Below, piece by piece: positions 1 through 64,000 of a stretch of 64,000 nucleotides of DNA. The position numbers and the translations under genes were made by a program. This DNA comes from Burkholderiales bacterium C2 (GTDB taxonomy: Bacteria; Pseudomonadota; Gammaproteobacteria; Burkholderiales; Burkholderiaceae_C). Below the pieces are notes generated by a model, which made no database searches, had not been told where the DNA came from, and saw only the letters and a list, made by a program, of their open reading frames with translations. The stretch spans positions 62,001 to 126,000 of the forward strand of contig SCOI01000018.1 of NCBI GenBank assembly GCA_005503085.1, written 5' to 3'. Each line of letters begins with the position of its first letter. The stretch's first letter is position 1.

Positions 1-104
1 TGGCGGCTTGCCAGCCCGGCGAGGCCGGACTGGCCCTGCTGACCCGGGCCGATGCGGCGCTGTACCGGGCCAAGGCCCAGGGGCGCAACCGCGTTCAGGC
101 CTGA
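1..104 (+). CDS. C-terminal end of a GGDEF-domain protein (partial)
   Basis: Only the last 33 codons are inside the window; the gene starts to the left. The visible peptide ends LTRADAALYRAKAQGRNRV followed by QA and a TGA stop. The pattern ADxALYxAKxxGRNxV is the standard C-terminal helix of GGDEF diguanylate cyclase domains, so the product probably makes (or once made) cyclic di-GMP. The catalytic GGDEF loop lies outside the window, so activity cannot be judged. The stop is 12 bases from the convergent MBL gene. Confidence 0.8.
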   Translation, partial: AACQPGEAGLALLTRADAALYRAKAQGRNRVQA

Positions 105-116
105 GGCGCGCGCCCT

Positions 117-1085
117 TCAGTCCTGCTTGTCCAGCCACACGCCCAGACCCTGGGCGTTGAGTTCCACATCCATGGCCAGCAGCTCGGTCTGGCGCGCCGG
201 GCTCAAGGCGCAGCCATGCGCCGCCAGGCCCTGCAGGTAGAGCGTCAGCAAGGCGTCCTTCAGCGCCTCGTGGCGCAGCGGGTGGCCGCGCAGGCTGCGC
301 GCCGTCTCGGCCATGGAGCGGGCCTGGCTCAGCAGCAGGCCGGCGAGCCGCTGCACCTCATCGGCATGGCCTCCGACCCGGCTGTAATGGGTCAGGAACA
401 TCTGCGTCGGGGCATAGCTCAGCAGGCGGGCCACCGAGGTTTCCAGCGCCTCGGGATCGAACTGCACCGGGGTGCTGGTCGGCATGATCCAGGGCCCCAG
501 CGCGGTGTCGAACTCGCGGTAGGACAGGCCAAAGGTGTCGCCGGTGAACCAGCCCTGGCTCCTCGCATCCCAGATGCAATGGTGGTGGCGCGCATGGCCG
601 GGGGTGTCCAGCAGCAGCAGCTCCCGTGCGCTGTCGGGCCCACCAACGACGATCCTCATGCCGTCCTCGCTGGCCATCACGCGCTCGGCCGGCACGCCGA
701 CCAGCCGGCCATAGGAGCGCTGCATCTCCTCTTCCCCATAGACCGCCAGCGCGCCCTCGTACAGCGCGCTCGGATCGACCATATGGCGCACGCCGCGCGG
801 GTGCACCAGCAGCCTGGCGCTCGGCAAGGACTGCATCAGCGGGCCGGCGCCGCCGGCATGGTCCAGATGCACATGGGTCGGTATCACCCAGTCGACCGCA
901 TCGGGCCCCAGGCCCAGCTGCTGCAGCGCGGCCAGCAGGCGCGGCACGGCGTGGTTGGTGCCGCAGTCGATGAAGGCGGCGCGGCCGTTCTCGACCAGCA
1001 GATAGGCGGCGTCGAAATGGTCGCGCTGAAAGCCGGTGTCGATGGCGTAAATGCCGTCGCCCAGGGCCTGCACAAACTCGGACAT
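117..1085 (-). CDS. MBL-fold metallo-hydrolase
   Basis: A 322-residue metallo-beta-lactamase-fold protein. The zinc motif HxHxDH is present (HVHLDHAGG, H71, H73, D75, H76). Later ligands are the His of DTPGHARHH, the Asp of WFTGDTFG and the His of FLTHYSRVGG. Closest in style to the broad glyoxalase-II-like hydrolases; the substrate cannot be inferred. There is no signal peptide, so it is probably cytosolic. The ATG is preceded by a strong AAGGAGA ribosome site at 7 bases. It is divergent from def with a 49-base gap that must hold both promoters. Confidence 0.85.
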   Translation of the reverse strand: MSEFVQALGDGIYAIDTGFQRDHFDAAYLLVENGRAAFIDCGTNHAVPRLLAALQQLGLGPDAVDWVIPTHVHLDHAGGAGPLMQSLPSARLLVHPRGVRHMVDPSALYEGALAVYGEEEMQRSYGRLVGVPAERVMASEDGMRIVVGGPDSARELLLLDTPGHARHHHCIWDARSQGWFTGDTFGLSYREFDTALGPWIMPTSTPVQFDPEALETSVARLLSYAPTQMFLTHYSRVGGHADEVQRLAGLLLSQARSMAETARSLRGHPLRHEALKDALLTLYLQGLAAHGCALSPARQTELLAMDVELNAQGLGVWLDKQD

Positions 1086-1134
1086 GGTCTTGTCTCCTTA
1101 GAATCCGTCCAACGATAGCCCGACAGGATCAATG

Positions 1135-1671
1135 ATGGCAGTCAGAGAACTACTGAAGATGGGCGATCCGCGCCTGCTGCGGGTGGCGAAACCGGTCACC
1201 GAGTTCGGCACGCCGGCCCTGCGTGAGCTGGTGGCCGATATGCTGGACACGATGAAGGCCGCCAACGGCGCCGGACTGGCCGCGCCGCAGATCGGCGTCG
1301 ACCTGCAGCTGGTGATCTTCGGCTTCGAGCGCAACGAGCGCTATCCGGACGCGCCGCCGGTGCCGCTGACCGTGCTGATCAACCCGCTCATTACGCCGCT
1401 GTCCGACGCGATGGAAGAGGGCTGGGAGGGCTGCCTGTCGGTGCCGGGCCTGCGCGGTGTCGTGCCGCGCCACAGCCAGCTGCGCTACAGCGGCTTCGAT
1501 CTGGAAGGCCGGCCCATAGAGCGCGAGGCCACGGGCTTCCACGCCCGTGTGGTCCAGCATGAATGCGACCATCTGCTGGGCGTGCTCTATCCGATGCGCA
1601 TCAAGGACTTCAGCCGCTTCGGATACACCTCGGTGCTGTTCCCGGAGCTGGACCCGAACGCGGACGACTGA
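1135..1671 (+). CDS. def: Peptide deformylase
   Basis: A 178-residue peptide deformylase, removing the formyl group from the initiator Met of new proteins. All three family motifs are visible: [10 protein letters not shown] (about residues 45-54), EGCLSVPG with the metal-binding Cys100, and QHECDHLLG with H142, E143 and H146. The start could be ATG 1132 or 1135; 1135 gives the usual [15 protein letters not shown] beginning and is preferred. It is not in the usual def-fmt pair: the next gene is an unrelated secreted protein, so this may be a secondary deformylase copy. Confidence 0.93.
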
Positions 1672-1755
1672 ACGCCGACGGCCAAGCAAAGTTTTGTAAG
1701 CTGGTCGGCGCCGCGCGGGCCGCTGACGTTATACAGCGGCTATCTGGAGACCAGC

Positions 1756-3600
1756 ATGAAAGCCGCTGCCTTGCCCCGCTTCCCTCGACTTTACTCGCTG
1801 CTGTTCTGCCTGGCGCTGAGCACCTTGCTGAGCCCCGCCCGGGCCGATGAGGATCCGCCGGCGCGGGCCGGTCGTGTCGCCGAGATCAGCGGCGAAGCCT
1901 GGCTGTTCGATGCCGAAGACAAGGAATGGGTGCAGCTGGAGCGCAACCAGACCATAGGCCCGGGCGACCGCCTGCGCACCGATGGGGGCGGCCGCGTCAG
2001 TCTTCGGGTCGGCTCGACCAGCCTGTGGCTGGACGAGGGCAGCGATCTGGAATTCAGCCGCCTCGATGACGGCCGCGTCGAACTCCGGCTCGACAAGGGC
2101 TCGCTGGCGCTGCGGCTGCGCAACCGCGAAGAGGTCAACGACTACCAGCTGCTGACCCGCGAGGGCCGTTTCAGCGCCGAGCGCGAGGGCCTGTACCGCA
2201 TCGACCAGCTCGAGCGCGGCAGCCGCGCGCTGAACTGGGAGGGCAGCCTGCGCTTTGATTCGCGCGCGCGCGAGGCCGCGCCGGTCTGGCTGCAGGCCGA
2301 TGAGCAGGCCGAGTTCTGGTGGGCCGACGGCCCGCGCACCGAGCGCCAGCGCCTGCAGCGCGACGAGTTCGCCGACTGGCTGCTGGCCCAGCGCGAGGCC
2401 GAGGGCCGTCATCTGGCCAACAGCTATGTCTCGCCCGAGATGACCGGCGCCGAGGAACTGGACCGCCACGGCCGCTGGGAGCAGAGCAGCGAGTACGGCC
2501 CGCTGTGGACGCCCACTGTGGTGGCGGTTGACTGGGCGCCTTATCGCTATGGCCGCTGGGGCTGGACGCGCGCCTGGGGCTGGAGCTGGATCGATGCCGC
2601 GCCCTGGGGCTTCGCGCCCTTCCACTACGGCCGCTGGGTGCATCACGGCGGGCGCTGGTGCTGGGCGCCCGGCGCCTATGTGGCACGACCGGTCTATGCG
2701 CCGGCCCTGGTGGCCTGGGTCGGCGGGCCGGCGGTCAGCGTCGGCATCCATATTGGCGGCGGCCGGCCGCCGCCGCCGCGCTATGGCTGGTATCCGCTGG
2801 CGCCGCGCGAGGCCTATCTGCCCGCTTATCGCCACAGCCCGGGCTATTGGCAGCGGGTCAACCGCGAGCACGGCCAGGGATGGCAGGGGCGCCCCGAGCA
2901 TCGCCGCCATCGCAATATCGATGTGCCCGGCGCCGTCAGCCTGCTGCCCGAGCAGGGCCGCGGCCGGCCTTCGCCCTTCAATCCCGGCCAGATGGGGCCG
3001 CTGCGGCCGGTGACCCAGGTGCCGGGGCGTGGCGAAATGCCGCAGTGGCAGGTGCCGCGCGTGCGCCCGCCCCAGGCCATCGTCGAGCCCCGGCCGCCGC
3101 GTGAGCGCCCCGACCGCCCCGAGCGCCCCGAGCGCATTGACCGGGTCGATCGGATCGATCGCAACGAACGCTTTGAACGCATCGAACGTCCCGATCGGGG
3201 CGACCGGGCTGAGCGCGGCGAGCGCTTCGAGCGACCGGGCTGGACGAGCCGACCCGGCCGACCGGCCGATGGCGTCGGGCCGCCGCGCCCGACGCCGAAT
3301 CCGAATGCGGGGCGCTCCGATGAGCCGCTGCCATCCCGCGAGTTCCATGGTCGGCCGCCCGGCTTCGAGCCGCGCGTCCCCGGGCGTTTCCAGGAGCGCG
3401 GCGCCGAGCCGCGGCCGCAGCCCCAGATCGGTATCCCGGCCCCGCCGCGCGGCATCGAGCGGCCGCAGCGCGAGGCCGAGCCGGCGCGGCCGCCGCAGGT
3501 GCAGCAGCCGCTGGTGCAGCCGCCACAGGAGCGCGGCCCGCAGCGCGGGCGCGGCGAATGGACCGGTGGGCCGGGCCGGCGCGGCGAGCAGGCTCAGTGA
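1756..3600 (+). CDS. Secreted FecR / DUF6600 domain protein with charged C-terminal repeats
   Basis: A 614-residue exported protein. Residues 1-30 form a signal peptide ending SPARA. Residues about 35-130 look like a FecR-type beta domain (AEISGEAWLF, GDRLRTDGGGRVSLRVG). Residues about 235-350 are rich in Trp, Tyr and Gly (YGPLWTPTVV, YRYGRWGW, APFHYGRWV), the signature of DUF6600 proteins. The C-terminal 200 residues are Pro/Arg-rich, with tandem charged units such as RPERPERIDRVDRIDRNERF and PDRGDRAERGERF. The function of this family is unknown; an envelope or surface role is inferred. GGAGA precedes the ATG at a good distance. No sigma factor or TonB receptor is adjacent, so it is not a classical Fec signalling unit. 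Confidence 0.8.
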   Translation: MKAAALPRFPRLYSLLFCLALSTLLSPARADEDPPARAGRVAEISGEAWLFDAEDKEWVQLERNQTIGPGDRLRTDGGGRVSLRVGSTSLWLDEGSDLEFSRLDDGRVELRLDKGSLALRLRNREEVNDYQLLTREGRFSAEREGLYRIDQLERGSRALNWEGSLRFDSRAREAAPVWLQADEQAEFWWADGPRTERQRLQRDEFADWLLAQREAEGRHLANSYVSPEMTGAEELDRHGRWEQSSEYGPLWTPTVVAVDWAPYRYGRWGWTRAWGWSWIDAAPWGFAPFHYGRWVHHGGRWCWAPGAYVARPVYAPALVAWVGGPAVSVGIHIGGGRPPPPRYGWYPLAPREAYLPAYRHSPGYWQRVNREHGQGWQGRPEHRRHRNIDVPGAVSLLPEQGRGRPSPFNPGQMGPLRPVTQVPGRGEMPQWQVPRVRPPQAIVEPRPPRERPDRPERPERIDRVDRIDRNERFERIERPDRGDRAERGERFERPGWTSRPGRPADGVGPPRPTPNPNAGRSDEPLPSREFHGRPPGFEPRVPGRFQERGAEPRPQPQIGIPAPPRGIERPQREAEPARPPQVQQPLVQPPQERGPQRGRGEWTGGPGRRGEQAQ

Positions 3601-3601
3601 G

Positions 3602-4246
3602 TCAGAGCAGGGGCCGCAAGACCCGCCAGACCTGGCCCAGCATCAGCGGATGGGCCTTGGCCAGCGGGTGGATGCGGTCGCCCTGGAACCAGCTCTCGGC
3701 GTCCGGCCGGTCGGCCACGCCCGCCAGCAGAAAAGGCGTCAGCGCGGTCTTCTCGGCCCGCGCCACCGCTTCGAACAGCGCGGCGAAATCGCGCCCGTAG
3801 CTGGCGCCATAGTTCGGCGGCACCTGCATGCCGACCAGCAGCACCTTGGCGCCGGCGGCCTTGCCGGCGCGCACCATGGCCTGCAGGTTCTCGCGTGTCA
3901 TCGCCAGCGGCAGGCCGCGCAGCGCGTCATTGCCACCCAGCTCGATGATCAGGTGCGTGGGTTTGTGCTGGCTCAGCAGGGCCGGCAGGCGTGAACGCCC
4001 GCCGGAGCTGGTGTCGCCGCTGATGCTGGCGTTGATGACCTGGGCCGCCAGTTTCTCGTCCTTGAGTTTTTGCTCCAGCAGCGCGACCCAGCCGCTGCCG
4101 CGCGCAATGCCATACTCGGCCGACAGGCTGTCGCCCAGCACGACGATGCGGCGCGGTGATGTGCCGGCGGCGGTCTGCGCAAGACCTGGCACCGCGATCA
4201 GCAAGGCCGGCAGGCTACAGTGTTGAATCCATTGACGACGTTTCAT
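3602..4246 (-). CDS. GDSL-type arylesterase / lysophospholipase (TesA-like)
   Basis: A 214-residue SGNH hydrolase. Block I is VVLGDSLSAEYGI with the catalytic Ser, block III is IIELGGNDALRG with the Gly and Asn, and the Asp/His pair is in GDRIHPLAKAHPLM near the end. Residues 1-26 read as a signal peptide ending GLAQT, fitting the periplasmic TesA/arylesterase family. The chosen ATG at 4246 gives MKRRQWIQ; upstream extensions run into the coding region of the divergent ABC gene. Divergent pairing with a YbbA-type ATPase matches the tesA/ybbA arrangement of other Proteobacteria. Confidence 0.88.
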   Translation of the reverse strand: MKRRQWIQHCSLPALLIAVPGLAQTAAGTSPRRIVVLGDSLSAEYGIARGSGWVALLEQKLKDEKLAAQVINASISGDTSSGGRSRLPALLSQHKPTHLIIELGGNDALRGLPLAMTRENLQAMVRAGKAAGAKVLLVGMQVPPNYGASYGRDFAALFEAVARAEKTALTPFLLAGVADRPDAESWFQGDRIHPLAKAHPLMLGQVWRVLRPLL

Positions 4247-4261
4247 CCCGATCCGAATCCT

Positions 4262-4948
4262 ATGTCTGAAGTGATTTCCGCAGCGATTGTTGAGGTCGAC
4301 CACGTCGGCAAGCAGGTGCAGGACGCGACCGGCGTGCTGACGATTCTGCATGACATCTCGTTCACGCTGGCCGCGCGCGAGTCGGTGGCCATCGTCGGCG
4401 CCTCGGGCTCGGGCAAGAGCACCTTGCTGGCCATCCTCGCCGGCCTGGACACCCCCAGCAGCGGCACGGTGCGCCTGGCCGGCCAGGATCTGTTCGTGCT
4501 CGACGAGGACCAGCGCGCCGCCCAGCGCGCGCTGCACATCGGTTTCGTGTTCCAGAGCTTTCAGCTGCTGGGCAATCTGACCGCGCTGGAGAATGTGATG
4601 CTGCCGCTGGAGCTGCGCGGCGAGCGCGAGGCCCGCGCGCTGGCCACGCAGATGCTGCAGCGGGTCGGCCTCGGTGAGCGGCTCGGGCACTATCCGCGTG
4701 TGCTGTCCGGCGGCGAGCAGCAGCGGGTGGCGCTGGCGCGGGCCTTTGTGCAGCGTCCGGCCGTGCTGCTGGCCGATGAGCCCACCGGCAGCCTGGACTT
4801 TGCGACCGGCGCGGCGGTGATGGCGCTGATGTTCGAGATGAACCGCGAGGCCGGCACCACCTTGGTGCTGGTGACGCACGATCCGGCGATCGCGGCGCGC
4901 TGCCAGCGCCAGCTGCGCATCGAAGCGGGGCGCCTGGCCACGGTCTGA
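4262..4948 (+). CDS. ABC transporter ATP-binding protein, YbbA type
   Basis: A 228-residue ATPase of the LolD/MacB-like exporter class. Walker A GASGSGKST, Q-loop VFQSFQLL, signature LSGGEQQRVALARAF, Walker B VLLADEPTGSLD and H-loop VLVTHDP are all intact. The start is placed at MSEVISAA because the upstream ATG at 4220 would overlap the divergent esterase. Only 15 bases separate the two start codons. The membrane partner that follows ybbA in E. coli (ybbP) is not here, so its permease must be encoded elsewhere. Confidence 0.88.
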   Translation: MSEVISAAIVEVDHVGKQVQDATGVLTILHDISFTLAARESVAIVGASGSGKSTLLAILAGLDTPSSGTVRLAGQDLFVLDEDQRAAQRALHIGFVFQSFQLLGNLTALENVMLPLELRGEREARALATQMLQRVGLGERLGHYPRVLSGGEQQRVALARAFVQRPAVLLADEPTGSLDFATGAAVMALMFEMNREAGTTLVLVTHDPAIAARCQRQLRIEAGRLATV

Positions 4949-4959
4949 TGTTCGATTAG

Positions 4960-6207
<1,248 letters not shown>

Positions 6208-6229
6208 CGAGCACCTCCAGGAGAGCCAG

Positions 6230-6922
6230 ATGCAATTCAAGCCGGTGCCGGCGGGCGTCTACCCCGCGCTGATCTACCCGCCCTACAAGTCCACGCGCAG
6301 CCGTGGGCCCGCGCAGCCGCCGCTGCGCATCGCGGCGCCGGCAGCGACGACGCAAGGCCTGACCCTGGCCCGCGCGCTGCTGGGCCCGCTCGATGCCGAT
6401 CTGACCCGCCAGGGCGCGGCCGCGCCGCTGGGCGAGAAGATCGTCGTGAGCGGCCGGGTGCTGGACGAGGATGGCCGGCCGGTGCGCGACTCGCTGATCG
6501 AGGTCTGGCAATGCAATTCGGCGGGCCGCTACTGGCACAAGAAGGACCAGCATGCCGCGCCGCTGGACCCCAACTTCTTCGGCCTGGGCAAGCTGATGAC
6601 GGACGGGGAGGGCCGCTACCGCTTCATCACGATCAAGCCGGGGCCCTATCCCTGGGGCAATCACGACAAGGCCTGGCGTCCGGCCCATATCCATTTCTCG
6701 CTGTTCGGCAATGTGATGGCCCAGCGCCTGGTCACGCAGATGTACTTCCCCGCCGACCCGCTGTTCGACCACGACCCGATCTTCCAGAGCATTGCCGATG
6801 CGGAAGCGCGCGGGCGCCTGATCGCCCGCTTCAGCATGGAGGACACGGTCGGCGCCGAGATGCTGGGCTATCGCTTCGACATCGTGCTGCGCGGCAGCGC
6901 TGCCACCCCCTTCGGCCTGTGA
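6230..6922 (+). CDS. pcaH: Protocatechuate 3,4-dioxygenase, beta subunit
   Basis: A 230-residue catalytic subunit of the intradiol ring-cleaving dioxygenase that opens protocatechuate to beta-carboxy-cis,cis-muconate. All four ferric iron ligands are in place: Tyr101 in AGRYWHKKD, Tyr140 in IKPGPYPWG, and His153 and His155 in WRPAHIHF, with the same spacing as the Pseudomonas enzyme. Ribosome site CAGGAGAG precedes the ATG. Lies between pobA and pcaG in one transcription unit; the rest of the beta-ketoadipate pathway is not in the window. Confidence 0.96.
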   Translation: MQFKPVPAGVYPALIYPPYKSTRSRGPAQPPLRIAAPAATTQGLTLARALLGPLDADLTRQGAAAPLGEKIVVSGRVLDEDGRPVRDSLIEVWQCNSAGRYWHKKDQHAAPLDPNFFGLGKLMTDGEGRYRFITIKPGPYPWGNHDKAWRPAHIHFSLFGNVMAQRLVTQMYFPADPLFDHDPIFQSIADAEARGRLIARFSMEDTVGAEMLGYRFDIVLRGSAATPFGL

Positions 6923-6939
6923 GCCGCCAGGAGCTTGCT

Positions 6940-7461
6940 ATGCCCGACCACGATTGCCTGCTGACCAGTTCGCAAACCATAGGCCCGTTCCCGCATGAGG
7001 CCTGGCACTGGGCCGTCGAGGTCTCGGCCCAGTCGGGCGCTGTGGCGGGGGCTGTGGCCGTGGTGATCGCGGGCCGCCTGCTCGACGGCGCCGGCGAGCC
7101 CGTCAATGACGGCTGGATCGAGGCCTGGACCCCGGGCGTGGCCGAGGCCGGCCCGCTGCCGGGCTTTCGCCGCGTGCCGACCGGCGAGCAGGGCGAATTC
7201 GTGCTGCGGCTGAGCCCGGCCGTCGGCCATGGCGAGCCGGCGGCTCATATCACGGTGTTTGCGCGCGGCCTGCTGAAGCACCAGTTCAGCGCGGTCTTCC
7301 TGGCCGATGCCGCCGGTCTGGCCGACTCGGCGCTGCTGGCCCAGGTGCCCGAGGCGCGTCGCGCCAGCCTGCTGGCGCTGCCCGACGCGGCTCCGGGACA
7401 TTACCGCTGGGACATCCGCCTGCAGGGCGAGGGCGAGACGGTGTTCTTCGACTACCGCTGA
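6940..7461 (+). CDS. pcaG: Protocatechuate 3,4-dioxygenase, alpha subunit
   Basis: A 173-residue alpha subunit that pairs with PcaH. It starts with SQTIGPFPHEAW, keeps the core VIAGRLLDGAGEPVNDGWIE and HITVFARGL, and ends with RWDIRLQGEGETVFFDYR, which matches the family C-terminus. As in other alpha subunits, the iron ligands are absent. It is about 25 residues shorter than the Pseudomonas subunit, mainly in the middle loops. AGGAG precedes the ATG. The last 10 bases overlap the convergent DUF2062 gene. Confidence 0.93.
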   Translation: MPDHDCLLTSSQTIGPFPHEAWHWAVEVSAQSGAVAGAVAVVIAGRLLDGAGEPVNDGWIEAWTPGVAEAGPLPGFRRVPTGEQGEFVLRLSPAVGHGEPAAHITVFARGLLKHQFSAVFLADAAGLADSALLAQVPEARRASLLALPDAAPGHYRWDIRLQGEGETVFFDYR

Positions 7462-8009
7462 GCACGACGGCGCAGCCGCCGCAGCCGCTCGCCGCGTATC
7501 ACCGTCCACCAGCCGATATAGACCGCCAGATAGGCCAGCGCGCCCAGCAGCAGGCCGGCCAGCGGCAGGCCGATCAGCAGCGGCTTGCCCAGCGCCTGGA
7601 TCCAGCCCAGCAGGGCCGGGCCCCAGCTCAGCGGCGCGGCCCAGTCGATTTCCAGCATCGCCGGCGTCGCGATCGGTCCATCATGGCCCGAGGCCATCCG
7701 GCCCAGCAGGATGGCCAGGCTCCAGATCGGCACCAGGGTGAAGGGATTGGTCAGCCAGGTGGCGGCAATCGCCGCCGCGACATTGGCGCGGCAGGCGATC
7801 GCCACGACGGCCGCCAGCACCATCTGCGTCGGCAGCGGGATCACACCGACGGCAAGTCCCAGGCCCACGCCCAGCGCGACACGGCGGCGGTGCGCAACCC
7901 ATAGCCAGGGCCGCGGCGACAGGTAGTGGCCCAGCCACTTCAGCCCCGGGGTCTTGGCCAAGGTGTCGGGATGGGGCAGCAGTCGGCGAGCAAGACGGGT
8001 GGCGGGCAT
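7452..8009 (-). CDS. DUF2062 domain membrane protein
   Basis: A 185-residue protein of the DUF2062 family. Hydrophobic segments sit at about residues 43-75 (VALGVGLGLAVGVIPLPTQ) and 80-105, containing AATWLTNPFTLVPIWSLAI, plus a C-terminal one near residues 140-165. The motif G(V/L)IP.PTQM..A and the TNPFT.VP segment are typical of this family. Function is unknown; some relatives are fused to glycosyltransferases. It is transcribed away from ppiC, whose terminator lies between them, so it probably has its own promoter. Confidence 0.85.
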   Translation of the reverse strand: MPATRLARRLLPHPDTLAKTPGLKWLGHYLSPRPWLWVAHRRRVALGVGLGLAVGVIPLPTQMVLAAVVAIACRANVAAAIAATWLTNPFTLVPIWSLAILLGRMASGHDGPIATPAMLEIDWAAPLSWGPALLGWIQALGKPLLIGLPLAGLLLGALAYLAVYIGWWTVIRGERLRRLRRRAQR

Positions 8010-8037
8010 GGGCTGCGCTTGGGCGTTCTCAGAGACG

Positions 8038-8074
8038 AAAAAAAACCGCGCTCGCCGGAGGCGTCGCGCGGTTT
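8038..8074 (-). terminator. Rho-independent terminator after ppiC
   Basis: Read on the minus strand, the arms AAACCGCGC and GCGCGGTTT form a 9-bp perfect stem, followed by a run of eight T residues. It starts 14 bases after the ppiC stop codon and would end the msrB-bolA-ppiC transcript. Confidence 0.9.
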
Positions 8075-8088
8075 ATGCTCAACTCAAC

Positions 8089-8892
8089 TCAGTTGGCGAA
8101 CTTGTAGTCGGTCTTGGCCTTGGTCTTCAGCTCTTGCTGGAAGTTGGCGATCTTCTGCTGGCTCAGGCGCTGCACGATCTGCGGCTTGACGTCGTCGAAG
8201 GCCGGGAACTGGGCCTCACGGGTGTCTTCCAGCTTGATGATGTGGAAGCCGAACTGCGACTTGACCGGCTCCTGTGTCATCTCGCCCTTCTTCAAGGCCG
8301 TCAGCGCCTGGCTGAACTCGGGCACATAGCTGCCCGGGTTGGCGAAATCGAGGTCGCCGCCATTGGCCGCCGAGCCCGGATCCTTGGAGTTCTTGCTGGC
8401 CAGTTCTTCGAACTTGGCGCCGCCCTTGATCTGCGCGATCAGGGCCTTGGCGTCTTCTTCCTTCTCGACCAGGATATGGCGGGCACGGTATTCGGTGCCG
8501 CTGTTCTGGGCCTTGAACTTGTCGTACTCGGCCTTGGCTTCGGCATCGGTGACGCCGTTCTTCTTGCCGAAATCAGCGAACAGCTCGCGGATCAGGATGC
8601 TCTGGCGGGCCAGTTCCATCTGCGCCTTGTAGTCGGCGCTGGCCGGGATGCCGCGCTTCTCGGCCTCCTGGATGAAGATCTCGCGCAGCACGACTTCGTC
8701 CTTGACCTGGGCTTCCAGCTCGGGCGTGCGTTGCTGCTGGCCGCTCTTGGTGACCTGGTTGATCAGCAGGTCGACGCGGGCCTTGGGCACCGGCTTGCCA
8801 TTGACGGTGGCGACGTTTTGCGCACTGGCCGTCACGGGCACGAGCGCAGCGGACAGGGCCGCGACAGTGGCGGCGAGCACAAACTTCTTCAT
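8089..8892 (-). CDS. Parvulin-type peptidyl-prolyl cis-trans isomerase, exported
   Basis: A 267-residue PpiC/SurA-like foldase acting in the periplasm. A signal peptide covers about residues 1-23 (ends VTASAQ). An N-terminal chaperone-like region follows, then a parvulin domain (about residues 135-225) with YRARHILVEKEEDAKALIAQ, GGDLDFANPG and SQFGFHIIKLEDTR, all standard. ATG codons at 8898 and 8892 are both possible; 8892 gives MKKFVLAAT, a normal signal peptide start. No clear ribosome site is visible. It lies downstream of bolA in the same direction and is closed by a strong terminator. Confidence 0.92.
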   Translation of the reverse strand: MKKFVLAATVAALSAALVPVTASAQNVATVNGKPVPKARVDLLINQVTKSGQQQRTPELEAQVKDEVVLREIFIQEAEKRGIPASADYKAQMELARQSILIRELFADFGKKNGVTDAEAKAEYDKFKAQNSGTEYRARHILVEKEEDAKALIAQIKGGAKFEELASKNSKDPGSAANGGDLDFANPGSYVPEFSQALTALKKGEMTQEPVKSQFGFHIIKLEDTREAQFPAFDDVKPQIVQRLSQQKIANFQQELKTKAKTDYKFAN

Positions 8893-8947
8893 GGACATGG
8901 GCAGCAAAGGTAGAAAAATGCGCCTGACGGCGCGGGGTGCGGGAGAG

Positions 8948-9211
8948 TCAGCTTTCGTCCGGTGCGCGGGCGTCGATCGCCAGTGCATGGATGCCTTGCT
9001 GCATCAACTCAGCCAAGGAATGATATACGAGCTGATGGCGGGCCACCCGCGAGCGGCCGATGAAGCGCTCGCTGACGATGCTGACGTGGTAGTGGCCGCC
9101 CTCGCGGGCACCGGCATGGCCGGCGTGCTGGGCACTGTCGTCGCGCAAGCTCAGCAGGCTGGGTTGCAGGGCCGCGCGCAGGCGGCGTTCGATCTCTTCG
9201 AGCATGCTCAT
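8948..9211 (-). CDS. BolA family protein
   Basis: An 87-residue BolA-fold protein. The pattern of [21 protein letters not shown] then [20 protein letters not shown] is the family core, including the His residues that bind Fe-S clusters together with monothiol glutaredoxins. The start at 9211 forms an ATGA overlap with the msrB stop, indicating translational coupling; the inner ATG at 9205 is a less likely start. Role inferred from the family: iron-sulfur or redox homeostasis. Confidence 0.9.
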
Positions 9212-9621
9212 GGCTTGGGCTCGGGGCGGAAGTCTATCGAGGCCGAGTTGATGCAAAAGCGCTCGCCGGTCGGCTCGGGGCCGTCGGGGAAGACATGGCC
9301 CAGATGCGAGCCGCAGTTATTGCAGCGCACCTCGACCCGCACCATGCCGTGGCTGCGGTCGACGATGCGCTCCACCACCTCGCTGTTGACCGGGGCGTAA
9401 TAGCTGGGCCAGCCGCAGCCGGCGTCGAACTTGGTGTCGGCCTCGAACAGCGGCGTGCCGCAGCCCACGCACTGGTACTTGCCGGCTTCCCAGTGGTCCC
9501 AGTACTTGCCGGTGAAGGCGCGCTCGGTGCCGGCCTGGCGGGCCACCTGGTACTGCATGGCGTCGAGCTGCTCGCGCCACTCGGCCTCGGTCTTCTTGAT
9601 GGGGTAATCGTGATCGCTCAT
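9208..9621 (-). CDS. msrB: Peptide-methionine (R)-S-oxide reductase
   Basis: A 137-residue MsrB that repairs methionine-R-sulfoxide in proteins. It has the two zinc CxxC pairs (C51/C54 in CVGC and C100/C103 in CNNC), the GCGWPSYY block with Cys69, and the catalytic [11 protein letters not shown] with Cys123. No signal peptide, so cytosolic. It starts a minus-strand unit msrB-bolA-ppiC. Many Burkholderiales have a septation protein gene (yciB) between msrB and bolA; here they overlap directly. Confidence 0.96.
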
Positions 9622-9677
9622 GGTCGCTCCAGTGTAGCCAGCGGCCCGTGCCCGCGCCGCTGCGGGGTCTTGCGGCC

Positions 9678-11222
9678 TTACTGCAGGCGGAACACCGAGA
9701 CGACCTCGGTCATGCGCGCGGCCTGGTACTTCAGGCTCTCGGCCGCCGCCGCGCTCTGCTCGACCAGCGCGGCGTTCTGCTGGGTCACCTGGTCGAGCTG
9801 GGACACGGCTTCGCCGACCTGGTCAATGCCCTGGCTCTGCTCGGCGCTGGCGGCGCTGATCTCGGCGATCAGGTCGGTGACGCGCTTGACCTGGCCGACG
9901 ATGTCGCCCATGGTCTTGCCGGCATTGGCGGCCAGCGCGCTGCCGGCCTCGACCTTGGCCACGCTGTCGCCGATCAGGCTCTTGATCTCCTTGGCCGCCT
10001 GCGCGCTGCGCTGCGCGAGCGTGCGCACCTCGCCGGCCACGACCGCGAAACCGCGGCCCTGCTCGCCGGCGCGGGCGGCCTCGACCGCCGCGTTCAGCGC
10101 CAGGATATTGGTCTGGAAGGCAATGCCGTCGATCACGCCGATGATGTCGCTGATCTTGCGCGAGGCGGCGCTGATCTGCTCCATGGTGCTGACCACCTGG
10201 CCGACCACCGAGCCGCCCTGAGCAGCGACGCCCGAGGCGCTGGTGGCCAACTGGTTGGCGGTGCGGGCGGTTTCGGCGTTCTGCTTGACGGTGGCGGTCA
10301 GCTCCTCCATCGAGGCGGCAGTCTGCTCCAGATTGGCGGCCTGCTCCTCGGTGCGCTGGGAGAGGTCGGCATTGCCGCTGGCGATCTCGGCGGTGCCGGT
10401 GGCGATCGAGTCGCTGCTGGCGCGTACCTGGGCGACGATGCTCACCAGGCTGTCGTTCATGCGCTTGAGTGCGCCCAGCAGCTGGCCGGTCTCGTTCGTG
10501 CCCTTGACCTCGATGCGCGAGCTGAGGTCGCCGCCGGCCACCGCCTCGGCCACCTTGACCGCCTCGGCCAGCGGCGTGACGATGGAGCGCACCAGCAGCC
10601 AGGCGATCGCCATGCCCACGCCCACCACCAGCAGCGCGCCGATGCCGCCCATCCACAGCAGGCCGGCGCGTGCCGCCGCGGCCTGTGCATCGGCCCGCTC
10701 GGCTTTTTGCTCCTGCAGCTTGACGAAGTCCTCGATGGCGCCCAGATAGCGGCCGACGGCGGGCGCGTACTCGTCGCGGATGATGGCCTGGGCGCCGGCC
10801 TGGTTGCCGCCGGCGCCGGCCTCGCGCGCCTTCTTGCTGGCGGCCAGCAGAGCGCCGCCATGGCCGACGATGATCTTCAGCTGCGCCTGATCCTCCGGTG
10901 TCTGGGCCTGCTTGGTGATCTCCTCGCGCAGCTTCTGCACCCTTGGGGTGTCGGTGGCCATCGGTTCCTTGAAGAGCTCGCCGACGGCGGGGTCGGCGCT
11001 GATCGAGGCGGCCATGCTGCGCGTCACCGCGACCTGGGTCATGCCCTGCCAGCGCACCGACTGGCGTATCAGGTCCTGGGCCTGGTCGATCGCGGTATTT
11101 GCTTCACGGGCAATCACCTGGCCGCGGTAGAGGGTCAGGCCTCCGACCAGCAACATGGCCAGCAGCAGCAGCGCGATGGCGCCGGAGAGTTTGCGGGCAA
11201 GACCGAGGTTGTTCAGGTTCAT
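9678..11222 (-). CDS. Methyl-accepting chemotaxis protein
   Basis: A 514-residue chemoreceptor. TM1 is at about residues 10-30 ([16 protein letters not shown]), a periplasmic four-helix-bundle-like sensor spans to about 185, TM2 follows ([20 protein letters not shown]), then a HAMP domain. The signalling hairpin carries the conserved tip around [20 protein letters not shown] and [13 protein letters not shown]. It ends VFRLQ without the NWETF-type CheR/CheB tether. GGAG sits 6 bases before the chosen ATG at 11222. No other chemotaxis gene is adjacent. The ligand is unknown. Confidence 0.95.
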
Positions 11223-11441
11223 GCGGACTCCAGCATCAAGGCGTGCACCGATTCTGAGCATGCACGCCCGATTTGCCAACTCATGCAGGGCAGGCGACGT
11301 GCGATGCTCACGAAACGCCGGTGAATACCCCTAGGCCACCGGTGCCGGCTGTGTAACTCCGGTGACTATGGCCGGTCGGATGCGAGGTTTAAACTGATTC
11401 GAACAGGCCTGCCGAGGCCACACAAAGACAGGAGACCGCCG

Positions 11442-13088
<1,647 letters not shown>

Positions 13089-13168
13089 TCCCCGGGCAAA
13101 CCGCAGGCTGCTTTGCCTGCGCCGCCTCTTAAGCTCTACACGCCTTGCAAACCACAAAGGAGACAACG

Positions 13169-14410
13169 ATGTACAGCAGCAAGCACGTCCTGAAGTTCAC
13201 CGCAGCGGCCGCCCTGGTGCTGGCCGGCTCCGCAGCGCTCGCGCAAAAGGGCGAGACGGTCAAGATTGCCTGGATCGATCCCTTGTCCGGCCTGATGGCG
13301 CCGGTGGGGCAGAACCAGGTCAAGAGCTTCCAGTTCTTTGCCGAGAAGTTCAACGCCAGCAATCCGGCCGGCGTCAAGTTCGAGATCATCGCGATCGACA
13401 ACAAGCTGAGCCCGGCCGAGTCGCTGAACGCGCTGAAGTCCGCCATCGACCAGGGCGTGCGCTATGTGACCCAGGGCAATGGCTCGGGCGCGGCGCTGGC
13501 CATCATCGATGCGGTCAACAAGCACAACGAGCGCAATCCCGGCAAGGAGGTGCTGTACCTGAACCACTCGGCCGTCGACCCCGACCTGACCAATAGCAAG
13601 TGCAGCTACTGGCATTTCCGCACCGACGCCGACACCTCGATGAAGATGGAGGCGATGACCACCTTCATGAAGGACCAGCCCGATATCAAGAGCGTCTTCC
13701 TGCTGAACCAGAACTATGCCCACGGCCACCAGGTGGCGCGCTATGCCAAGGAAATGCTGGCCCGCAAGCGCCCCGATGTGAAGATCGCCGGCGAGGACCT
13801 GCACCCGCTGGCCGCGGTGCGCGACTTCGCGCCCTATGTGGCCAAGATCAAGGCCAGCGGCGCCGACACCGTGATCACCGGCAACTGGGGCTCGGACCTG
13901 GCCCTGCTGGTCAAGGCCGCCAACGAGGCCGGCTACAACGGCAAGTTCTTCACCTACTACGCCGGCGTCACCGGCACACCCACGGCCTTGGGCACCGGCT
14001 CGGCCGGCCGCGTCTACCAGATCTCCTACAACCACTACAACATGGGCGGCCAGATGTCCAAGTGGCAAAAGGAGTTCCAGGACAAGTTCAACTCGGACTT
14101 CTACACCGGCAGCGTGATCCATATCTACACCCTGCTGGGTGAGGCCTTCGCCAAGGCCAAGAGCACCGATCCGGTCAAGGTGGCCGCGGTGCTGGAGGGC
14201 ATGAAGACCAAGAGCTTCAATGGCGAGGTCGAGATGCGCAAGACCGACCACCAGCTGCAGCAGACCCTGTATCTGTCGGTCTGGCAGAAGACCGATGCGA
14301 AGAACACCTACAGCCCCGAGAAGACCGGCATGACCTTTGTGCCGGTGCGCACCTTCGAGCCCTATGTGTCGAGCACGCCGACCTCCTGCGAGATGAAGCG
14401 GCCGTCCTGA
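13169..14410 (+). CDS. Liv-type ABC transporter substrate-binding protein
   Basis: A 413-residue periplasmic binding protein of the type I (LivK/BraC) fold. A signal peptide covers about residues 1-25 (ends AALAQ). The mature protein starts with GETVKIAWIDPLSGLMAPVG, typical of this class; no lipobox is seen. AAAGGAGA precedes the ATG. It is followed by livH, livM, livG and livF genes in the same direction. Substrate unknown: this family covers branched-chain amino acids, aromatic acids, amides and fatty-acid-like compounds. Confidence 0.92.
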   Translation: MYSSKHVLKFTAAAALVLAGSAALAQKGETVKIAWIDPLSGLMAPVGQNQVKSFQFFAEKFNASNPAGVKFEIIAIDNKLSPAESLNALKSAIDQGVRYVTQGNGSGAALAIIDAVNKHNERNPGKEVLYLNHSAVDPDLTNSKCSYWHFRTDADTSMKMEAMTTFMKDQPDIKSVFLLNQNYAHGHQVARYAKEMLARKRPDVKIAGEDLHPLAAVRDFAPYVAKIKASGADTVITGNWGSDLALLVKAANEAGYNGKFFTYYAGVTGTPTALGTGSAGRVYQISYNHYNMGGQMSKWQKEFQDKFNSDFYTGSVIHIYTLLGEAFAKAKSTDPVKVAAVLEGMKTKSFNGEVEMRKTDHQLQQTLYLSVWQKTDAKNTYSPEKTGMTFVPVRTFEPYVSSTPTSCEMKRPS

Positions 14411-14452
14411 GTAGGCGTGGCGCTTGGCGCAGATTCTGGCGCCGATCCTGGC

Positions 14453-14480
14453 GGGGCCATCCTTGGGGTGGCCCCTTTCC
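14453..14480 (+). terminator. Hairpin between binding-protein gene and livH
   Basis: GGGGCCA (14453-14459) can pair with TGGCCCC (14469-14475), followed by TTTCCT. The 7-bp stem has only a short T run, so it is likely a partial terminator or an mRNA-protecting hairpin. A leaky stop here would make the binding protein more abundant than the membrane subunits, a common arrangement for ABC importers. Confidence 0.5.
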
Positions 14481-14517
14481 TGAGATTCACTGAGATGCCC
14501 TGCATTGGCGAGATCCT

Positions 14518-15525
14518 GTGGACCAATTCCTGATCAATCTGCTGAACGGTCTGTCCTCCGGACTGCTGCTGTTCATGCTCAGCTCCGGCCTGACGCTGAT
14601 CTTCAGCATGATGGGCGTGCTGAACTTTGCCCACGCCAGCTTCTATATGCTGGGTGCCTATATCGCCTACACCCTGGTGGGCCTGCTGGGCTTCTGGCCG
14701 GCCCTGCTGCTGGCGCCGCTGCTGGTGGGCCTGATCGGCGCGGGCTTCGAGCGCATGGCGCTGCGCCGGGTGCACAAGTTCGGCCATGTGCCCGAGCTCT
14801 TGATCACCTTCGGCCTGTCCTATCTGATCCTGGAGCTGGTGCAGCTGATCTGGGGCCGCACGGCGGTGCCGTTCTCGCCGCCGCCCGAGTTGCAGGGCCC
14901 GGCCTTCACCTTCATCCAGAACCCCGCCAGCGGCCTGAGCTTCGCGCTGGGCGAGGCCGGCGCCGGCGTGTGCAGCGCGGCCGGCGTGATCTGTTCCAAG
15001 TTTCCGCTGACCCGCGCCTTCATGATGCTGGTGGCCCTGGCGATGCTGGTGGCGCTGTGGCTGCTGCTGACCCGCACCCGCATCGGCCTGGTGATCCAGG
15101 CTGCGCTGAAGCATCCCGAGATGGTCGAGGCGCTGGGGCACAACGTGCCGCGCGTCTTCATGCTGGTGTTCGGCAGCGGCTGCGCGCTGGCGGCGCTGGC
15201 CGGCGTGATCGGCGGCATCACCTTCGTCACCGAGCCCTCGATGGCCGTCATCGTCGGCTCCATCATCTTCGTGGTCGTGGTGGTCGGCGGGGTCGGTTCG
15301 CTGGCGGGGGCCTTTGTCGGCTCCATCCTGATCGGCCTGCTGCAGACCCTGCCGCTGACCGTCGACGGCTCGCTGGCCACCTTGTTCAAGCTGGGCCCCG
15401 ACACCTGGGGCTACCCGGTGCTGAAACTGAGCCTGGCCCAGGTGGCGCCCATCCTGCCTTATCTGCTGATGGTGCTGATCCTGATCTTCCGCCCCAAGGG
15501 CTTGATGGGCACGCGAGACGAATGA
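14518..15525 (+). CDS. Liv-type ABC transporter permease (LivH family)
   Basis: A 335-residue inner-membrane subunit with about eight hydrophobic segments. The N-terminal FLINLLNGLSSGLLLFMLSS and VLNFAHASFYMLGAYIAY are hallmarks of LivH/BraD permeases, and so is VVVGGVGSLAGAFVGSILIG near the C-terminus. Start is GTG 14518. A longer periplasmic loop than usual (about residues 120-165) is present. One base separates its stop from the LivM-type gene. Confidence 0.92.
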   Translation: MDQFLINLLNGLSSGLLLFMLSSGLTLIFSMMGVLNFAHASFYMLGAYIAYTLVGLLGFWPALLLAPLLVGLIGAGFERMALRRVHKFGHVPELLITFGLSYLILELVQLIWGRTAVPFSPPPELQGPAFTFIQNPASGLSFALGEAGAGVCSAAGVICSKFPLTRAFMMLVALAMLVALWLLLTRTRIGLVIQAALKHPEMVEALGHNVPRVFMLVFGSGCALAALAGVIGGITFVTEPSMAVIVGSIIFVVVVVGGVGSLAGAFVGSILIGLLQTLPLTVDGSLATLFKLGPDTWGYPVLKLSLAQVAPILPYLLMVLILIFRPKGLMGTRDE

Positions 15526-15526
15526 G

Positions 15527-16837
15527 ATGACGACACGCACACGCGCCTCGGGCCCCCACTACCACTTCAAGCCCTACAACGTCGGCCGCTGGATCATCTG
15601 GGGTCTTTATGCCCTGGTGCTGCTGGTGTCGCCGCTGATCTGGACCTCGGGCCTGTCCCACACTATGCTGTCGCAGATGGGCATAGGCATCATCGCCTGC
15701 CTGGCCTACAACCTCTTGCTGGGCCAGGGCGGCATGCTGAGCTTCGGCCATGCGGTCTACAGCGGCCTGGGGTCCTTTCTGGCCATCCACACGCTGAACC
15801 AGGTCTCGGCCGGCGCCTGGGCTGTGCCGGTCAGCCTGATCCCTTTGGTCGGCGGGCTGGCGGGCCTGTTCTTCGCGGCGCTGTTCGGCTATGTCTCGAC
15901 CAAGAAGTCGGGCACGCCCTTCGCGATGATCACGCTGGGCCTGGGCGAGCTGATCTGGTCGATGTCGCTGATGCTGCCCGAGTTCTTCGGCGGCGAGGGC
16001 GGCATCAGCGGCAACCGCGTGGTCGGCAAGCCGGTGATGGGCATCACGTTCGGGCCGCAGATCCAGGTCTACTACCTGATCGCGGTCTACTGCTTTGTCT
16101 GCACCGCGGCGCTGTTCGCGCTGACCCGCACGCCGCTGGGCCGCATGCTCAACGCCGTGCGCGACAACCCCGAGCGGGTCGAGTTCATCGGCTACGACAC
16201 GCAGTGGGTGCGCTTTCTGGCCTTCATGATCTCGGGTTTCTTCGCCGGCATTGCCGGCGGCCTGGGCGCTATCAATTTCGAGATCGTCACGGCCGAGGTG
16301 GTGGGGGCGCTGCGCTCGGGCGCCTATCTGCTGTTCACCTTTCTGGGCGGCGCCACCTTCTTCTTCGGCCCCATCATCGGTGCGGTGCTGATGGTGCTGG
16401 CGGGCGTGTTGCTGTCCGAGCTGACCTCGGCCTGGCTGCTCTATCTGGGCCTGATCTTCCTGTTCATGGTGATGTATGCGCCGGGCGGCTTTGCGGCGCT
16501 GATCATGATGAATCTGCGCGTCGCGGCCTTCGGCAAGCTGGGTCGGCTCTGGACCTCCTATCTGGCCCTGGGCGGCACCGCGCTGGCCATGCTGATCGGC
16601 GCTGCGGCGATGGTGGAGATGCTCTACCACTGGCAGCTCAATGCCGCGCTGGGCCCGGAGCTGAGCTTCATGGGTGTGAGCCTGAACAGCGAGCGCATCG
16701 ATGCCTGGTTCGGCGCCGCGATGCTGCTGCTGGTCGGCCTGGGTTTGTTTGAGCTGTCGCGCCGGCAGTTCAAGCGCGAATGGGACCAGACCCAGGAAGA
16801 GATCGAAAAAGAGATCAAGCGCCGGGAGAGCCTGTGA
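15527..16837 (+). CDS. Liv-type ABC transporter permease (LivM family)
   Basis: A 436-residue second membrane subunit with about ten hydrophobic segments. Family motifs are YNLLLGQGGMLSFGHAVY, AMITLGLGELIWS and RDNPERVEFIGYDT followed by FFAGIAGGLGAI. The C-terminal 80 residues (a further hydrophobic segment and a charged helix ending EEIEKEIKRRESL) extend beyond the usual LivM end. Its stop overlaps the GTG start of the next ATPase gene. Confidence 0.92.
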   Translation: MTTRTRASGPHYHFKPYNVGRWIIWGLYALVLLVSPLIWTSGLSHTMLSQMGIGIIACLAYNLLLGQGGMLSFGHAVYSGLGSFLAIHTLNQVSAGAWAVPVSLIPLVGGLAGLFFAALFGYVSTKKSGTPFAMITLGLGELIWSMSLMLPEFFGGEGGISGNRVVGKPVMGITFGPQIQVYYLIAVYCFVCTAALFALTRTPLGRMLNAVRDNPERVEFIGYDTQWVRFLAFMISGFFAGIAGGLGAINFEIVTAEVVGALRSGAYLLFTFLGGATFFFGPIIGAVLMVLAGVLLSELTSAWLLYLGLIFLFMVMYAPGGFAALIMMNLRVAAFGKLGRLWTSYLALGGTALAMLIGAAAMVEMLYHWQLNAALGPELSFMGVSLNSERIDAWFGAAMLLLVGLGLFELSRRQFKREWDQTQEEIEKEIKRRESL

Positions 16838-17622
16838 GCAAGAGCGAATTCGCGTTGGAGCTGCTGGATGTGCACAAGCGCTTCGGCAAGAGCGAGATCA
16901 TCCGTGGCGCGCAGCTGCAGGTGCGTCCCGGCGAGCGCATCGCCATCATCGGCCCGAACGGCGCCGGCAAGAGCACGCTGTTCAATCTGATCAGCGGCCG
17001 CTTCGCGCCCAGCAGCGGCGAGATCCGGCTCAACGGCGCCCGCATCGATGGCCGCAAGCCTTATGAGATCAGCCGCCTGGGCCTGTCGCGCAGCTTCCAG
17101 GTGTCCAATCTGTTCACGCGGCTGTCGGTGTTCGAGAACATCCGCTGCGCGGTGCTGTGGAGCATGGGCTATCGCTATGCCTTCTGGAAGTTCCTTGCCG
17201 ATCTGGACGATGCCAATGACCGCGCCGACCGGGTGCTGGAGATGATCAAGCTGGACAAGAAGCGCGATGTGCTGGCCACCAATCTGACCTATGCCGAGGC
17301 GCGCGCGCTGGAGATCGGCATCACGATCGCCGGCGGCGCCGAGGTGGTGCTGCTCGACGAGCCGACCGCCGGCATGAGCAAGAGCGAGACCAAGCGCTTC
17401 ATCCAGCTGATCCGCGAGGTCACCGAGGGCAAGACGCTGCTGACCGTGGAGCACGATATGGGTGTGGTGTTCGGCCTGGCCGACAAGATCGCGGTGCTGG
17501 TCTATGGCGAGGTGATCGCCTTCGACACGCCCGAGGCGGTGCGCGCGAACGCGCGGGTGCAGGAAGCCTATCTGGGCTCGGTGCTGGCCGAGCAGCAGGC
17601 CGCCGCGGGAGTGCCGGCATGA
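16834..17622 (+). CDS. Liv-type ABC transporter ATPase (LivG family), altered signature motif
   Basis: A 262-residue ATPase. Walker A GPNGAGKST (40-48), Q-loop RSFQVSNLF, Walker B VVLLDEPTAG (171-180) and H-loop TVEHDMGVVF are intact. The ABC signature, usually LSYGxQ, reads LTYAEARALEIG (151-162): the glycine is Ala and the Gln-like position is changed. GTG start 16834 overlaps the previous stop as GTGA; the alternative upstream ATG lies in another frame context and has no homology. Paired with the next gene (see LivF entry), whose Walker A is also altered. Confidence 0.9.
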   Translation: MSKSEFALELLDVHKRFGKSEIIRGAQLQVRPGERIAIIGPNGAGKSTLFNLISGRFAPSSGEIRLNGARIDGRKPYEISRLGLSRSFQVSNLFTRLSVFENIRCAVLWSMGYRYAFWKFLADLDDANDRADRVLEMIKLDKKRDVLATNLTYAEARALEIGITIAGGAEVVLLDEPTAGMSKSETKRFIQLIREVTEGKTLLTVEHDMGVVFGLADKIAVLVYGEVIAFDTPEAVRANARVQEAYLGSVLAEQQAAAGVPA

Positions 17623-18323
17623 CCCGCGCGCTCCAACTCGACAACGTCCACGCCTTCTACGGCAAGAGCCATGTGCTGCACGGCGTCAGCATGGAGGTGC
17701 GCCCCGGCGAGATCGTCAGTCTCTTGGGCCGCAACGGCTCGGGCCGCTCGACCACGGTCAAGACCATCATGGGCCAGGTCGACGGCAGCGGCTCGATCCA
17801 GTTCGGCGACAAGGAACTGCTGGGCAAGAAGGCCTACGAGATCGCCCATCAAGGCATCGGCTATGTGCCCGAAAACCGCGACATCTTCCCCAAGCTGACC
17901 GTGCACCAGAACCTGCTGCTGGGGCAGAAGAGCGGCGCGAAGCAGCCGCGCTGGGGCTTTGACGATATGTATGGCATGTTTCCGCGCCTGAAGGAGCGCC
18001 AGCACACCGAGGCCGGCGTGCTCTCCGGCGGCGAACAGCAGATGCTGACCCTGTGCCGCACGCTGATGGGCGACCCCGACCTGATCATGATCGACGAGCC
18101 CACCGAGGGCCTTGCACCCAAGATCGTCGAACTGGTGGCCGAGTATCTGAAGGAACTCAAGCGCCGCGGCATCGCCGTGCTGCTGGTCGAGCAGAAACTG
18201 GCCATCGCGATGGAAATCTCCGAGCGCTGCTATGTGATGGGCCACGGCCGCATCGTGTTCGAAGGCACGCCGGCGGATCTGCGCGGGAATGCCTATATCC
18301 GCAAGGAGTGGTTGGAGGTGTGA
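17619..18323 (+). CDS. Liv-type ABC transporter ATPase (LivF family), Walker A Lys to Arg
   Basis: A 234-residue ATPase, second nucleotide-binding subunit of the importer. Its Walker A reads GRNGSGRST (37-45): the invariant P-loop lysine is Arg43. The signature LSGGEQ (135-140), Walker B LIMIDEPTEGL (155-165) and the LivF hallmark IGYVPENRDIFPKLTV are canonical. It overlaps livG by ATGA and is the last gene of the operon. In an ABC dimer the LivF Walker A faces the LivG signature, so both changes fall in one composite ATP site. Confidence 0.9.
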   Translation: MTRALQLDNVHAFYGKSHVLHGVSMEVRPGEIVSLLGRNGSGRSTTVKTIMGQVDGSGSIQFGDKELLGKKAYEIAHQGIGYVPENRDIFPKLTVHQNLLLGQKSGAKQPRWGFDDMYGMFPRLKERQHTEAGVLSGGEQQMLTLCRTLMGDPDLIMIDEPTEGLAPKIVELVAEYLKELKRRGIAVLLVEQKLAIAMEISERCYVMGHGRIVFEGTPADLRGNAYIRKEWLEV

Positions 18324-18491
18324 GGCTCCGGCCGTCGGCCCTGGGGAAAGACCTGACCCCGCCGATCCGCCAATCTCAGGCGCTTTGGATAAGACAATAG
18401 GGCGGATGCAGACCCCGACCGCCTCCGACTTGCTTTGCTACCGCCGTGGTCGCCGGGCCATGCCGTCCGGTGCCACCGGTTGCCTCGGCGC

Positions 18492-20033
18492 ATGAGGGCT
18501 GAACGCAGGCGCCGGATGACGGCGCTGTTGCTCTCCCTGCTGATCCATGCGCTGCTGCTGAGCCTGAGCTTCGGCGGCGACGGGCCGGGGTTGCCGGGTC
18601 TGGTCTTCCCCTGGCAGGAGCGGCGCGCCGAGGTGCCGGACTTGCGCGTCGTACTGACCCAGGCGCCGCAGGCAGCAGCGCCCGTGGCCGCGCCGGCCGA
18701 AGCTGCGGAGCCGGCCCCTGAACCTGCCGCGACTCCTGAGCCGGCGTCGCCCGAATTGCCCGCGCCGGCCCCACAGCAGACGGTGGCGGCGGTCGCCAGC
18801 CTGTCGGTGATGGCGCCCGAAGCGATGATGTCGGCGGAGCCGCCTGTGGCCGACCCCAGCCCCGATGAGCCTGCCGCCGCTGCCGAGCCGATGCCGCCGA
18901 CGCTTCTGGCACCGCCCGACGTGATCCGCGCGCTGCGGCCTGATCACACCTCCTGGGCCTTGCCGGCCGTGCCGGCGACGCTGCCGCTGCTGCCGGCCAT
19001 CGCGGTGGCACCCAGTGCCTCCAGCCCGCAGACCCGCGAGCTGCGTGCGGCCTCTACGATGGCGGCACCGGTGCCCGTCGACGCGATGGCCGCGACGCGC
19101 GCACCGGAGTTGGCCGTGCTGGATCGCGTCGGGGGACGAGCGGCCCAGGAACTGGAGGCCAGGCTGGAAGCCGCGCGGCAGGAGGCGGCACGCCAGGAAG
19201 CAGCTCGGCAGGACGCACTGCGGGCCGAGGCCCTGCGCCAGGAGGCCATCCGGCAGGCTGCCGCGCGGCAAGAGTCCGCGCGCCTGGAGGCTGAGCGCCT
19301 GGAGACCCAGAAGCGCGAGGCGCAAGCCATGGCGCGGCGGGCGGAGGCCGAGCAGCAGGCGGCCGCCAGACAAGAGGCGGCGCGGCAGGAGGCTGCGCGC
19401 CAGGAGGAGGTCTTGAGGCAGGAGGCTGCACGCGTCGAGGCTCAGCGCCAGGCGGCGGCACGCCAGGCTGCGGCTGTGAACGAGGCTGCGCAGGCGGCGC
19501 GTGAGGAGATGGCCCGCCAGGACGCCGCACGGGCCGAGGCCGCGCGGCTGGCGGCTGCCCAGGCCAAGGCCCAGGCCGAGGCACAGCGCGAAGAGCGGCT
19601 GCGGGCGATCGGCCGCCAGCTCGACGAAGAGGCCGCCCGGCGCGACGCCATCGCCGCGCGGCTGCCGCCCTCGGCCAGCAGCATCCGCCGCGGCCGGCTG
19701 TTCGGGCGCAGCGATGCCAATGCGGAACTGGTGCTCTATGCCGAGGCCTGGAGCCGCAAGATAGAACTCAACCAGACCTTCGAGCTGGTGCGCGAGGCGG
19801 CCAGGCAGCCGCATGCCGAGCCGCTGGTGACGGTGGCCGTCCGCAGCGATGGCTCGGTGGAGTCGGTGAGCTTTGTGCGCTCCAGCGGGGTGCCGGCGAT
19901 CGACGCGGCCGTCAGGCGCATCGTCGAGAGCCAGGCCAATTACCCGGCCTTCCCGCCGGTCCTGGCGCGCGAGTTCGATGTGATCGAGATCCGCCGGACC
20001 TGGCGCTTCGATATGGCGGTGCGCTTGTACTGA
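18492..20033 (+). CDS. TonB/TolA-like envelope protein with long alanine-rich helix
   Basis: A 513-residue protein. An N-terminal membrane anchor (about residues 10-26, ALLLSLLIHALLLSL) carries the intramembrane His typical of TonB and TolA anchors. It is followed by a Pro/Ala-rich stretch (55-145), a roughly 175-residue charged helix (about 216-390) built from units such as ARQEAARQEA, and a TonB-like C-terminal domain (about 410-513, VAVRSDGSVESVSFVRSSG). The architecture is that of TolA or a TonB variant, spanning the periplasm. No exbB/exbD or tolQR genes are adjacent. Start ATG 18492 is preferred over 18516 because it supplies the positively charged MRAERRRR cap. 168 bases before it show no clear regulatory element. 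Confidence 0.75.
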   Translation: MRAERRRRMTALLLSLLIHALLLSLSFGGDGPGLPGLVFPWQERRAEVPDLRVVLTQAPQAAAPVAAPAEAAEPAPEPAATPEPASPELPAPAPQQTVAAVASLSVMAPEAMMSAEPPVADPSPDEPAAAAEPMPPTLLAPPDVIRALRPDHTSWALPAVPATLPLLPAIAVAPSASSPQTRELRAASTMAAPVPVDAMAATRAPELAVLDRVGGRAAQELEARLEAARQEAARQEAARQDALRAEALRQEAIRQAAARQESARLEAERLETQKREAQAMARRAEAEQQAAARQEAARQEAARQEEVLRQEAARVEAQRQAAARQAAAVNEAAQAAREEMARQDAARAEAARLAAAQAKAQAEAQREERLRAIGRQLDEEAARRDAIAARLPPSASSIRRGRLFGRSDANAELVLYAEAWSRKIELNQTFELVREAARQPHAEPLVTVAVRSDGSVESVSFVRSSGVPAIDAAVRRIVESQANYPAFPPVLAREFDVIEIRRTWRFDMAVRLY

Positions 20034-20051
20034 TCGCCGCCGGCGGGATGG

Positions 20052-22514
<2,463 letters not shown>

Positions 22515-22648
22515 CGCTAGCGTTCATCCAGTCCGCGAGCGACGCAGGGGTCGCCCATGCCTGAATCTACCCTGGCGATGCCGTTCGCAGGCTCGGAGGC
22601 GGTGTTGTAATTTGTGCCGATCCGGCCCGGGACATACCCTAGCGCTGC

Positions 22649-23062
22649 TTACCAGCGCCAGCCCTGCTGCCACAGCTGGCGCAGCGCCAGTGCCTCGACC
22701 TGCTGGCGCAGCAGGGCCGGGGCCAGACCGGGGCGGCCGGGCAGGGCGGGGCTAAGCCACAGCGGGCCGCCATCGCGCAGGGTGCGGGGCTGGCCGTGGC
22801 GCTCGGCGCGCAGCAGGGCCAGACGCCAGGCCTGCTGCAGGCCACGGGCCCGGTTCTCGTCGGCCAGCAGGCCCAGCCAGTCGCCGGCGGCGATGCGATA
22901 GGCGGCGAACAGAATGCGGCGAGCCAGATCCGGGCCGCAGGCGAGCGTGCTCACGACCTGACCCTCGGGGTCGCGCAGCAGGCGCGCGGCGGGCTTGTTC
23001 AAGGGGCTCAGGCTCGGGTGGGAGCGAGCGATCAAGCGATCAAAGCTGGCCAGTTCATGCAT
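22649..23062 (-). CDS. Unrecognised 137-residue protein downstream of a SAM-II-like riboswitch
   Basis: I do not recognise this protein. It starts MHELASFDRLIARSH, has no signal peptide or membrane segment, and is rich in Leu, Arg and Ala; the middle part (ARRILFAAYRIAAGDWLGLL) looks like amphipathic helices. The ATG at 23062 sits 4 bases after the T run of a terminator hairpin, and the only possible ribosome site (GGAG, 23076-23073) is inside the 3' arm of that hairpin. This placement, together with the upstream SAM-II-like element, suggests S-adenosylmethionine-controlled expression. It is not an obvious methionine-pathway enzyme. Confidence 0.6.
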   Translation of the reverse strand: MHELASFDRLIARSHPSLSPLNKPAARLLRDPEGQVVSTLACGPDLARRILFAAYRIAAGDWLGLLADENRARGLQQAWRLALLRAERHGQPRTLRDGGPLWLSPALPGRPGLAPALLRQQVEALALRQLWQQGWRW

Positions 23063-23066
23063 GACG

Positions 23067-23122
23067 AAAAAACTCCGCTGCCCATGGGTGTCACCGGCGT
23101 TTGCCGGTCCCGGGGCAGCGGA
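23067..23122 (-). terminator. Regulatory terminator hairpin covering the ribosome site
   Basis: On the minus strand CTCCGCTGCCC (23122-23112) pairs perfectly with GGGCAGCGGAG (23083-23073), followed by six T residues (23072-23067). A small inner hairpin CCGGC-AAAC-GCCGG sits in the loop. This is a textbook Rho-independent terminator placed directly before a start codon and after a SAM-II-like aptamer, so it reads as an expression platform rather than an end-of-gene terminator. No minus-strand gene lies just upstream that would need terminating. Confidence 0.85.
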
Positions 23123-23129
23123 GCCGCAA

Positions 23130-23179
23130 CGCTTTAGCCGCATTTGTAGTCCGCCCGCAAGTAGTTGGTAAATCGGCGG
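23130..23179 (-). promoter_or_regulatory. SAM-II (SAM_alpha) type riboswitch aptamer, candidate
   Basis: Read on the minus strand: stem arm CCGCC (23179-23175), conserved GATTTACC, then CTTGC, the closing arm GGCGG (23155-23151), and a 3' segment ACAAATGCGGCTAAAGCG. This order matches the known SAM-II aptamer (CGCGC, GAUUUAACC, UUGC, GCGCG, AUAAAUGUAGCUAAA in the crystallised metX example). The TTGCG / TGCGG segments can form the pseudoknot helix. SAM-II elements normally turn off methionine or SAM genes when SAM is high. The match is from memory of the consensus, not from a covariance search. Confidence 0.8.
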
Positions 23180-23295
23180 TGACGTCGTCGATGTTTCGAT
23201 GGTGTCGGCCTGCATTGTAAGCACAGCCGCAGCAAGCCCCCAAAGCACTTTGTCACGACAGGGACAGATCATCGTCGGGGCACATGCCTAGAATC

Positions 23296-23307
23296 GAACG
23301 ACCGTTC
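23296..23307. promoter_or_regulatory. Palindromic operator upstream of the beta-oxidation operon
   Basis: GAACGACCGTTC is an inverted repeat (GAACG, 2-base spacer, CGTTC), 42 bases before the start of the operon. An identical 18-base block (GAATCGAACGACCGTTCT) occurs before the oxidoreductase gene at 37312. The form is that of a TetR-family site; fatty-acid-responsive TetR regulators of Betaproteobacteria (FadP, LiuQ groups) are candidates by inference. No such regulator is encoded in the window. Confidence 0.7.
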
Positions 23308-23349
23308 TATTTGTATTCCAGCCCCGATCACCCCGAGCAAGAGGTCAGC

Positions 23350-25443
23350 ATGACAGCTACTTACGAAGTCCGCGGCAATGTCGCCGTGATCACCTTGAGC
23401 AACCCGCCGGTCAACGGACTGGGCTATGACACCCGCAAGGCCACCGCCGCCGGCATCGAGCAGGCCGAGAACGATGCGGCCGTGCAGGCCATCGTGATCA
23501 CCGGGGCCGGCAAGGCCTTTTCGGGCGGCGCCGACATCAAGGAGTTCGGCAGCCCCAAGGCGCTGGCCGAGCCCAACCTGCTGAGCCTGATCGCCGTGGT
23601 CGAGAACTGCAGCAAGCCGGTGGTGGCCGCGATCCACACGGTCTGCATGGGTGGCGGACTGGAGTTGTCGCTGGGCTGCCATTACCGCGTTGCCTCGCCG
23701 GGTGCCAAGATCGCGCTGCCGGAAGTGAAGCTGGGCCTGCTGCCCGGTGCCGGCGGTACGCAGCGCCTGCCGCGCGCGCTGGGGGTCGAGCCCGCGCTGA
23801 ACATGATCGTCAGTGGCGAGCCGGTCGCCAGCGAGCTGCTGGCCCAGGTGCCGGGGCAGCAGCTGTTCCAGAAGATCATCGAGGGCGATCTGCTTGAAGG
23901 CGCGATCGCCTTTGCGCAGGAGGTGGCCGACAAGCGTCCGCTGCCCAAGGTGCGCGAGCTGAAAGCCCGCCATGCCGACCCGGAGGCCTACTTCCAGTTC
24001 GCCCGCAATATGGTTGGCGGCATGAGCAAGAACTTCCCGGCGCCGCTGCGCTGCCTGGAAGCGGTGGCGGCCTCGGTCAAGATGAAATTCGAGGACGGCA
24101 TGAAGGCCGAGCGCGAGGGCTTTGCCGCGCTGATGCTGACACCGGAATCCAAGGCCTTGCGACACGCCTTCTTCGCCGAGCGCGCCGCCAGCAAGATCGC
24201 CGATGTTCCCGAGGACACACCCGCTCGCAAGATCGAGAAGGTCGCGGTGATCGGCGCCGGCACGATGGGTGGCGGCATCTCGATGAACTTCCTGAACGCC
24301 GGCATTCCGGTGACGATGCTCGAGACCCAGCAGGAAGCGCTGGATCGGGGTGTCGCGACCATCAAGAAGAACTACGAGGCCCAGGTCAAGAAGGGCAAGC
24401 TGAAGGAAGACAAGTACCAGCAGCGCATGGCCCTGCTGAGCACGACCCTGAACTATGGCGACATCGGCTCGGCCGATCTTGTGATCGAGGCGGTGTTCGA
24501 GGAACTGTCGGTCAAGGAGGCGGTGTTCAAGCAGCTCGACGAGGTGATGAAGCCCGGTGCGATCCTGGCCTCGAACACCTCGACACTGGACGTCAACAAG
24601 ATCGCGAACTTCACCAAGCGCCCGCAAGATGTCGTGGGCATGCACTTCTTCAGCCCGGCCAATGTGATGAAGCTGCTGGAGGTGGTGCGCGGCGCGGCCA
24701 CGGCCAAGGATGTGCTGGCCACCGTGATGCAGCTGGCCAAGAAGATCAAGAAGACGGCCGTGGTCTCGGGCGTCTGCGACGGTTTCATCGGTAACCGCAT
24801 GATCGAGCAGTACAGCCGCCAGGCCGGTTTCCTGCTCGACGAGGGCTGCTCGCCGGCCCAGGTGGACAAGGCGGCCGAGAAGTTCGGCTTTGCGATGGGC
24901 CCGTTCCGCATGGGCGATCTGGCCGGCAACGATATCGGCTGGGCCATCCGCAAGCGCCGCTACCAGGAGAAGCCGCATCTGCGCTACTCCAAGAGCGCCG
25001 ATCTGCTCTGCGAGCTGGGCCGCTACGGCCAGAAGACCCAAGCCGGCTGGTATGACTACCAGACGGGCAAGCGCGACGCGATCCCGTCACCGGTGGTGGC
25101 CGAGATGCTGGACAAGCACCGCGCGGCTTTGGGCATCACGCCGCGCCAGATCAGCGATGAGGAGATCGTGCACCGCCTGGTGTTCGCGCTGGTCAACGAG
25201 GCCGCCCATCTGCTGGAAGAGGGCATTGCCCAGCGCGCCTCGGACGTGGACATGGTCTACCTGACCGGCTACGGCTTCCCGCTGTGGCGCGGCGGCCCGA
25301 TGTGCTATGCCGACACCGTGGGCCTGTTCAACGTCGTGCAGGCGATGAAGCGCTTTGCCAAGAACCCGCTGGACGACGCGAAGTTCTGGGAGCCGGCGCC
25401 GCTGCTGGCCCGTCTTGTGGCCGAAGGCAAGTCCTTCTCCTAA
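23350..25443 (+). CDS. fadJ: Bifunctional enoyl-CoA hydratase / 3-hydroxyacyl-CoA dehydrogenase
   Basis: A 697-residue beta-oxidation enzyme. The N-terminal crotonase domain has the oxyanion GADIKEFG and the two catalytic Glu segments GGGLELSLGC and PEVKLGLLPGAGGTQ. The dehydrogenase part starts near residue 295 with the NAD motif VAVIGAGTMGGGISM, has the catalytic His in GMHFFSPANVMKLLEVV, and ends with the C-terminal 3HCDH domain. Domain order and size fit FadJ/FadB-type proteins; the symbol is by similarity of layout. The start MTATYEV is chosen since the upstream in-frame ATG (23284) would place the operator inside the gene. First gene of a six-gene operon. Confidence 0.93.
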   Translation: MTATYEVRGNVAVITLSNPPVNGLGYDTRKATAAGIEQAENDAAVQAIVITGAGKAFSGGADIKEFGSPKALAEPNLLSLIAVVENCSKPVVAAIHTVCMGGGLELSLGCHYRVASPGAKIALPEVKLGLLPGAGGTQRLPRALGVEPALNMIVSGEPVASELLAQVPGQQLFQKIIEGDLLEGAIAFAQEVADKRPLPKVRELKARHADPEAYFQFARNMVGGMSKNFPAPLRCLEAVAASVKMKFEDGMKAEREGFAALMLTPESKALRHAFFAERAASKIADVPEDTPARKIEKVAVIGAGTMGGGISMNFLNAGIPVTMLETQQEALDRGVATIKKNYEAQVKKGKLKEDKYQQRMALLSTTLNYGDIGSADLVIEAVFEELSVKEAVFKQLDEVMKPGAILASNTSTLDVNKIANFTKRPQDVVGMHFFSPANVMKLLEVVRGAATAKDVLATVMQLAKKIKKTAVVSGVCDGFIGNRMIEQYSRQAGFLLDEGCSPAQVDKAAEKFGFAMGPFRMGDLAGNDIGWAIRKRRYQEKPHLRYSKSADLLCELGRYGQKTQAGWYDYQTGKRDAIPSPVVAEMLDKHRAALGITPRQISDEEIVHRLVFALVNEAAHLLEEGIAQRASDVDMVYLTGYGFPLWRGGPMCYADTVGLFNVVQAMKRFAKNPLDDAKFWEPAPLLARLVAEGKSFS

Positions 25444-25467
25444 CCCCCTTCCTAGCGAGTTGCAATC

Positions 25468-26643
25468 ATGAGCAAAGCAGTCATCGTCTCCACCGCACGC
25501 ACGCCGCTGGCCAAGAGCTGGAAGGGCGCCTTCAATATGACCCATGGCGCGACCCTGGGCGGCCATGCCGTCAAGGCCGCCGTCGAGCGTGCCGGCATCG
25601 AGGCCGGCGCCATCGAGGATGTGCTGATGGGCTGCGCGACGCCCGAAGGCGCGACCGGCGGCAATATCGCGCGCCAGATCGTGCTGCGCGCCGGTCTGCC
25701 GATCACGGTGTCGGGCGTCACCGTCAACCGTTTCTGTTCCTCCGGTCTGCAGACCATCGCGATGGCCGCGCAGCGCGTCATCGCCGGCGAAGGCGATGTC
25801 TATGTGGCCGGCGGTGTCGAGAGCATCTCCTGCGTGCAGAACGAAGCGAACCGCCATATGTATGCCGACACCTGGCTGGTCAAGCACAAGCCGGAGATCT
25901 ACTGGAGCATGTTGCAGACCGCCGAGCAGGTGGCCAAGCGCTACGGCATCGGCCGCGAGCGCATGGACCAGTACGGCGCGGCCAGCCAGCAGAAGGCCTG
26001 CGCCGCCCAGGCCGCCGGCAAGTTTGCCGACGAGATGATCAGCGTCACGACGATCATGGGCGTGGCCGACAAGGTGATGGGCCTGATGAGCAAGGAAGTG
26101 ACGATCTCGGCCGACGAAGGTCTGCGCGAAGGCACGACCTATGACGGCATCAAGGACTTGCGCTCGGCCCTGCCCGGCGGCTTGATCTCGGCCGGCAATG
26201 CCAGCCAATTTTCAGACGGCGCCGGCGCCTGCGTGGTGGTCAGCGAGCAGTACGCCGAGAGCCACGGCCTGAAGCCGCTGGGCCGTTTCCTCGGCTTCGC
26301 GGTGGCCGGCTGCGAGCCCGACGAGATGGGCATAGGCCCGGTGTTCGCGGTGCCCAAGGTCCTGAAGAAGCTGGGCCTGACGGTGGCTGATATCGATCTG
26401 TGGGAACTGAACGAGGCCTTCGCGGTGCAGGTGCTGTACTGCGCCGACACCCTGGGCATCCCGATGGACCGCCTGAATGTCAACGGCGGCGCGATCGCGG
26501 TGGGCCACCCCTACGGCGTCTCGGGCCAGCGCCTGACCGGCCATGCGCTGATCGAAGGCAAACGCCGCGGCGCCAAGAAGGTGTGCGTGACCATGTGCAT
26601 CGGTGGTGGCATGGGCGCGGCCGGCGTATTCGAGGTGCTGTGA
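25468..26643 (+). CDS. fadA: Acetyl-CoA C-acyltransferase (thiolase)
   Basis: A 391-residue thiolase that cleaves 3-ketoacyl-CoA with CoA. The acylated Cys is in [15 protein letters not shown], the catalytic His in [12 protein letters not shown], and the second Cys in [17 protein letters not shown] at the C-terminus. The usual GHPLGASG reads GHPYGVSG. It follows the hydratase/dehydrogenase by 24 bases; together they form the beta-oxidation core. The symbol is assigned from this pairing. Its stop overlaps the next start. Confidence 0.92.
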
Positions 26644-27062
26644 ACATCGACCTCGATACCCTGCGCGGCTTCTTCCGCAGCGCACCCTTCATGGTGGACC
26701 TGGGTGTCGAGCCGGTGGCGGTGCAGCAGGGGCGGGTCACGACCGAACTGCTGCTGGCGCCGCGCCATCTGCAGCACACCGGCGTGGTCCATGCCGGCGT
26801 GCTGGCCTCGCTGGCCGACCACAGCATGGGCGCGGCCGCGCAGACCATGACGCCGGACGGCCACTGGATCTTGACGGCCGAGTTCAAGACCAATCTGCTG
26901 CGTGGCGCGCGTGGCGACAAGCTGGTCTGCGAGGCCTGGGTGCTCAAGCCCGGCCGGCAGATCATGTTCACCGAGGCCGAAGTGTATGCGGTGGCGGCCG
27001 ACGGCCAGCGCCAACTCTGCGTCAAGGCCTCGGGCACGATGGCCGTGACCCAGGCAAATTAG
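26640..27062 (+). CDS. PaaI-family hotdog thioesterase
   Basis: A 140-residue hotdog-fold protein. The motif [19 protein letters not shown] is the PaaI/DUF4442-type active segment, with the HxGxxxxxxD layout in which the Asp/Asn region lines the active site. Start is GTG 26640, overlapping the thiolase stop as GTGA, so it is translationally coupled. Likely hydrolyses an acyl-CoA intermediate or dead-end product of the pathway; the substrate is unknown. Confidence 0.88.
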
Positions 27063-27075
27063 CGAGGAGGGCGCG

Positions 27076-28896
27076 ATGAAGAGTCAAGCGCTGGGCCAGA
27101 CCCTGGAATTCCTGCTCTACGACTGGCTCAAGGTCCAGGAGCTGAGCGCGCGTCAGCGCTTTGCCGAGCACTCGCGCGAGACCTTCGATGCGGTGCTCGA
27201 CACCTGCGAGAAGATCGCCCGCGAGAAGTTCGCCCCCTTCAACCGGCTGGCCGACACGCAGGAGCCGCACTTCGATGGCGAGCGCGTGCGGCTGCCGGAG
27301 AGCACCCATGCGGCGATGCAGGCCTATATCGAGTCCGGCATGCTGGCTGCGGCGCAGGACTACGAGCTCGGTGGCATGCAGCTGCCCTGCGTGATCGAGA
27401 TGGCGGCCAATGCCTTTTTCAGCAAGGCCAGTGTCGCGATGGGCGGCTATGCGATGCTGACCAATGGCAATGCCAATCTGCTGATGGCGCATGGCACGGC
27501 GCTGCAGCGCGAGGTCTTCGCCAGGAACGAGTTTGCCGGCCGCTGGTTCGGCACCATGTGCCTCTCCGAGCCGCAGGCCGGCTCCTCGCTGTCCGATGTG
27601 GCGACCCGGGCCGAGCCCGATGGTGATGACGACCCGCTGGGGCCGCGCTACCGCCTCAAGGGCCACAAGATGTGGATCTCGGCCGGCGAGCATGAGATCA
27701 CCGAGAACATCATCCATCTGGTGCTGGCCAAGATCCCCGGCCCGGATGGCAAGACGACGCCCGGCACGCGCGGCATCTCGCTGTTCATCGTGCCGAAGCA
27801 CCTGGTCAACGAGCGCGCCGAGCTGACCGGCGAGCGCAACGATGTGGCGCTGGCCGGCCTCAACCACAAGCTCGGCTATCGCGGCACGACGAACTGCCTG
27901 CTGAACTTCGGTGAGGGTCGGTACAAGCCGGGCGGCAAGTCCGGTGCGATCGGCTATCTCGTGGGCCAGCCCGGCGAAGGCTTGAAGTGCATGTTCCATA
28001 TGATGAACGAGGCCCGTATCGGCGTCGGTCTGGGCGCGGTGATGCTGGGCTATGCCGGCTACGAAGCCAGCCTGGAGTACGCCCGCCAGCGGCCGCAAGG
28101 CCGGCCCATGGGCGTCGGGGGGAAGGATGCGAGCCATCCCCAGCAGCCCATCATCGAGCATGCGGATGTGAAGCGCATGCTGCTGGCGCAGAAGAGCTAT
28201 GTCGAAGGCGGACTGGCGCTGGAACTGCTGTGCGCCCGCCTGGTCGATGAGCAGCACACCGCCGACGCCGAGACGGCGGCCGAGGCCCGCCAGCTGCTGG
28301 AGGTGCTGATCCCGATTGCCAAGAGCTGGCCCAGCGAATGGTGTCTGGAAGCGAACTCGCTGGCCATCCAGGTGCTGGGTGGCTATGGCTACACGCGCGA
28401 CTTCCCGGTGGAGCAGTACTGGCGCGACAACCGCCTGAACATGATCCACGAGGGCACGCACGGCATCCAGGGCCTGGACCTGCTGGGCCGCAAGGTGGTG
28501 ATGAACGGTGGCTCGGCGCTGCTGGTGCTGGCCGCGCGTATCAACCGGACGATCGAGTCTGCGCTGCAAGACCCGAGCCTGGCCGAGCAGGCCAATGCGC
28601 TCGCGGCCGCGCTGGCCCGGCTGGGCCGCGCCACCAAGAACGCCTGGGCCAGCGGCGTGCCCGAGGAGGCGCTGGCCAATGCCACGCCCTATCTGCAGGC
28701 CTTCGGCCATGTGGTGCTGGCCTGGTTGTGGCTGGACCTGAGCCTCAGCGCCGCAGGCCCCTCGGACTTTGCCCAGGGCAAGCGCGCCGCCGCCCGTTAT
28801 TTCTACGCCTACGAGCTGCCCAAGATCGATGCCTGGCTGGGCGTGGTCGGCAGCCGCGAAGCGCTGTGCCGCGAGATGCGGGACGGCTGGTTCTGA
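27076..28896 (+). CDS. Acyl-CoA dehydrogenase, long form
   Basis: A 606-residue FAD-dependent acyl-CoA dehydrogenase. The FAD/substrate region includes GTMCLSEPQAGSSLSDV and HKMWISAGEHEI; the C-terminal catalytic helix reads YWRDNRLNMIHEGTHGIQGL, with the likely base Glu in IHEGTHG, followed by a C-terminal extension of about 150 residues typical of the FadE-like long class. It catalyses the first step of beta-oxidation, making 2-enoyl-CoA. AGGAGGG-type ribosome site precedes the ATG. Lies in the middle of the beta-oxidation operon. Confidence 0.93.
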   Translation: MKSQALGQTLEFLLYDWLKVQELSARQRFAEHSRETFDAVLDTCEKIAREKFAPFNRLADTQEPHFDGERVRLPESTHAAMQAYIESGMLAAAQDYELGGMQLPCVIEMAANAFFSKASVAMGGYAMLTNGNANLLMAHGTALQREVFARNEFAGRWFGTMCLSEPQAGSSLSDVATRAEPDGDDDPLGPRYRLKGHKMWISAGEHEITENIIHLVLAKIPGPDGKTTPGTRGISLFIVPKHLVNERAELTGERNDVALAGLNHKLGYRGTTNCLLNFGEGRYKPGGKSGAIGYLVGQPGEGLKCMFHMMNEARIGVGLGAVMLGYAGYEASLEYARQRPQGRPMGVGGKDASHPQQPIIEHADVKRMLLAQKSYVEGGLALELLCARLVDEQHTADAETAAEARQLLEVLIPIAKSWPSEWCLEANSLAIQVLGGYGYTRDFPVEQYWRDNRLNMIHEGTHGIQGLDLLGRKVVMNGGSALLVLAARINRTIESALQDPSLAEQANALAAALARLGRATKNAWASGVPEEALANATPYLQAFGHVVLAWLWLDLSLSAAGPSDFAQGKRAAARYFYAYELPKIDAWLGVVGSREALCREMRDGWF

Positions 28897-28927
28897 TTCA
28901 AGCGATACCCTGGTGGAGACACAAGCA

Positions 28928-29719
28928 ATGACACAACGCATCCAAGAACTGTTCGACCTGAGGGGCCAGGTGGCCCTGGTGACCGGTGGCTCGCGTGGCC
29001 TGGGCCTGCAGATCGCCGAGAGCCTGGGCGAGGCCGGGGCCAAGATCGTGCTGAGCTCGCGCAAGGCGGCCGATCTGGAGGAGGCCGTGGCCCTGCTGCA
29101 GGACCGTGGCATCGACGCGCGCTGGATCGCCGCCGACGCGGCCGACGAGGCCCAGGCGCGCGGCATCGTCACGCAGACCATGGAGCGGCTCGGCCAGATC
29201 GACATCCTGGTCAACAACGCCGGCGCCAGCTGGGGCGCGCCGGCCGAGGAACACCCGGTCGAGGCCTGGGACAAGGTGATGAACCTGAATATCCGCAGCC
29301 TCTTCGTGATGAGCCAGGAGGCCGCGAAGCAGAGCATGATTCCGCGTCGCTATGGCCGCATCATCAATGTGGCGTCGATTGCCGGCCTGTCGGGCAACTC
29401 CTCGGTGATGAAGACCATCGCCTACAACACCAGCAAGGGCGCGGCGGTCAACTTCACCCGTGCGCTGGCCGGCGAATGGGGCCCTTACGGCATCACGGTC
29501 AACGCGATCGCGCCGGGCTTCTTCCCCAGCAAGATGACCAAGGGCCTGCTGGCCAGCATTGGCGAGGAGACGCTGGCCGCGCACGCCCCCTTGCGCCGCA
29601 TCGGCGATGATGAAGACCTGAAGGGCGCCGCCCTGCTGTTCGCCTCGCGCGCCGGCAAGCACATCACCGGCCAGATCCTGGCGGTCGACGGCGGCGTCTC
29701 GGCCATTCACGGAACCTGA
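28928..29719 (+). CDS. SDR-family oxidoreductase (FabG-like)
   Basis: A 263-residue short-chain dehydrogenase. The cofactor motif is TGGSRGLGLQIA, the NAG motif is LVNNAGASWGAP, and the catalytic Ser/Tyr/Lys lie in NVASIAG and YNTSKGAAVNF. The end has GQILAVDGGVSAI. It resembles 3-oxoacyl reductases and gluconate 5-dehydrogenase-like SDRs; in this operon a 3-hydroxyacyl or branched-acyl substrate is likely. Start MTQRIQEL at 28928. Confidence 0.9.
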   Translation: MTQRIQELFDLRGQVALVTGGSRGLGLQIAESLGEAGAKIVLSSRKAADLEEAVALLQDRGIDARWIAADAADEAQARGIVTQTMERLGQIDILVNNAGASWGAPAEEHPVEAWDKVMNLNIRSLFVMSQEAAKQSMIPRRYGRIINVASIAGLSGNSSVMKTIAYNTSKGAAVNFTRALAGEWGPYGITVNAIAPGFFPSKMTKGLLASIGEETLAAHAPLRRIGDDEDLKGAALLFASRAGKHITGQILAVDGGVSAIHGT

Positions 29720-29725
29720 TCGACG

Positions 29726-30184
29726 ATGAGTAAAAAGCCCCCGCCGCCGCTGCAATTTCCCGTTCACATCCCCTTTGTCGAGCAACTGGGGCTGGAGCTG
29801 CACAGCATGGGCGAGGGCGAGGCTGAGCTGCGGGTGGACCTGAAGGAGGCGCACCTGAACTCCTGGGAGGTGGCCCATGGCGGGGTCATCATGACACTGC
29901 TGGATGTGGCGATGGCCCATGCGGCGCGCAGCATCCATCGCGATCAGCCGGGCTTCGGCCCCGGCGTCGTCACCATAGAGATGAAGACGTCCTTCATGCG
30001 CCCCGGCGAGGGCGAGCTGCGCGCGATCGGCAAGCTCTTGCACCGCTCAACGACCATGGCCTTCTGCGAAGGCTCGGTGCTGGGCGAGGACGGCAAGCTC
30101 TGCGCCCATGCCACCGGCACCTTCAAATACCTGAAGGCCTTGCCGGGGCGCGGCCGCAGCCTGAAGACCCTGCAGCGCAGCTGA
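29726..30184 (+). CDS. PaaI-family hotdog thioesterase
   Basis: A 152-residue hotdog protein, the second in this operon. The active segment is [22 protein letters not shown] (written here in part: [17 protein letters not shown]), with the Asp expected for PaaI-type thioesterases. Six bases separate it from the SDR stop. It is the last gene of the operon and meets metE convergently after 10 bases. Acyl-CoA thioesterase activity is inferred from fold and context. Confidence 0.88.
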
Positions 30185-30194
30185 GCGCGCGCGC

Positions 30195-32504
30195 TCAGGC
30201 CAGCTCCGCGCGCAGTGTCATCGCGGCCTCGACCATGCGCCGCAGCGCGGCCTCGGTCTCGGGCCAGGCCCGGGTCTTCAGCCCGCAGTCCGGGTTGACC
30301 CAGAGCTGCCGGGCCGGGATCACCTCGGCGGCCTTGCGCATCAGCCTGAGCATCTCGGCGCTGGACGGCACGCGCGGCGAGTGGATGTCGTAGACGCCGG
30401 GGCCGATCTCGTTGGGGTACTTGAAGTCGCCAAAGCCGCGCAGCAGCTCCATGTCCGAACGGCTGGTCTCGACGGTGATCACATCGGCGTCCATCGCGGC
30501 TATCTCCGGCAGGATGTCGTTGAACTCCGAATAGCACATATGGGTGTGGATCTGGGTCTCGTCGCGCACCGCGCTGGCCGAGACGCGGAAGGCGCGGGCG
30601 GCCCAGTCCAGGTAATCGCGCCACTGGGCGCGGCGCAGCGGCAGGCCCTCGCGGATGGCCGGCTCGTCGATCTGGATGATGGCGATGCCGGCGGCCTCAA
30701 GATCGGCCACCTCGTCGCGGATCGCCAGTGCGATCTGCAGCGCGGTGGTCGAGCGCGACTGGTCGTCGCGCACGAAAGACCATTGCAGGATGGTGATCGG
30801 ACCGGTCAGCATGCCCTTCATCGGCTTGCGGGTCAGGCCTTGCGCATAGACGCTCCAGTCCACCGTCATCGCCCGCGGCCGCGCCACATCGCCGTACAGC
30901 AGCGGCGGCTTGACGCAGCGCGAGCCATAGGACTGCACCCAGCCATTGGCGGTGAAGGCAAAGCCGTCGAGCTGCTCGCCGAAATACTCGACCATATCGT
31001 TGCGCTCGGCCTCGCCATGCACCAGCACATCGATGCCCAGCGCTTCCTGCTTGGCCACGGCCAGCGCGATCTCGGCGCGCATCGCTGCGCGGTAGCCGGC
31101 CGCGTCGAGCTCGCCGCGCTTGAAGGCCGCACGGGCGGCGCGGATCGCGGCGGTCTGCGGGAAGGAGCCTATCGTCGTGGTCGGGTAGGCTGGCAGCTTC
31201 AGGCGCGCCTGCTGCGCGGCCTGGCGGGCCGGGAAGGGCGAGCGGCGCCGGTCGGCATCGGCCGGCAGCGCGGCCAGGCGTTGGCTCACCGCTGTATTGC
31301 GCACGCGCGGGCTGTGACGGCGCGCCGCCAGGGCCGCGCGGGCATCGGCCAGCTCGGCGGCGACACTGGCCTGGTCGCCCCAGAGCGCGCGCTCCAGCAC
31401 GCGCAGCTCATCGAGTTTCTCGACCGCGCCGGCCAGCCAGCTCTGCAGCTCGGCATCCAGCGCGGCATCCTCGCGCAGGCTGAAGGGCACATGCAGCAGC
31501 GAACAGGATGGCGCGATCCAGAGCCGGCCGCCGCGCAGCTCCTTGAGCTCGCGCAGCAGGGCCAGGGCCTGGTCGAGATTGCTGCGCCAGATGTTGCGGC
31601 CGTCGATGATGCCCACCGACAGCTCGCGCTCGCGCGGCAGCTGGCGCGCCACCGCGAAGATCTCCTCGGGCGCGCGCACCGCATCGATATGCAGGCCGGC
31701 CACCGGCAGCTCGCAGGCCAGCGCGAGATTGCCCTGCAGCGGCGAGAAGTAGCTCGCCAGCAGGATCTGCTGCTCGCTGCGCGCCAGCGCTGCATAGGCC
31801 CGGCGCAGCGCGTCCTGCCAGGGCTGGTCCAGATCCAGGCCCAGCACCGGCTCGTCCAGCTGCACCCAGCTGACGCCGCGCGCCGCCAGCCGGTTCAGCA
31901 GCTCGGCATAGGCCGGCAGCAGGCGCTCCAGCAGGTCCAGGCGATCGAAGCCGGCCTGCTTGGACTTGCCCAGCCACAGCAGGCTGACGGGGCCCAGCAG
32001 CACGACCTTGACCGCCGCCGGCAGCGCGATGGCCTCGTCGACCTCGGCCAGCAAGCGCTCGGCCTGCAGGCTGAACCGGGTCTGGGCATCGAACTCGGGC
32101 ACCAGGTAGTGGTAGTTGCTGTCGAACCATTTGGTCATCTCCAGCGCGAAGGTCTCGGCCGGGGCGTTGGCGCAGCCCTCGTGGCCCTGGGTCGGCGCGA
32201 TGCCGCGCGCCATCGTGAAATAGCGCTGCAGCGGCGCTTCCTGCCCCGAGAAGCCGAAGCGCGCCGGCTCGCAGCCGAACAGCTGGATATGGTTGGCGAC
32301 CTGGTCGTAGTAGGCGAAGTCGCCCACCGTCACGAAGGCCAGGCCGGCCTTGATCTGCAGCGCCCAATGCCGCTGGCGCAAGGCCCGGCCGGTGGCCTCC
32401 AGCGCCTGCGCATCGATCTCGCCGCGCCAATGCCGCTCCAGCGCCTGCTTCAGCTCGCGCTGCGCGCCCATGCGCGGAAAGCCGAGGATATGAGTCTTGA
32501 TCAT
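30195..32504 (-). CDS. metE: Cobalamin-independent methionine synthase
   Basis: A 769-residue MetE, transferring methyl from 5-methyltetrahydropteroyltriglutamate to homocysteine. It starts [20 protein letters not shown] as in the family. Zinc ligands are the His of [12 protein letters not shown] with its Cys, the Glu nearby in the second half, and the Cys of [11 protein letters not shown]. The methionine-binding region [20 protein letters not shown] is intact. It is divergent from metR with MetR boxes in between, so homocysteine-dependent activation is expected. No cobalamin riboswitch is seen in the short leader. Confidence 0.97.
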
Positions 32505-32521
32505 GTTGTTTGTGATGGCGG

Positions 32522-32534
32522 TGAATTTGATTCG
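32522..32534. promoter_or_regulatory. MetR box, near-consensus
   Basis: TGAATTTGATTCG, one mismatch from the MetR consensus TGAA-N5-TTCA, 18 bases upstream of the metE start. With the perfect box at 32589 it gives two MetR sites about 67 bases apart in the metE-metR gap, as seen in enteric metE control regions. Confidence 0.65.
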
Positions 32535-32588
32535 TCATCATCGGCAAACCGGCTCTATGATTCAAACGAAACTTTCTTGTGATGACTC

Positions 32589-32601
32589 TGAATGTCATTC
32601 A
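32589..32601. promoter_or_regulatory. MetR box, perfect
   Basis: TGAATGTCATTCA matches TGAA-N5-TTCA exactly. It covers the ATG codons at 32592 and 32601, which argues that metR is translated from the later ATG at 32613 and that MetR represses its own gene here. Confidence 0.8.
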
Positions 32602-32612
32602 TGCACCAGGCC

Positions 32613-33536
32613 ATGAACTCGCTGCTTGAACTGCGCCATCTGAAGACCCTGCTGGCCCTGCGCGAAGCCGGCAATCTGTCGCGCGCGGCCCAGCTGCTGA
32701 ACCTGACCCAGTCGGCGCTGTCGCATCAGCTGAAGGGCCTGGAGGCGCACTACGGCATCGGCCTGTTCGAGCGCAAGTCCAGCCCGCTGGTCTTTGGTGC
32801 GGCCGGCCAGCGCCTGCTGCGCCTGGCCGATGCGGTGCTGCCCCTGGTCGACGAGGCCGAGCGGGAGGTGCGGCGTCTGGTGGACGGCTCGGCCGGCACG
32901 CTGCGCATCGCGGTCGAATGCCATACCTGCTTCGACTGGCTGATGCCGGCGATGGACGCCTTCCGCGCCCGCTGGCCCGAGGTCGAGCTCGATATCGTCT
33001 CGGGCTTCCATGCCGACCCGGTGGGCCTGCTGCATCAGGACCGCGCCGAACTGGCCATCGTCTCCGAGGTCGATGCCGACGAGTCAGGCGTGGCCGTGCA
33101 TCCGCTGTTCAGCTTCGAGATCGTGGCCCTCTTGCCCAAGGGCCATGAGCTGCTGGCCCGGCCCTGGCTGGAGGCGCAGGACTTCGCGCCGCACACGCTG
33201 ATCACCTACCCGGTGCCCGACGAGATGCTGGACCTGGTGCGGCGCGTGCTGGCCCCGGCCGGCGTGACGCCGCCGCGGCGCAGCACCGAGCTGACCGTCG
33301 CGATGCTGCAGCTGGTGGCCAGCGGCCGCGGCCTGGCGGCGCTGCCGCTGTGGGCGGTCGAGAGCTACCTGGCGCGCGGCTATCTGGCGCGCCAGCGCAT
33401 CGGCGAGGCCGGGCTGACCGGCAGGCTCTATGCCGTCAGCACCGAGGCCCTGGCCCGCAAACCCTTTCTCGCGGACTTCGTGCGCATCATGCGCGAGACC
33501 TCGCTGCTGAACCTGCCGGGCGTGAGTCTGCTGTGA
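32613..33536 (+). CDS. metR: LysR-family activator of methionine biosynthesis
   Basis: A 307-residue LysR-type regulator. The HTH is LLELRHLKTLLALREAG then QSALSHQLKGLEAHYG, close to the enteric MetR start, and the effector domain has the MetR-like IAVECHTCFDWLMPAMDAF. Homocysteine is the coinducer in known MetR proteins. The start is set at MNSLLELRH because its alignment with MetR begins here and the upstream ATGs lie within the MetR box. Divergent from metE; its stop overlaps the next gene (GTGA). Confidence 0.93.
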   Translation: MNSLLELRHLKTLLALREAGNLSRAAQLLNLTQSALSHQLKGLEAHYGIGLFERKSSPLVFGAAGQRLLRLADAVLPLVDEAEREVRRLVDGSAGTLRIAVECHTCFDWLMPAMDAFRARWPEVELDIVSGFHADPVGLLHQDRAELAIVSEVDADESGVAVHPLFSFEIVALLPKGHELLARPWLEAQDFAPHTLITYPVPDEMLDLVRRVLAPAGVTPPRRSTELTVAMLQLVASGRGLAALPLWAVESYLARGYLARQRIGEAGLTGRLYAVSTEALARKPFLADFVRIMRETSLLNLPGVSLL

Positions 33537-34279
33537 TCAGGGAGGGCAGCGCATCGCGGCGGCCGCAGCACTGGCAGGGTGGGTTGGAGATTGCCCCGGC
33601 CTGCGCGGTCTGGCGTGGCGTGGCCGGTGACAGCCTGCTGCACCGGCACACGGCGGCGCAGGCGGTGCTGGCCCGGCAAGGCCTGGCGGTGGTGGAGGAC
33701 CGGCACGGCCGGCGTTGCGAAGCGGCCTGTGTGCTGATCGAGCCGATGCAATGGCATCGCCTGCCCCTGGGCGCCGATGTGACCCTGGTGTTTCTGGAGC
33801 CCTGGGTGCCGGCCAGTCAGGTGCTGGCCCAATCGATTCTGCCGGCCGGCTTCGAGGCGGCGCTGGCCAATGCGCTGTGCCTGAGCGAGCTGGCAACGCC
33901 GACCCAGCAAGCCTCCTTCTGGCAGCGCTGGTTGGCCCGGCGCGAGCCCAATGGCGCCGATCGCGCCGATGGCGAATGGCTGGCGCGCGCCTGCCACTTC
34001 ATCGAGCAGCGCCTGGGCGACGGTCGGCTGGCGCTGGGCGATCTGGCCGCGCATATGGGCTTGTCGAGCGAGCATCTGCGCCATCGCTTTGCGCAGGCAT
34101 CGGGTCTGCCCTTCAAGCGCTATGTGCTGTGGCGCCGGCTGCGGCTGGCCGGCCAGGCTCTGGCCGCCGGGCAGGGCGCCACGGCGGCGGCCCATCAGGC
34201 CGGCTTTGCCGATGCCGCCCATCTGGCCCGCACGCTGAAGGCGATGTTCGGCGTCACGGCCTCGCAGATCCGGGCCTAG
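33533..34279 (+). CDS. AraC-family transcriptional regulator
   Basis: A 248-residue regulator. The C-terminal two-HTH AraC domain spans about residues 150-248: DLAAHMGLSSEHLRHRFAQA then FKRYVLWRRLRLA and AGFADAAHLARTLKAMFGV. The N-terminal 140 residues look like a cupin-type sensor; the ligand is unknown. The GTG start overlaps the metR stop, so it is likely co-transcribed with metR, although a role in methionine control is not implied by the sequence. Convergent 4-base overlap with the sterol-desaturase gene. Confidence 0.88.
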   Translation: MIREGSASRRPQHWQGGLEIAPACAVWRGVAGDSLLHRHTAAQAVLARQGLAVVEDRHGRRCEAACVLIEPMQWHRLPLGADVTLVFLEPWVPASQVLAQSILPAGFEAALANALCLSELATPTQQASFWQRWLARREPNGADRADGEWLARACHFIEQRLGDGRLALGDLAAHMGLSSEHLRHRFAQASGLPFKRYVLWRRLRLAGQALAAGQGATAAAHQAGFADAAHLARTLKAMFGVTASQIRA

Positions 34280-35127
34280 CGCCAGGGCGCCAGCAGCTGC
34301 GCCAGATAGCTTTTCGGATAGTCGGGCGCGGTGCCGATGCCGAAGTCCCCGGGCCGGAAGCGGCGGCCCGGCTCGTCGTGGGCGCTGCCCAGCAGGCGGT
34401 CCCACAGCGTCGTGAACAGGCCGAAGTTCACATCGCCGGTGCCCGCCCATTTGAGATGGTGAAAGCGGTGCACCGGCGCCAGCGCCAGCAGGTGCCGCAG
34501 CGCGCCGATGCGCATATCGACATTGGCATGCTGCAGCAGCAATTGCAGCGCCACCGAGAAGGCCAGCAAGGCCGCCACCTGCTGAGGCAGGCCCAGCAGC
34601 AGCAGCGGCGCCGTGCCGGCCGCAGTCTCGATGGCCAGATGCACCGGGTGTTTCATCAGCCCGTTGAAGCCATACAGGCGCTCGACCGAATGATGAACCG
34701 CATGAAAGCGCCACAGCCACGGCAGGCGGTGGCTGGCCCAATGCGTCAGCGTGATGCCGGCATCGGCCACCAGCAGGGCCAGCAGCCATTGCAGGGCCAG
34801 CGGCCAGTCCGTCGGCCATATCGAGGGCCAGGGTCGAAGCGCGGCCAGCAGCGGAATGGCCAGCACGCCCATCAGGCTCAGGCCTTCGTTCACCAGGGCA
34901 TGGGCGGTGTCGCGCCAGCGGTCGCCATGCGCCTGGTTCCAGCGCGGCTCATAAGGGATCCAGCGCTCGGCAAGAAAGGAGCAGGCCACCGCGCCGAGCA
35001 GCAGGGGCAGCAGCGCGATGCCGGGCCCGCCCCGCATCAGCAGGGTCAGCGCGGCGGCATTCCAGCCGATCAGCATCAGCGGTGCATAGATCCGCTTGAG
35101 CAACAAGAAATTCACAAGACGCTCCAC
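34276..35127 (-). CDS. Sterol desaturase / fatty acid hydroxylase superfamily protein
   Basis: A 283-residue membrane protein with a di-iron His cluster: HWASH, HAVHHSVE, a later GLMKHPVH, and VHRFHHLKW. These match the eight-His layout of the fatty acid hydroxylase superfamily. Hydrophobic segments are at about residues 10-50, 75-100 and 160-185. The substrate is probably a lipid, but neither sterol nor chain length can be told. It stands alone; 108 bases to the next gene on the same strand hold nothing I recognise. Confidence 0.87.
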   Translation of the reverse strand: MERLVNFLLLKRIYAPLMLIGWNAAALTLLMRGGPGIALLPLLLGAVACSFLAERWIPYEPRWNQAHGDRWRDTAHALVNEGLSLMGVLAIPLLAALRPWPSIWPTDWPLALQWLLALLVADAGITLTHWASHRLPWLWRFHAVHHSVERLYGFNGLMKHPVHLAIETAAGTAPLLLLGLPQQVAALLAFSVALQLLLQHANVDMRIGALRHLLALAPVHRFHHLKWAGTGDVNFGLFTTLWDRLLGSAHDEPGRRFRPGDFGIGTAPDYPKSYLAQLLAPWR

Positions 35128-35235
35128 AGGGTTCAGGAGCGCCCATGGTGTCGATCGGCGGCTGCCCTGTCTTGAACGCAGCGGCTGCCTCGACAGGGTC
35201 GCCGCACCGGCGGTCTCTGGCTGCGCGCCCCGTCC

Positions 35236-35670
35236 TCAGCGCGTCAGGGCCTCCGGCTCCGCTTGCCGCTGCCGGGGCCGCAGCGCGCTGGGGCGGCCCT
35301 GCGCGTCCACGGCCACCATCTCGAAGCTGCCGCGCAGCACCTCGCCGGGCCGCGTGCCCGGCGCCGCGTCCAGCGCGGCCCGCACCTCGACCGTCAGCGA
35401 GCTGCGGCCCACCCGGCTGACCCGGGCATGCAGATGCAGCAGGGCGCCCACCGGCACCGGGGCGACGAAGTCGATGCGCGAGGCGCCGGCCATCACGACC
35501 GCCTGCTGCGCGAAGCCGGCCGCCGCGAGGTAGGCGGTCTTGCCCAGCAGGGCCAGGGCCTGCGGGCCGAACAGCGTGCCGTAGTGGTTGGCCTGGGCCG
35601 GCAGCACCAGCTCGGTCAGTCGCAGTTCCTTGGTCGGTGTTGCAGCCAGGCCGCTGATCCAGTCATTCAT
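35236..35670 (-). CDS. Acyl-CoA thioesterase (hotdog, YciA/BFIT-like)
   Basis: A 144-residue hotdog thioesterase. The start MNDWISGLAATPTKELRLTE leads to the active segment ANHYGTLFGPQALALLGKTA, with the Asn and the Gly-rich turn of the acyl-CoA hydrolase family (where many have D at the following position, here Q/K). It ends in a charged tail. It is divergent from a ScfR/RamB-type regulator with a repeat-rich 119-base gap, so its control by that regulator is likely. Hydrolysis of short acyl-CoA is inferred. Confidence 0.85.
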   Translation of the reverse strand: MNDWISGLAATPTKELRLTELVLPAQANHYGTLFGPQALALLGKTAYLAAAGFAQQAVVMAGASRIDFVAPVPVGALLHLHARVSRVGRSSLTVEVRAALDAAPGTRPGEVLRGSFEMVAVDAQGRPSALRPRQRQAEPEALTR

Positions 35671-35694
35671 GGGGGATTCCGGGGTTTTGATATT

Positions 35695-35784
35695 CGCAAT
35701 ATTTGCATTTGGGTATGCTGGCAACAAGAGCTGAACTGGCCAATGTTTGCGATGTGATCTGGCTAAATTTGCATTGTTTGCGAA
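35695..35784. promoter_or_regulatory. TTTGC-type repeats between thioesterase and ScfR-like gene
   Basis: In this AT-rich gap TTTGC occurs at 35702-35706, 35746-35750, 35768-35772 and 35777-35781, and its inverse CGCAA at 35695-35699. AATTTGCATTGTTTGCGAA just before the regulator start contains two of them. RamB-type regulators, which belong to the same family as the adjacent gene, bind AA/GTTTGCAAA-like sites, so these are candidate operators for autoregulation and thioesterase control. Confidence 0.55.
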
Positions 35785-35789
35785 GGTGA

Positions 35790-37214
35790 ATGACGGTGCG
35801 CAAGACCTTTCTCGGTGTGAAGCTGAAGACGCTGCGCGAGCAGCGCGGCCTGACCCAGGCGGCGCTGGCCCAGGCGCTGGCGCTGTCGCCCAGCTATCTG
35901 AACCAGCTGGAGAACAACCAGCGCCCGCTGACCGTGCCGGTGCTGCTGCGCCTGCAGTCGGCGCTGGGCGTGGATCTGCAGTTCTTCTCTGAGGACGACG
36001 AGGCGCGCCTGACCGCGCAGCTGCACGAAATCGTGGCCGAGACCGCCCTGCCGGAAGGAGTGCCGGATGCCGAGTTGCGCACGCTGGCGCAGCAGATGCC
36101 GGGGCTGTCACAGCTGCTGATACGGCTGCATGGCCGGGCGCGGGCCGCCGAGGAGCGCATCGCCACGCTGGCCGTCGGCCTCGGCGAGCGCGGCGAGGAG
36201 CAGCTGCCGGGCCAGCAGCCGCATGAGGCGGTGCGCGATTTCTTCTATGCCCGCCACAACTACATGGCCGCGCTCGACGAGGCCGCCGAGGCCTGCCATG
36301 AACAGCTGCTGGCCGAGGGGCCGCCGGGCGCCGACCTGGCGGCGCTGCTGGAAGCGCGCCTGGCGACGCGGCACCGCGTCAGCGTCCAGACCCTGAGCGC
36401 CGAGCAGGCGCCGCTGCGCCGCTACGAGCCGGCCCGGCGCCTGCTGCAGCTCAGCGACGGCGCGACACCCGGCCAGCGCGCCTTCCAGCTGGCCACCCAG
36501 CTGGCCTATCTGGAGGCCGAGTCGCTGATACAGGCGACCGCCGATGAGGGCCGCTTCGCCAGTGGCGAGGCCAAGGCCCTGGCCCGCATCGGCCTGGCCA
36601 GTTATTACGCCGGCGCCCTGGTCCTGCCCTATGGCCGCTTCCTGGCGGCGGCCCAGGCGCTGCGCTACGACATCGCGCTGCTGGCCCAGCGCTTTGGCGT
36701 CAGCTTCGAGACCGTCTGCCACCGGCTCTCGACTCTGCAGCGCCCGCAGGCACGCGGCCTGCCGTTTTTCTTTGTGCGGGTCGACCGCGCTGGCAATATC
36801 TCCAAGCGCCAGTCGGCCACCGATTTCCATTTCTCGCGCAGCGGCGGCACCTGCCCGCTGTGGACGGTCTACGAAGCCTTTGCCCAGCCGGCTCAGGTCT
36901 TGACCCAGCTGGCCGCGATGCCCGATGGCCGCCGCTATCTGTGGATTGCGCGCAGCGAGCGCCGCCAGAGCGGCGGCTACCGCTCGCCAGCGCGCAGCTT
37001 CTCGATCGGCCTGGGTGTGGACATCCGCCACGCGGCCCAGCTGGTCTATGCCCAGGGCCTGGATCTGAGCGACCCGGGCAGCGCCACGCCGATAGGCCCC
37101 GGCTGCAAGCTCTGCGAGCGCCAGGGCTGCGCCCAGCGCGCCTTTCCGGCGCTGGGGCGGCGCCTGCGCATCGACGAGGGCGAGCGCTTGCGCGAGCCCT
37201 ATGCGGCCGCTTGA
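35790..37214 (+). CDS. ScfR/RamB-type short-chain fatty acyl transcriptional regulator
   Basis: A 474-residue regulator. Residues about 8-65 form an XRE-type HTH (LKTLREQRGLTQAALAQALA, PSYLNQLENNQRPL). A central IrrE/ImmA-like region and the C-terminal domain with the Cys cluster PGCKLCERQGCAQRAFPALG are typical of the family that senses acyl-CoA or related metabolites and controls acetate, propionate or glyoxylate genes. No isocitrate lyase or methylcitrate genes are adjacent; a thioesterase is divergent. Confidence 0.87.
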   Translation: MTVRKTFLGVKLKTLREQRGLTQAALAQALALSPSYLNQLENNQRPLTVPVLLRLQSALGVDLQFFSEDDEARLTAQLHEIVAETALPEGVPDAELRTLAQQMPGLSQLLIRLHGRARAAEERIATLAVGLGERGEEQLPGQQPHEAVRDFFYARHNYMAALDEAAEACHEQLLAEGPPGADLAALLEARLATRHRVSVQTLSAEQAPLRRYEPARRLLQLSDGATPGQRAFQLATQLAYLEAESLIQATADEGRFASGEAKALARIGLASYYAGALVLPYGRFLAAAQALRYDIALLAQRFGVSFETVCHRLSTLQRPQARGLPFFFVRVDRAGNISKRQSATDFHFSRSGGTCPLWTVYEAFAQPAQVLTQLAAMPDGRRYLWIARSERRQSGGYRSPARSFSIGLGVDIRHAAQLVYAQGLDLSDPGSATPIGPGCKLCERQGCAQRAFPALGRRLRIDEGERLREPYAAA

Positions 37215-37222
37215 GCGGAATC

Positions 37223-37234
37223 GAACGACCGTTC
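37223..37234. promoter_or_regulatory. Second copy of the GAACG-CGTTC operator
   Basis: GAACGACCGTTC, with the same flanks (18 identical bases) as the site at 23296, 77 bases before the oxidoreductase start. It is followed by six T residues, so it could also help to end the upstream transcript, but the 5-bp stem is short and the identical copy at the beta-oxidation operon favours an operator. Confidence 0.68.
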
Positions 37235-37311
37235 TTTTTTGTCACCCATGAGACGCCCGAGGTCCGAGCGTCCGTGATTCAATCGGCGCTCTTGCATTCG
37301 AGGAGCCCGCC

Positions 37312-38328
37312 ATGACCGTCAACCGCCAGATTCAACTCGCGTCGCGCCCGCAGGGCGAGCCGAGCACCGACAACTTCAAGCTGGTCGAGGTGGCGCTGCC
37401 GGCGCTGGCCGAGGGCCAGGTGCTGGTGCGCAACCACTACCTGAGCCTGGACCCCTATATGCGCGGCCGCATGAACGAGGGCAAGAGCTATGCCCAGCCG
37501 CAGCCGCTCAATGAGGTGATGATTGGCGGCACGGTCGGCGAGGTGGTCGAGTCGAAGAACGCCGCCTTCAAGCCCGGCGACAAGGTGGTCGGCATGGGCG
37601 GCTGGCAGGAGTACCAGCTGGTCGATGCGAGCCAGCGCGGCGTGCTGCAGAAGGTGGACACCAGCCACATCCCGCTGTCGGCCTATCTGGGCGCGGTAGG
37701 CATGCCCGGCGTGACCGGCTGGTATGGCCTGGTCAAGATCATCAACCCCAAGGCCGGCGAGACCGTCGTCGTCAGTGCCGCCAGCGGTGCGGTCGGGGGC
37801 GCGGTGGGCCAGCTGGCCAAGGTGCGCGGCGCCCGTGCGGTGGGCATCGCCGGCGGCCCTGACAAATGCCGCCAGGTGGTCGAGGAGCTGGGCTTTGACG
37901 AGTGCATCGACTACAAGCAGCACCGGGACGTCAAGAGCCTGTCGGCCGCGCTGAAGGCGGCCTGCCCGAATGGCATCGACGGCTATTTCGAGAACGTCGG
38001 CGGCATGATTCTGGACGCGGTGATGCTGCGCGCGAACGCCTTCAGTCGCATCGCGATGTGCGGCATGATCTCCGGCTACAACGGCGAGCCGATCCCGATG
38101 AGCGCGCCCCAGCTGATTCTGGTGAACCGCATGAAGATCGAGGGCTTCATCGTCAGCGAGCATATGGAGCTCTGGCCCGAGGCGCTGAAGGAGCTGGGCG
38201 GCCTGGTGGCCACCGGCAAGCTGAAGTACCGCGAGTCGGTGGCCCAGGGCCTGGATGCCGCGCCCGAGGCCTTTCTGGGCCTGCTGAAGGGCAAGAACTT
38301 CGGCAAGCAGCTGGTCAAGCTGATCTGA
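37312..38328 (+). CDS. NADP-dependent oxidoreductase (CurA / leukotriene B4 dehydrogenase-like)
   Basis: A 338-residue zinc-free medium-chain reductase. It has the family segments NHYLSLDPYMRGRM, GMPGVTGWYGL, and the NADP motif VSAASGAVGGAVGQLAK. The bound-zinc Cys residues of alcohol dehydrogenases are missing, as expected. Family members reduce enals, enones and similar double bonds. The upstream operator is the same as that of the beta-oxidation operon, so it probably belongs to the fatty-acid regulon. elaA overlaps its stop. Confidence 0.9.
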   Translation: MTVNRQIQLASRPQGEPSTDNFKLVEVALPALAEGQVLVRNHYLSLDPYMRGRMNEGKSYAQPQPLNEVMIGGTVGEVVESKNAAFKPGDKVVGMGGWQEYQLVDASQRGVLQKVDTSHIPLSAYLGAVGMPGVTGWYGLVKIINPKAGETVVVSAASGAVGGAVGQLAKVRGARAVGIAGGPDKCRQVVEELGFDECIDYKQHRDVKSLSAALKAACPNGIDGYFENVGGMILDAVMLRANAFSRIAMCGMISGYNGEPIPMSAPQLILVNRMKIEGFIVSEHMELWPEALKELGGLVATGKLKYRESVAQGLDAAPEAFLGLLKGKNFGKQLVKLI

Positions 38329-38801
38329 TGGCGATGCGCTGGCATTGCGAGCGCTTCGAGGCGCTGAGTGCATCGGCGCTCTACGCGCTGCTGTCGCTGC
38401 GGTCCCAGGTCTTTGTGCTGGAGCAGCGCTGCGTCTATCTGGACCCCGACGGGCTCGACCCACAGTGCTGGCATCTGCAGGGGCGTGGCGCGCAGGATGG
38501 GCTGCAGGCCTATGCCCGGCTGCTGCCGCCGCTGCTGAAAGGGCCGCAGCAGACGCTGCCGATGATTGGCCGCGTCGTCACCGCGAGCAGCGCGCGCGGC
38601 GCCGGCCAGGGCCGGGCGCTGATGCAGCAGGCGATCGCCGAATGCGCGCGGCTGTGGCCGGGGCAGGGCATTGACATCGGCGCGCAAGCCCATCTGCAGG
38701 GTTTCTATGCCAGCCTCGGTTTCGTGCCGAGCTCGGCGCCCTATGACGAGGACGGCATCGCCCATATCGATATGAGACGCGCAGCAGGAGACCCGGCATG
38801 A
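38328..38801 (+). CDS. elaA: GNAT acetyltransferase, ElaA type
   Basis: A 157-residue acetyltransferase. The N-terminal LYALLSLRSQVFVLEQRC with YLDPDGLDPQCWH is the ElaA hallmark, and the acetyl-CoA motif is RVVTASSARGAGQGRALMQ. The ATG at 38328 shares the last base of the previous stop (TGATG). The biological substrate of ElaA proteins is unknown. Its stop overlaps the following SDR start (ATGA), giving a three-gene coupled unit. Confidence 0.88.
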   Translation: MAMRWHCERFEALSASALYALLSLRSQVFVLEQRCVYLDPDGLDPQCWHLQGRGAQDGLQAYARLLPPLLKGPQQTLPMIGRVVTASSARGAGQGRALMQQAIAECARLWPGQGIDIGAQAHLQGFYASLGFVPSSAPYDEDGIAHIDMRRAAGDPA

Positions 38802-39694
38802 AGACTTACCAGGGCCGCACGGCCGTGATCACCGGCGCCGGCTCGGGCTTCGGCCTGGAGGTGGCGCGCCTGGCCGCCGCGCGCGGCATGAATCTGGTGC
38901 TCTGCGATGTGCAGGCCGATGCGCTGGACAAGGCCGCGGCCGAGTTCGGCGATCACCCGCTGCTGGCGCGGCGGGTCGACGTGTCCAAGGCCGCCGAGAT
39001 GGAGGCGCTGGCGGCCGCCGTCCGGGCCCGCTTCGGCGCGCCGCACTTTGTCTTCAACAATGCCGGCGTCGGTTCCGGCGGCCTGGTCTGGGAGAACAGC
39101 CTGGCCGACTGGGACTGGGTGCTGGGCGTCAATCTGATGGGCGTGGTCCATGGCCTGCGCCTGTTCACGCCGATGATGCTGGAGGCCGCCGCCGCCGACC
39201 CGTCTTACGAGGGTCATATCGTCAACACCGCCTCGATGGCCGGCATGCTCAATGCGCCGAATATGGGCGTCTACAACGTCTCCAAGCATGCGGTGGTGTC
39301 CTTGAGCGAGACCCTCTATCAAGACCTGGCCCTGGTGACCGAGCAGATCCATTGCTCGGTGCTGTGCCCCTTCTTCGTGCCCACCGGCATCTCGCAAAGC
39401 CATCGCAACCGGCCCGGCGAGCTGGCCTCGGCGAAGCCAACCAAGAGCCAGCTGATCGGCCAGGCGATGAGCGACAAGGCGGTGTCCTCCGGCAAGATCA
39501 CCGCCGCCGAGGTCGCGGCCATGGTGTTCGCGGCGCTGGACGAGGAGCGCTTCTACGTCTTCAGCCACCCGCGCTCGCTGGCCGGTGTGCAGACCCGCAT
39601 GGAGGATGTGATGCAGCTGCGCAATCCGACCGACCCCTTCAAGGACAAGCCCGAGCTGGGTCAGCAGCTGAAGGCGGCGCTGCGCCAGGCGTGA
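38798..39694 (+). CDS. SDR-family oxidoreductase
   Basis: A 298-residue short-chain dehydrogenase with the cofactor motif ITGAGSGFGLEVARLA, FNNAGVGSGGLVW, and the catalytic Ser in NTASMAG and Tyr/Lys in VYNVSKHAVV. The C-terminal 100 residues are longer than in FabG and fit the family of SDRs with a substrate-capping tail. The substrate is unknown. It may work with the CurA-type reductase on the same transcript. Confidence 0.9.
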   Translation: MKTYQGRTAVITGAGSGFGLEVARLAAARGMNLVLCDVQADALDKAAAEFGDHPLLARRVDVSKAAEMEALAAAVRARFGAPHFVFNNAGVGSGGLVWENSLADWDWVLGVNLMGVVHGLRLFTPMMLEAAAADPSYEGHIVNTASMAGMLNAPNMGVYNVSKHAVVSLSETLYQDLALVTEQIHCSVLCPFFVPTGISQSHRNRPGELASAKPTKSQLIGQAMSDKAVSSGKITAAEVAAMVFAALDEERFYVFSHPRSLAGVQTRMEDVMQLRNPTDPFKDKPELGQQLKAALRQA

Positions 39695-39769
39695 CATTGT
39701 TGCCGCTGGCGCGGCGCTGAACACCGGCGGTCCTGGCCGACCGGCGCCCTCGGGCCGCACAATCGGGCT

Positions 39770-41455
39770 GTGCAGGTCCGCTCCCTTGTTTCCTTTCTCG
39801 CTCTGGCCGCCCGGCTCATGCTGCTGGGCGGGCTGCTGCTTGGCGGACTGGCGGCCCTGGCCGAGGACAGACCCTGGCTGACGGCCGAGGAGCGCGCCTG
39901 GATTGCTCAGCAGCGGGTGCTGCGGGTCGCCAGCACGCCCAGCTACGGGCCCTTCACCTTTGTCGATGCCGAGGGGCGCTTGCGCGGCCTGTCGGTCGAC
40001 TATGTCTCGCGCCTCAACGAGCTCAGCGGCCTGCGGCTGGAGTTTGTCGCGCCCCAGCCCTTTGCCCGCAATATGGAGGCGCTGCGCGCCGGCGAGCTGG
40101 ACCTGCTGATGTCGCTGCGCGAGACGCCGGAGCGGGCCGAGTTCATGGGTTTCACCCGTCCCTATGTTTCGGTGCCGGTGGTGCTGTTGCGCCGGGTCGG
40201 CAGCGAGCGCCAGGCGCTGATGCCTGGCGAGCCGGTCTCGGTCGGCCAGGGTTTTGCGGCCGCCGACTTCCTGCGCCAGCGCTATCCCGACAACCCGCAG
40301 CAAGTCGAGACCGACGACAAAAGCATGCTGCGCCGGCTGGCCAGTGGCGAGATCGACGCGGCCGTGATGGACCTGGCCAGCGCCACCTTCCAGATTCGCG
40401 GCGAGGGCATAGGCAATCTGCGCGTGCAGGGCGATGTCGGCTATGCCTACGAGCTGGGCATAGGCTACCGGCGCGAGCTGGCCCTACTGGGCCGCATTCT
40501 CGACAAGACCCTGGCCCGCATCGACGCGGCCGAGCGCCAGGCCATGGTGGACCGCTGGATCTCGCTGCAGGCCGAGCGCAGCCCCTGGCAGCGCCGCCTG
40601 CTGCTGGCCGCCGCCGCGGCGCTGGCCCTGGTGCTGCTGGGTCTCGGCCTGGTGCTGCTGTGGAACCGGGCGCTGCAGCGCCAGGTGGTGGCGCGTACCG
40701 AGCAGCTGCGCGTCGAGCTGGCCGAGCGCCAGCGCCTGCAGGCTGCCGACCACGCCCGGGCGCTGGCCGAGGCCGCCAACCAGGCCAAGACCGAATTCAT
40801 GTCCCAGGCCAGCCACGAGCTGCGCACGCCGCTGAACGCGGTGCTGGGTTTCGCCCAGCTGCTCGGCGGCGACGCCCAGCACCCGCTGGACGCGCTGCAG
40901 CGCGAGCGCGTCGGCCATATCGATGCGGCGGCCCGCCATCTGCTGATCCTGATCGAGGACATGATGACCCTGTCGCGCATCGAGTCCGGCAGCCTGGCGG
41001 TGACGCCGCTGCCGCTGCAGGCCGGCCCGCTGCTGCGCCGCTGTGTCGAACTGGCCCGGCCGGCCGCTGCCTCGGCCGGCATCGAGCTGCGACTGGACGA
41101 GGCCCCGCTGCCGCTGGCCCAGGCCGATCCGGTGCGGCTGGAGCAGGTGCTGCACAACCTGCTGTCCAACGCGATCAAGTACAACCGCCCCGGCGGCTGG
41201 GTCCAGGTGCGGGCCTGGGCCGAGCCGGCGCGCGGCCTGCTGATCCAGGTGGCCGACAACGGCCTGGGCCTCAGCGCCGAGCAACTGGCCCAGCTGTTCC
41301 AGCCCTTCAACCGCCTGGGCCGCAGCGAGCAGCAGGGCACCGGCATCGGCCTGGTGATCAGCAAGCAGCTGATGGAGCGCATGGGCGGCCAGATCCGTGT
41401 CGAGAGCCAGGCCGGCCAGGGCAGCCGTTTCATCCTGGAGCTGCAGGCGAGCTGA
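39770..41455 (+). CDS. Sensor histidine kinase with periplasmic solute-binding domain
   Basis: A 561-residue kinase. A signal-anchor covers about residues 10-32; a bacterial extracellular solute-binding family 3 domain follows (about 48-265, RVLRVASTPSYGPFTFVD, ELDLLMSLRETPERAEFM); a TM segment lies near 275-300; then HisKA with the His in SQASHELRTPLNAVLGFAQL and HATPase with GTGIGLVISKQLMERMGG. It probably senses an amino-acid-like or small organic ligand. No response regulator is adjacent, so the partner is elsewhere. GTG 39770 is used; a later start (residue 17) is possible. Confidence 0.9.
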   Translation: MQVRSLVSFLALAARLMLLGGLLLGGLAALAEDRPWLTAEERAWIAQQRVLRVASTPSYGPFTFVDAEGRLRGLSVDYVSRLNELSGLRLEFVAPQPFARNMEALRAGELDLLMSLRETPERAEFMGFTRPYVSVPVVLLRRVGSERQALMPGEPVSVGQGFAAADFLRQRYPDNPQQVETDDKSMLRRLASGEIDAAVMDLASATFQIRGEGIGNLRVQGDVGYAYELGIGYRRELALLGRILDKTLARIDAAERQAMVDRWISLQAERSPWQRRLLLAAAAALALVLLGLGLVLLWNRALQRQVVARTEQLRVELAERQRLQAADHARALAEAANQAKTEFMSQASHELRTPLNAVLGFAQLLGGDAQHPLDALQRERVGHIDAAARHLLILIEDMMTLSRIESGSLAVTPLPLQAGPLLRRCVELARPAAASAGIELRLDEAPLPLAQADPVRLEQVLHNLLSNAIKYNRPGGWVQVRAWAEPARGLLIQVADNGLGLSAEQLAQLFQPFNRLGRSEQQGTGIGLVISKQLMERMGGQIRVESQAGQGSRFILELQAS

Positions 41456-41496
41456 TCTGGCACACTGCCGACCCCGCCATCCGACCGTCCGCCCCC

Positions 41497-42780
41497 ATGC
41501 CTATTGCCCCCAACACCTCCCGCCGCGCCCTTGTGATCGGTGGCGGTCCGGCCGGGCTGATGGCGGCCGAGGCGCTGGCGGCGGCCGGTGTCGCGGTCGA
41601 TGTGCATGACGCGATGCCCTCGGTGGGTCGCAAATTCCTGCTGGCCGGCAAGGGCGGGCTGAACCTGACCCACTCCGAGGCCTTCGAGCCCTTTGTGGCG
41701 CGCTTCGGCGAACGCGCCGAGGCCATCGCCCCGCTGCTCAAGCGACTCGATGGCCCGGCGTTGCGCGAGTGGGCGCAGGGCCTGGGCGTCGAGACTTTTG
41801 TCGGCAGCTCGGGCCGGGTCTTCCCGGTCGATATGAAGGCCGCACCGCTGCTGCGCGCCTGGTTGCAGCGGTTGCGCGCGGCCGGCGTGCGCTTTCATCA
41901 GCGCTCGCGCTGGCTGGGTTGGGGCGAGGACGGCGCGCTGCGCTTTGCCGGCCCCGAGGGCGAGTGCCAAGTGCAAGCCGATGCCGTCGTGCTGGCGCTG
42001 GGCGGGGCCTCCTGGCCGCAGCTGGGTTCGAACGGGGCCTGGGTCGAGAGCCTGGGTGCGCGCGGCGTCGAGATCGCGCCGCTGCGCGCGGCCAACTGCG
42101 GTTTCGATATCGGCGCCACCGCCGCCCATGCGGACGGGCCGGGCTGGAGCGCCGTCTTTGCCGAGCGCTTTGCCGGCCTGCCGGTCAAGCCGGTAGCCCT
42201 GCATATCGAGGGCGCCGGCGGGCGCCGCTTCGAGCGCCAGGGCGAGTTCGTGATCACCGCCAGCGGCATCGAGGGCTCGCTGATCTATGCGGCCAGTGCT
42301 CTTTTGCGTGACGAGATCGCCGAGCACGGCAAGGTCACGCTGCATCTGGATCTGCTGCCGGATCGCGAGGCGGCCTTTGTCGCGGCCGAGGTCGCGCGCC
42401 CGCGCGGCCCGCGCTCGCTGTCCACCCATCTGAAAAGCCGGCTGGGCATCGAGGGCCTGAAGGCCGGCCTGCTGCACGAGATGCTCAGCAAGGCCGAGTA
42501 CGCCGACCCGGCCGTGTTGGCCGCGCGCCTGAAGCGCTTGCCGCTGACCCTGGTCGCGGCCCGTCCGGTGGCCGAGGCCATCAGCACGGCCGGCGGCGTG
42601 CGTTTCGAGGCCCTGGATGCCGGCCTGATGGTCAAGACCATGCCGGGCCTGTTCTGCGCCGGCGAGATGCTGGACTGGGAGGCCCCCACCGGCGGCTATC
42701 TGCTGACCGCCAGCATGGCCAGCGGCCGCGTCGCGGGCGAGGGCGCGGCGGCCTGGCTGGCGGCTAGCAGCGCCAACTGA
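41497..42780 (+). CDS. FAD-dependent flavoprotein (TIGR03862 / BaiN-like)
   Basis: A 427-residue flavoprotein. The FAD motif is ALVIGGGPAGLMAAEALA, followed by GRKFLLAGKGGLNLTHSE, the characteristic segment of the HI0933/BaiN-like flavoproteins, and VVLALGGASWPQLGSNGAW. The C-terminal GLFCAGEMLDWEAPTGGYL completes the FAD site. The TIGR03862 branch is not biochemically assigned. Starts at ATG 41497. Stands alone between the kinase and the EIIA gene. Confidence 0.87.
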   Translation: MPIAPNTSRRALVIGGGPAGLMAAEALAAAGVAVDVHDAMPSVGRKFLLAGKGGLNLTHSEAFEPFVARFGERAEAIAPLLKRLDGPALREWAQGLGVETFVGSSGRVFPVDMKAAPLLRAWLQRLRAAGVRFHQRSRWLGWGEDGALRFAGPEGECQVQADAVVLALGGASWPQLGSNGAWVESLGARGVEIAPLRAANCGFDIGATAAHADGPGWSAVFAERFAGLPVKPVALHIEGAGGRRFERQGEFVITASGIEGSLIYAASALLRDEIAEHGKVTLHLDLLPDREAAFVAAEVARPRGPRSLSTHLKSRLGIEGLKAGLLHEMLSKAEYADPAVLAARLKRLPLTLVAARPVAEAISTAGGVRFEALDAGLMVKTMPGLFCAGEMLDWEAPTGGYLLTASMASGRVAGEGAAAWLAASSAN

Positions 42781-42818
42781 TACGTTTTTTTTACATCGCC
42801 GGCGCTCCAATCGCCGCG

Positions 42819-43328
42819 ATGGCAGAGATCCTGTTCCAGCCGCAAGAGGTGATGATGGTGCCGCGGGTGGCGTTCGTGCCCTCGGGGCTGTTGCGGCGCG
42901 AGCATCTATTGGTCGATGAGCCACTGGATTCGGCGGCGGACCTGTTCACGCGCCTGGGTGAGCTGCTGCAGGCGCCACGCGGCCCGCGTGCCGGATTGAT
43001 CGCCCAGCGCCTGGCACGCCGCCATCAGCGCGCCTCCACCGCGCTGGCGCGCGGCATTGCCTTGCCGCATGCGGCGGTCAGCGGCCTGCGCCGGCCGGTC
43101 GTTGCCTTTGTGCGCAGCCGCCGGGCGCTGGACTTCGGTGCTGCCGACGGACATCCCTGCCGCGACTTCCTGACCCTGCTGGTGCCCAATCCCGGCACCG
43201 CCGCTCACCTGGAGCTGCTGGCCCAGCTGCGTCTGCGCCTGCTGGCCCACGACTTCGCCATCCGGCTGGCCCTCGACCAGCGGGCTGAGGACCTGTGGGC
43301 CCGGCTTGGCGAGCTGCTGCCACCCTGA
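42819..43328 (+). CDS. PTS EIIA domain protein, PtsN-like
   Basis: A 169-residue protein with a mannitol/fructose-type EIIA domain. The phospho-acceptor is His84 in ARGIALPHAAVSGLRRPVV. The layout (LLRREHLLVD, ADLFTRLGELL) fits the nitrogen-PTS EIIA subgroup. The first 20 residues may be an over-extension; an in-frame ATG exists at 42852. It lies just upstream of a KdpD-like kinase; in E. coli, PtsN binds KdpD, which suggests the two proteins interact here too (inference). Confidence 0.85.
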   Translation: MAEILFQPQEVMMVPRVAFVPSGLLRREHLLVDEPLDSAADLFTRLGELLQAPRGPRAGLIAQRLARRHQRASTALARGIALPHAAVSGLRRPVVAFVRSRRALDFGAADGHPCRDFLTLLVPNPGTAAHLELLAQLRLRLLAHDFAIRLALDQRAEDLWARLGELLPP

Positions 43329-43353
43329 AGCCGTCGAGTGACAATGCCCGGCG

Positions 43354-44775
43354 ATGTTGCGACGCCCCCCTTCTTCCCCTTTGCCCAGGGCCGCTGCGAT
43401 GGCGGGCCTGAGCTGGCTGCTGCGCCCCTTGGGCGTGCTGCTGCTGTGCACCTTCATCAATGGGCTGATGGAGCGCTACTTCGAGCCGGCCAATCTGATC
43501 ATGGTCTACCTGGCCGGTGTCGTCTTCGTCGCGCTGCGACAAGGCCTGCGGGCGGCGCTGTTCGCGGTCGCCGGCAGCGTGCTGCTGTTCGACCTGATCT
43601 TTGTCGCGCCGCGCTGGTCGCTGAACCCTATCGAGCCGCAGTATTTCTTCACCTTCGGTCTGATGGGGGCGGTGGGCTGGCTGATCAGCCAGCTGGCGGC
43701 CAACAAGCGCCAGCAGGCCCTGGTGGCGGAGGCGCGCTTGCGCCGGGCCCAGGCGCTCAATGCGCTGGCGCTGGATCTGGCCGGCGCGCGCTCCGAGGCG
43801 GAGGTCGGGCAGTCGCTGTGCCGGCGCATCGAGAGTGGTCTGGGGCTGACGGCCCGGCTGCTGCCGGCCGAGGCTGCAGCGGCGTCCGTCGGTGAGCTGC
43901 GCCTGCCGCTGAGTGCCGATGGCCAGCTGCTGGCCCAGTTGGCGCTGACCTCGCCGGGACCGCTGGCCGAGGAGGACCGCGAGCTGCTGGCCAGCTTTGC
44001 CAGCCAGAGCGCGATCGCGCTGGAGCGAGCCCGCTTCGAGCGCCAGAGCGCCGAGGCCCGGCTGACGGCCGAGAGCGAGCGGCTGCGCAACACTTTGCTG
44101 GCCGGCATCTCGCACGACTTCCGCACGCCGCTGACCACCATTGTTGGGTCGGCCACCAGTCTGATCGAGCAAGACCTGGCCCTGGACGAAGGGCATCGCC
44201 GCGCGCTGCTGACGGGGATCGTGGGCGAGGCGCGGCGCATGCACGCGCTGATGAGCGATCTGCTGGATCTGAGCCGGCTGGAGGAGGGGGCGGTGCAGCC
44301 CGAGCCGGAATGGTGCCCGGTGGATGAGCTGGTGGGTGAGGTGCTGGCCGGGCTGGGGCCGCGGCTGGCGCAGCACCGGGTTCGCATGGAGCTGACGCCC
44401 GATGCCTTGCTGTGGTGTGACGCGCGGCTGATCCAGCAGTTGCTGAGCAATCTGCTCGACAACGCCCGGCGCCACACGCCGGTGGGCGGGCTGATCACCC
44501 TGTCCTTCGCTCCGGGCGCGCTCGAGGCCCGGCTGAGCGTGCAGGACAGCGGGCCGGGCCTGCCGCCGGGGCGCGAGCAGGAGTTGTTCAAGAAGTTCGT
44601 GCGTGGCCAGTCCGAGCCCAGCGGCAGCGGCACCGGCCTGGGCCTGGCGATCTGCGCGGCCGTGGCCCAGCTGCATGGCGGCCGGCTTGAGGCCAGCACG
44701 CGGGATGGCGCCTGCTTCTGCCTGGTCCTGCCGCAGCCGCCGCAACCTGCCGATGCCGCAGAGGAGGGCGTGTGA
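43354..44775 (+). CDS. KdpD-like sensor histidine kinase lacking the N-terminal KdpD domains
   Basis: A 473-residue kinase. It begins with the DUF4118 four-helix membrane block (about residues 20-115, FEPANLIMVYLAGVVFVALR), then a GAF-like region (130-225), HisKA with His254 in AGISHDFRTPLTTIVGSA, and HATPase (GSGTGLGLAICAAV). The cytoplasmic KdpD and Usp domains that make up the first half of true KdpD are missing. No kdpABC genes are adjacent. Start could be ATG 43354 or 43399. Its stop overlaps the regulator start (GTGA). Confidence 0.9.
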   Translation: MLRRPPSSPLPRAAAMAGLSWLLRPLGVLLLCTFINGLMERYFEPANLIMVYLAGVVFVALRQGLRAALFAVAGSVLLFDLIFVAPRWSLNPIEPQYFFTFGLMGAVGWLISQLAANKRQQALVAEARLRRAQALNALALDLAGARSEAEVGQSLCRRIESGLGLTARLLPAEAAAASVGELRLPLSADGQLLAQLALTSPGPLAEEDRELLASFASQSAIALERARFERQSAEARLTAESERLRNTLLAGISHDFRTPLTTIVGSATSLIEQDLALDEGHRRALLTGIVGEARRMHALMSDLLDLSRLEEGAVQPEPEWCPVDELVGEVLAGLGPRLAQHRVRMELTPDALLWCDARLIQQLLSNLLDNARRHTPVGGLITLSFAPGALEARLSVQDSGPGLPPGREQELFKKFVRGQSEPSGSGTGLGLAICAAVAQLHGGRLEASTRDGACFCLVLPQPPQPADAAEEGV

Positions 44776-45470
44776 ACCCGGGCAAGACCATGGTGCTGGT
44801 GGTGGAGGACGAGGCGCCGATCCGCCAGCTGCTGGTGACGACGCTGGAAGCCGAAGGCTATGGCGTGCATGAGGCCGGCACGCTGCGCGAGGGCGAGGCG
44901 CTGGCCGGCAACCGCCGCATCGACCTGTTCCTGATCGACCTGGGCCTGCCCGATGGTGACGGGCTGCGCCTGATCGAGCGGCTGCGGCAATGGACGCGCC
45001 GACCCATCATCGTGCTGTCCGCCCGCGCGCAGGAGCAACAGAAGGTCGATGCCCTGGATGCCGGCGCCGACGACTACCTGGCCAAGCCTTTCGGCGTGGC
45101 CGAGCTGCATGCACGGCTGCGGGTGGCGCTGCGCCATGCGGCCCAGAGCGGCCTGGCCGGCCAGAGCCTGCTGCGCCTGGGCGAGCTGAGCATCGATCTG
45201 CAGGCCCGCACGCTGAGCCGCGGCGACGAGGCGCTGCGGCTGACGGCCACCCAATGGCGGCTGCTCGAGGTGCTGGCCCGCCAGGCCGGCCGGGTCGTCA
45301 CGGCGCGCCAGCTGCTGCGCGAGGTCTGGGGGCCGGGCCATGCCGAGCAGGGCCACTACCTGCGCATCTATGTGCGCCAGCTGCGCCAGAAGCTCGAGCC
45401 CGAGCCGGCCCGGCCGCAATACCTGCTGACCGAGACGGGCATCGGCTACCGCCTGCTGGTGGCCGGCTGA
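44772..45470 (+). CDS. OmpR-family response regulator, KdpE-like
   Basis: A 232-residue regulator. The receiver has the acidic pair in LVVEDEAPIRQLL, phospho-Asp56 in FLIDLGLPDGDGL, the Thr/Ser and Lys in VLSAR and DDYLAKPFGVAEL. The winged-helix output domain contains LTATQWRLLEVLARQAGRVV and ends IGYRLLVAG. Partner of the kinase upstream, with a GTGA overlap. Three direct repeats of TTACGC begin 7 bases after its stop, before the TRAP genes, and may be its target. Confidence 0.93.
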   Translation: MNPGKTMVLVVEDEAPIRQLLVTTLEAEGYGVHEAGTLREGEALAGNRRIDLFLIDLGLPDGDGLRLIERLRQWTRRPIIVLSARAQEQQKVDALDAGADDYLAKPFGVAELHARLRVALRHAAQSGLAGQSLLRLGELSIDLQARTLSRGDEALRLTATQWRLLEVLARQAGRVVTARQLLREVWGPGHAEQGHYLRIYVRQLRQKLEPEPARPQYLLTETGIGYRLLVAG

Positions 45471-45476
45471 GGCTTG

Positions 45477-45506
45477 TTACGCGGGCTTTTTACGCGCGCT
45501 TTACGC
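45477..45506. promoter_or_regulatory. Three TTACGC direct repeats before the TRAP genes
   Basis: TTACGC occurs at 45477-45482, 45490-45495 and 45501-45506, spaced by 13 and 11 bases. OmpR-family regulators bind direct repeats with about one helical turn between them, so this is a candidate site of the adjacent KdpE-like regulator controlling the TRAP permeases. In the 104-base gap I see no other clear element. Confidence 0.5.
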
Positions 45507-45574
45507 CCCGCTTGCTATGGTGCGCGGCCCGCCGCCGTCACGCTTCTTGCGCCGTCGGGTCAAGGAGCTTGTGC

Positions 45575-46114
45575 ATGAAACAACTGTTGACTCTGGCCCG
45601 CTGGATCGACGCGCTCAGCGACGGTTTCGGCGTGATTGCCAAATGGGCGGTGCTGATCGCCTGCCTGACCAGCGCCGGCAATGCCGTGGTGCGCTATGTG
45701 TTCAATATCGGCTCGAACGCCTTTCTTGAGATCCAGTGGTATCTGTTCGCCGGCGCGGTGATGCTGGGCGCGTCCCAGGTGCTGCGCCTGAACGAGCATG
45801 TGCGGGTCGATGTGCTCTACGGGCAGTATCCGACCCGACTCAAGGTCTGGGTCGATTTGCTGGGCCTGCTGCTGTTCCTGTTGCCGGTGATGGGGCTGAT
45901 GGCCTGGCTGTCCTGGCCCATGTTCGTCGGCATGTATGGCAGCGGTGAGAGCTCCAGCAATGCCGGCGGCCTGATCCGCTGGCCGGTGATGCTGCTGCTG
46001 CCGGCCGGCTTCGCGCTGCTGTGCTTGCAGGGCCTGGCCGAGATCATCAAGCGCATCGGCTGGCTGACCCAGCGCTACGAGATGGACACGCACTACGAGA
46101 GGCCGCTGCAATGA
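45575..46114 (+). CDS. TRAP transporter small permease (DctQ family)
   Basis: A 179-residue membrane protein with four hydrophobic segments. Family marks are ACLTSAGNAVVRYVFN, SNAFLEIQWYLFAGAVMLGA and LRLNEHVRVDVLY. It pairs with the large permease, which it overlaps by ATGA. AAGGAG lies before the ATG. The periplasmic binding protein (DctP/TakP type) that such permeases need is not encoded in the window. Confidence 0.92.
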   Translation: MKQLLTLARWIDALSDGFGVIAKWAVLIACLTSAGNAVVRYVFNIGSNAFLEIQWYLFAGAVMLGASQVLRLNEHVRVDVLYGQYPTRLKVWVDLLGLLLFLLPVMGLMAWLSWPMFVGMYGSGESSSNAGGLIRWPVMLLLPAGFALLCLQGLAEIIKRIGWLTQRYEMDTHYERPLQ

Positions 46115-47601
46115 GCATGGAGAACTTCGCCCCGCTGATGTTCGCGGGCCTGATCCTGGTGATGCTGATCGGCTTCCCGGTGGCTTTTTCGCTGTCGGCC
46201 CTGGGCTTGCTGTGCGGCTTCATCGCGATCGAGATGGGCTGGTTCCCAGCCGCCTTCCTGTCCAATCTGCCGCTCAATGTGCTGGGCATCCTGTCCAACG
46301 AGCTGCTGCTGGCCATTCCCTTCTTCACGCTGATGGGGGCCATTCTTGAGAAATGCGGCCTGGCCGAGGATCTGCTCGATTCGATGGGTCAGCTGTTCGG
46401 CCCGATGCGCGGCGGCCTCGGCTACGCGGTCATCATCGTCGGCTTCATCCTCGGCGCCATCACCGGCACGGTGGCCGGCCAGGTCATCGCGATGGCGATG
46501 ATCTCGTTGCCGGTGATGATGCGCTACGGCTACGACATGCGCTATGCGACCGGCGTGCTGGCGGCCTCGGGCACCATCACCCAGCTGGTGCCGCCCTCGC
46601 TGGTATTGGTGGTGATGGCCGACCAGCTGGGGCGCTCGGTCGGCGATATGTACAAGGGTGCCTGGGGCCCGTCGGTGCTGCAGGTGCTGATCTTCGCGAT
46701 CTACACCTTCGTGCTGAGCCGTCTCAAGCCCGGCCATCTGCCGGGCCTGCCGCCCGAAGCGCGCACCTTGCAAGGCCGGGCGCTGTGGGTGAAATGCCTG
46801 CGCGGCATCATCCCGTCGGCCGTACTGATCTTCGCGGTTCTGGGCAGCATGGGCGGTCTGCCGGGCATCACGACGGCGATCTGCACCCCCACCGAGGCCG
46901 GCGCGATGGGCGCGGTCGGCGCCATCCTGCTGGCCGCCATCCATCGCCGCATGAGCTGGGACCTGCTCAAGAGCAGCCTGGCCGGCACGATGCGCATCAC
47001 CGCGATGGTGGTCTTCATCCTGATCGGCTCGCGGGTGTTCTCGCTGGTGTTCCAGGGCGTCGACGGCGGCAAATGGATCGAGCACCTGCTGACCGGCCTG
47101 CCGGGCGGCCAGACCGGCTTCCTGATCGTCGTCAACATCTTCATCTTCTTCCTGGCCTTCTTCCTCGACTTCTTCGAGATCGCCTTCATCATCCTGCCGC
47201 TGCTGGGACCGGTGGCCGACAAGCTGGGCATCGATCTGATCTGGTTCGGCGTGCTGCTGTGCGTCAATATGCAGACCAGCTTCATGCACCCGCCTTTCGG
47301 TTTCGCGCTGTTCTATCTGCGCGGCATCTCCGACAGCCTGTTCAAGAACGGCGCTCTGCCGCGCAAGGTCGAATCGAAGGACATCTATCTGGGCGCCGTC
47401 CCCTTCGTGATCCTGCAGCTGCTGCTGGTCATCATCGTGATCTTCGTGCCGCAGACGGTGACCGTCTTCCTCGACAAACCGGTGGCGGTGGATCTGGACA
47501 AGGTCGAGATCCCGATCGAGGCGTCGGCGGAACCGGGCGCCAACCAGCCGACGATGGACGAGCTCTTCAAGCAGGACGCGCCGGCCAGCGCGCCGCAGTG
47601 A
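46111..47601 (+). CDS. TRAP transporter large permease (DctM family)
   Basis: A 496-residue membrane protein with about 12-13 hydrophobic segments. It includes LAIPFFTLMGAILEKCGLAE, GLGYAVIIVGFILGAITGTV and GTITQLVPPSLVLVVMADQL, standard DctM/YgiK features. At 496 residues it is longer than the common 425-440, with an extended central loop and an Ala/Pro-rich tail of about 35 residues at the C-terminus. Such longer forms are found with TakP-type (2-oxo acid) or related binding proteins; the substrate is not clear here. Confidence 0.92.
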   Translation: MSMENFAPLMFAGLILVMLIGFPVAFSLSALGLLCGFIAIEMGWFPAAFLSNLPLNVLGILSNELLLAIPFFTLMGAILEKCGLAEDLLDSMGQLFGPMRGGLGYAVIIVGFILGAITGTVAGQVIAMAMISLPVMMRYGYDMRYATGVLAASGTITQLVPPSLVLVVMADQLGRSVGDMYKGAWGPSVLQVLIFAIYTFVLSRLKPGHLPGLPPEARTLQGRALWVKCLRGIIPSAVLIFAVLGSMGGLPGITTAICTPTEAGAMGAVGAILLAAIHRRMSWDLLKSSLAGTMRITAMVVFILIGSRVFSLVFQGVDGGKWIEHLLTGLPGGQTGFLIVVNIFIFFLAFFLDFFEIAFIILPLLGPVADKLGIDLIWFGVLLCVNMQTSFMHPPFGFALFYLRGISDSLFKNGALPRKVESKDIYLGAVPFVILQLLLVIIVIFVPQTVTVFLDKPVAVDLDKVEIPIEASAEPGANQPTMDELFKQDAPASAPQ

Positions 47602-47608
47602 GGTCGCG

Positions 47609-48052
47609 ATGAGCGAGCATGCTGATCTGAACGCCGAAGGCCCCTCCTTTCCGCCGGCCGTCAAGCTGCTGGCCGGCGCCATGATGGCGGCGCTGCTGCA
47701 CTGGGCCTGGCTCGCGCTGGACGAGTTGCGTGCGGCGCAAGCGCCTCTGTCGACCTGGCTGCTGCTTGGGGCCGCCTTGCTGGTCGTGCTGGCCTGCTAT
47801 ATCGGGATGCTGCGTAGCCGCACCTCGGTCAGCGCCAGCCATGTGCGCCAGCGCTGGCTGTGGCACAAGGAGGTGGCGTTGGCCGATGTGCGCCAGGCCA
47901 AGCTGATTGATCTGCCGGGCCTGCGTTGGCTGATCGCGCCGCGCCTGATGCTGCGGCTGCGCGGCGGCGGCTTCTGCACCTTCCACGCCGCCGACCCGGC
48001 GGTGCTGGCCAGCTTCCGTCGCCTGGGCTTGGGCGAGTTCCGTTCCTACTGA
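47609..48052 (+). CDS. Small membrane protein, PH-like C-terminal domain (unrecognised)
   Basis: A 147-residue protein I cannot name. Two hydrophobic segments are at about residues 18-38 (KLLAGAMMAALLHWAWLAL) and 48-70, followed by a soluble part of about 75 residues with alternating strands (SASHVRQRWLWHKEVALADV, LMLRLRGGGFCTFHAADP) that resembles bacterial PH-like domains. It starts 7 bases after the large TRAP permease and is followed by a symporter, so it may be part of the same transcript. Accessory role in transport is inference only. Confidence 0.65.
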   Translation: MSEHADLNAEGPSFPPAVKLLAGAMMAALLHWAWLALDELRAAQAPLSTWLLLGAALLVVLACYIGMLRSRTSVSASHVRQRWLWHKEVALADVRQAKLIDLPGLRWLIAPRLMLRLRGGGFCTFHAADPAVLASFRRLGLGEFRSY

Positions 48053-48071
48053 CCTCTAACTCCTGTCTGCC

Positions 48072-49517
48072 ATGCTGCTGACACTTGTCTGTGCCTATCT
48101 GCTGGTGACCATCGCTGTCGGCCTCTGGGCCGCCAAGCGGGTCAAGACCACGGCCGACTTCGCGATCGCTGGTCGCCACCTGCCCCTGATGATGGTGGTG
48201 ACCACAACCTTTGCCACCTGGTTTGGCTCGGAGACCGTGCTTGGGATCCCGGCCAAGTTTATCGAGGGCGGGCTCGGCGCCGTGGTCGAGGACCCCTTCG
48301 GCGCGGGCAGCTGTCTGGTGCTGGTAGGCCTTTTCTTCGCCGCGCGGCTCTACAAGCTCAATCTGCTGACCATCAGCGACTATTACCGCGAGCGGTACGG
48401 ACGCAGCGTCGAGATTGCCTGCTCGCTGATCATCATCGTCAGCTATCTGGGCTGGGTGTCCGCCCAGGTTACAGCCCTGGGCCTGGTGTTCAATCTGCTG
48501 TCCGAAGGTGCCATCAGTGTGCCACTGGGCATGGTGATGGGCACAGCCTCCATCCTGGCCTACACCTTGTTCGGTGGCATGTGGTCGGTGGCCATCACCG
48601 ACTTCATGCAGATGATTGTGCTGGTCGTCGGGCTGAGCATCATCGCGGTGTTTGCCGCGGATCAGGCCGGCGGCGCCGACAAGGTAATCGCGCTGGCGCA
48701 AAGCCGCGAGCTCTTCAACTTCTTCCCGCCACCGGACCTGAAAGCCATCCTGTTCTTTATTGCGGCGGCTATCACGATGATGCTGGGCTCGATTCCGCAG
48801 CAAGACGTGTTTCAGCGCGTGATGTCGGCCAATAGCGTACGTGCCGCCAGCGCCGGCCCGGTGATCGGTGGGTTGGCCTATATGTTGTTTGCCTTGGTGC
48901 CGATGTTTCTGGTGTGCAGCGCCTTGCTGATCATGCCGGAGCGCGCCGCAACGCTGCTGGCCGAGGATCCGCAGCGCCTGCTGCCCGCTCTCGTGCTGGA
49001 GCGCATGCCATTCTTGATGCAGGTGCTGTTTTTCGGTGCGCTGCTGTCGGCGTTGAAATCCACCGCCTCGGCCACGCTGTTGGCGCCCTCGGTAACTTTT
49101 GTCGAGAACATCTGGCGCCAGTTCTCGCCGCGTCAGAGCGACCGCCGCGAGTTGTTCGCCATGCGCCTGACCGTGCTCGTGTTCAGCATGGCGGTCTGTG
49201 CCTACGCAATCGCCTCGCGCGGCACACCGATTTACGAGATGGTGTCTGGGGCCTATCAGGTGACGCTGGTCGGGGCTTTCGTACCCCTGCTGGCCGGCCT
49301 GTTCTGGCGACGCGCGACCACCCAGGGGGCAGTCTTCTCCATCGTGCTGGGTCTGCTCGCTTGGCTGCTGCTACTGCTGAGCCCGGCAGGGCAGCAGTTC
49401 CCGGCCCAACTGGCCGGCTTGCTGATGGCCGCATTGGGCATGCTCATCGGTTCGCTGGGGCCGCAGATTCTCCCCAACCGCCATGGAAGTCATCACCACC
49501 TGCCGGGTCTAGCCTGA
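48072..49517 (+). CDS. Sodium:solute symporter (SSS family)
   Basis: A 481-residue transporter with about 12-13 hydrophobic segments. Family features are FAIAGRHLPLMMVVTTTFAT, WFGSETVLGIPAKFIEGGLG and QQDVFQRVMSA. The substrate (for example proline, pantothenate or a monocarboxylate) cannot be told. It follows the small membrane protein by 19 bases. Codon use is slightly less GC-biased than in the neighbours, which could hint at a different history but is not strong. Confidence 0.9.
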   Translation: MLLTLVCAYLLVTIAVGLWAAKRVKTTADFAIAGRHLPLMMVVTTTFATWFGSETVLGIPAKFIEGGLGAVVEDPFGAGSCLVLVGLFFAARLYKLNLLTISDYYRERYGRSVEIACSLIIIVSYLGWVSAQVTALGLVFNLLSEGAISVPLGMVMGTASILAYTLFGGMWSVAITDFMQMIVLVVGLSIIAVFAADQAGGADKVIALAQSRELFNFFPPPDLKAILFFIAAAITMMLGSIPQQDVFQRVMSANSVRAASAGPVIGGLAYMLFALVPMFLVCSALLIMPERAATLLAEDPQRLLPALVLERMPFLMQVLFFGALLSALKSTASATLLAPSVTFVENIWRQFSPRQSDRRELFAMRLTVLVFSMAVCAYAIASRGTPIYEMVSGAYQVTLVGAFVPLLAGLFWRRATTQGAVFSIVLGLLAWLLLLLSPAGQQFPAQLAGLLMAALGMLIGSLGPQILPNRHGSHHHLPGLA

Positions 49518-49527
49518 GCAGCCCCGC

Positions 49528-51549
49528 TCAAGGTTTGTTCAGATGCTCGCCCAGAAAGCGCTCGACGCGGCGGGCGAAGTCCACCTGGGTCGAGACCTGG
49601 CGCCAGCTGTGGCCCTCGTTGGCATAAGTGACCCATTCGGGCGGCCGACCGGCCTCGGTCAAGACCTTGCGCAGGCGCTCGCCGTGGGCCAGCGGCACGC
49701 GCAGATCGGCCTCGCCGAAGGCCAGCAGCAGCGGCGCCTTGATGTGCCGGGCCTGGGCCAGCGGTGAGGCGGCGCTCAGCATCGCCGCGTCCTTCTCGGC
49801 GTCGCCGACCAGCTCGGGCAGCATGTGGCGGCGGCCCTGGCCGCTGATGTCGTCGTCGATCCACCAGGAACCCTTCAGCAGCAGGAAGGGATCGGTGACC
49901 GCGACCCAGGCGATGCCGCAACGGTAGAGCTCAGGGTGGCGCACCAGGCCCATCAGCGTCGAGTAGCCCCCATAGCTGGCGCCGGCGATGCAGGCCTGCT
50001 CGGGGCTGGCCAGGCCCTGCTGGCGAGCCCACAGCAGGGCGTCGGCCACATCATCCTGCATGGCCTGGCCCCATTGCTTCCAGCCGGCGCGGTAATGAGC
50101 CTCGCCGTAGCCGGTGCTGCCGCGGAACTCCGGCGCGATCACCAGATAGCCGCGCGAGGCCAGGAACTGCTCCATCGCCTGCCAGCGCCAATGCCCGCCG
50201 CGCACCCAGGGGCCGCCATGCACCAGCACCACGGCCGGTGCCGGCTTGCCGGGCTCGACGCCGGTGGGCAGCGTCAGCCAGACCGGCAGATCACGCCCGT
50301 CGCGGGCCTTGATGCGCTCCAGCGCCACGCCCGACATGCGGCGCGGATCGATGTCGTCGAGTACCCGGCTGACCGGCTGCCAGCGCTGGGTCGCAGCCTC
50401 GTACACCCAGAGCTGGCCGGGATCGCGATCCGAGAAGGAGCGCACCAGCACCACCTGATCGTCGGCGCCGCAGCGGCTGCAGCTGAGCCGGTTGATGCGG
50501 CCGGGCAGGCGTTCGTCGGCCAGGGCCTGCATGCGCTTCATCGCCGGGTCGAACCAGACGGTCTGCTCGGCATCGGTCTCGACGCGCACGCCCAGAGCCC
50601 GCGAGCCGGCGCGGTCCAGCACCAGGCTGCCGCTGAAATCGAAGCCCGGCGCGGACACCAGGGCCGGGGTCTGCGGCTTGCCGGCCTCGAAGTCATAGCG
50701 TGTCAGCACCGCATAGCCCTCCGGGCCGTGTCGATGGGTGACATAGAGCGTGCCAGCGTCGTCGACGACGCTGGGCTGGAAGGGCTGGCGCAGCAGATCG
50801 CCCTGCGACAGCTGACGCCAAGAGTCCTGGCCGGGGCCGCGCCAATGCAGGCTGCTGCGCCCCTCGCTCTCGACGCCGGCCAGGCGCGGCTGGCCCTTGC
50901 TGTCAAACCACCAGCGGGTCGCGTTGCGCGGCCCATCGCCCAGGCCCATCGTGCGCGTGCGCCCGCTGCGCACATTCAGCCACATCGGTGTGACGGACTG
51001 CAGTTCACGGCTTGCGAAGCTCATCACGCCGATCACGATCTCGTCGGGCGTGACGCCGTCCTGCTGCAGCGGCACATGCAGCAACACATGGTTCCATTCC
51101 AGCGCCTTGTCGCGCGTGCTGCCGTCGCTGATGAAGGGCAGGCCGCGCCGGCGCACCAACATGCGGAAGTCGCTGCCATCGGCATTGATGGCGTAGAGCC
51201 CGGGGGCGGCGCGTCGGTCCTCGCCGCTGCCGGCTTCCAGGTCCAGCACGCTGAAGACCAGGCGCTCGTCGCTGACCCAGTCGAAGCGCACGATGTCGGC
51301 GTCGGAGAACAATGCCGCACGCCTGGCCTTGGGCTCGGCCTCCAGATCAATGACCGCCAGGCCGACTCGTGCCGACCCCCGCGAGGTGCTGACCGCCAGG
51401 CGCTTGCCCGAGGGCGATAACTTGGCTTCCAGCACCGCCGGGCGCTGGAAGAAGCGTTCCACCGGGATCGGCTGCTGCGCTTGTGCCGACGCCTGTTGCA
51501 TCGACAGGGCCGCGGCGAGCGCGGCCAGGCTGAGCCAGAAACTCTTCAT
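49528..51549 (-). CDS. S9-family (prolyl oligopeptidase-like) serine peptidase, exported
   Basis: A 673-residue peptidase. Residues 1-23 are a signal peptide (LSLAALAAALSMQQASAQAQ). A beta-propeller of weak repeats covers about residues 30-390. The alpha/beta hydrolase catalytic part is C-terminal with VVLVHGGPWVRGGH, the nucleophile Ser in IAGASYGGYSTLMG, the Asp in LAFGEADLRVPLAHG and the His in YANEGHSW. Start ATG 51549 follows GGGAGG. Likely acts in the periplasm on short peptides. Upstream 55 bases also contain a small hairpin on the other strand. Confidence 0.9.
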   Translation of the reverse strand: MKSFWLSLAALAAALSMQQASAQAQQPIPVERFFQRPAVLEAKLSPSGKRLAVSTSRGSARVGLAVIDLEAEPKARRAALFSDADIVRFDWVSDERLVFSVLDLEAGSGEDRRAAPGLYAINADGSDFRMLVRRRGLPFISDGSTRDKALEWNHVLLHVPLQQDGVTPDEIVIGVMSFASRELQSVTPMWLNVRSGRTRTMGLGDGPRNATRWWFDSKGQPRLAGVESEGRSSLHWRGPGQDSWRQLSQGDLLRQPFQPSVVDDAGTLYVTHRHGPEGYAVLTRYDFEAGKPQTPALVSAPGFDFSGSLVLDRAGSRALGVRVETDAEQTVWFDPAMKRMQALADERLPGRINRLSCSRCGADDQVVLVRSFSDRDPGQLWVYEAATQRWQPVSRVLDDIDPRRMSGVALERIKARDGRDLPVWLTLPTGVEPGKPAPAVVLVHGGPWVRGGHWRWQAMEQFLASRGYLVIAPEFRGSTGYGEAHYRAGWKQWGQAMQDDVADALLWARQQGLASPEQACIAGASYGGYSTLMGLVRHPELYRCGIAWVAVTDPFLLLKGSWWIDDDISGQGRRHMLPELVGDAEKDAAMLSAASPLAQARHIKAPLLLAFGEADLRVPLAHGERLRKVLTEAGRPPEWVTYANEGHSWRQVSTQVDFARRVERFLGEHLNKP

Positions 51550-51604
51550 CCATCCTCCCTGCCTGTGGCAGTTTTTTTGATGGGGCGAAGAATAGCCTGG
51601 GCTG

Positions 51605-52531
51605 TCAGTCGGCGTCCAGGAAGGCCTGCAGCCGCGCGGCCAGCGCCTCGGGCTGGTCATGGTGAAGCATATGACCGGCGCCCTGCAGCCGCGCGCGCTG
51701 CAGCTGCGGCACCGCGGCGAGCCGGGCCTCGAAGTCCTCGCGCGGGTAGCGATCGCCCCACCACTGGCTCATCTGCGTCTCGCTGCCCTCGACCCACAGC
51801 ACCGGTGCCGTGATGCGAGCCCAGCAGGCCAGGATCTCGGCCTGGCGGTAGAGGATGGGGTTGGCGCGCTTGTGGGCCGCGTCACCGAGGATGTGCCAGG
51901 TCTTGCCCTCGGGGCCGTGCTGCTCGCGCGACCAGTGCGGCGCCAGCCAGGCGGCCTTGTCGGCGGCCAGGCGCGGGTTGGTCTTCATCAGGCGCTGGGC
52001 CACGCCGGCGAGGCTGTCGTAGTGTTTCAGGCTTTGCGGCGTCTTCAGATCGTCCAGCCACTCGATCAGGCGCGCCGGCGCCATCTCGGGCTGCGTCTCG
52101 GGCAGGCCGAAGCCTTCCAGATTGACCAGGCGGCGGATGCGCTCGGGCCGCAGCCCGGCATAGCTCATCACCACATTGCCGCCCATGCTGTGGCCCAGCA
52201 GATCGACCGCCTGGCCCGGTGCGACGGCGTCCAGCAGCGCGTCGAGATCGCCCAGATAGTCGGGGAACCAGTAGCTGTCGGCGCCGCTGCTGTCGCTGAG
52301 GCCGAAGCCGCGCCAGTCCATCGCGACGATGTGGCGCTCATCGGCCAGCGCATCGACGACGAACTGGAAGGACGCGCCCACATCCATCCAGCCATGCAGC
52401 ATCAGCAGCGTCGGCCGCTCGGGCGTGGCGAGGCCGGCCTCGCCCCAGCTCAGGACGTGGTGGCGCAGGCCGCGCAAGGAAATGAACTGGCTGCGGTGCG
52501 GGCGGCGTGCGGTGTAGGCGATGGGCATCAT
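51605..52531 (-). CDS. Alpha/beta hydrolase
   Basis: A 308-residue alpha/beta-fold hydrolase. The oxyanion segment is LLMLHGWMDVGASFQ, the nucleophile elbow is LLGHSMGGNVVMSY, and the C-terminal His is in GAGHMLHHDQPEAL; DWRGFGLSD is also typical. Substrate unknown. The start may be ATG 52531 or 52528. It is divergent from the GNAT gene by 71 bases, which must hold both promoters. Confidence 0.87.
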   Translation of the reverse strand: MMPIAYTARRPHRSQFISLRGLRHHVLSWGEAGLATPERPTLLMLHGWMDVGASFQFVVDALADERHIVAMDWRGFGLSDSSGADSYWFPDYLGDLDALLDAVAPGQAVDLLGHSMGGNVVMSYAGLRPERIRRLVNLEGFGLPETQPEMAPARLIEWLDDLKTPQSLKHYDSLAGVAQRLMKTNPRLAADKAAWLAPHWSREQHGPEGKTWHILGDAAHKRANPILYRQAEILACWARITAPVLWVEGSETQMSQWWGDRYPREDFEARLAAVPQLQRARLQGAGHMLHHDQPEALAARLQAFLDAD

Positions 52532-52602
52532 GCGGGCGACTGTAGGACAAGCAGTGCCGGCAGGCTGTCGGCCCGGCGACAAGCTGCGTGGACAATGCGG
52601 CC

Positions 52603-53088
52603 ATGAGCACCTACACGATACGCCCCGCCCAGAGTAGCGATGTGCCGGCCATCGCCGACCTGATCGCCGAGCTGGCCGAGTTCGAGAACCTCACGCACAT
52701 GCTGCAGCTGACCGCCGACAAGCTGCACCCGCATCTGTTTGGCCCGAAGCCGGTGGTCGAGGCCCTGGTCGGCGAGATCGACGGAGAGATGGTGGGCTTT
52801 GCGCTGTTCTTCACCAACTTCAGCACCTTTCTGGCCAAGCCCGGCCTCTATCTGGAAGATCTCTATGTGCGTCCCGCACATCGCCGCAGCGGCCTGGGCA
52901 AGGGCCTGCTGCAGCGCCTGGCGCAGATTGCCGTCGAGCGCGACTACGGCCGCTTCGACTGGACCGTGCTGGACTGGAACGAGGACGCGATCCGCTTCTA
53001 CGAGAAGATGGGTGCCAGCGTGCTGCCCGAGTGGCGCATCTGCCGCATGACCGGCGAGGCCTTGACCTCGTTTGCCGCGCGCCGCTGA
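52603..53088 (+). CDS. GNAT-family N-acetyltransferase
   Basis: A 161-residue acetyltransferase. It starts STYTIRPAQSSDVPAIADLI, and the acetyl-CoA segment is YVRPAHRRSGLGKGLLQRLA with the final strand DWTVLDWNEDAIRFYEKMGA. It resembles the diamine or thialysine acetyltransferase group, with the EFEN segment (LAEFENLTHML) early in the protein. The start MSTYTIRP is preferred over the ATG five codons upstream. Confidence 0.88.
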   Translation: MSTYTIRPAQSSDVPAIADLIAELAEFENLTHMLQLTADKLHPHLFGPKPVVEALVGEIDGEMVGFALFFTNFSTFLAKPGLYLEDLYVRPAHRRSGLGKGLLQRLAQIAVERDYGRFDWTVLDWNEDAIRFYEKMGASVLPEWRICRMTGEALTSFAARR

Positions 53089-53172
53089 CCCCTTGCAAGG
53101 GGGATCAAAAGAGGGCCCCGGCCGGCCGCGACCGTCATAGACTGAGGCCTAGCGATCAGGGAGTGGTCACAT

Positions 53173-54621
53173 TTGAACGGTGGCCCTATGCAGCCAGGCC
53201 AGGCGCGCGAGTTCTGGGGGCATCTCTCGACCGAGCCGGCCGGGCCGCGCGAGTTCCGCGCCGCGCTCGGCCTGATCGCCCTCTCGGCCATGGTCTTCGT
53301 GGCGGCCCTGCCTTTTGCCGCCACGCCGCTGGCCAAGCTGCCCGCCTTCATCCCTATCTATGTCACCGCGCTGGTGATCTGCGATCTGATCACGGCGGTG
53401 CTGCTGTTCAGCCAGTACCGGGCCCTGCAGTCGCTGGAACTGCTGGTCCTGGGCGGCGGCTATCTGTTCACCGCCGCCGCCACCGCGGCCTATGCGCTGA
53501 TCTTTCCGGGCCTGTTCGCCGCGACGGGCCTGCTGGGCTCGGGGCCGCAGAGCTCCTCGGCCCTGTATATGTTCTGGCATGGCGGCTTCCCGCTGACGGT
53601 GATGGCCTATGCGAGGGTCAAGGCGGGAGGCTCCGGTCGGCCGAGCTTCAACCGGGCGCGGCGCCTGCGGGCGCAGATGGTCATCGTTTTGATGGTGGTG
53701 CTGGTGCTGGCCACCGTGGCCGCATTCACGGCTTTTGCGACCGCAGGGCACGAGCACCTGCCGGTGTTTCTGCAAGGGGACCGGACCACCGCTGCCGGGC
53801 GCGCCGTTCTGCTGGGCGTCTGGACCCTGAGCCTGCTGGCGCTGGCCATGGTCTGGCGGCGCCGGCCGCACACGGTGCTCGATGTCTGGCTGCTGGTGGT
53901 GATGACCGTGTGGCTGTTCGACCTGGCGCTGGCGGCCATCCTGAACACCGGCCGCTACGACCTGGGCTGGTACGCCGGCCGCATCTACGGCCTGCTGGCG
54001 GCCGGCTTTCTGCTGATCGTGCTCTTGAGCGAGAACGCCCGGCACTATGCGCGGCTGGTGCGGCTGTCGGCCGATCTGAGCGCAGCCAACGACCAGCTCT
54101 GGCAGCTGTCGCAGCAGGACGGGCTGACCGAGCTGGCGAACCGGCGCGCCTTCGATCGCTATCTGGCCGAGCAGATGGCGGTGGCGGTGCGCCACAAAAG
54201 AGCCCTGGCCCTGGTGCTGATCGATGTCGATCACTTCAAGGCCTATAACGACCACTACGGCCACCACGCCGGCGACCTGTGCCTGAAACGGCTGGCGGCG
54301 GCGCTGCAGGCCTGCTGCCGCCGGCCGGCGGACATGGCCGCGCGCTACGGCGGCGAGGAGTTCGCGCTGATACTGCCGGACACCGATCTGACGGGCGCCC
54401 GGCACACCGCCGAAGCCGCCCGGGCCGCGGTCGCGGCTCTGGGCATCGAGCATTCAAGCTGTTCCACCGGCCCGCACATCAGCGTCAGCATCGGCCTGGC
54501 CATGGTCGACCCGTCACGCTCAATGACGATGGCGCAGCTGATCGTGGCCGCCGACGGTGCGCTCTACCGGGCCAAGGAAGGCGGGCGCGACCGTGTCATG
54601 GCCGGGCCGCCGGACCGCTAG
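53173..54621 (+). CDS. Diguanylate cyclase with MASE4-like membrane sensor
   Basis: A 482-residue protein. Seven or so hydrophobic segments fill about residues 25-290; IPIYVTALVICDLITAVLLF and QYRALQSLELLVLGGGYLFT match the MASE4-type sensor. The GGDEF domain (about 310-480) has DGLTELANRRAFDRYL, IDVDHFKAYNDHYGH and the active site RYGGEEFALILP, so it should make cyclic di-GMP. No inhibitory RxxD site is obvious. Start is TTG 53173, with AGGGAG 9 bases upstream; ATG 53188 is an alternative. Converges on the E1 gene with a 4-base overlap. Confidence 0.88.
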   Translation: MNGGPMQPGQAREFWGHLSTEPAGPREFRAALGLIALSAMVFVAALPFAATPLAKLPAFIPIYVTALVICDLITAVLLFSQYRALQSLELLVLGGGYLFTAAATAAYALIFPGLFAATGLLGSGPQSSSALYMFWHGGFPLTVMAYARVKAGGSGRPSFNRARRLRAQMVIVLMVVLVLATVAAFTAFATAGHEHLPVFLQGDRTTAAGRAVLLGVWTLSLLALAMVWRRRPHTVLDVWLLVVMTVWLFDLALAAILNTGRYDLGWYAGRIYGLLAAGFLLIVLLSENARHYARLVRLSADLSAANDQLWQLSQQDGLTELANRRAFDRYLAEQMAVAVRHKRALALVLIDVDHFKAYNDHYGHHAGDLCLKRLAAALQACCRRPADMAARYGGEEFALILPDTDLTGARHTAEAARAAVAALGIEHSSCSTGPHISVSIGLAMVDPSRSMTMAQLIVAADGALYRAKEGGRDRVMAGPPDR

Positions 54622-57281
54622 GTCGGCGCCATCGACACCAGCGCGGCCAGACGGCTTTGCTCGCAGGCATTCTCGGCCTTGCAGACTTCCTGGACCGCGC
54701 GCAGGCTGGCCTGCACGATGGCGGCGGCGTCGACCTCGAAATGCGCGCGCAGCTCGGCGCGCGAGTCGCTGCGGCCAAAGCCGTCGGTGCCCAAGCACAG
54801 ATAGCGCCGCCCCGGCGGCAGATAGGCGCGCACCAGCTCGGGCAGGGCGCGCACATAGTCGCTGGCGGCGATGATGGGGCCGCTGCTGGCGCGCAGCTGC
54901 AGCTCCAGCGCGCTGTCGACGGCCGGCTTCAGGCCCTGGCGCCACAGCCGCTCCTGCGCGGCGCCCTCCCGGGCCAGCTCGATATAGCTGGTGACGCTCC
55001 AGACATCGGCGGCGATGCCGTGCTGCTCTTCCAGCAGCGCCGCCGCCTTCAGCACCTCGCCCATGATGGCGCCGCTGCCGAACAGCTGCACCCGCTGCGG
55101 CAGCGCGGCCGGTCCGCTGCGCAGCCGGTAGATGCCGCGCAGCACGCCGGCACGGTCGGCCTCGGCCAGGCTGGGGTTGACGACGTTCTCATTGGTGACG
55201 GTCAGGTAGTAGAACTCGTCGACCTGCTGCTCCAGCATGCGGCGCATGCCGTGGTCGATGATGAGGGCCAGCTCGCCGGCGAAGGCCGGGTCGTAGGCGC
55301 GGCAGTTCGGCACGGTGGAGGCGAACAGCGGGCTGTGGCCGTCCTGGTGTTGCAGGCCTTCGCCGCCCAGCGTGGTGCGGCCGGCGGTGGCGCCGATCAG
55401 GAAGCCGCGGGCGCGCTGGTCGGCCGCGGCCCAGATCAGGTCGCCGACCCGCTGGAAGCCGAACATGCTGTAGAAGATGTAGAAGGGCAGCATCGCCAGC
55501 CCGTGCGTCGAGTAGCTGGTGGCCGCCGCGGTCCATGACGACAGCGCGCCGGCCTCGCTGATGCCTTCTTCGAGGATCTGCCCGCTCTTGTCCTCGCGGT
55601 AGGCCAGCATCGAGCCGGCGTCCTCGGGCTGGTAGAGCTGGCCGAAGGGGGCGTAGATGCCGACCTGGCGGAACAGGCTGGCCATGCCGAAGGTGCGCGC
55701 CTCGTCGGCGACGATGGGCACGATGCGCGGGCCCAGCCTCTCGTCCTTGATCAGCGCGGCCAGCTGGCGCACAAAGGCCATCGTCGTGCTCATGCTCTTG
55801 CCGTCGGCCTGCAGCGCGAAGCCGGCCGTCTCGGCAAGACCTGGCACCGGCAGCGGCGGCGCCAGCGTGGCGCGGGCCGGCAGAGAGCCGCCGAGCGCCG
55901 CGCGGCGCGTCTGCAGATAGCGCATCTCGGCACTGTCCTCGGCGGGCTTGTAGAACGCCGCCTCGGCCACCTGGGCGTCGCTGAGCGGCAGCGCAAAGCG
56001 CTCGCGAAAGGCCAGCAAATCGTCCGTGCCCAGTTTCTTCTGCTGGTGCGAGGTCATGCGGCCCTGGCCGGCCGTGCCCATGCCATAGCCCTTCATGGTC
56101 TTGGCCAGCACGACGGTGGGCTGGCCGCGATGGGCGCGGGCGCGTGCGAAGGCGGCGTGGATCTTGACCGGGTCATGGCCGCCGCGGCGCAGCCGGTCTA
56201 TGTCCTCGTCGGCCAGGTGGGCGACCAGGGCCTGCAGCTCGGGCGACTGGCTGAAGAAGCTGCGGCGGTTGAAGGCGCCGTCGTTTGCGCTGAGCGTCTG
56301 GAACTCGCCGTCCACGGTGCGCGCGAAGGCCCGCGCGATCGCATGGGTCTCGTCGCGCGCCAGCAGCGCATCCCACTCGGAGCCCCACAGGCATTTGAGG
56401 ACATGCCAGCCGGCGCCGGCGAACAGTGCTTCGAGCTCGTCGACGATGCGGCCATTGCCGCGCACCGGGCCGTCCAGGCGCTGCAGATTGCAGTTGATCA
56501 CGAAGACACAGTTGTCGAGGTTCTCGCGCGCGGCCAGGGTCAGCGCGGCGATCGACTCCGGTTCGTCCATCTCGCCGTCGCCGAAAAAGCCCCAGACCTT
56601 GCGCTGCTCGGTGGCCTGCAGGCCGCGGTCGGCCAGGTAGCGCATGAAGCGGGCCTGGTAGATCGCATTGATCGGGCCTATGCCCATGGACCCGGTCGGG
56701 AACTGCCAGAACTCCGGCATCAGATAGGGGTGTGGGTAGGAGCTGAGCCCCTGGAACCCTTGCTTCTGCGCGCTGAGTTCCTGGCGGTAGTGGCGCAGCG
56801 CGTCTTCGCCGAGCCGGCCCTCCAGAAAGGCGCGCGCATAGACGCCCGGCGCCGAATGCGGCTGGAAGTACACCAGATCGGCCCCCTGCGGCGCCGCAGG
56901 GCCGCGGAAGAAATGCTGGAAGCCCACCTCGAACAGATCGGCCGCCGAGGCATAGCTGGCGATGTGCCCGCCGAGCTCGCCGTGCGCGGCATTGGCGCGT
57001 ACGACCATCGCCAGCGCGTTCCAGCGCAGCATGGCCGAGAGCCGCTGCTCGATGGCCAGGTCGCCGGGGTAGGGCGGCTGCTGGGCCAGCGGCACGCTGT
57101 TCAGATAGGGCGTGACGGCCGCCGGCCGCCAGGGCAGCTGCTGCTGGCGCGCATGCGCCAGCAGGCCGTCCAGCAGGGCGGCCGCGCGTTCGCGGCCTTC
57201 ATGCGGCCCCCAGGCGGCGAGCAGGCCGTCCAGCGCTGCACACCATTCCTGAAGTTCCTCGTCGACATCGGTCGGGTGCAT
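54618..57281 (-). CDS. aceE: Homodimeric 2-oxoacid dehydrogenase E1 (AceE/MdeB-like)
   Basis: An 887-residue thiamine-diphosphate E1 of the homodimeric pyruvate dehydrogenase type. The ThDP motif is WGFFGDGEMDEPESIAALTL. The C-terminal part contains SLFRQVGIYAPFGQLYQPED and TTLGGEGLQHQDGHS, as in AceE. It lies 23 bases after acdS on the same strand, and there are no aceF/lpd genes beside it. ACC deaminase releases 2-oxobutyrate. MdeB of Pseudomonas putida is an AceE-like 2-oxobutyrate dehydrogenase E1 encoded next to a 2-oxobutyrate-producing lyase, so this copy may prefer 2-oxobutyrate (inference). ACAGGAG precedes ATG 57281. Confidence 0.9.
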   Translation of the reverse strand: MHPTDVDEELQEWCAALDGLLAAWGPHEGRERAAALLDGLLAHARQQQLPWRPAAVTPYLNSVPLAQQPPYPGDLAIEQRLSAMLRWNALAMVVRANAAHGELGGHIASYASAADLFEVGFQHFFRGPAAPQGADLVYFQPHSAPGVYARAFLEGRLGEDALRHYRQELSAQKQGFQGLSSYPHPYLMPEFWQFPTGSMGIGPINAIYQARFMRYLADRGLQATEQRKVWGFFGDGEMDEPESIAALTLAARENLDNCVFVINCNLQRLDGPVRGNGRIVDELEALFAGAGWHVLKCLWGSEWDALLARDETHAIARAFARTVDGEFQTLSANDGAFNRRSFFSQSPELQALVAHLADEDIDRLRRGGHDPVKIHAAFARARAHRGQPTVVLAKTMKGYGMGTAGQGRMTSHQQKKLGTDDLLAFRERFALPLSDAQVAEAAFYKPAEDSAEMRYLQTRRAALGGSLPARATLAPPLPVPGLAETAGFALQADGKSMSTTMAFVRQLAALIKDERLGPRIVPIVADEARTFGMASLFRQVGIYAPFGQLYQPEDAGSMLAYREDKSGQILEEGISEAGALSSWTAAATSYSTHGLAMLPFYIFYSMFGFQRVGDLIWAAADQRARGFLIGATAGRTTLGGEGLQHQDGHSPLFASTVPNCRAYDPAFAGELALIIDHGMRRMLEQQVDEFYYLTVTNENVVNPSLAEADRAGVLRGIYRLRSGPAALPQRVQLFGSGAIMGEVLKAAALLEEQHGIAADVWSVTSYIELAREGAAQERLWRQGLKPAVDSALELQLRASSGPIIAASDYVRALPELVRAYLPPGRRYLCLGTDGFGRSDSRAELRAHFEVDAAAIVQASLRAVQEVCKAENACEQSRLAALVSMAPT

Positions 57282-57304
57282 GCGCTGGCTCCTGTCTGCT
57301 GATG

Positions 57305-58321
57305 TCAACCGTTGCGGAAGAGGAAGCTGTAGGCGTTCAATGCGGGGACGCCGCCCAGGTGGGCGTAGAGCACCCGCGAGCCTGCGGGGAACTCGCCCTT
57401 GCGCACCCTATCGATCATTCCCTGCATCGACTTGCCCTCGTAGACCGGGTCGGTCAGCATGCCCTCGGTGCGTGCGCACAGGCGTATCGCTTCCAGCGTG
57501 CCTTCGCTGGGCAGGCCGTACTCGGGGCCGCCGTAGCGGGTGTCCAGCACCACGTCGGCGGCCACAATGGGCCGGCCCAGCTCGACCAGCTCGGCGGTGT
57601 GCTGGGCGATGCGCAGGATCTGTGCATGGGTCTGTGCCGGCTTGGCCGAGGCGTCGATGCCGATCACCTTGTCGGCGCGGCCGTCGGCCGCGAAGCCCAC
57701 CACCATGCCGGCCTGCGTGCTGCCGGTCACCGAGCAGACGACGATGTAGTCGAACTTGAAGCCCAGCTCGGCTTCCTGCGCGCGCACCTCCTCGGCGAAG
57801 CCGACGAAGCCCAGGCCGCCGTAGGGATGCTCGGAGCAGCCGGCCGGGATCGGGAAAGGCTTGCCGCCACGCGCCTTGACATCGTCCATCGCCTGCTGCC
57901 AGCTCGGGCGGATGCCGATGTCGAAGCCGGCCGCGTCCAGGCGCACATCGGCCCCCATGATGCGCGACATCTCGATATTGCCGACCCGGTCGTAGACCGC
58001 GTCCGAGTAGTTGACCCAGTTCTCCTGCACCAGCACGCACTTCATGCCCAGATGGGCGGCGACCGCGGCGACCTGGCGGGTCTGGTTGGACTGGATGCCG
58101 CCGATCGAGACCAGGGTGTCGTAACCGCCAGCAATCGCCTCGGGAATCAGGTACTCCAGCTTGCGGGTCTTGTTGCCGCCGAAGGCCAGGCCGCTATTGC
58201 AGTCCTCGCGCTTGGCATAGAGCTCGACCTCGCCGCCGAGCGCGGCGCTCAGGCGCTTCAGGGGCTGGATGGGCGAGGGGCCGAAGGTCAGCGGGTGGCG
58301 GGGGAAACGTTGCAGATTCAT
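57305..58321 (-). CDS. acdS: 1-aminocyclopropane-1-carboxylate deaminase
   Basis: A 338-residue PLP enzyme that breaks ACC, the plant ethylene precursor, into 2-oxobutyrate and ammonia. Lys51 (FGGNKTRK) binds PLP and Ser78 ([10 protein letters not shown]) is the catalytic nucleophile side residue. Tyr294-Glu295 (DPVYEGKSM) and Leu322 ([12 protein letters not shown]) are the residues that separate true ACC deaminase from D-cysteine desulfhydrase, and all match. Length is exactly that of characterised AcdS. Divergent from acdR with an AT-richer control region. Suggests a plant-associated life style. Confidence 0.95.
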
Positions 58322-58413
58322 GTGAAGACTCCGAGGAGAGAGGGAAGAGCTTGGCTGCGCTGGGAATGTTAGGAAGAATGCCTGTTCACAGGGTTGCAAA
58401 GATTGATGGGATG

Positions 58414-58437
58414 GCAAACTTCTTGCTGACTGTTTGC
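58414..58437. promoter_or_regulatory. Candidate AcdR operator
   Basis: GCAAAC (58414-58419) and GTTTGC (58432-58437) form an inverted repeat with a 12-base spacer in the 150-base gap between acdS and acdR; a related half, TTGCAAAG, lies at 58394-58401. Lrp-type AcdR binds this region in other bacteria; the exact site here is inferred. Confidence 0.5.
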
Positions 58438-58471
58438 TCCTGATGTGGCTTCCTATTGCTGGAGAATTGAA

Positions 58472-58981
58472 TTGAGCACAACAAAAGTTCGTGGCCAGGC
58501 GAAGCTCGCGGCCCCGGACGCGATCGCGCTGGATCGCACCGACAAGACGCTGTTGCGCGCGCTGCAGCGCGACGCCTCGATCTCGAATGTGGCGCTGGCC
58601 GAGAAGGTGCATCTGAGCCCGCCGGCCTGCCTGCGCCGGGTCGAGCGCCTGCGCCGCGCCGGGCTGATACGCGCGACCGTGGCCCTGCTGGACCCGCCGG
58701 CGCTGGATGCCGGCATGCTGGTCATCATCGGCGTGGTGCTGGACCGCTCGACGCCGGAGTCCTTCGCGGCCTTCGAGAAATCCGCCGCCAAGATTTCCGG
58801 CTGCATGGAGTGCCATGTCGTGACCGGCGAGTTCGACTACTTCATGATGCTGCGCACCAAGGACAGCGATAGCTTCAACCGCCTGCATGCCGAGCAGCTG
58901 CTCTATCTGCCGGGGGTGCGGCAGATCCGCAGCTTCATGGTGCTCAAGCAGGTGCTGTCGACGACAGAGATACCCTTGTAG
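58472..58981 (+). CDS. acdR: Lrp/AsnC-family regulator of ACC deaminase
   Basis: A 169-residue Lrp-type regulator. The HTH is [20 protein letters not shown] then [12 protein letters not shown], and the C-terminal RAM-type domain has [17 protein letters not shown]. It is divergent from acdS, as AcdR is in many Proteobacteria. The start is taken as TTG 58472 because GGAGA lies six bases before it; GTG 58445 would add nine residues with no clear ribosome site. Confidence 0.88.
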
Positions 58982-58991
58982 CGCCATATCC

Positions 58992-59033
58992 AGAATAAAA
59001 GTTCTAGACAATAAGTTCTAGAAAAGTTATTCT
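58992..59033. promoter_or_regulatory. 42-bp dyad operator before the blaI-like gene
   Basis: The arms AGAATAA (58992-58998) and TTATTCT (59027-59033) enclose two copies of AAGTTCTAGA (58999-59008 and 59013-59022), each with a TTCTAGA/TCTAGAA core placed symmetrically about the centre. The stretch is AT-rich in a GC-rich genome. It ends 6 bases before the ATG. It differs from the classical TACA-N2-TGTA bla operator but has the right place and symmetry for the BlaI-type dimer. Confidence 0.75.
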
Positions 59034-59039
59034 GAATGC

Positions 59040-59444
59040 ATGGCTCATTCATCCTCACTCCCCAAACCCACCGCCGCCGAGCTGGATCTGCTGCGCGTCA
59101 TCTGGCGCGAAGGGGCTTGCACGGCCCGCCAGGCGCATGAGGCGCTGAAGCTCGAGCGGCCCGAGATCACCGAGGCCAATGTGCTGCGCCAGCTGCAGCT
59201 GATGCACAGCAAGGGCCTGCTGACGCGCGACGAGGGCCAGCGCCCGCAGGTCTATGCGGCCGCCCACGCGCAGCACAAGCTGCAGCAGCAGCTGCTCAAG
59301 GACATGGTCTCCAAGCTCTTCGGCGGCTCCGGCAAGGCCCTGGTGATGGCCGCGCTGAAGACCCAGGTCAACCAGCAGGAGCGCGACGAGATTGCGCAGC
59401 TGCTGAGCCAGGGCGATGCGGCCGGCAAAGGCAAGCGCTCATGA
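59040..59444 (+). CDS. BlaI/MecI/CopY-family transcriptional repressor
   Basis: A 134-residue winged-helix repressor. The DNA-binding part (about residues 8-80) has AAELDLLRVIWREGACTARQ and ITEANVLRQLQLMHSKGLLT; the C-terminal dimer helix (about 85-125) has LLKDMVSKLFGGSGKALVMA. Family members are cleaved by a BlaR1-type metalloprotease when beta-lactam is sensed. The ATG has no clear ribosome site, so leaderless translation is possible. ATGA overlap with the M56 gene and the downstream beta-lactamase support the assignment. Confidence 0.9.
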   Translation: MAHSSSLPKPTAAELDLLRVIWREGACTARQAHEALKLERPEITEANVLRQLQLMHSKGLLTRDEGQRPQVYAAAHAQHKLQQQLLKDMVSKLFGGSGKALVMAALKTQVNQQERDEIAQLLSQGDAAGKGKRS

Positions 59445-61261
59445 GCGGCACGAGCTGGACCCTCTGGGTGCAGCCGCTCAGCGACACCTTGCTGCAGCTG
59501 CTGTGGCAGCTGGGCGTGCTGGGCGGCTTGGCCGCGCTGCTGCTGCATGTGCTGCGCCACAGCGCCGCCCGCCTGCGCTATGCGGTCTGCGCCGTGGCCC
59601 TGTTGCTGAGCCTGCTGCTGGCGGCGCTGCAGTTCGGTACGCGCTGGGCCGAGGCGCAGACCCCGCCGGCCACACCGGCGGCGCAGCCACTCTGGGGCGG
59701 CGGCGCGCTCAAGGCCCAGCGCCACGGCGCCGTGCAGTCACAACAGGTCGAGGAGCCCGATCGCTGGGCGACGCAGACGCCCTGGCGCCAGGGCCTGGCC
59801 TGGGCCTGGTTGCTGGGCGTCGCGCTGATGAGCTTGCGTCTGCTTGCCGGCCTGGCCTGCGTCGCGCGCTGGCGCCGCCGCAGCCGGCCCGCGCCGGCGC
59901 TGTGGCAGACCCGCCTGGATCAGCTGGCCCGCCGCATGGGCCTGGGCCCGTCGGTGGCGCTGCGCTTGCTGCCCGCCGCGGTCGATGTGGCCGCCGGTCC
60001 CTTCACCGTCGGCTGGTGGCGACCGGTCGTGCTGCTGCCGGCCGGCCTGCTGACGGGCCTGCCGGCGCCGCTGCTGGAGGCCTTGCTGGCGCACGAGCTG
60101 GCCCATGTGCGGCGCTGGGACTATCTGGCCCATCTGCTGCAGAAGGTGGTGGAGGCCTTGCTGTTCTTCCACCCCGTCATCTGGTGGCTGTCGCGCCGGC
60201 TGCGGATCGAGCGCGAGCTGGTGGCCGACGCGCTGGCGGCCGAGCAGCTGGGCGCGCCGCGCCAGCTGGCCGAGGCCTTGCAGGCGCTGGCGCTCGGTCC
60301 GCAGGCGCCGGCGCTGGCCGCTGCGGCCCAGGGCGGCGAGCTGGCGCAGCGGGTGCGCGCCCTGGTCCGGCGCGCGCCGCCGGGCGGGGAGGGGCCGCGG
60401 CTGCTGTCCGCGCTGCTCTTGCTGGGCCTGCTGGCCGGCGTGCTGCCGCTGGCCGGCATGCACAACGCGACGGCGCAGGCCGGCTTGGCAAGCGCAGTCC
60501 CTGCCAGCGCCGGCCCTCACTTGCCCGCCGACCTGGCGCTGGCCTCCAGCCATGCGCTGGTGCTGGATGCCGATTCCGGCGAGGTGCTGCTGGCGCGCAA
60601 CGCGCAGCAGGCGGTGCCGATTGCCTCGATCAGCAAGCTGATGACGGCCCTGGTGGTGCTGGACGCGGGGCAGGACCTGCAGCAGCAGCTGAGCGTCTCG
60701 CGCGAGGATGTGCGGGCCAGCCCCTTCAGCAGCGCGTCGCTGCGGCCGGGCCAGCGGCTGAGCCGCGAGGCGGCTCTGACCCTGATGCTGCAGGCCTCCG
60801 ACAACCGCGCCGCCCAGCTGCTGGCGCGCCACTATCCGGGCGGCCTGGCCGCCTTCGAACAGGCCACGCAGGACAAGGCCGGCAGCCTGGGTCTGCAGAC
60901 GGCGGAGTTGCGCCACCCGACCGGCGTGCCGTCCAGCAGCCGGGCCAGCGCCGCCGATGTGGCCCGTCTGCTCGAGGCCGCCGCCAGCGAGCCGCTGATA
61001 CGGCAAGCCGCCGGCGCGGCGCGGGCCCGCGTGCTGGTCGATGGCAAGCCGATCGAATCCCTCCACAGCAACCCGCTGGTCGGCGCCCCCGGCTGGCCCA
61101 TGCTGCTGGCCAAGACCGGCTTCACACAGGCGGCCGGGCGCTGCGTGGCCCTGCAGATGCGCCTGCAGGGGCGGCGTCTGAGCGTGGTCCTGCTGGGGGC
61201 GCCGGACGCCGCGCAGCGCGAGGCCGATCTGCAGCGCATCCGCGCTGCGCTGCAGGGCTGA
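59441..61261 (+). CDS. M56 metallopeptidase (BlaR1-like) fused to a PBP7-type S11 domain
   Basis: A 606-residue membrane protein. Four hydrophobic segments at about 17-38, 45-65, 118-140 and 321-340 match BlaR1 topology. Between the last two lies the M56 protease part with LLAHELAHVRRWDY (H218, E219, H222) and a further acidic motif ERELVAD. After the fourth segment there is an S11 D-Ala-D-Ala peptidase domain (about 362-606) with SISK (Ser396, Lys399), SDN (453-455) and KTG (558-560), all intact. Classical BlaR1 has a class D beta-lactamase-like sensor instead. Inferred role: acylation of Ser396 by a beta-lactam activates the protease to cut the BlaI-type repressor; the domain might also be an active DD-peptidase. 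Confidence 0.88.
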   Translation: MSGTSWTLWVQPLSDTLLQLLWQLGVLGGLAALLLHVLRHSAARLRYAVCAVALLLSLLLAALQFGTRWAEAQTPPATPAAQPLWGGGALKAQRHGAVQSQQVEEPDRWATQTPWRQGLAWAWLLGVALMSLRLLAGLACVARWRRRSRPAPALWQTRLDQLARRMGLGPSVALRLLPAAVDVAAGPFTVGWWRPVVLLPAGLLTGLPAPLLEALLAHELAHVRRWDYLAHLLQKVVEALLFFHPVIWWLSRRLRIERELVADALAAEQLGAPRQLAEALQALALGPQAPALAAAAQGGELAQRVRALVRRAPPGGEGPRLLSALLLLGLLAGVLPLAGMHNATAQAGLASAVPASAGPHLPADLALASSHALVLDADSGEVLLARNAQQAVPIASISKLMTALVVLDAGQDLQQQLSVSREDVRASPFSSASLRPGQRLSREAALTLMLQASDNRAAQLLARHYPGGLAAFEQATQDKAGSLGLQTAELRHPTGVPSSSRASAADVARLLEAAASEPLIRQAAGAARARVLVDGKPIESLHSNPLVGAPGWPMLLAKTGFTQAAGRCVALQMRLQGRRLSVVLLGAPDAAQREADLQRIRAALQG

Positions 61262-61294
61262 GCCAAGAACCTCTATCCCATGGAATCAATACCG

Positions 61295-62221
61295 ATGAAC
61301 ACCCTCTCTCGTCGTCAACTCTTGCTGCAGGCCGGCGCCTCCTCGCTGCTGCTGGGCGGCCTGCCCGGCGTCGCCAATGCCGTGGTGATGGCCCATGCCC
61401 CCTTTGCCACGCTGGAACAGAAGGCCGGCGGCCGGCTCGGCGTGGCCGTGCTGGACTGTGCCGATGGCGCGCTGATCGGCCACCGCTGGCAGGAGCGCTT
61501 TGCGCTGTGCTCCACCTTCAAGCTGCCGCTGGCCGGCGTGGTGCTGCGCGAGGCCGACCAGGGCCGGCTGCAGCTCGATCGGCCGCTGCGCTACGGGCTG
61601 GCCGATATGGTGCCTCATGCACCGGTGACGGGCCGGCATCTGGCCAGCGGCCGCATGAGCATTGCCGCGCTGGCCGAGGCCACGCAGACCACCAGCGACA
61701 ACGTCGCCGCCAATCTGCTGCTGCGCGAGCTCGGCGGCCCGGCCGGCCTGACGGCCAGGCTGCGCGAGCTGGGCGATGGCGAGACCCGGCTGGACCGCTA
61801 CGAGCCGCAGATGAATGTGGTCGATGTGGTCCACGCCGGTGAGCTGAGGGATACCAGCACGCCGCTGGCGATGGCCCGCACGACCGACCGGCTCTTGAAT
61901 TCCGACTGGCTGGCGCCGGCCTCGCGCGAGCGGCTGGCCCAGTGGATGATCGCGACCGACACCGGCCTGAAGCGCCTGCGCGCCGGTTTCCCGGCGGGCT
62001 GGAAGGCCGGCGACAAGACCGGCACCTTCATGGGCCCGGGCGTGGATGACAAGTACAACGATGTCGCGATCGCCTGGCCGCCGGGGCGGCCGCCGCTGAT
62101 CGTGTCGGCCTACTACGAAGGCCCGGGCCGGCACGACCATATGCGCGACCAGGACCAGGCGGTGCTGGCCGAGGTCGGACGGCTGGCGGCGGCCTGGTGG
62201 CTCTCGCGCCAGCCGCGCTGA
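61295..62221 (+). CDS. Class A beta-lactamase with Tat-like signal
   Basis: A 308-residue serine beta-lactamase. Motifs in Ambler terms: S70-T-F-K73 in LCSTFKLPLA (here Ser73), S130-D-N132 in TTSDNVAANL, R164-Y-E166-P-Q-M-N170 in RYEPQMN, and K234-T-G236 in AGDKTGTFM. A Cys sits at Ambler 69, but there is no Cys at 238, so the disulfide of class A carbapenemases is missing. The N-terminus LSRRQLLLQAGASSLLLGG is a twin-arginine-type signal. Start at 61295 gives a normal Tat n-region; ATG 61280 is an alternative. Third gene of the cassette, 33 bases after the sensor gene. Confidence 0.93.
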   Translation: MNTLSRRQLLLQAGASSLLLGGLPGVANAVVMAHAPFATLEQKAGGRLGVAVLDCADGALIGHRWQERFALCSTFKLPLAGVVLREADQGRLQLDRPLRYGLADMVPHAPVTGRHLASGRMSIAALAEATQTTSDNVAANLLLRELGGPAGLTARLRELGDGETRLDRYEPQMNVVDVVHAGELRDTSTPLAMARTTDRLLNSDWLAPASRERLAQWMIATDTGLKRLRAGFPAGWKAGDKTGTFMGPGVDDKYNDVAIAWPPGRPPLIVSAYYEGPGRHDHMRDQDQAVLAEVGRLAAAWWLSRQPR

Positions 62222-62225
62222 ACCC

Positions 62226-63155
62226 TCAGCGCAAGGTCCGGTTGAACAGCGCCAGCGTGCGCGCCCAGGCCTGCTGCGCCGCGCTCGCGTCGTAGCGCGG
62301 CGTGGTGTCGTTGTTGAAACCGTGCTGCGTGCCGGCGTACTTGAAGGCCTCGTGCTTGGTGCCGGCGCTTTTCAGTGCGGCCTCGTAGGCGGGCCAGGCG
62401 GCGTTGATGCGCTCATCGTTCTCGGCAAAGATGATCAGCAGCTCGGCCTTGATCTGGCCCACCTGTTCGGCCGGCGCCGGCGCGCCATAAAAGGCCGCGC
62501 CGGCCTGCAGCTCGGGCAGCCGCGTGGCCAGGAAGTTGACCATGCCGCCGCCATAGCAGAAGCCCACCGCGCCGAGCTTGCCATTGCCACCGGTGACGCC
62601 GCGCGCGAAGCCGGCGGCCGCGACGAAGTCCTCGCGTGTCTTGGCCTGATCGAGCTTGGCGAACTGTTCGCGGGCCTTGTCCTCGTCGCCCGGATAGCCG
62701 CCCAGCGGGAACAGCGCATCGGGCGCGACCGCGATGAAACCATCCAGCGCCAGGCGCCGCGCGATGTCCTCGATATGCGGGTTCAGGCCGCGGTTCTCAT
62801 GAATCACCAGCACCACCGGCAGCGGGCCCGGCGCCTGGGCCGGCCGCGTCACATAGGCGCGCACCTTGCCATAGCCGGCCGGCGACGCGAACTCGACGAA
62901 CTCGGCCTTGACCCGCGCATCGCCCGGCGCCACCTTCTGCGCCTGCGCGAAGTCCGGGCTCAGCGCCGCCAGCAGCGCCGCCGCCGTGGTGCCGCTGGCC
63001 AGCGCGAAGCGGGCCGCCCGGTCCAGAAAGCCGCGGCGGTCGATGTCGCCATGCACGTACTGGTCGAACAGGCACCAGAGCTCGGGGTCGAACTGGCTGG
63101 GGTCGATGACGGGCGCGGCTGCGACGGCTGCTGTTGGCATTGCTTCGTGATTCAT
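62226..63155 (-). CDS. Dienelactone hydrolase family protein, exported
   Basis: A 309-residue alpha/beta hydrolase. The nucleophile Cys is in VGFCYGGGMVNFL, the Glu in VLVIHENRGLNPH, the Asp in FAENDERIN, and the His in GTQHGFNNDT, matching dienelactone hydrolase. Residues about 38-72 hold a Tat-type signal (DIDRRGFLDRAARF), placed after an unusual N-terminal extension. The role is unclear; such proteins are often called carboxymethylenebutenolidase. Converges on the beta-lactamase with 4 bases between stops. Confidence 0.88.
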   Translation of the reverse strand: MNHEAMPTAAVAAAPVIDPSQFDPELWCLFDQYVHGDIDRRGFLDRAARFALASGTTAAALLAALSPDFAQAQKVAPGDARVKAEFVEFASPAGYGKVRAYVTRPAQAPGPLPVVLVIHENRGLNPHIEDIARRLALDGFIAVAPDALFPLGGYPGDEDKAREQFAKLDQAKTREDFVAAAGFARGVTGGNGKLGAVGFCYGGGMVNFLATRLPELQAGAAFYGAPAPAEQVGQIKAELLIIFAENDERINAAWPAYEAALKSAGTKHEAFKYAGTQHGFNNDTTPRYDASAAQQAWARTLALFNRTLR

Positions 63156-63203
63156 GGCTGAGAAACCTCGGCGTGTTGACGACAGGATGGGCGAGGCTGC
63201 CTT

Positions 63204-64000
63204 TTACACCGCCCGGCCGGACGGCGTGAGTCCCGGGGTTTCCCGCAGGCGGCCGGGCGGCAGCAGCGCATCGAGCGGGCTGCGCACGCCTGCGCCACCG
63301 ACCTTGAGCACATGGGTGTAGATCATGGTCGTGGCGACGTCGGCATGGCCCAGCAACTCCTGCACCGTGCGGATGTCGTAGCCGGCCTGCAGCAGATGGG
63401 TCGCGAACGCATGACGCAGGGTGTGCGGCGTGGCCGGTTTGGTGATGCTGGCGGCGACCACTGCCCGTTTGAATGCACGCTGGAAGGTTTGGTCGTACAG
63501 ATGATGCCGCCTGACCACGCCGCTGCGGGGATCGGTGGACAGATGGTCTTGCGGGAAGACCCAGAACCACGCCCAGCTGTGCCCTGCTCTGGGGTACTTG
63601 CACTCCAGTGCATGCGGCATCTCCACGCCGCTCTGGCCGGACGCAGCATCGGCGGCCCAGAGCCGGTGCGCATCAGCGAGCTGGGCGCGCAACTCGGCAT
63701 GCAGGGTCTGCGGCAGCATCACCACGCGGTCCTTGCCGCCCTTGCCCGAGCGCACGATCAACGCCTGGTGCTCGAAGTCCAGATCCTTCACGCGCAGCTG
63801 CAGGGCCTCGCTGATGCGCAGCCCGGCGCCATAGAGCAGCTTGGCCAACAGCAGATGTTCGCTGCCGCCGTCGGCAGCAGCCACCGCCGCCATCTGCGCG
63901 AACAAGGCCTGCACTTCTTCAACCGACAAGACCACCGGCAGGCGTCGCTGCGTCTGCGGCCGGCCGATCTCGGCCATCCAGGGCAGGCTCAGGCCCAGCA
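63204..64000 (-). CDS. intI: Integron integrase, C-terminal part (cut by window edge)
   Basis: About 265 residues of a tyrosine recombinase; the N-terminus is beyond position 64000. Catalytic residues seen are Arg in [14 protein letters not shown], the [12 protein letters not shown] box, and the nucleophile Tyr in [13 protein letters not shown]. The extra segment [20 protein letters not shown] with [14 protein letters not shown] is the IntI-specific patch absent from other tyrosine recombinases. [13 protein letters not shown] ending is also typical of IntI. Since intI reads to the left, attI and the cassette array are expected to the right of the window. No attC-like repeats were seen inside the window. 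Confidence 0.93.

Follow-up and report, generated by a model that had tools for sequence, protein, structure and literature searches.

A BlaR1-like receptor with a PBP7-type DD-peptidase domain in the sensor position, encoded in a putative beta-lactam-inducible class A operon of Burkholderiales

Introduction

The closest described systems are BlaR1/MecR1 with BlaI/MecI of Staphylococcus aureus and Bacillus licheniformis, in which an N-terminal membrane transducer with an M56 zinc protease is joined to a C-terminal extracytoplasmic penicillin-recognising fold, and the cluster holds a BlaI-family repressor gene and a beta-lactamase. The sensors of BlaR1-type and MecR1 receptors are class D beta-lactamase-like domains, and class D defines the family. 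In these systems exposure to a beta-lactam leads to acylation of the sensor, self-cleavage of the receptor and cleavage of the repressor. Asp210 and Tyr261 are near-invariant positions of the BlaR1/MecR1 protease. The available text of PMC9834060 gives H201, H205 and E242 as the zinc ligands of BlaR1 and reports that B. licheniformis was no longer inducible once Tyr261 had been changed to alanine.

BlaR1/MecR1-type genes are also found beside beta-lactamases in the bacterial order studied here. In Duganella, Janthinobacterium and Massilia, BlaR1/MecR1-class D genes adjoin bifunctional class C-D beta-lactamases; in these proteins the class D domain is complete and the BlaR1/MecR1 domains are complete or incomplete, and the available part of that paper mentions no S11 domain (PMC5967600). 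THIN-B, a subclass B3 metallo-beta-lactamase of Janthinobacterium, is known as an enzyme, and the terms blaR and blaI are absent from the main text of the THIN-B-related papers searched. No M56-S11 receptor was found in the literature searched by title and abstract openings, a search outside which most subscription papers fall.

The window analysed here is the whole stretch of 64,000 nucleotides taken from Burkholderiales bacterium C2 (genome G000). An earlier note, made from its letters alone, had proposed that it encodes a beta-lactam sensing system whose receptor is a real penicillin-binding fold.

Results

Receptor frame, domains and topology

59441..61261, + strand: BlaR1-like receptor gene with S11 DD-peptidase sensor (PF05569 and PF00768, structure models, fold matches)
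59489..59554, + strand: membrane segment 1, residues 17-38 (hydropathy; helix 4-37 in the structure model)
59582..59638, + strand: membrane segment 2, residues 48-66 (hydropathy; helix 43-73 in the structure model)
59810..59866, + strand: membrane segment 3, residues 124-142 (hydropathy; helix 113-147 in the structure model)
60092..60106, + strand: HELAH zinc-protease motif, residues 218-222, with third ligand E259 (conserved in homologues)
60401..60457, + strand: membrane segment 4, residues 321-339 (hydropathy; helix 318-344 in the structure model)
60536..61204, + strand: S11 (PBP7-type) sensor domain, residues 366-588, predicted periplasmic (PF00768; Z 33.8 to 6azi)
60626..60637, + strand: SISK, catalytic Ser396 and Lys399 (S and K in 64/64 homologues)
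60797..60805, + strand: SDN motif, residues 453-455 (S453 and N455 in 64/64 homologues)
61112..61120, + strand: KTG motif, residues 558-560 (64/64 homologues)

The receptor reading frame starts with ATG and runs uninterrupted for 606 amino acids. Both halves named in the earlier note were recovered above the Pfam cut-offs: residues 98-306 match M56 (PF05569; E 8e-23, 81.5 bits, cut-off 31) and residues 366-588 match Peptidase_S11 (PF00768; E 7.5e-37, 127.5 bits, cut-off 27.6). Hydropathy bears out the four membrane segments proposed there, with HELAH between the third and the fourth, and the SxxK, SDN and KTG motifs lie at the sensor position as it had read them. Weaker hydropathy peaks at residues 196-214 and 391-409 (mean 1.61-1.62) are inside folded domains. 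Residues 142-318 contain 22 K+R and 13 D+E, a charge excess that fits the expectation for a cytoplasmic segment.

The zinc-protease half resembles BlaR1

The closest solved relative of the M56 half is S. aureus BlaR1 (sequence profile, E 1.7e-12), and its predicted fold matches BlaR1 structure 8exs_A with Z 18.5 and an rmsd of 3.8 A over 250 residues. In the alignments the zinc ligands H218/H222/E259 are spaced like H201/H205/E242 of BlaR1. H218, E219, H222, D227, E259 and D263 are invariant in 64/64 homologues. By profile alignment at low identity, D227 is the counterpart of BlaR1 Asp210 and is present in 64/64, and position 278, the counterpart of Tyr261, is tyrosine in 0/64.

The receptor has the membrane transducer with an M56 gluzincin and HExxH...E that characterises BlaR1/MecR1, whereas its C-terminal domain is S11 instead of class D beta-lactamase-like, and it scores 39.7 bits against the NCBIfam equivalog blaR1_generic (cut-off 400). 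With S11 in place of the class D sensor and Tyr261, a conserved residue, seemingly missing, the receptor is, judged from sequence, a variant of the BlaI/BlaR1 system outside BlaR1 proper. The receptor loci also differ from BlaR1/MecR1 systems in their Gram-negative hosts, in a 14-bp TCTAGA repeat operator and in a next gene that varies by clade.

The sensor half is PBP7-type

The S11 part has the fold and the SxxK, SxN and KTG motifs of Peptidase S11. Its top NCBIfam match is PRK11669 (PBP7-type endopeptidase), the best solved structures are PBP7-type 6muq and 6azi, and the model superimposes on 6azi with Z 33.8 and an rmsd of 1.8 A over 241 residues. Near fold matches include DD-peptidase-type proteins with beta-lactams bound (5zqb_A and 5zqc_B). 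Fold and catalytic motifs are thus shared with the PBP7/PbpG DD-endopeptidase, but the domain sits behind a membrane M56 module instead of being free-standing, and its 176.1 bits against PRK11669 are below the equivalog cut-off of 294. The genome also encodes a PBP7-like protein in another gene, apart from the receptor (G000:C41; 43% identity over the S11 part).

In the S11 tree, which was built without the family f8 loci added afterwards, 44 S11-only matches, taken as PbpG as a group and not typed singly, lie across a fully supported branch from the group of sensors and related stand-alone proteins. Some of these stand-alone proteins are apparently derived from fusions, because they begin with a segment that resembles TM4 (seen by eye in L119). 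In G872 the match spans an in-frame TAA upstream of a stand-alone S11 gene (L117, 4836-5741), and the stretch beyond the TAA may be a receptor remnant.

Operator, repressor and class A gene

58989..59036, unstranded: operator, three overlapping TCTAGA-N8-TCTAGA-like units 14 bp apart, directly 5' of blaI (match counts and conservation)
59005..59033, + strand: sigma-70-like promoter TAGACA, 17 nt, TATTCT, within the operator (pattern match)
59040..59444, + strand: BlaI-type repressor gene (PF03965 Penicillinase_R, 62.4 bits, cut-off 22.6)
61280..62221, + strand: class A beta-lactamase gene (NF033103, 279.6 bits, cut-off 200)

Both neighbours named in the earlier note hold up. The upstream protein has the Penicillinase_R domain of BlaI/MecI (E 6.5e-17) and its stop overlaps the receptor start as ATGA at 59441-59444. 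The downstream gene is the sole class A gene over the curated cut-off in the genome; it has three possible starts, 61280, 61295 and 61322, so that the gap behind the receptor gene is 18 to 60 nt. The window thus holds the adjacent BlaI-family repressor and beta-lactamase that accompany BlaR1/MecR1.

At the operator three units match with at most two mismatches, compared with 0.28 expected in shuffles. A TCTAGA-repeat box precedes blaI in 64/64 fusion loci, and none was found within 400 bases behind the receptor in these loci. The exact unit occurs in this genome only at blaI of the receptor locus. When 12 genomes were searched, the exact operator 20-mer was upstream of blaI in all 12, with one extra site in G001 (C55:307193), around which no blaI-, receptor- or bla-like gene was seen among the called genes. 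One-mismatch sites are no commoner than a reversed control pattern in 9/12 genomes and exceed it in G000, G979 and G989; one of those in G000 is the adjacent unit of the same operator.

The promoter is the only promoter-like match in 58900-62400, and a loose pattern found a similar arrangement in 59/64 loci. Since only six bases separate the -10 box from the blaI ATG, the blaI transcript is probably leaderless. Rfam gave no match in 55000-64000 of the window.

Recurrence of the fusion

At least 64 M56-S11 fusions with the zinc-protease and S11 catalytic residues intact were found in Burkholderiales, the best three or four candidates per genome having been scored in most genomes. The set excludes L198 (G1298, in-frame TAG) and G1003 and G791, where the apparent splits of the fusion fall at contig ends; 9 of the 50 listed full-length f8 fusions also stayed outside it. 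Genes were called with a home-made caller that gives approximate starts and missed the annotated blaI of L028. In a survey of the neighbours of the fusions, as the earlier note had suggested, blaI lies just upstream of the receptor in 64/64 loci and a beta-lactamase gene comes next in three clades.

A sample of 200 genomes across the phylum returned only the genome studied here, plus G432 with a match to the M56 part alone. A class-wide sample of 369 genomes again returned this genome; otherwise S11-only or M56-only matches were present at 1e-65 among the matches listed. No receptor relative was found in the viral contigs searched, and an anti-phage library gave no match. M56 proteins lacking S11 (L034, L128) have long repetitive ends that look coiled-coil-like by eye; these were set aside.

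Next genes behind the receptor

A class A gene is next in the genome studied here, in G001, at copy 2 of G1009, on a P. caribensis plasmid, and in G1122 and G1320. A THIN-type subclass B3 metallo-beta-lactamase, the family of THIN-B, is next in 25/25 g562 loci called and in one Oxalobacteraceae MAG. The receptor tree, from which 13 near-duplicate B3-linked rows were excluded, places class A linkage in two clades and B3 linkage in a third (Janthinobacterium), with well supported branches between them. In another 28/64 loci the same-strand next gene is not a beta-lactamase: 17 encode a TonB receptor, 7 a D-amino-acid oxidase, including exported D-amino-acid-oxidase-like proteins, and 4 an esterase. 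Four further loci of the 64 have no informative neighbour. G1009 carries two receptor copies with two different next-gene outputs.

The receptor-linked gene is the one class A gene over the cut-off in the genome studied here and in G001, and in eight g562 genomes two or three B3 genes pass the cut-off, with one of these linked to the receptor in 8/8. A class A search found none over the cut-off in receptor-bearing G882, G014, G008, G989 and G908. In G958 such a gene lies about 350 kb from the receptor, which precedes an oxidase gene. One unlinked class A gene is present in each of G1122, G1320, G1339 and G1196, in the first two besides the linked gene; the g562 genomes have one or two B3 genes apart from the linked one. 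Many beta-lactamase genes of receptor-bearing genomes are therefore not beside the receptor.

Discussion

These results suggest, with a probability of about 0.74, that the locus is a beta-lactam-inducible class A operon under BlaI/BlaR1-like control, whose receptor senses through its PBP7-type DD-peptidase domain. The BlaR1-like M56 half, the PBP7-type S11 half and the beta-lactamase neighbours in three clades support the receptor idea of the earlier note. BlaI bound to the TCTAGA-repeat operator would shut off blaI, the receptor and bla together, because the operator contains the operon's only promoter-like site. In the periplasm a beta-lactam would acylate Ser396. Since deacylation is usually slow in PBP-type enzymes, the sensor would stay loaded, and its membrane segments might carry the signal to the cytoplasmic M56 zinc protease. 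The protease would then inactivate BlaI, presumably by cleavage, and the operon would be transcribed with read-through into bla. That a single receptor type is followed by beta-lactamases of two unrelated folds favours acylation of the S11 serine as the means by which beta-lactams are sensed.

A wider and rather doubtful proposal is that the S11-M56 receptor is a general Gram-negative chassis. A live DD-peptidase site would report its own acylation by a drug or by a peptidoglycan or D-amino-acid substrate, and outputs would be swapped behind one operator: class A twice, B3, siderophore-esterase-like enzymes, TonB receptors and a D-amino-acid oxidase with the look of a circularly permuted protein exported by Tat.

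Peptidoglycan peptides are natural ligands of S11 enzymes, and 64/64 homologues retain the active-site residues. The domain might accordingly respond not to the drug but to signals from peptidoglycan (D-Ala-D-X ends, muropeptides or free D-amino acids; the earlier note had named muropeptides as an alternative), with beta-lactams inducing indirectly through wall damage and the outputs answering cell-wall or D-amino-acid signals. The 28/64 loci of other clades with a TonB receptor, D-amino-acid oxidase (exported oxidase-like proteins among them) or esterase next leave room for a ligand of this type, and the available text of PMC3305447 offers a Gram-positive precedent in which a peptidoglycan dipeptide binds BlaI/MecI. 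However, regulon membership of these next genes is only putative, and the two unrelated beta-lactamase folds follow the receptor in three separate clades. We consider this explanation unlikely.

It is far less probable still that the protein serves chiefly as an anchored DD-endopeptidase that controls its own turnover through the M56 part, with blaI and bla incidental. Stand-alone S11 relatives, some apparently fusion-derived, fit such a role, but blaI is just upstream in every one of the 64 loci, the operator is conserved, and the genome already has its separate PBP7-like gene. Chance or an assembly artefact, including a frameshift that splits off the S11 part as considered in the earlier note, was rejected as having a negligible likelihood: nothing at the receptor locus itself favours it and the in-frame TAG is in homologue G1298, whereas the ORF recurs with 89% identity in a sister genome, the 64 homologues are open across both domains, and the fusion is also present in genomes assembled as a single contig, such as G008 and G1009.

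In this putative beta-lactam receptor a penicillin-target-type enzyme has apparently been turned into a sensor, where known BlaR1-type receptors use a beta-lactamase-like domain. The same receptor type precedes THIN-type B3 enzymes in Janthinobacterium-type genomes. If the reading is true, the receptor is a candidate for the control of inducible beta-lactamases without AmpR-type regulation in a large, mostly environmental order, and it would offer a simple route to ask how a PBP active site becomes a signal. With other next genes elsewhere, the receptor also offers a way to learn whether a DD-peptidase active site is used by bacteria to sense peptidoglycan peptides.

A putative receptor that joins an M56 protease to an S11 sensor

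The genome that carries the window (G000) is 5.8 Mb in size. The ORF at 59441–61261 (+) had been described in the earlier note as a BlaR1-like protein with a complete S11 DD-peptidase domain as its sensor. A domain search of the two halves bore this out, finding both modules in one ORF of 606 residues:

Receptor residues 98–306, M56 protease module (PF05569)
Receptor residues 366–588, S11 domain (PF00768)

The hydropathy of the window protein indicates four membrane segments, which together with the charge pattern predict a cytoplasmic protease and a periplasmic S11 domain. An AlphaFold2 model of the full receptor, built with 24 homologues, had a mean pLDDT of 83.4 and a pTM of 0.54. Its S11 half matches the PBP7-type structure 6azi (Z 33.8, rmsd 1.8 Å, 241 residues), and BlaR1 (8exs_A) was also retrieved by the whole model (Foldseek E 2.2e-10, rank 22). 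The N-terminal 345 residues were modelled separately (pLDDT 84.4, pTM 0.81). The best match of this model is BlaR1 (Z 18.5, 250 residues, rmsd 3.8 Å), with model residues 13–299 superposing onto residues 1–292 of the BlaR1 chain, and 5/5 Foldseek matches at E ≤ 0.001 are BlaR1 entries.

The BlaR1 protease has zinc ligands H201, H205 and E242 and supporting residues D210 and D246 (PMC9834060). By a profile alignment of low identity these correspond to receptor H218, H222, E259, D227 and D263, all identical in 64/64 full-length M56-S11 genes compared (fusions). Unlike BlaR1, position 278, which this low-identity alignment pairs with the near-invariant BlaR1 Tyr261, is Tyr in 0/64 fusions. Since the flanking A277, A279 and L280 are invariant in two alignments, the absence of a Tyr261 equivalent is probably a real difference.

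Operator and promoter-like site of the operon

The repressor gene blaI precedes the receptor gene, and the ATGA overlap claimed for them is present, common to both genes. Upstream features are:

58989–59036, operator box upstream of blaI, three TCTAGA-N8-TCTAGA-like units at 14 bp spacing
59005–59033, sigma-70-like promoter match inside the operator box
59040–59444 (+), blaI

The three units in the box compare with 0.28 matches expected in the window. At least one unit with ≤2 mismatches lies upstream of blaI in 64/64 fusion loci (62/64 with ≤1 mismatch), and none was found within 400 bases behind the receptor in the 64 loci. Exact units lie upstream of blaI in 12/12 genomes searched whole, and genome G1009, with two operons, has two, one per operon. 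One other exact site was found, in the sister genome G001 (C55:307193; about 7194 of locus L149); its surroundings are palindromic, and its called neighbours include none that resembles blaI, the receptor gene or bla.

The promoter match is the only sigma-70-like one in 58900–62400. A loose pattern (TAGA.., 17 nt, TAT.CT and variants) arranged as in the window occurs in 59/64 loci, of which a few have it at an adjacent unit. In 42 of these 59 the blaI ATG starts 6 or 7 bases past the -10 box (59028–59042 in the window), suggesting a conserved leaderless blaI transcript. The TonB-linked loci of family f8 do not have this spacing.

Distribution of the fusion

With the window protein as query, at least 5/399 genomes of the order gave matches at 1e-54; four of them matched over the full length and one in the M56 part only. 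Fusions were then counted by hand from the results of an alignment-based survey; few candidates per genome were scored, so all counts are lower bounds. Full-length fusions occur in at least 18/299 genomes of the window's family (f1; 19 loci), at least 50/343 of f8 and at least 2/10 of family f22. Two more genomes of f1 and one more of f8 have fusions cut by contig ends. A phylum-drawn sample gave at least 1/200, namely G000 itself. Among the candidates scored, a full-length match is absent from some genomes of genus g562 (taken as Janthinobacterium), for example G1240 and G1306. THIN-B genes are reported for J. tructae SNU WT3 (PMC7922066). A g562 receptor matched two of 72,556 plasmid records at 1e-40, and only a Paraburkholderia caribensis plasmid over 80% of the query. 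This plasmid carries the operon, with the receptor annotated only as an M56 family metallopeptidase.

The next gene is often a beta-lactamase

The 64 loci comprise 19 from f1, 39 called of 40 fetched from f8, a separate f8 locus (G261), two from f22, two MAG contigs and one plasmid. The association of the fusion with blaI and bla genes proved recurrent: the next gene encodes a class A beta-lactamase in 6/64 loci and a subclass B3 enzyme in 26/64. It is a TonB-dependent receptor in 17, a D-amino-acid-oxidase-like protein in seven, an esterase in four and others in four. At L100 it is a lyase of the adenylosuccinate-lyase kind, at L109 it is on the opposite strand, at L022 the contig ends first, and at L032 a sensor-kinase-type gene lies 218 nt away. 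Among called f8 loci the next gene is B3 in 25/25 of g562, a TonB receptor in 12/12 of g138 and class A in 2/2 of g132. An esterase comes next in both G1003 and G791, whose fusions are split by contig ends.

These labels rest mostly on blastp to one typed member per kind. NCBIfam cut-offs were passed by the four B3 and four class A proteins checked, Pfam DAO matched 7/7 oxidases, and Pfam matches confirmed three TonB receptors and one esterase. For P. caribensis the class A label comes from the annotation of the enzyme. By called starts, same-strand gaps are -4 to 107 nt for beta-lactamases of both classes and oxidases, 63–146 nt for esterases and 76–205 nt for TonB receptors. On these distances the beta-lactamases and oxidases are the most plausible members of the operon, and the TonB receptors are the least certain ones.

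A class A cut-off search covered 13 genomes. G000, G001 and G1009 each have a single gene above the cut-off, which is the receptor-linked gene. In G1009, class A-like fragments that score below the cut-off lie near C1:3776264. G1122 and G1320 have two each, one of them linked, G958, G1339 and G1196 one each, unlinked, and G882, G014, G008, G989 and G908 none. In the 13-genome B3 search seven g562 genomes have three genes and one has two, one being linked in 8/8; the other five have none above the cut-off. Among 14 control genomes class A passes in one and B3 in one. With several thousand genes per genome, a beta-lactamase in the next position in three clades is no chance arrangement, but many beta-lactamase genes of receptor-bearing genomes are outside the control of the receptor's visible operator.

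Some neighbouring genes have features of their own. G1009 has two receptor operons (L105, L113), each with its own operator; an oxidase gene follows the receptor in one and a class A beta-lactamase gene in the other. Oxidase-like proteins stand behind the receptor at L105 (3580–4740, −), L102, L104, L106, L107, L108 and L110. Residues 45–107 of the L105 protein match the C-terminal part (320–382) of D-amino-acid oxidase 7ct4 and residues 103–325 the N-terminal part (18–241), so that it looks circularly permuted. By eye, L105, L108 and L110 start with a twin-arginine-type stretch. The G008 esterase resembles the siderophore esterases Bes, PfeE and IroE, with an N-terminus like that of an exported protein. 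In the window an integron integrase gene (63204–64000, −; NF011946, 531 bits, cut-off 435) runs about 310 bases beyond the end (L041 15205–16311). It lies about 1 kb from the class A gene, with a dienelactone-hydrolase-type gene between; GTTRRRY sites in L041 are not above chance frequency.

Proposed exchange of outputs and variation of the sensor

In a maximum-likelihood tree of 51 fusions, class A-linked receptors form two clades separated by starred branches, one with G000, G001 and G1009 copy 2, the other with P. caribensis, G1122 and G1320. B3-linked receptors form a third, which includes L022. The G000 clade is sister to the TonB-linked receptor of G882, followed by G014/G979, likewise TonB-linked. 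These positions are read as an exchange of outputs during receptor evolution. Several rows have long branches, and finer placements are unsure.

The residue following KTG is F in 5/6 class A-linked, S in 25/26 B3-linked and Y in 27/32 other sensors; this variation tracks clades and is hence a lead, not a test. In the G000 clade several residues common to other sensors and PbpG are changed (e.g. 488, 502, 571), and the clade is on long branches in both trees, as expected if its ligand preference had shifted.

A tree of S11 domains gathers the 44 S11-only matches taken as PbpG into a single group with full support, opposite the sensors and stand-alone relatives. Several of the latter fall among the sensors, and L119 starts, by eye, with a TM4-like segment; some therefore look like former receptors whose protease half has been lost. 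The stand-alone S11 gene of L117 (4836–5741, −; G872 C88) has a continued receptor-profile match in the bases before it, which runs through an in-frame stop and may be what is left of a former fusion. L118 (4950–6742, +) is a stand-alone S11 protein near the sensors, and immediately behind it lies an esterase that shares 72% identity with the receptor-linked one of G008; no blaI- or M56-like gene is among the genes shown. In L034 (5783–7588, −) and L128 (3830–6332, −), relatives of the M56 half, long C-termini, repetitive and coiled-coil-like by eye, replace S11. A blaI-type gene precedes L128, with a similar CTAGA-type box upstream.

A proposed mechanism

The anatomy of the receptor, its intact sites, the operator, the gene order and the recurrent beta-lactamase linkage are direct observations. 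We put at about three in four the probability that a beta-lactam is sensed by acylating Ser396, that the M56 protease receives this signal and that BlaI is inactivated as a result. The drug would acylate Ser396 of the S11 sensor, the signal would pass to the protease, BlaI would be cleaved, and transcription would read through into bla. In BlaR1, sensor acylation activates the protease (PMC9834060; PMC3356374). The bacterial order of the window also has genes of the BlaR1/MecR1 type whose products carry a class D domain (PMC5967600).

No M56-S11 receptor was described in the results of full-text literature searches, taken as titles and starts of abstracts. The component parts are known and their combination is a new variant. 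Because its sensor differs from that of BlaR1 and it scores below the NCBIfam cut-offs for both BlaR1 and PBP7, the receptor should be classed as neither. It probably functions as BlaR1 does. In B. licheniformis BlaI is also a target of a peptidoglycan dipeptide (PMC3305447), so the drug and signals from the cell wall may both matter in this system.
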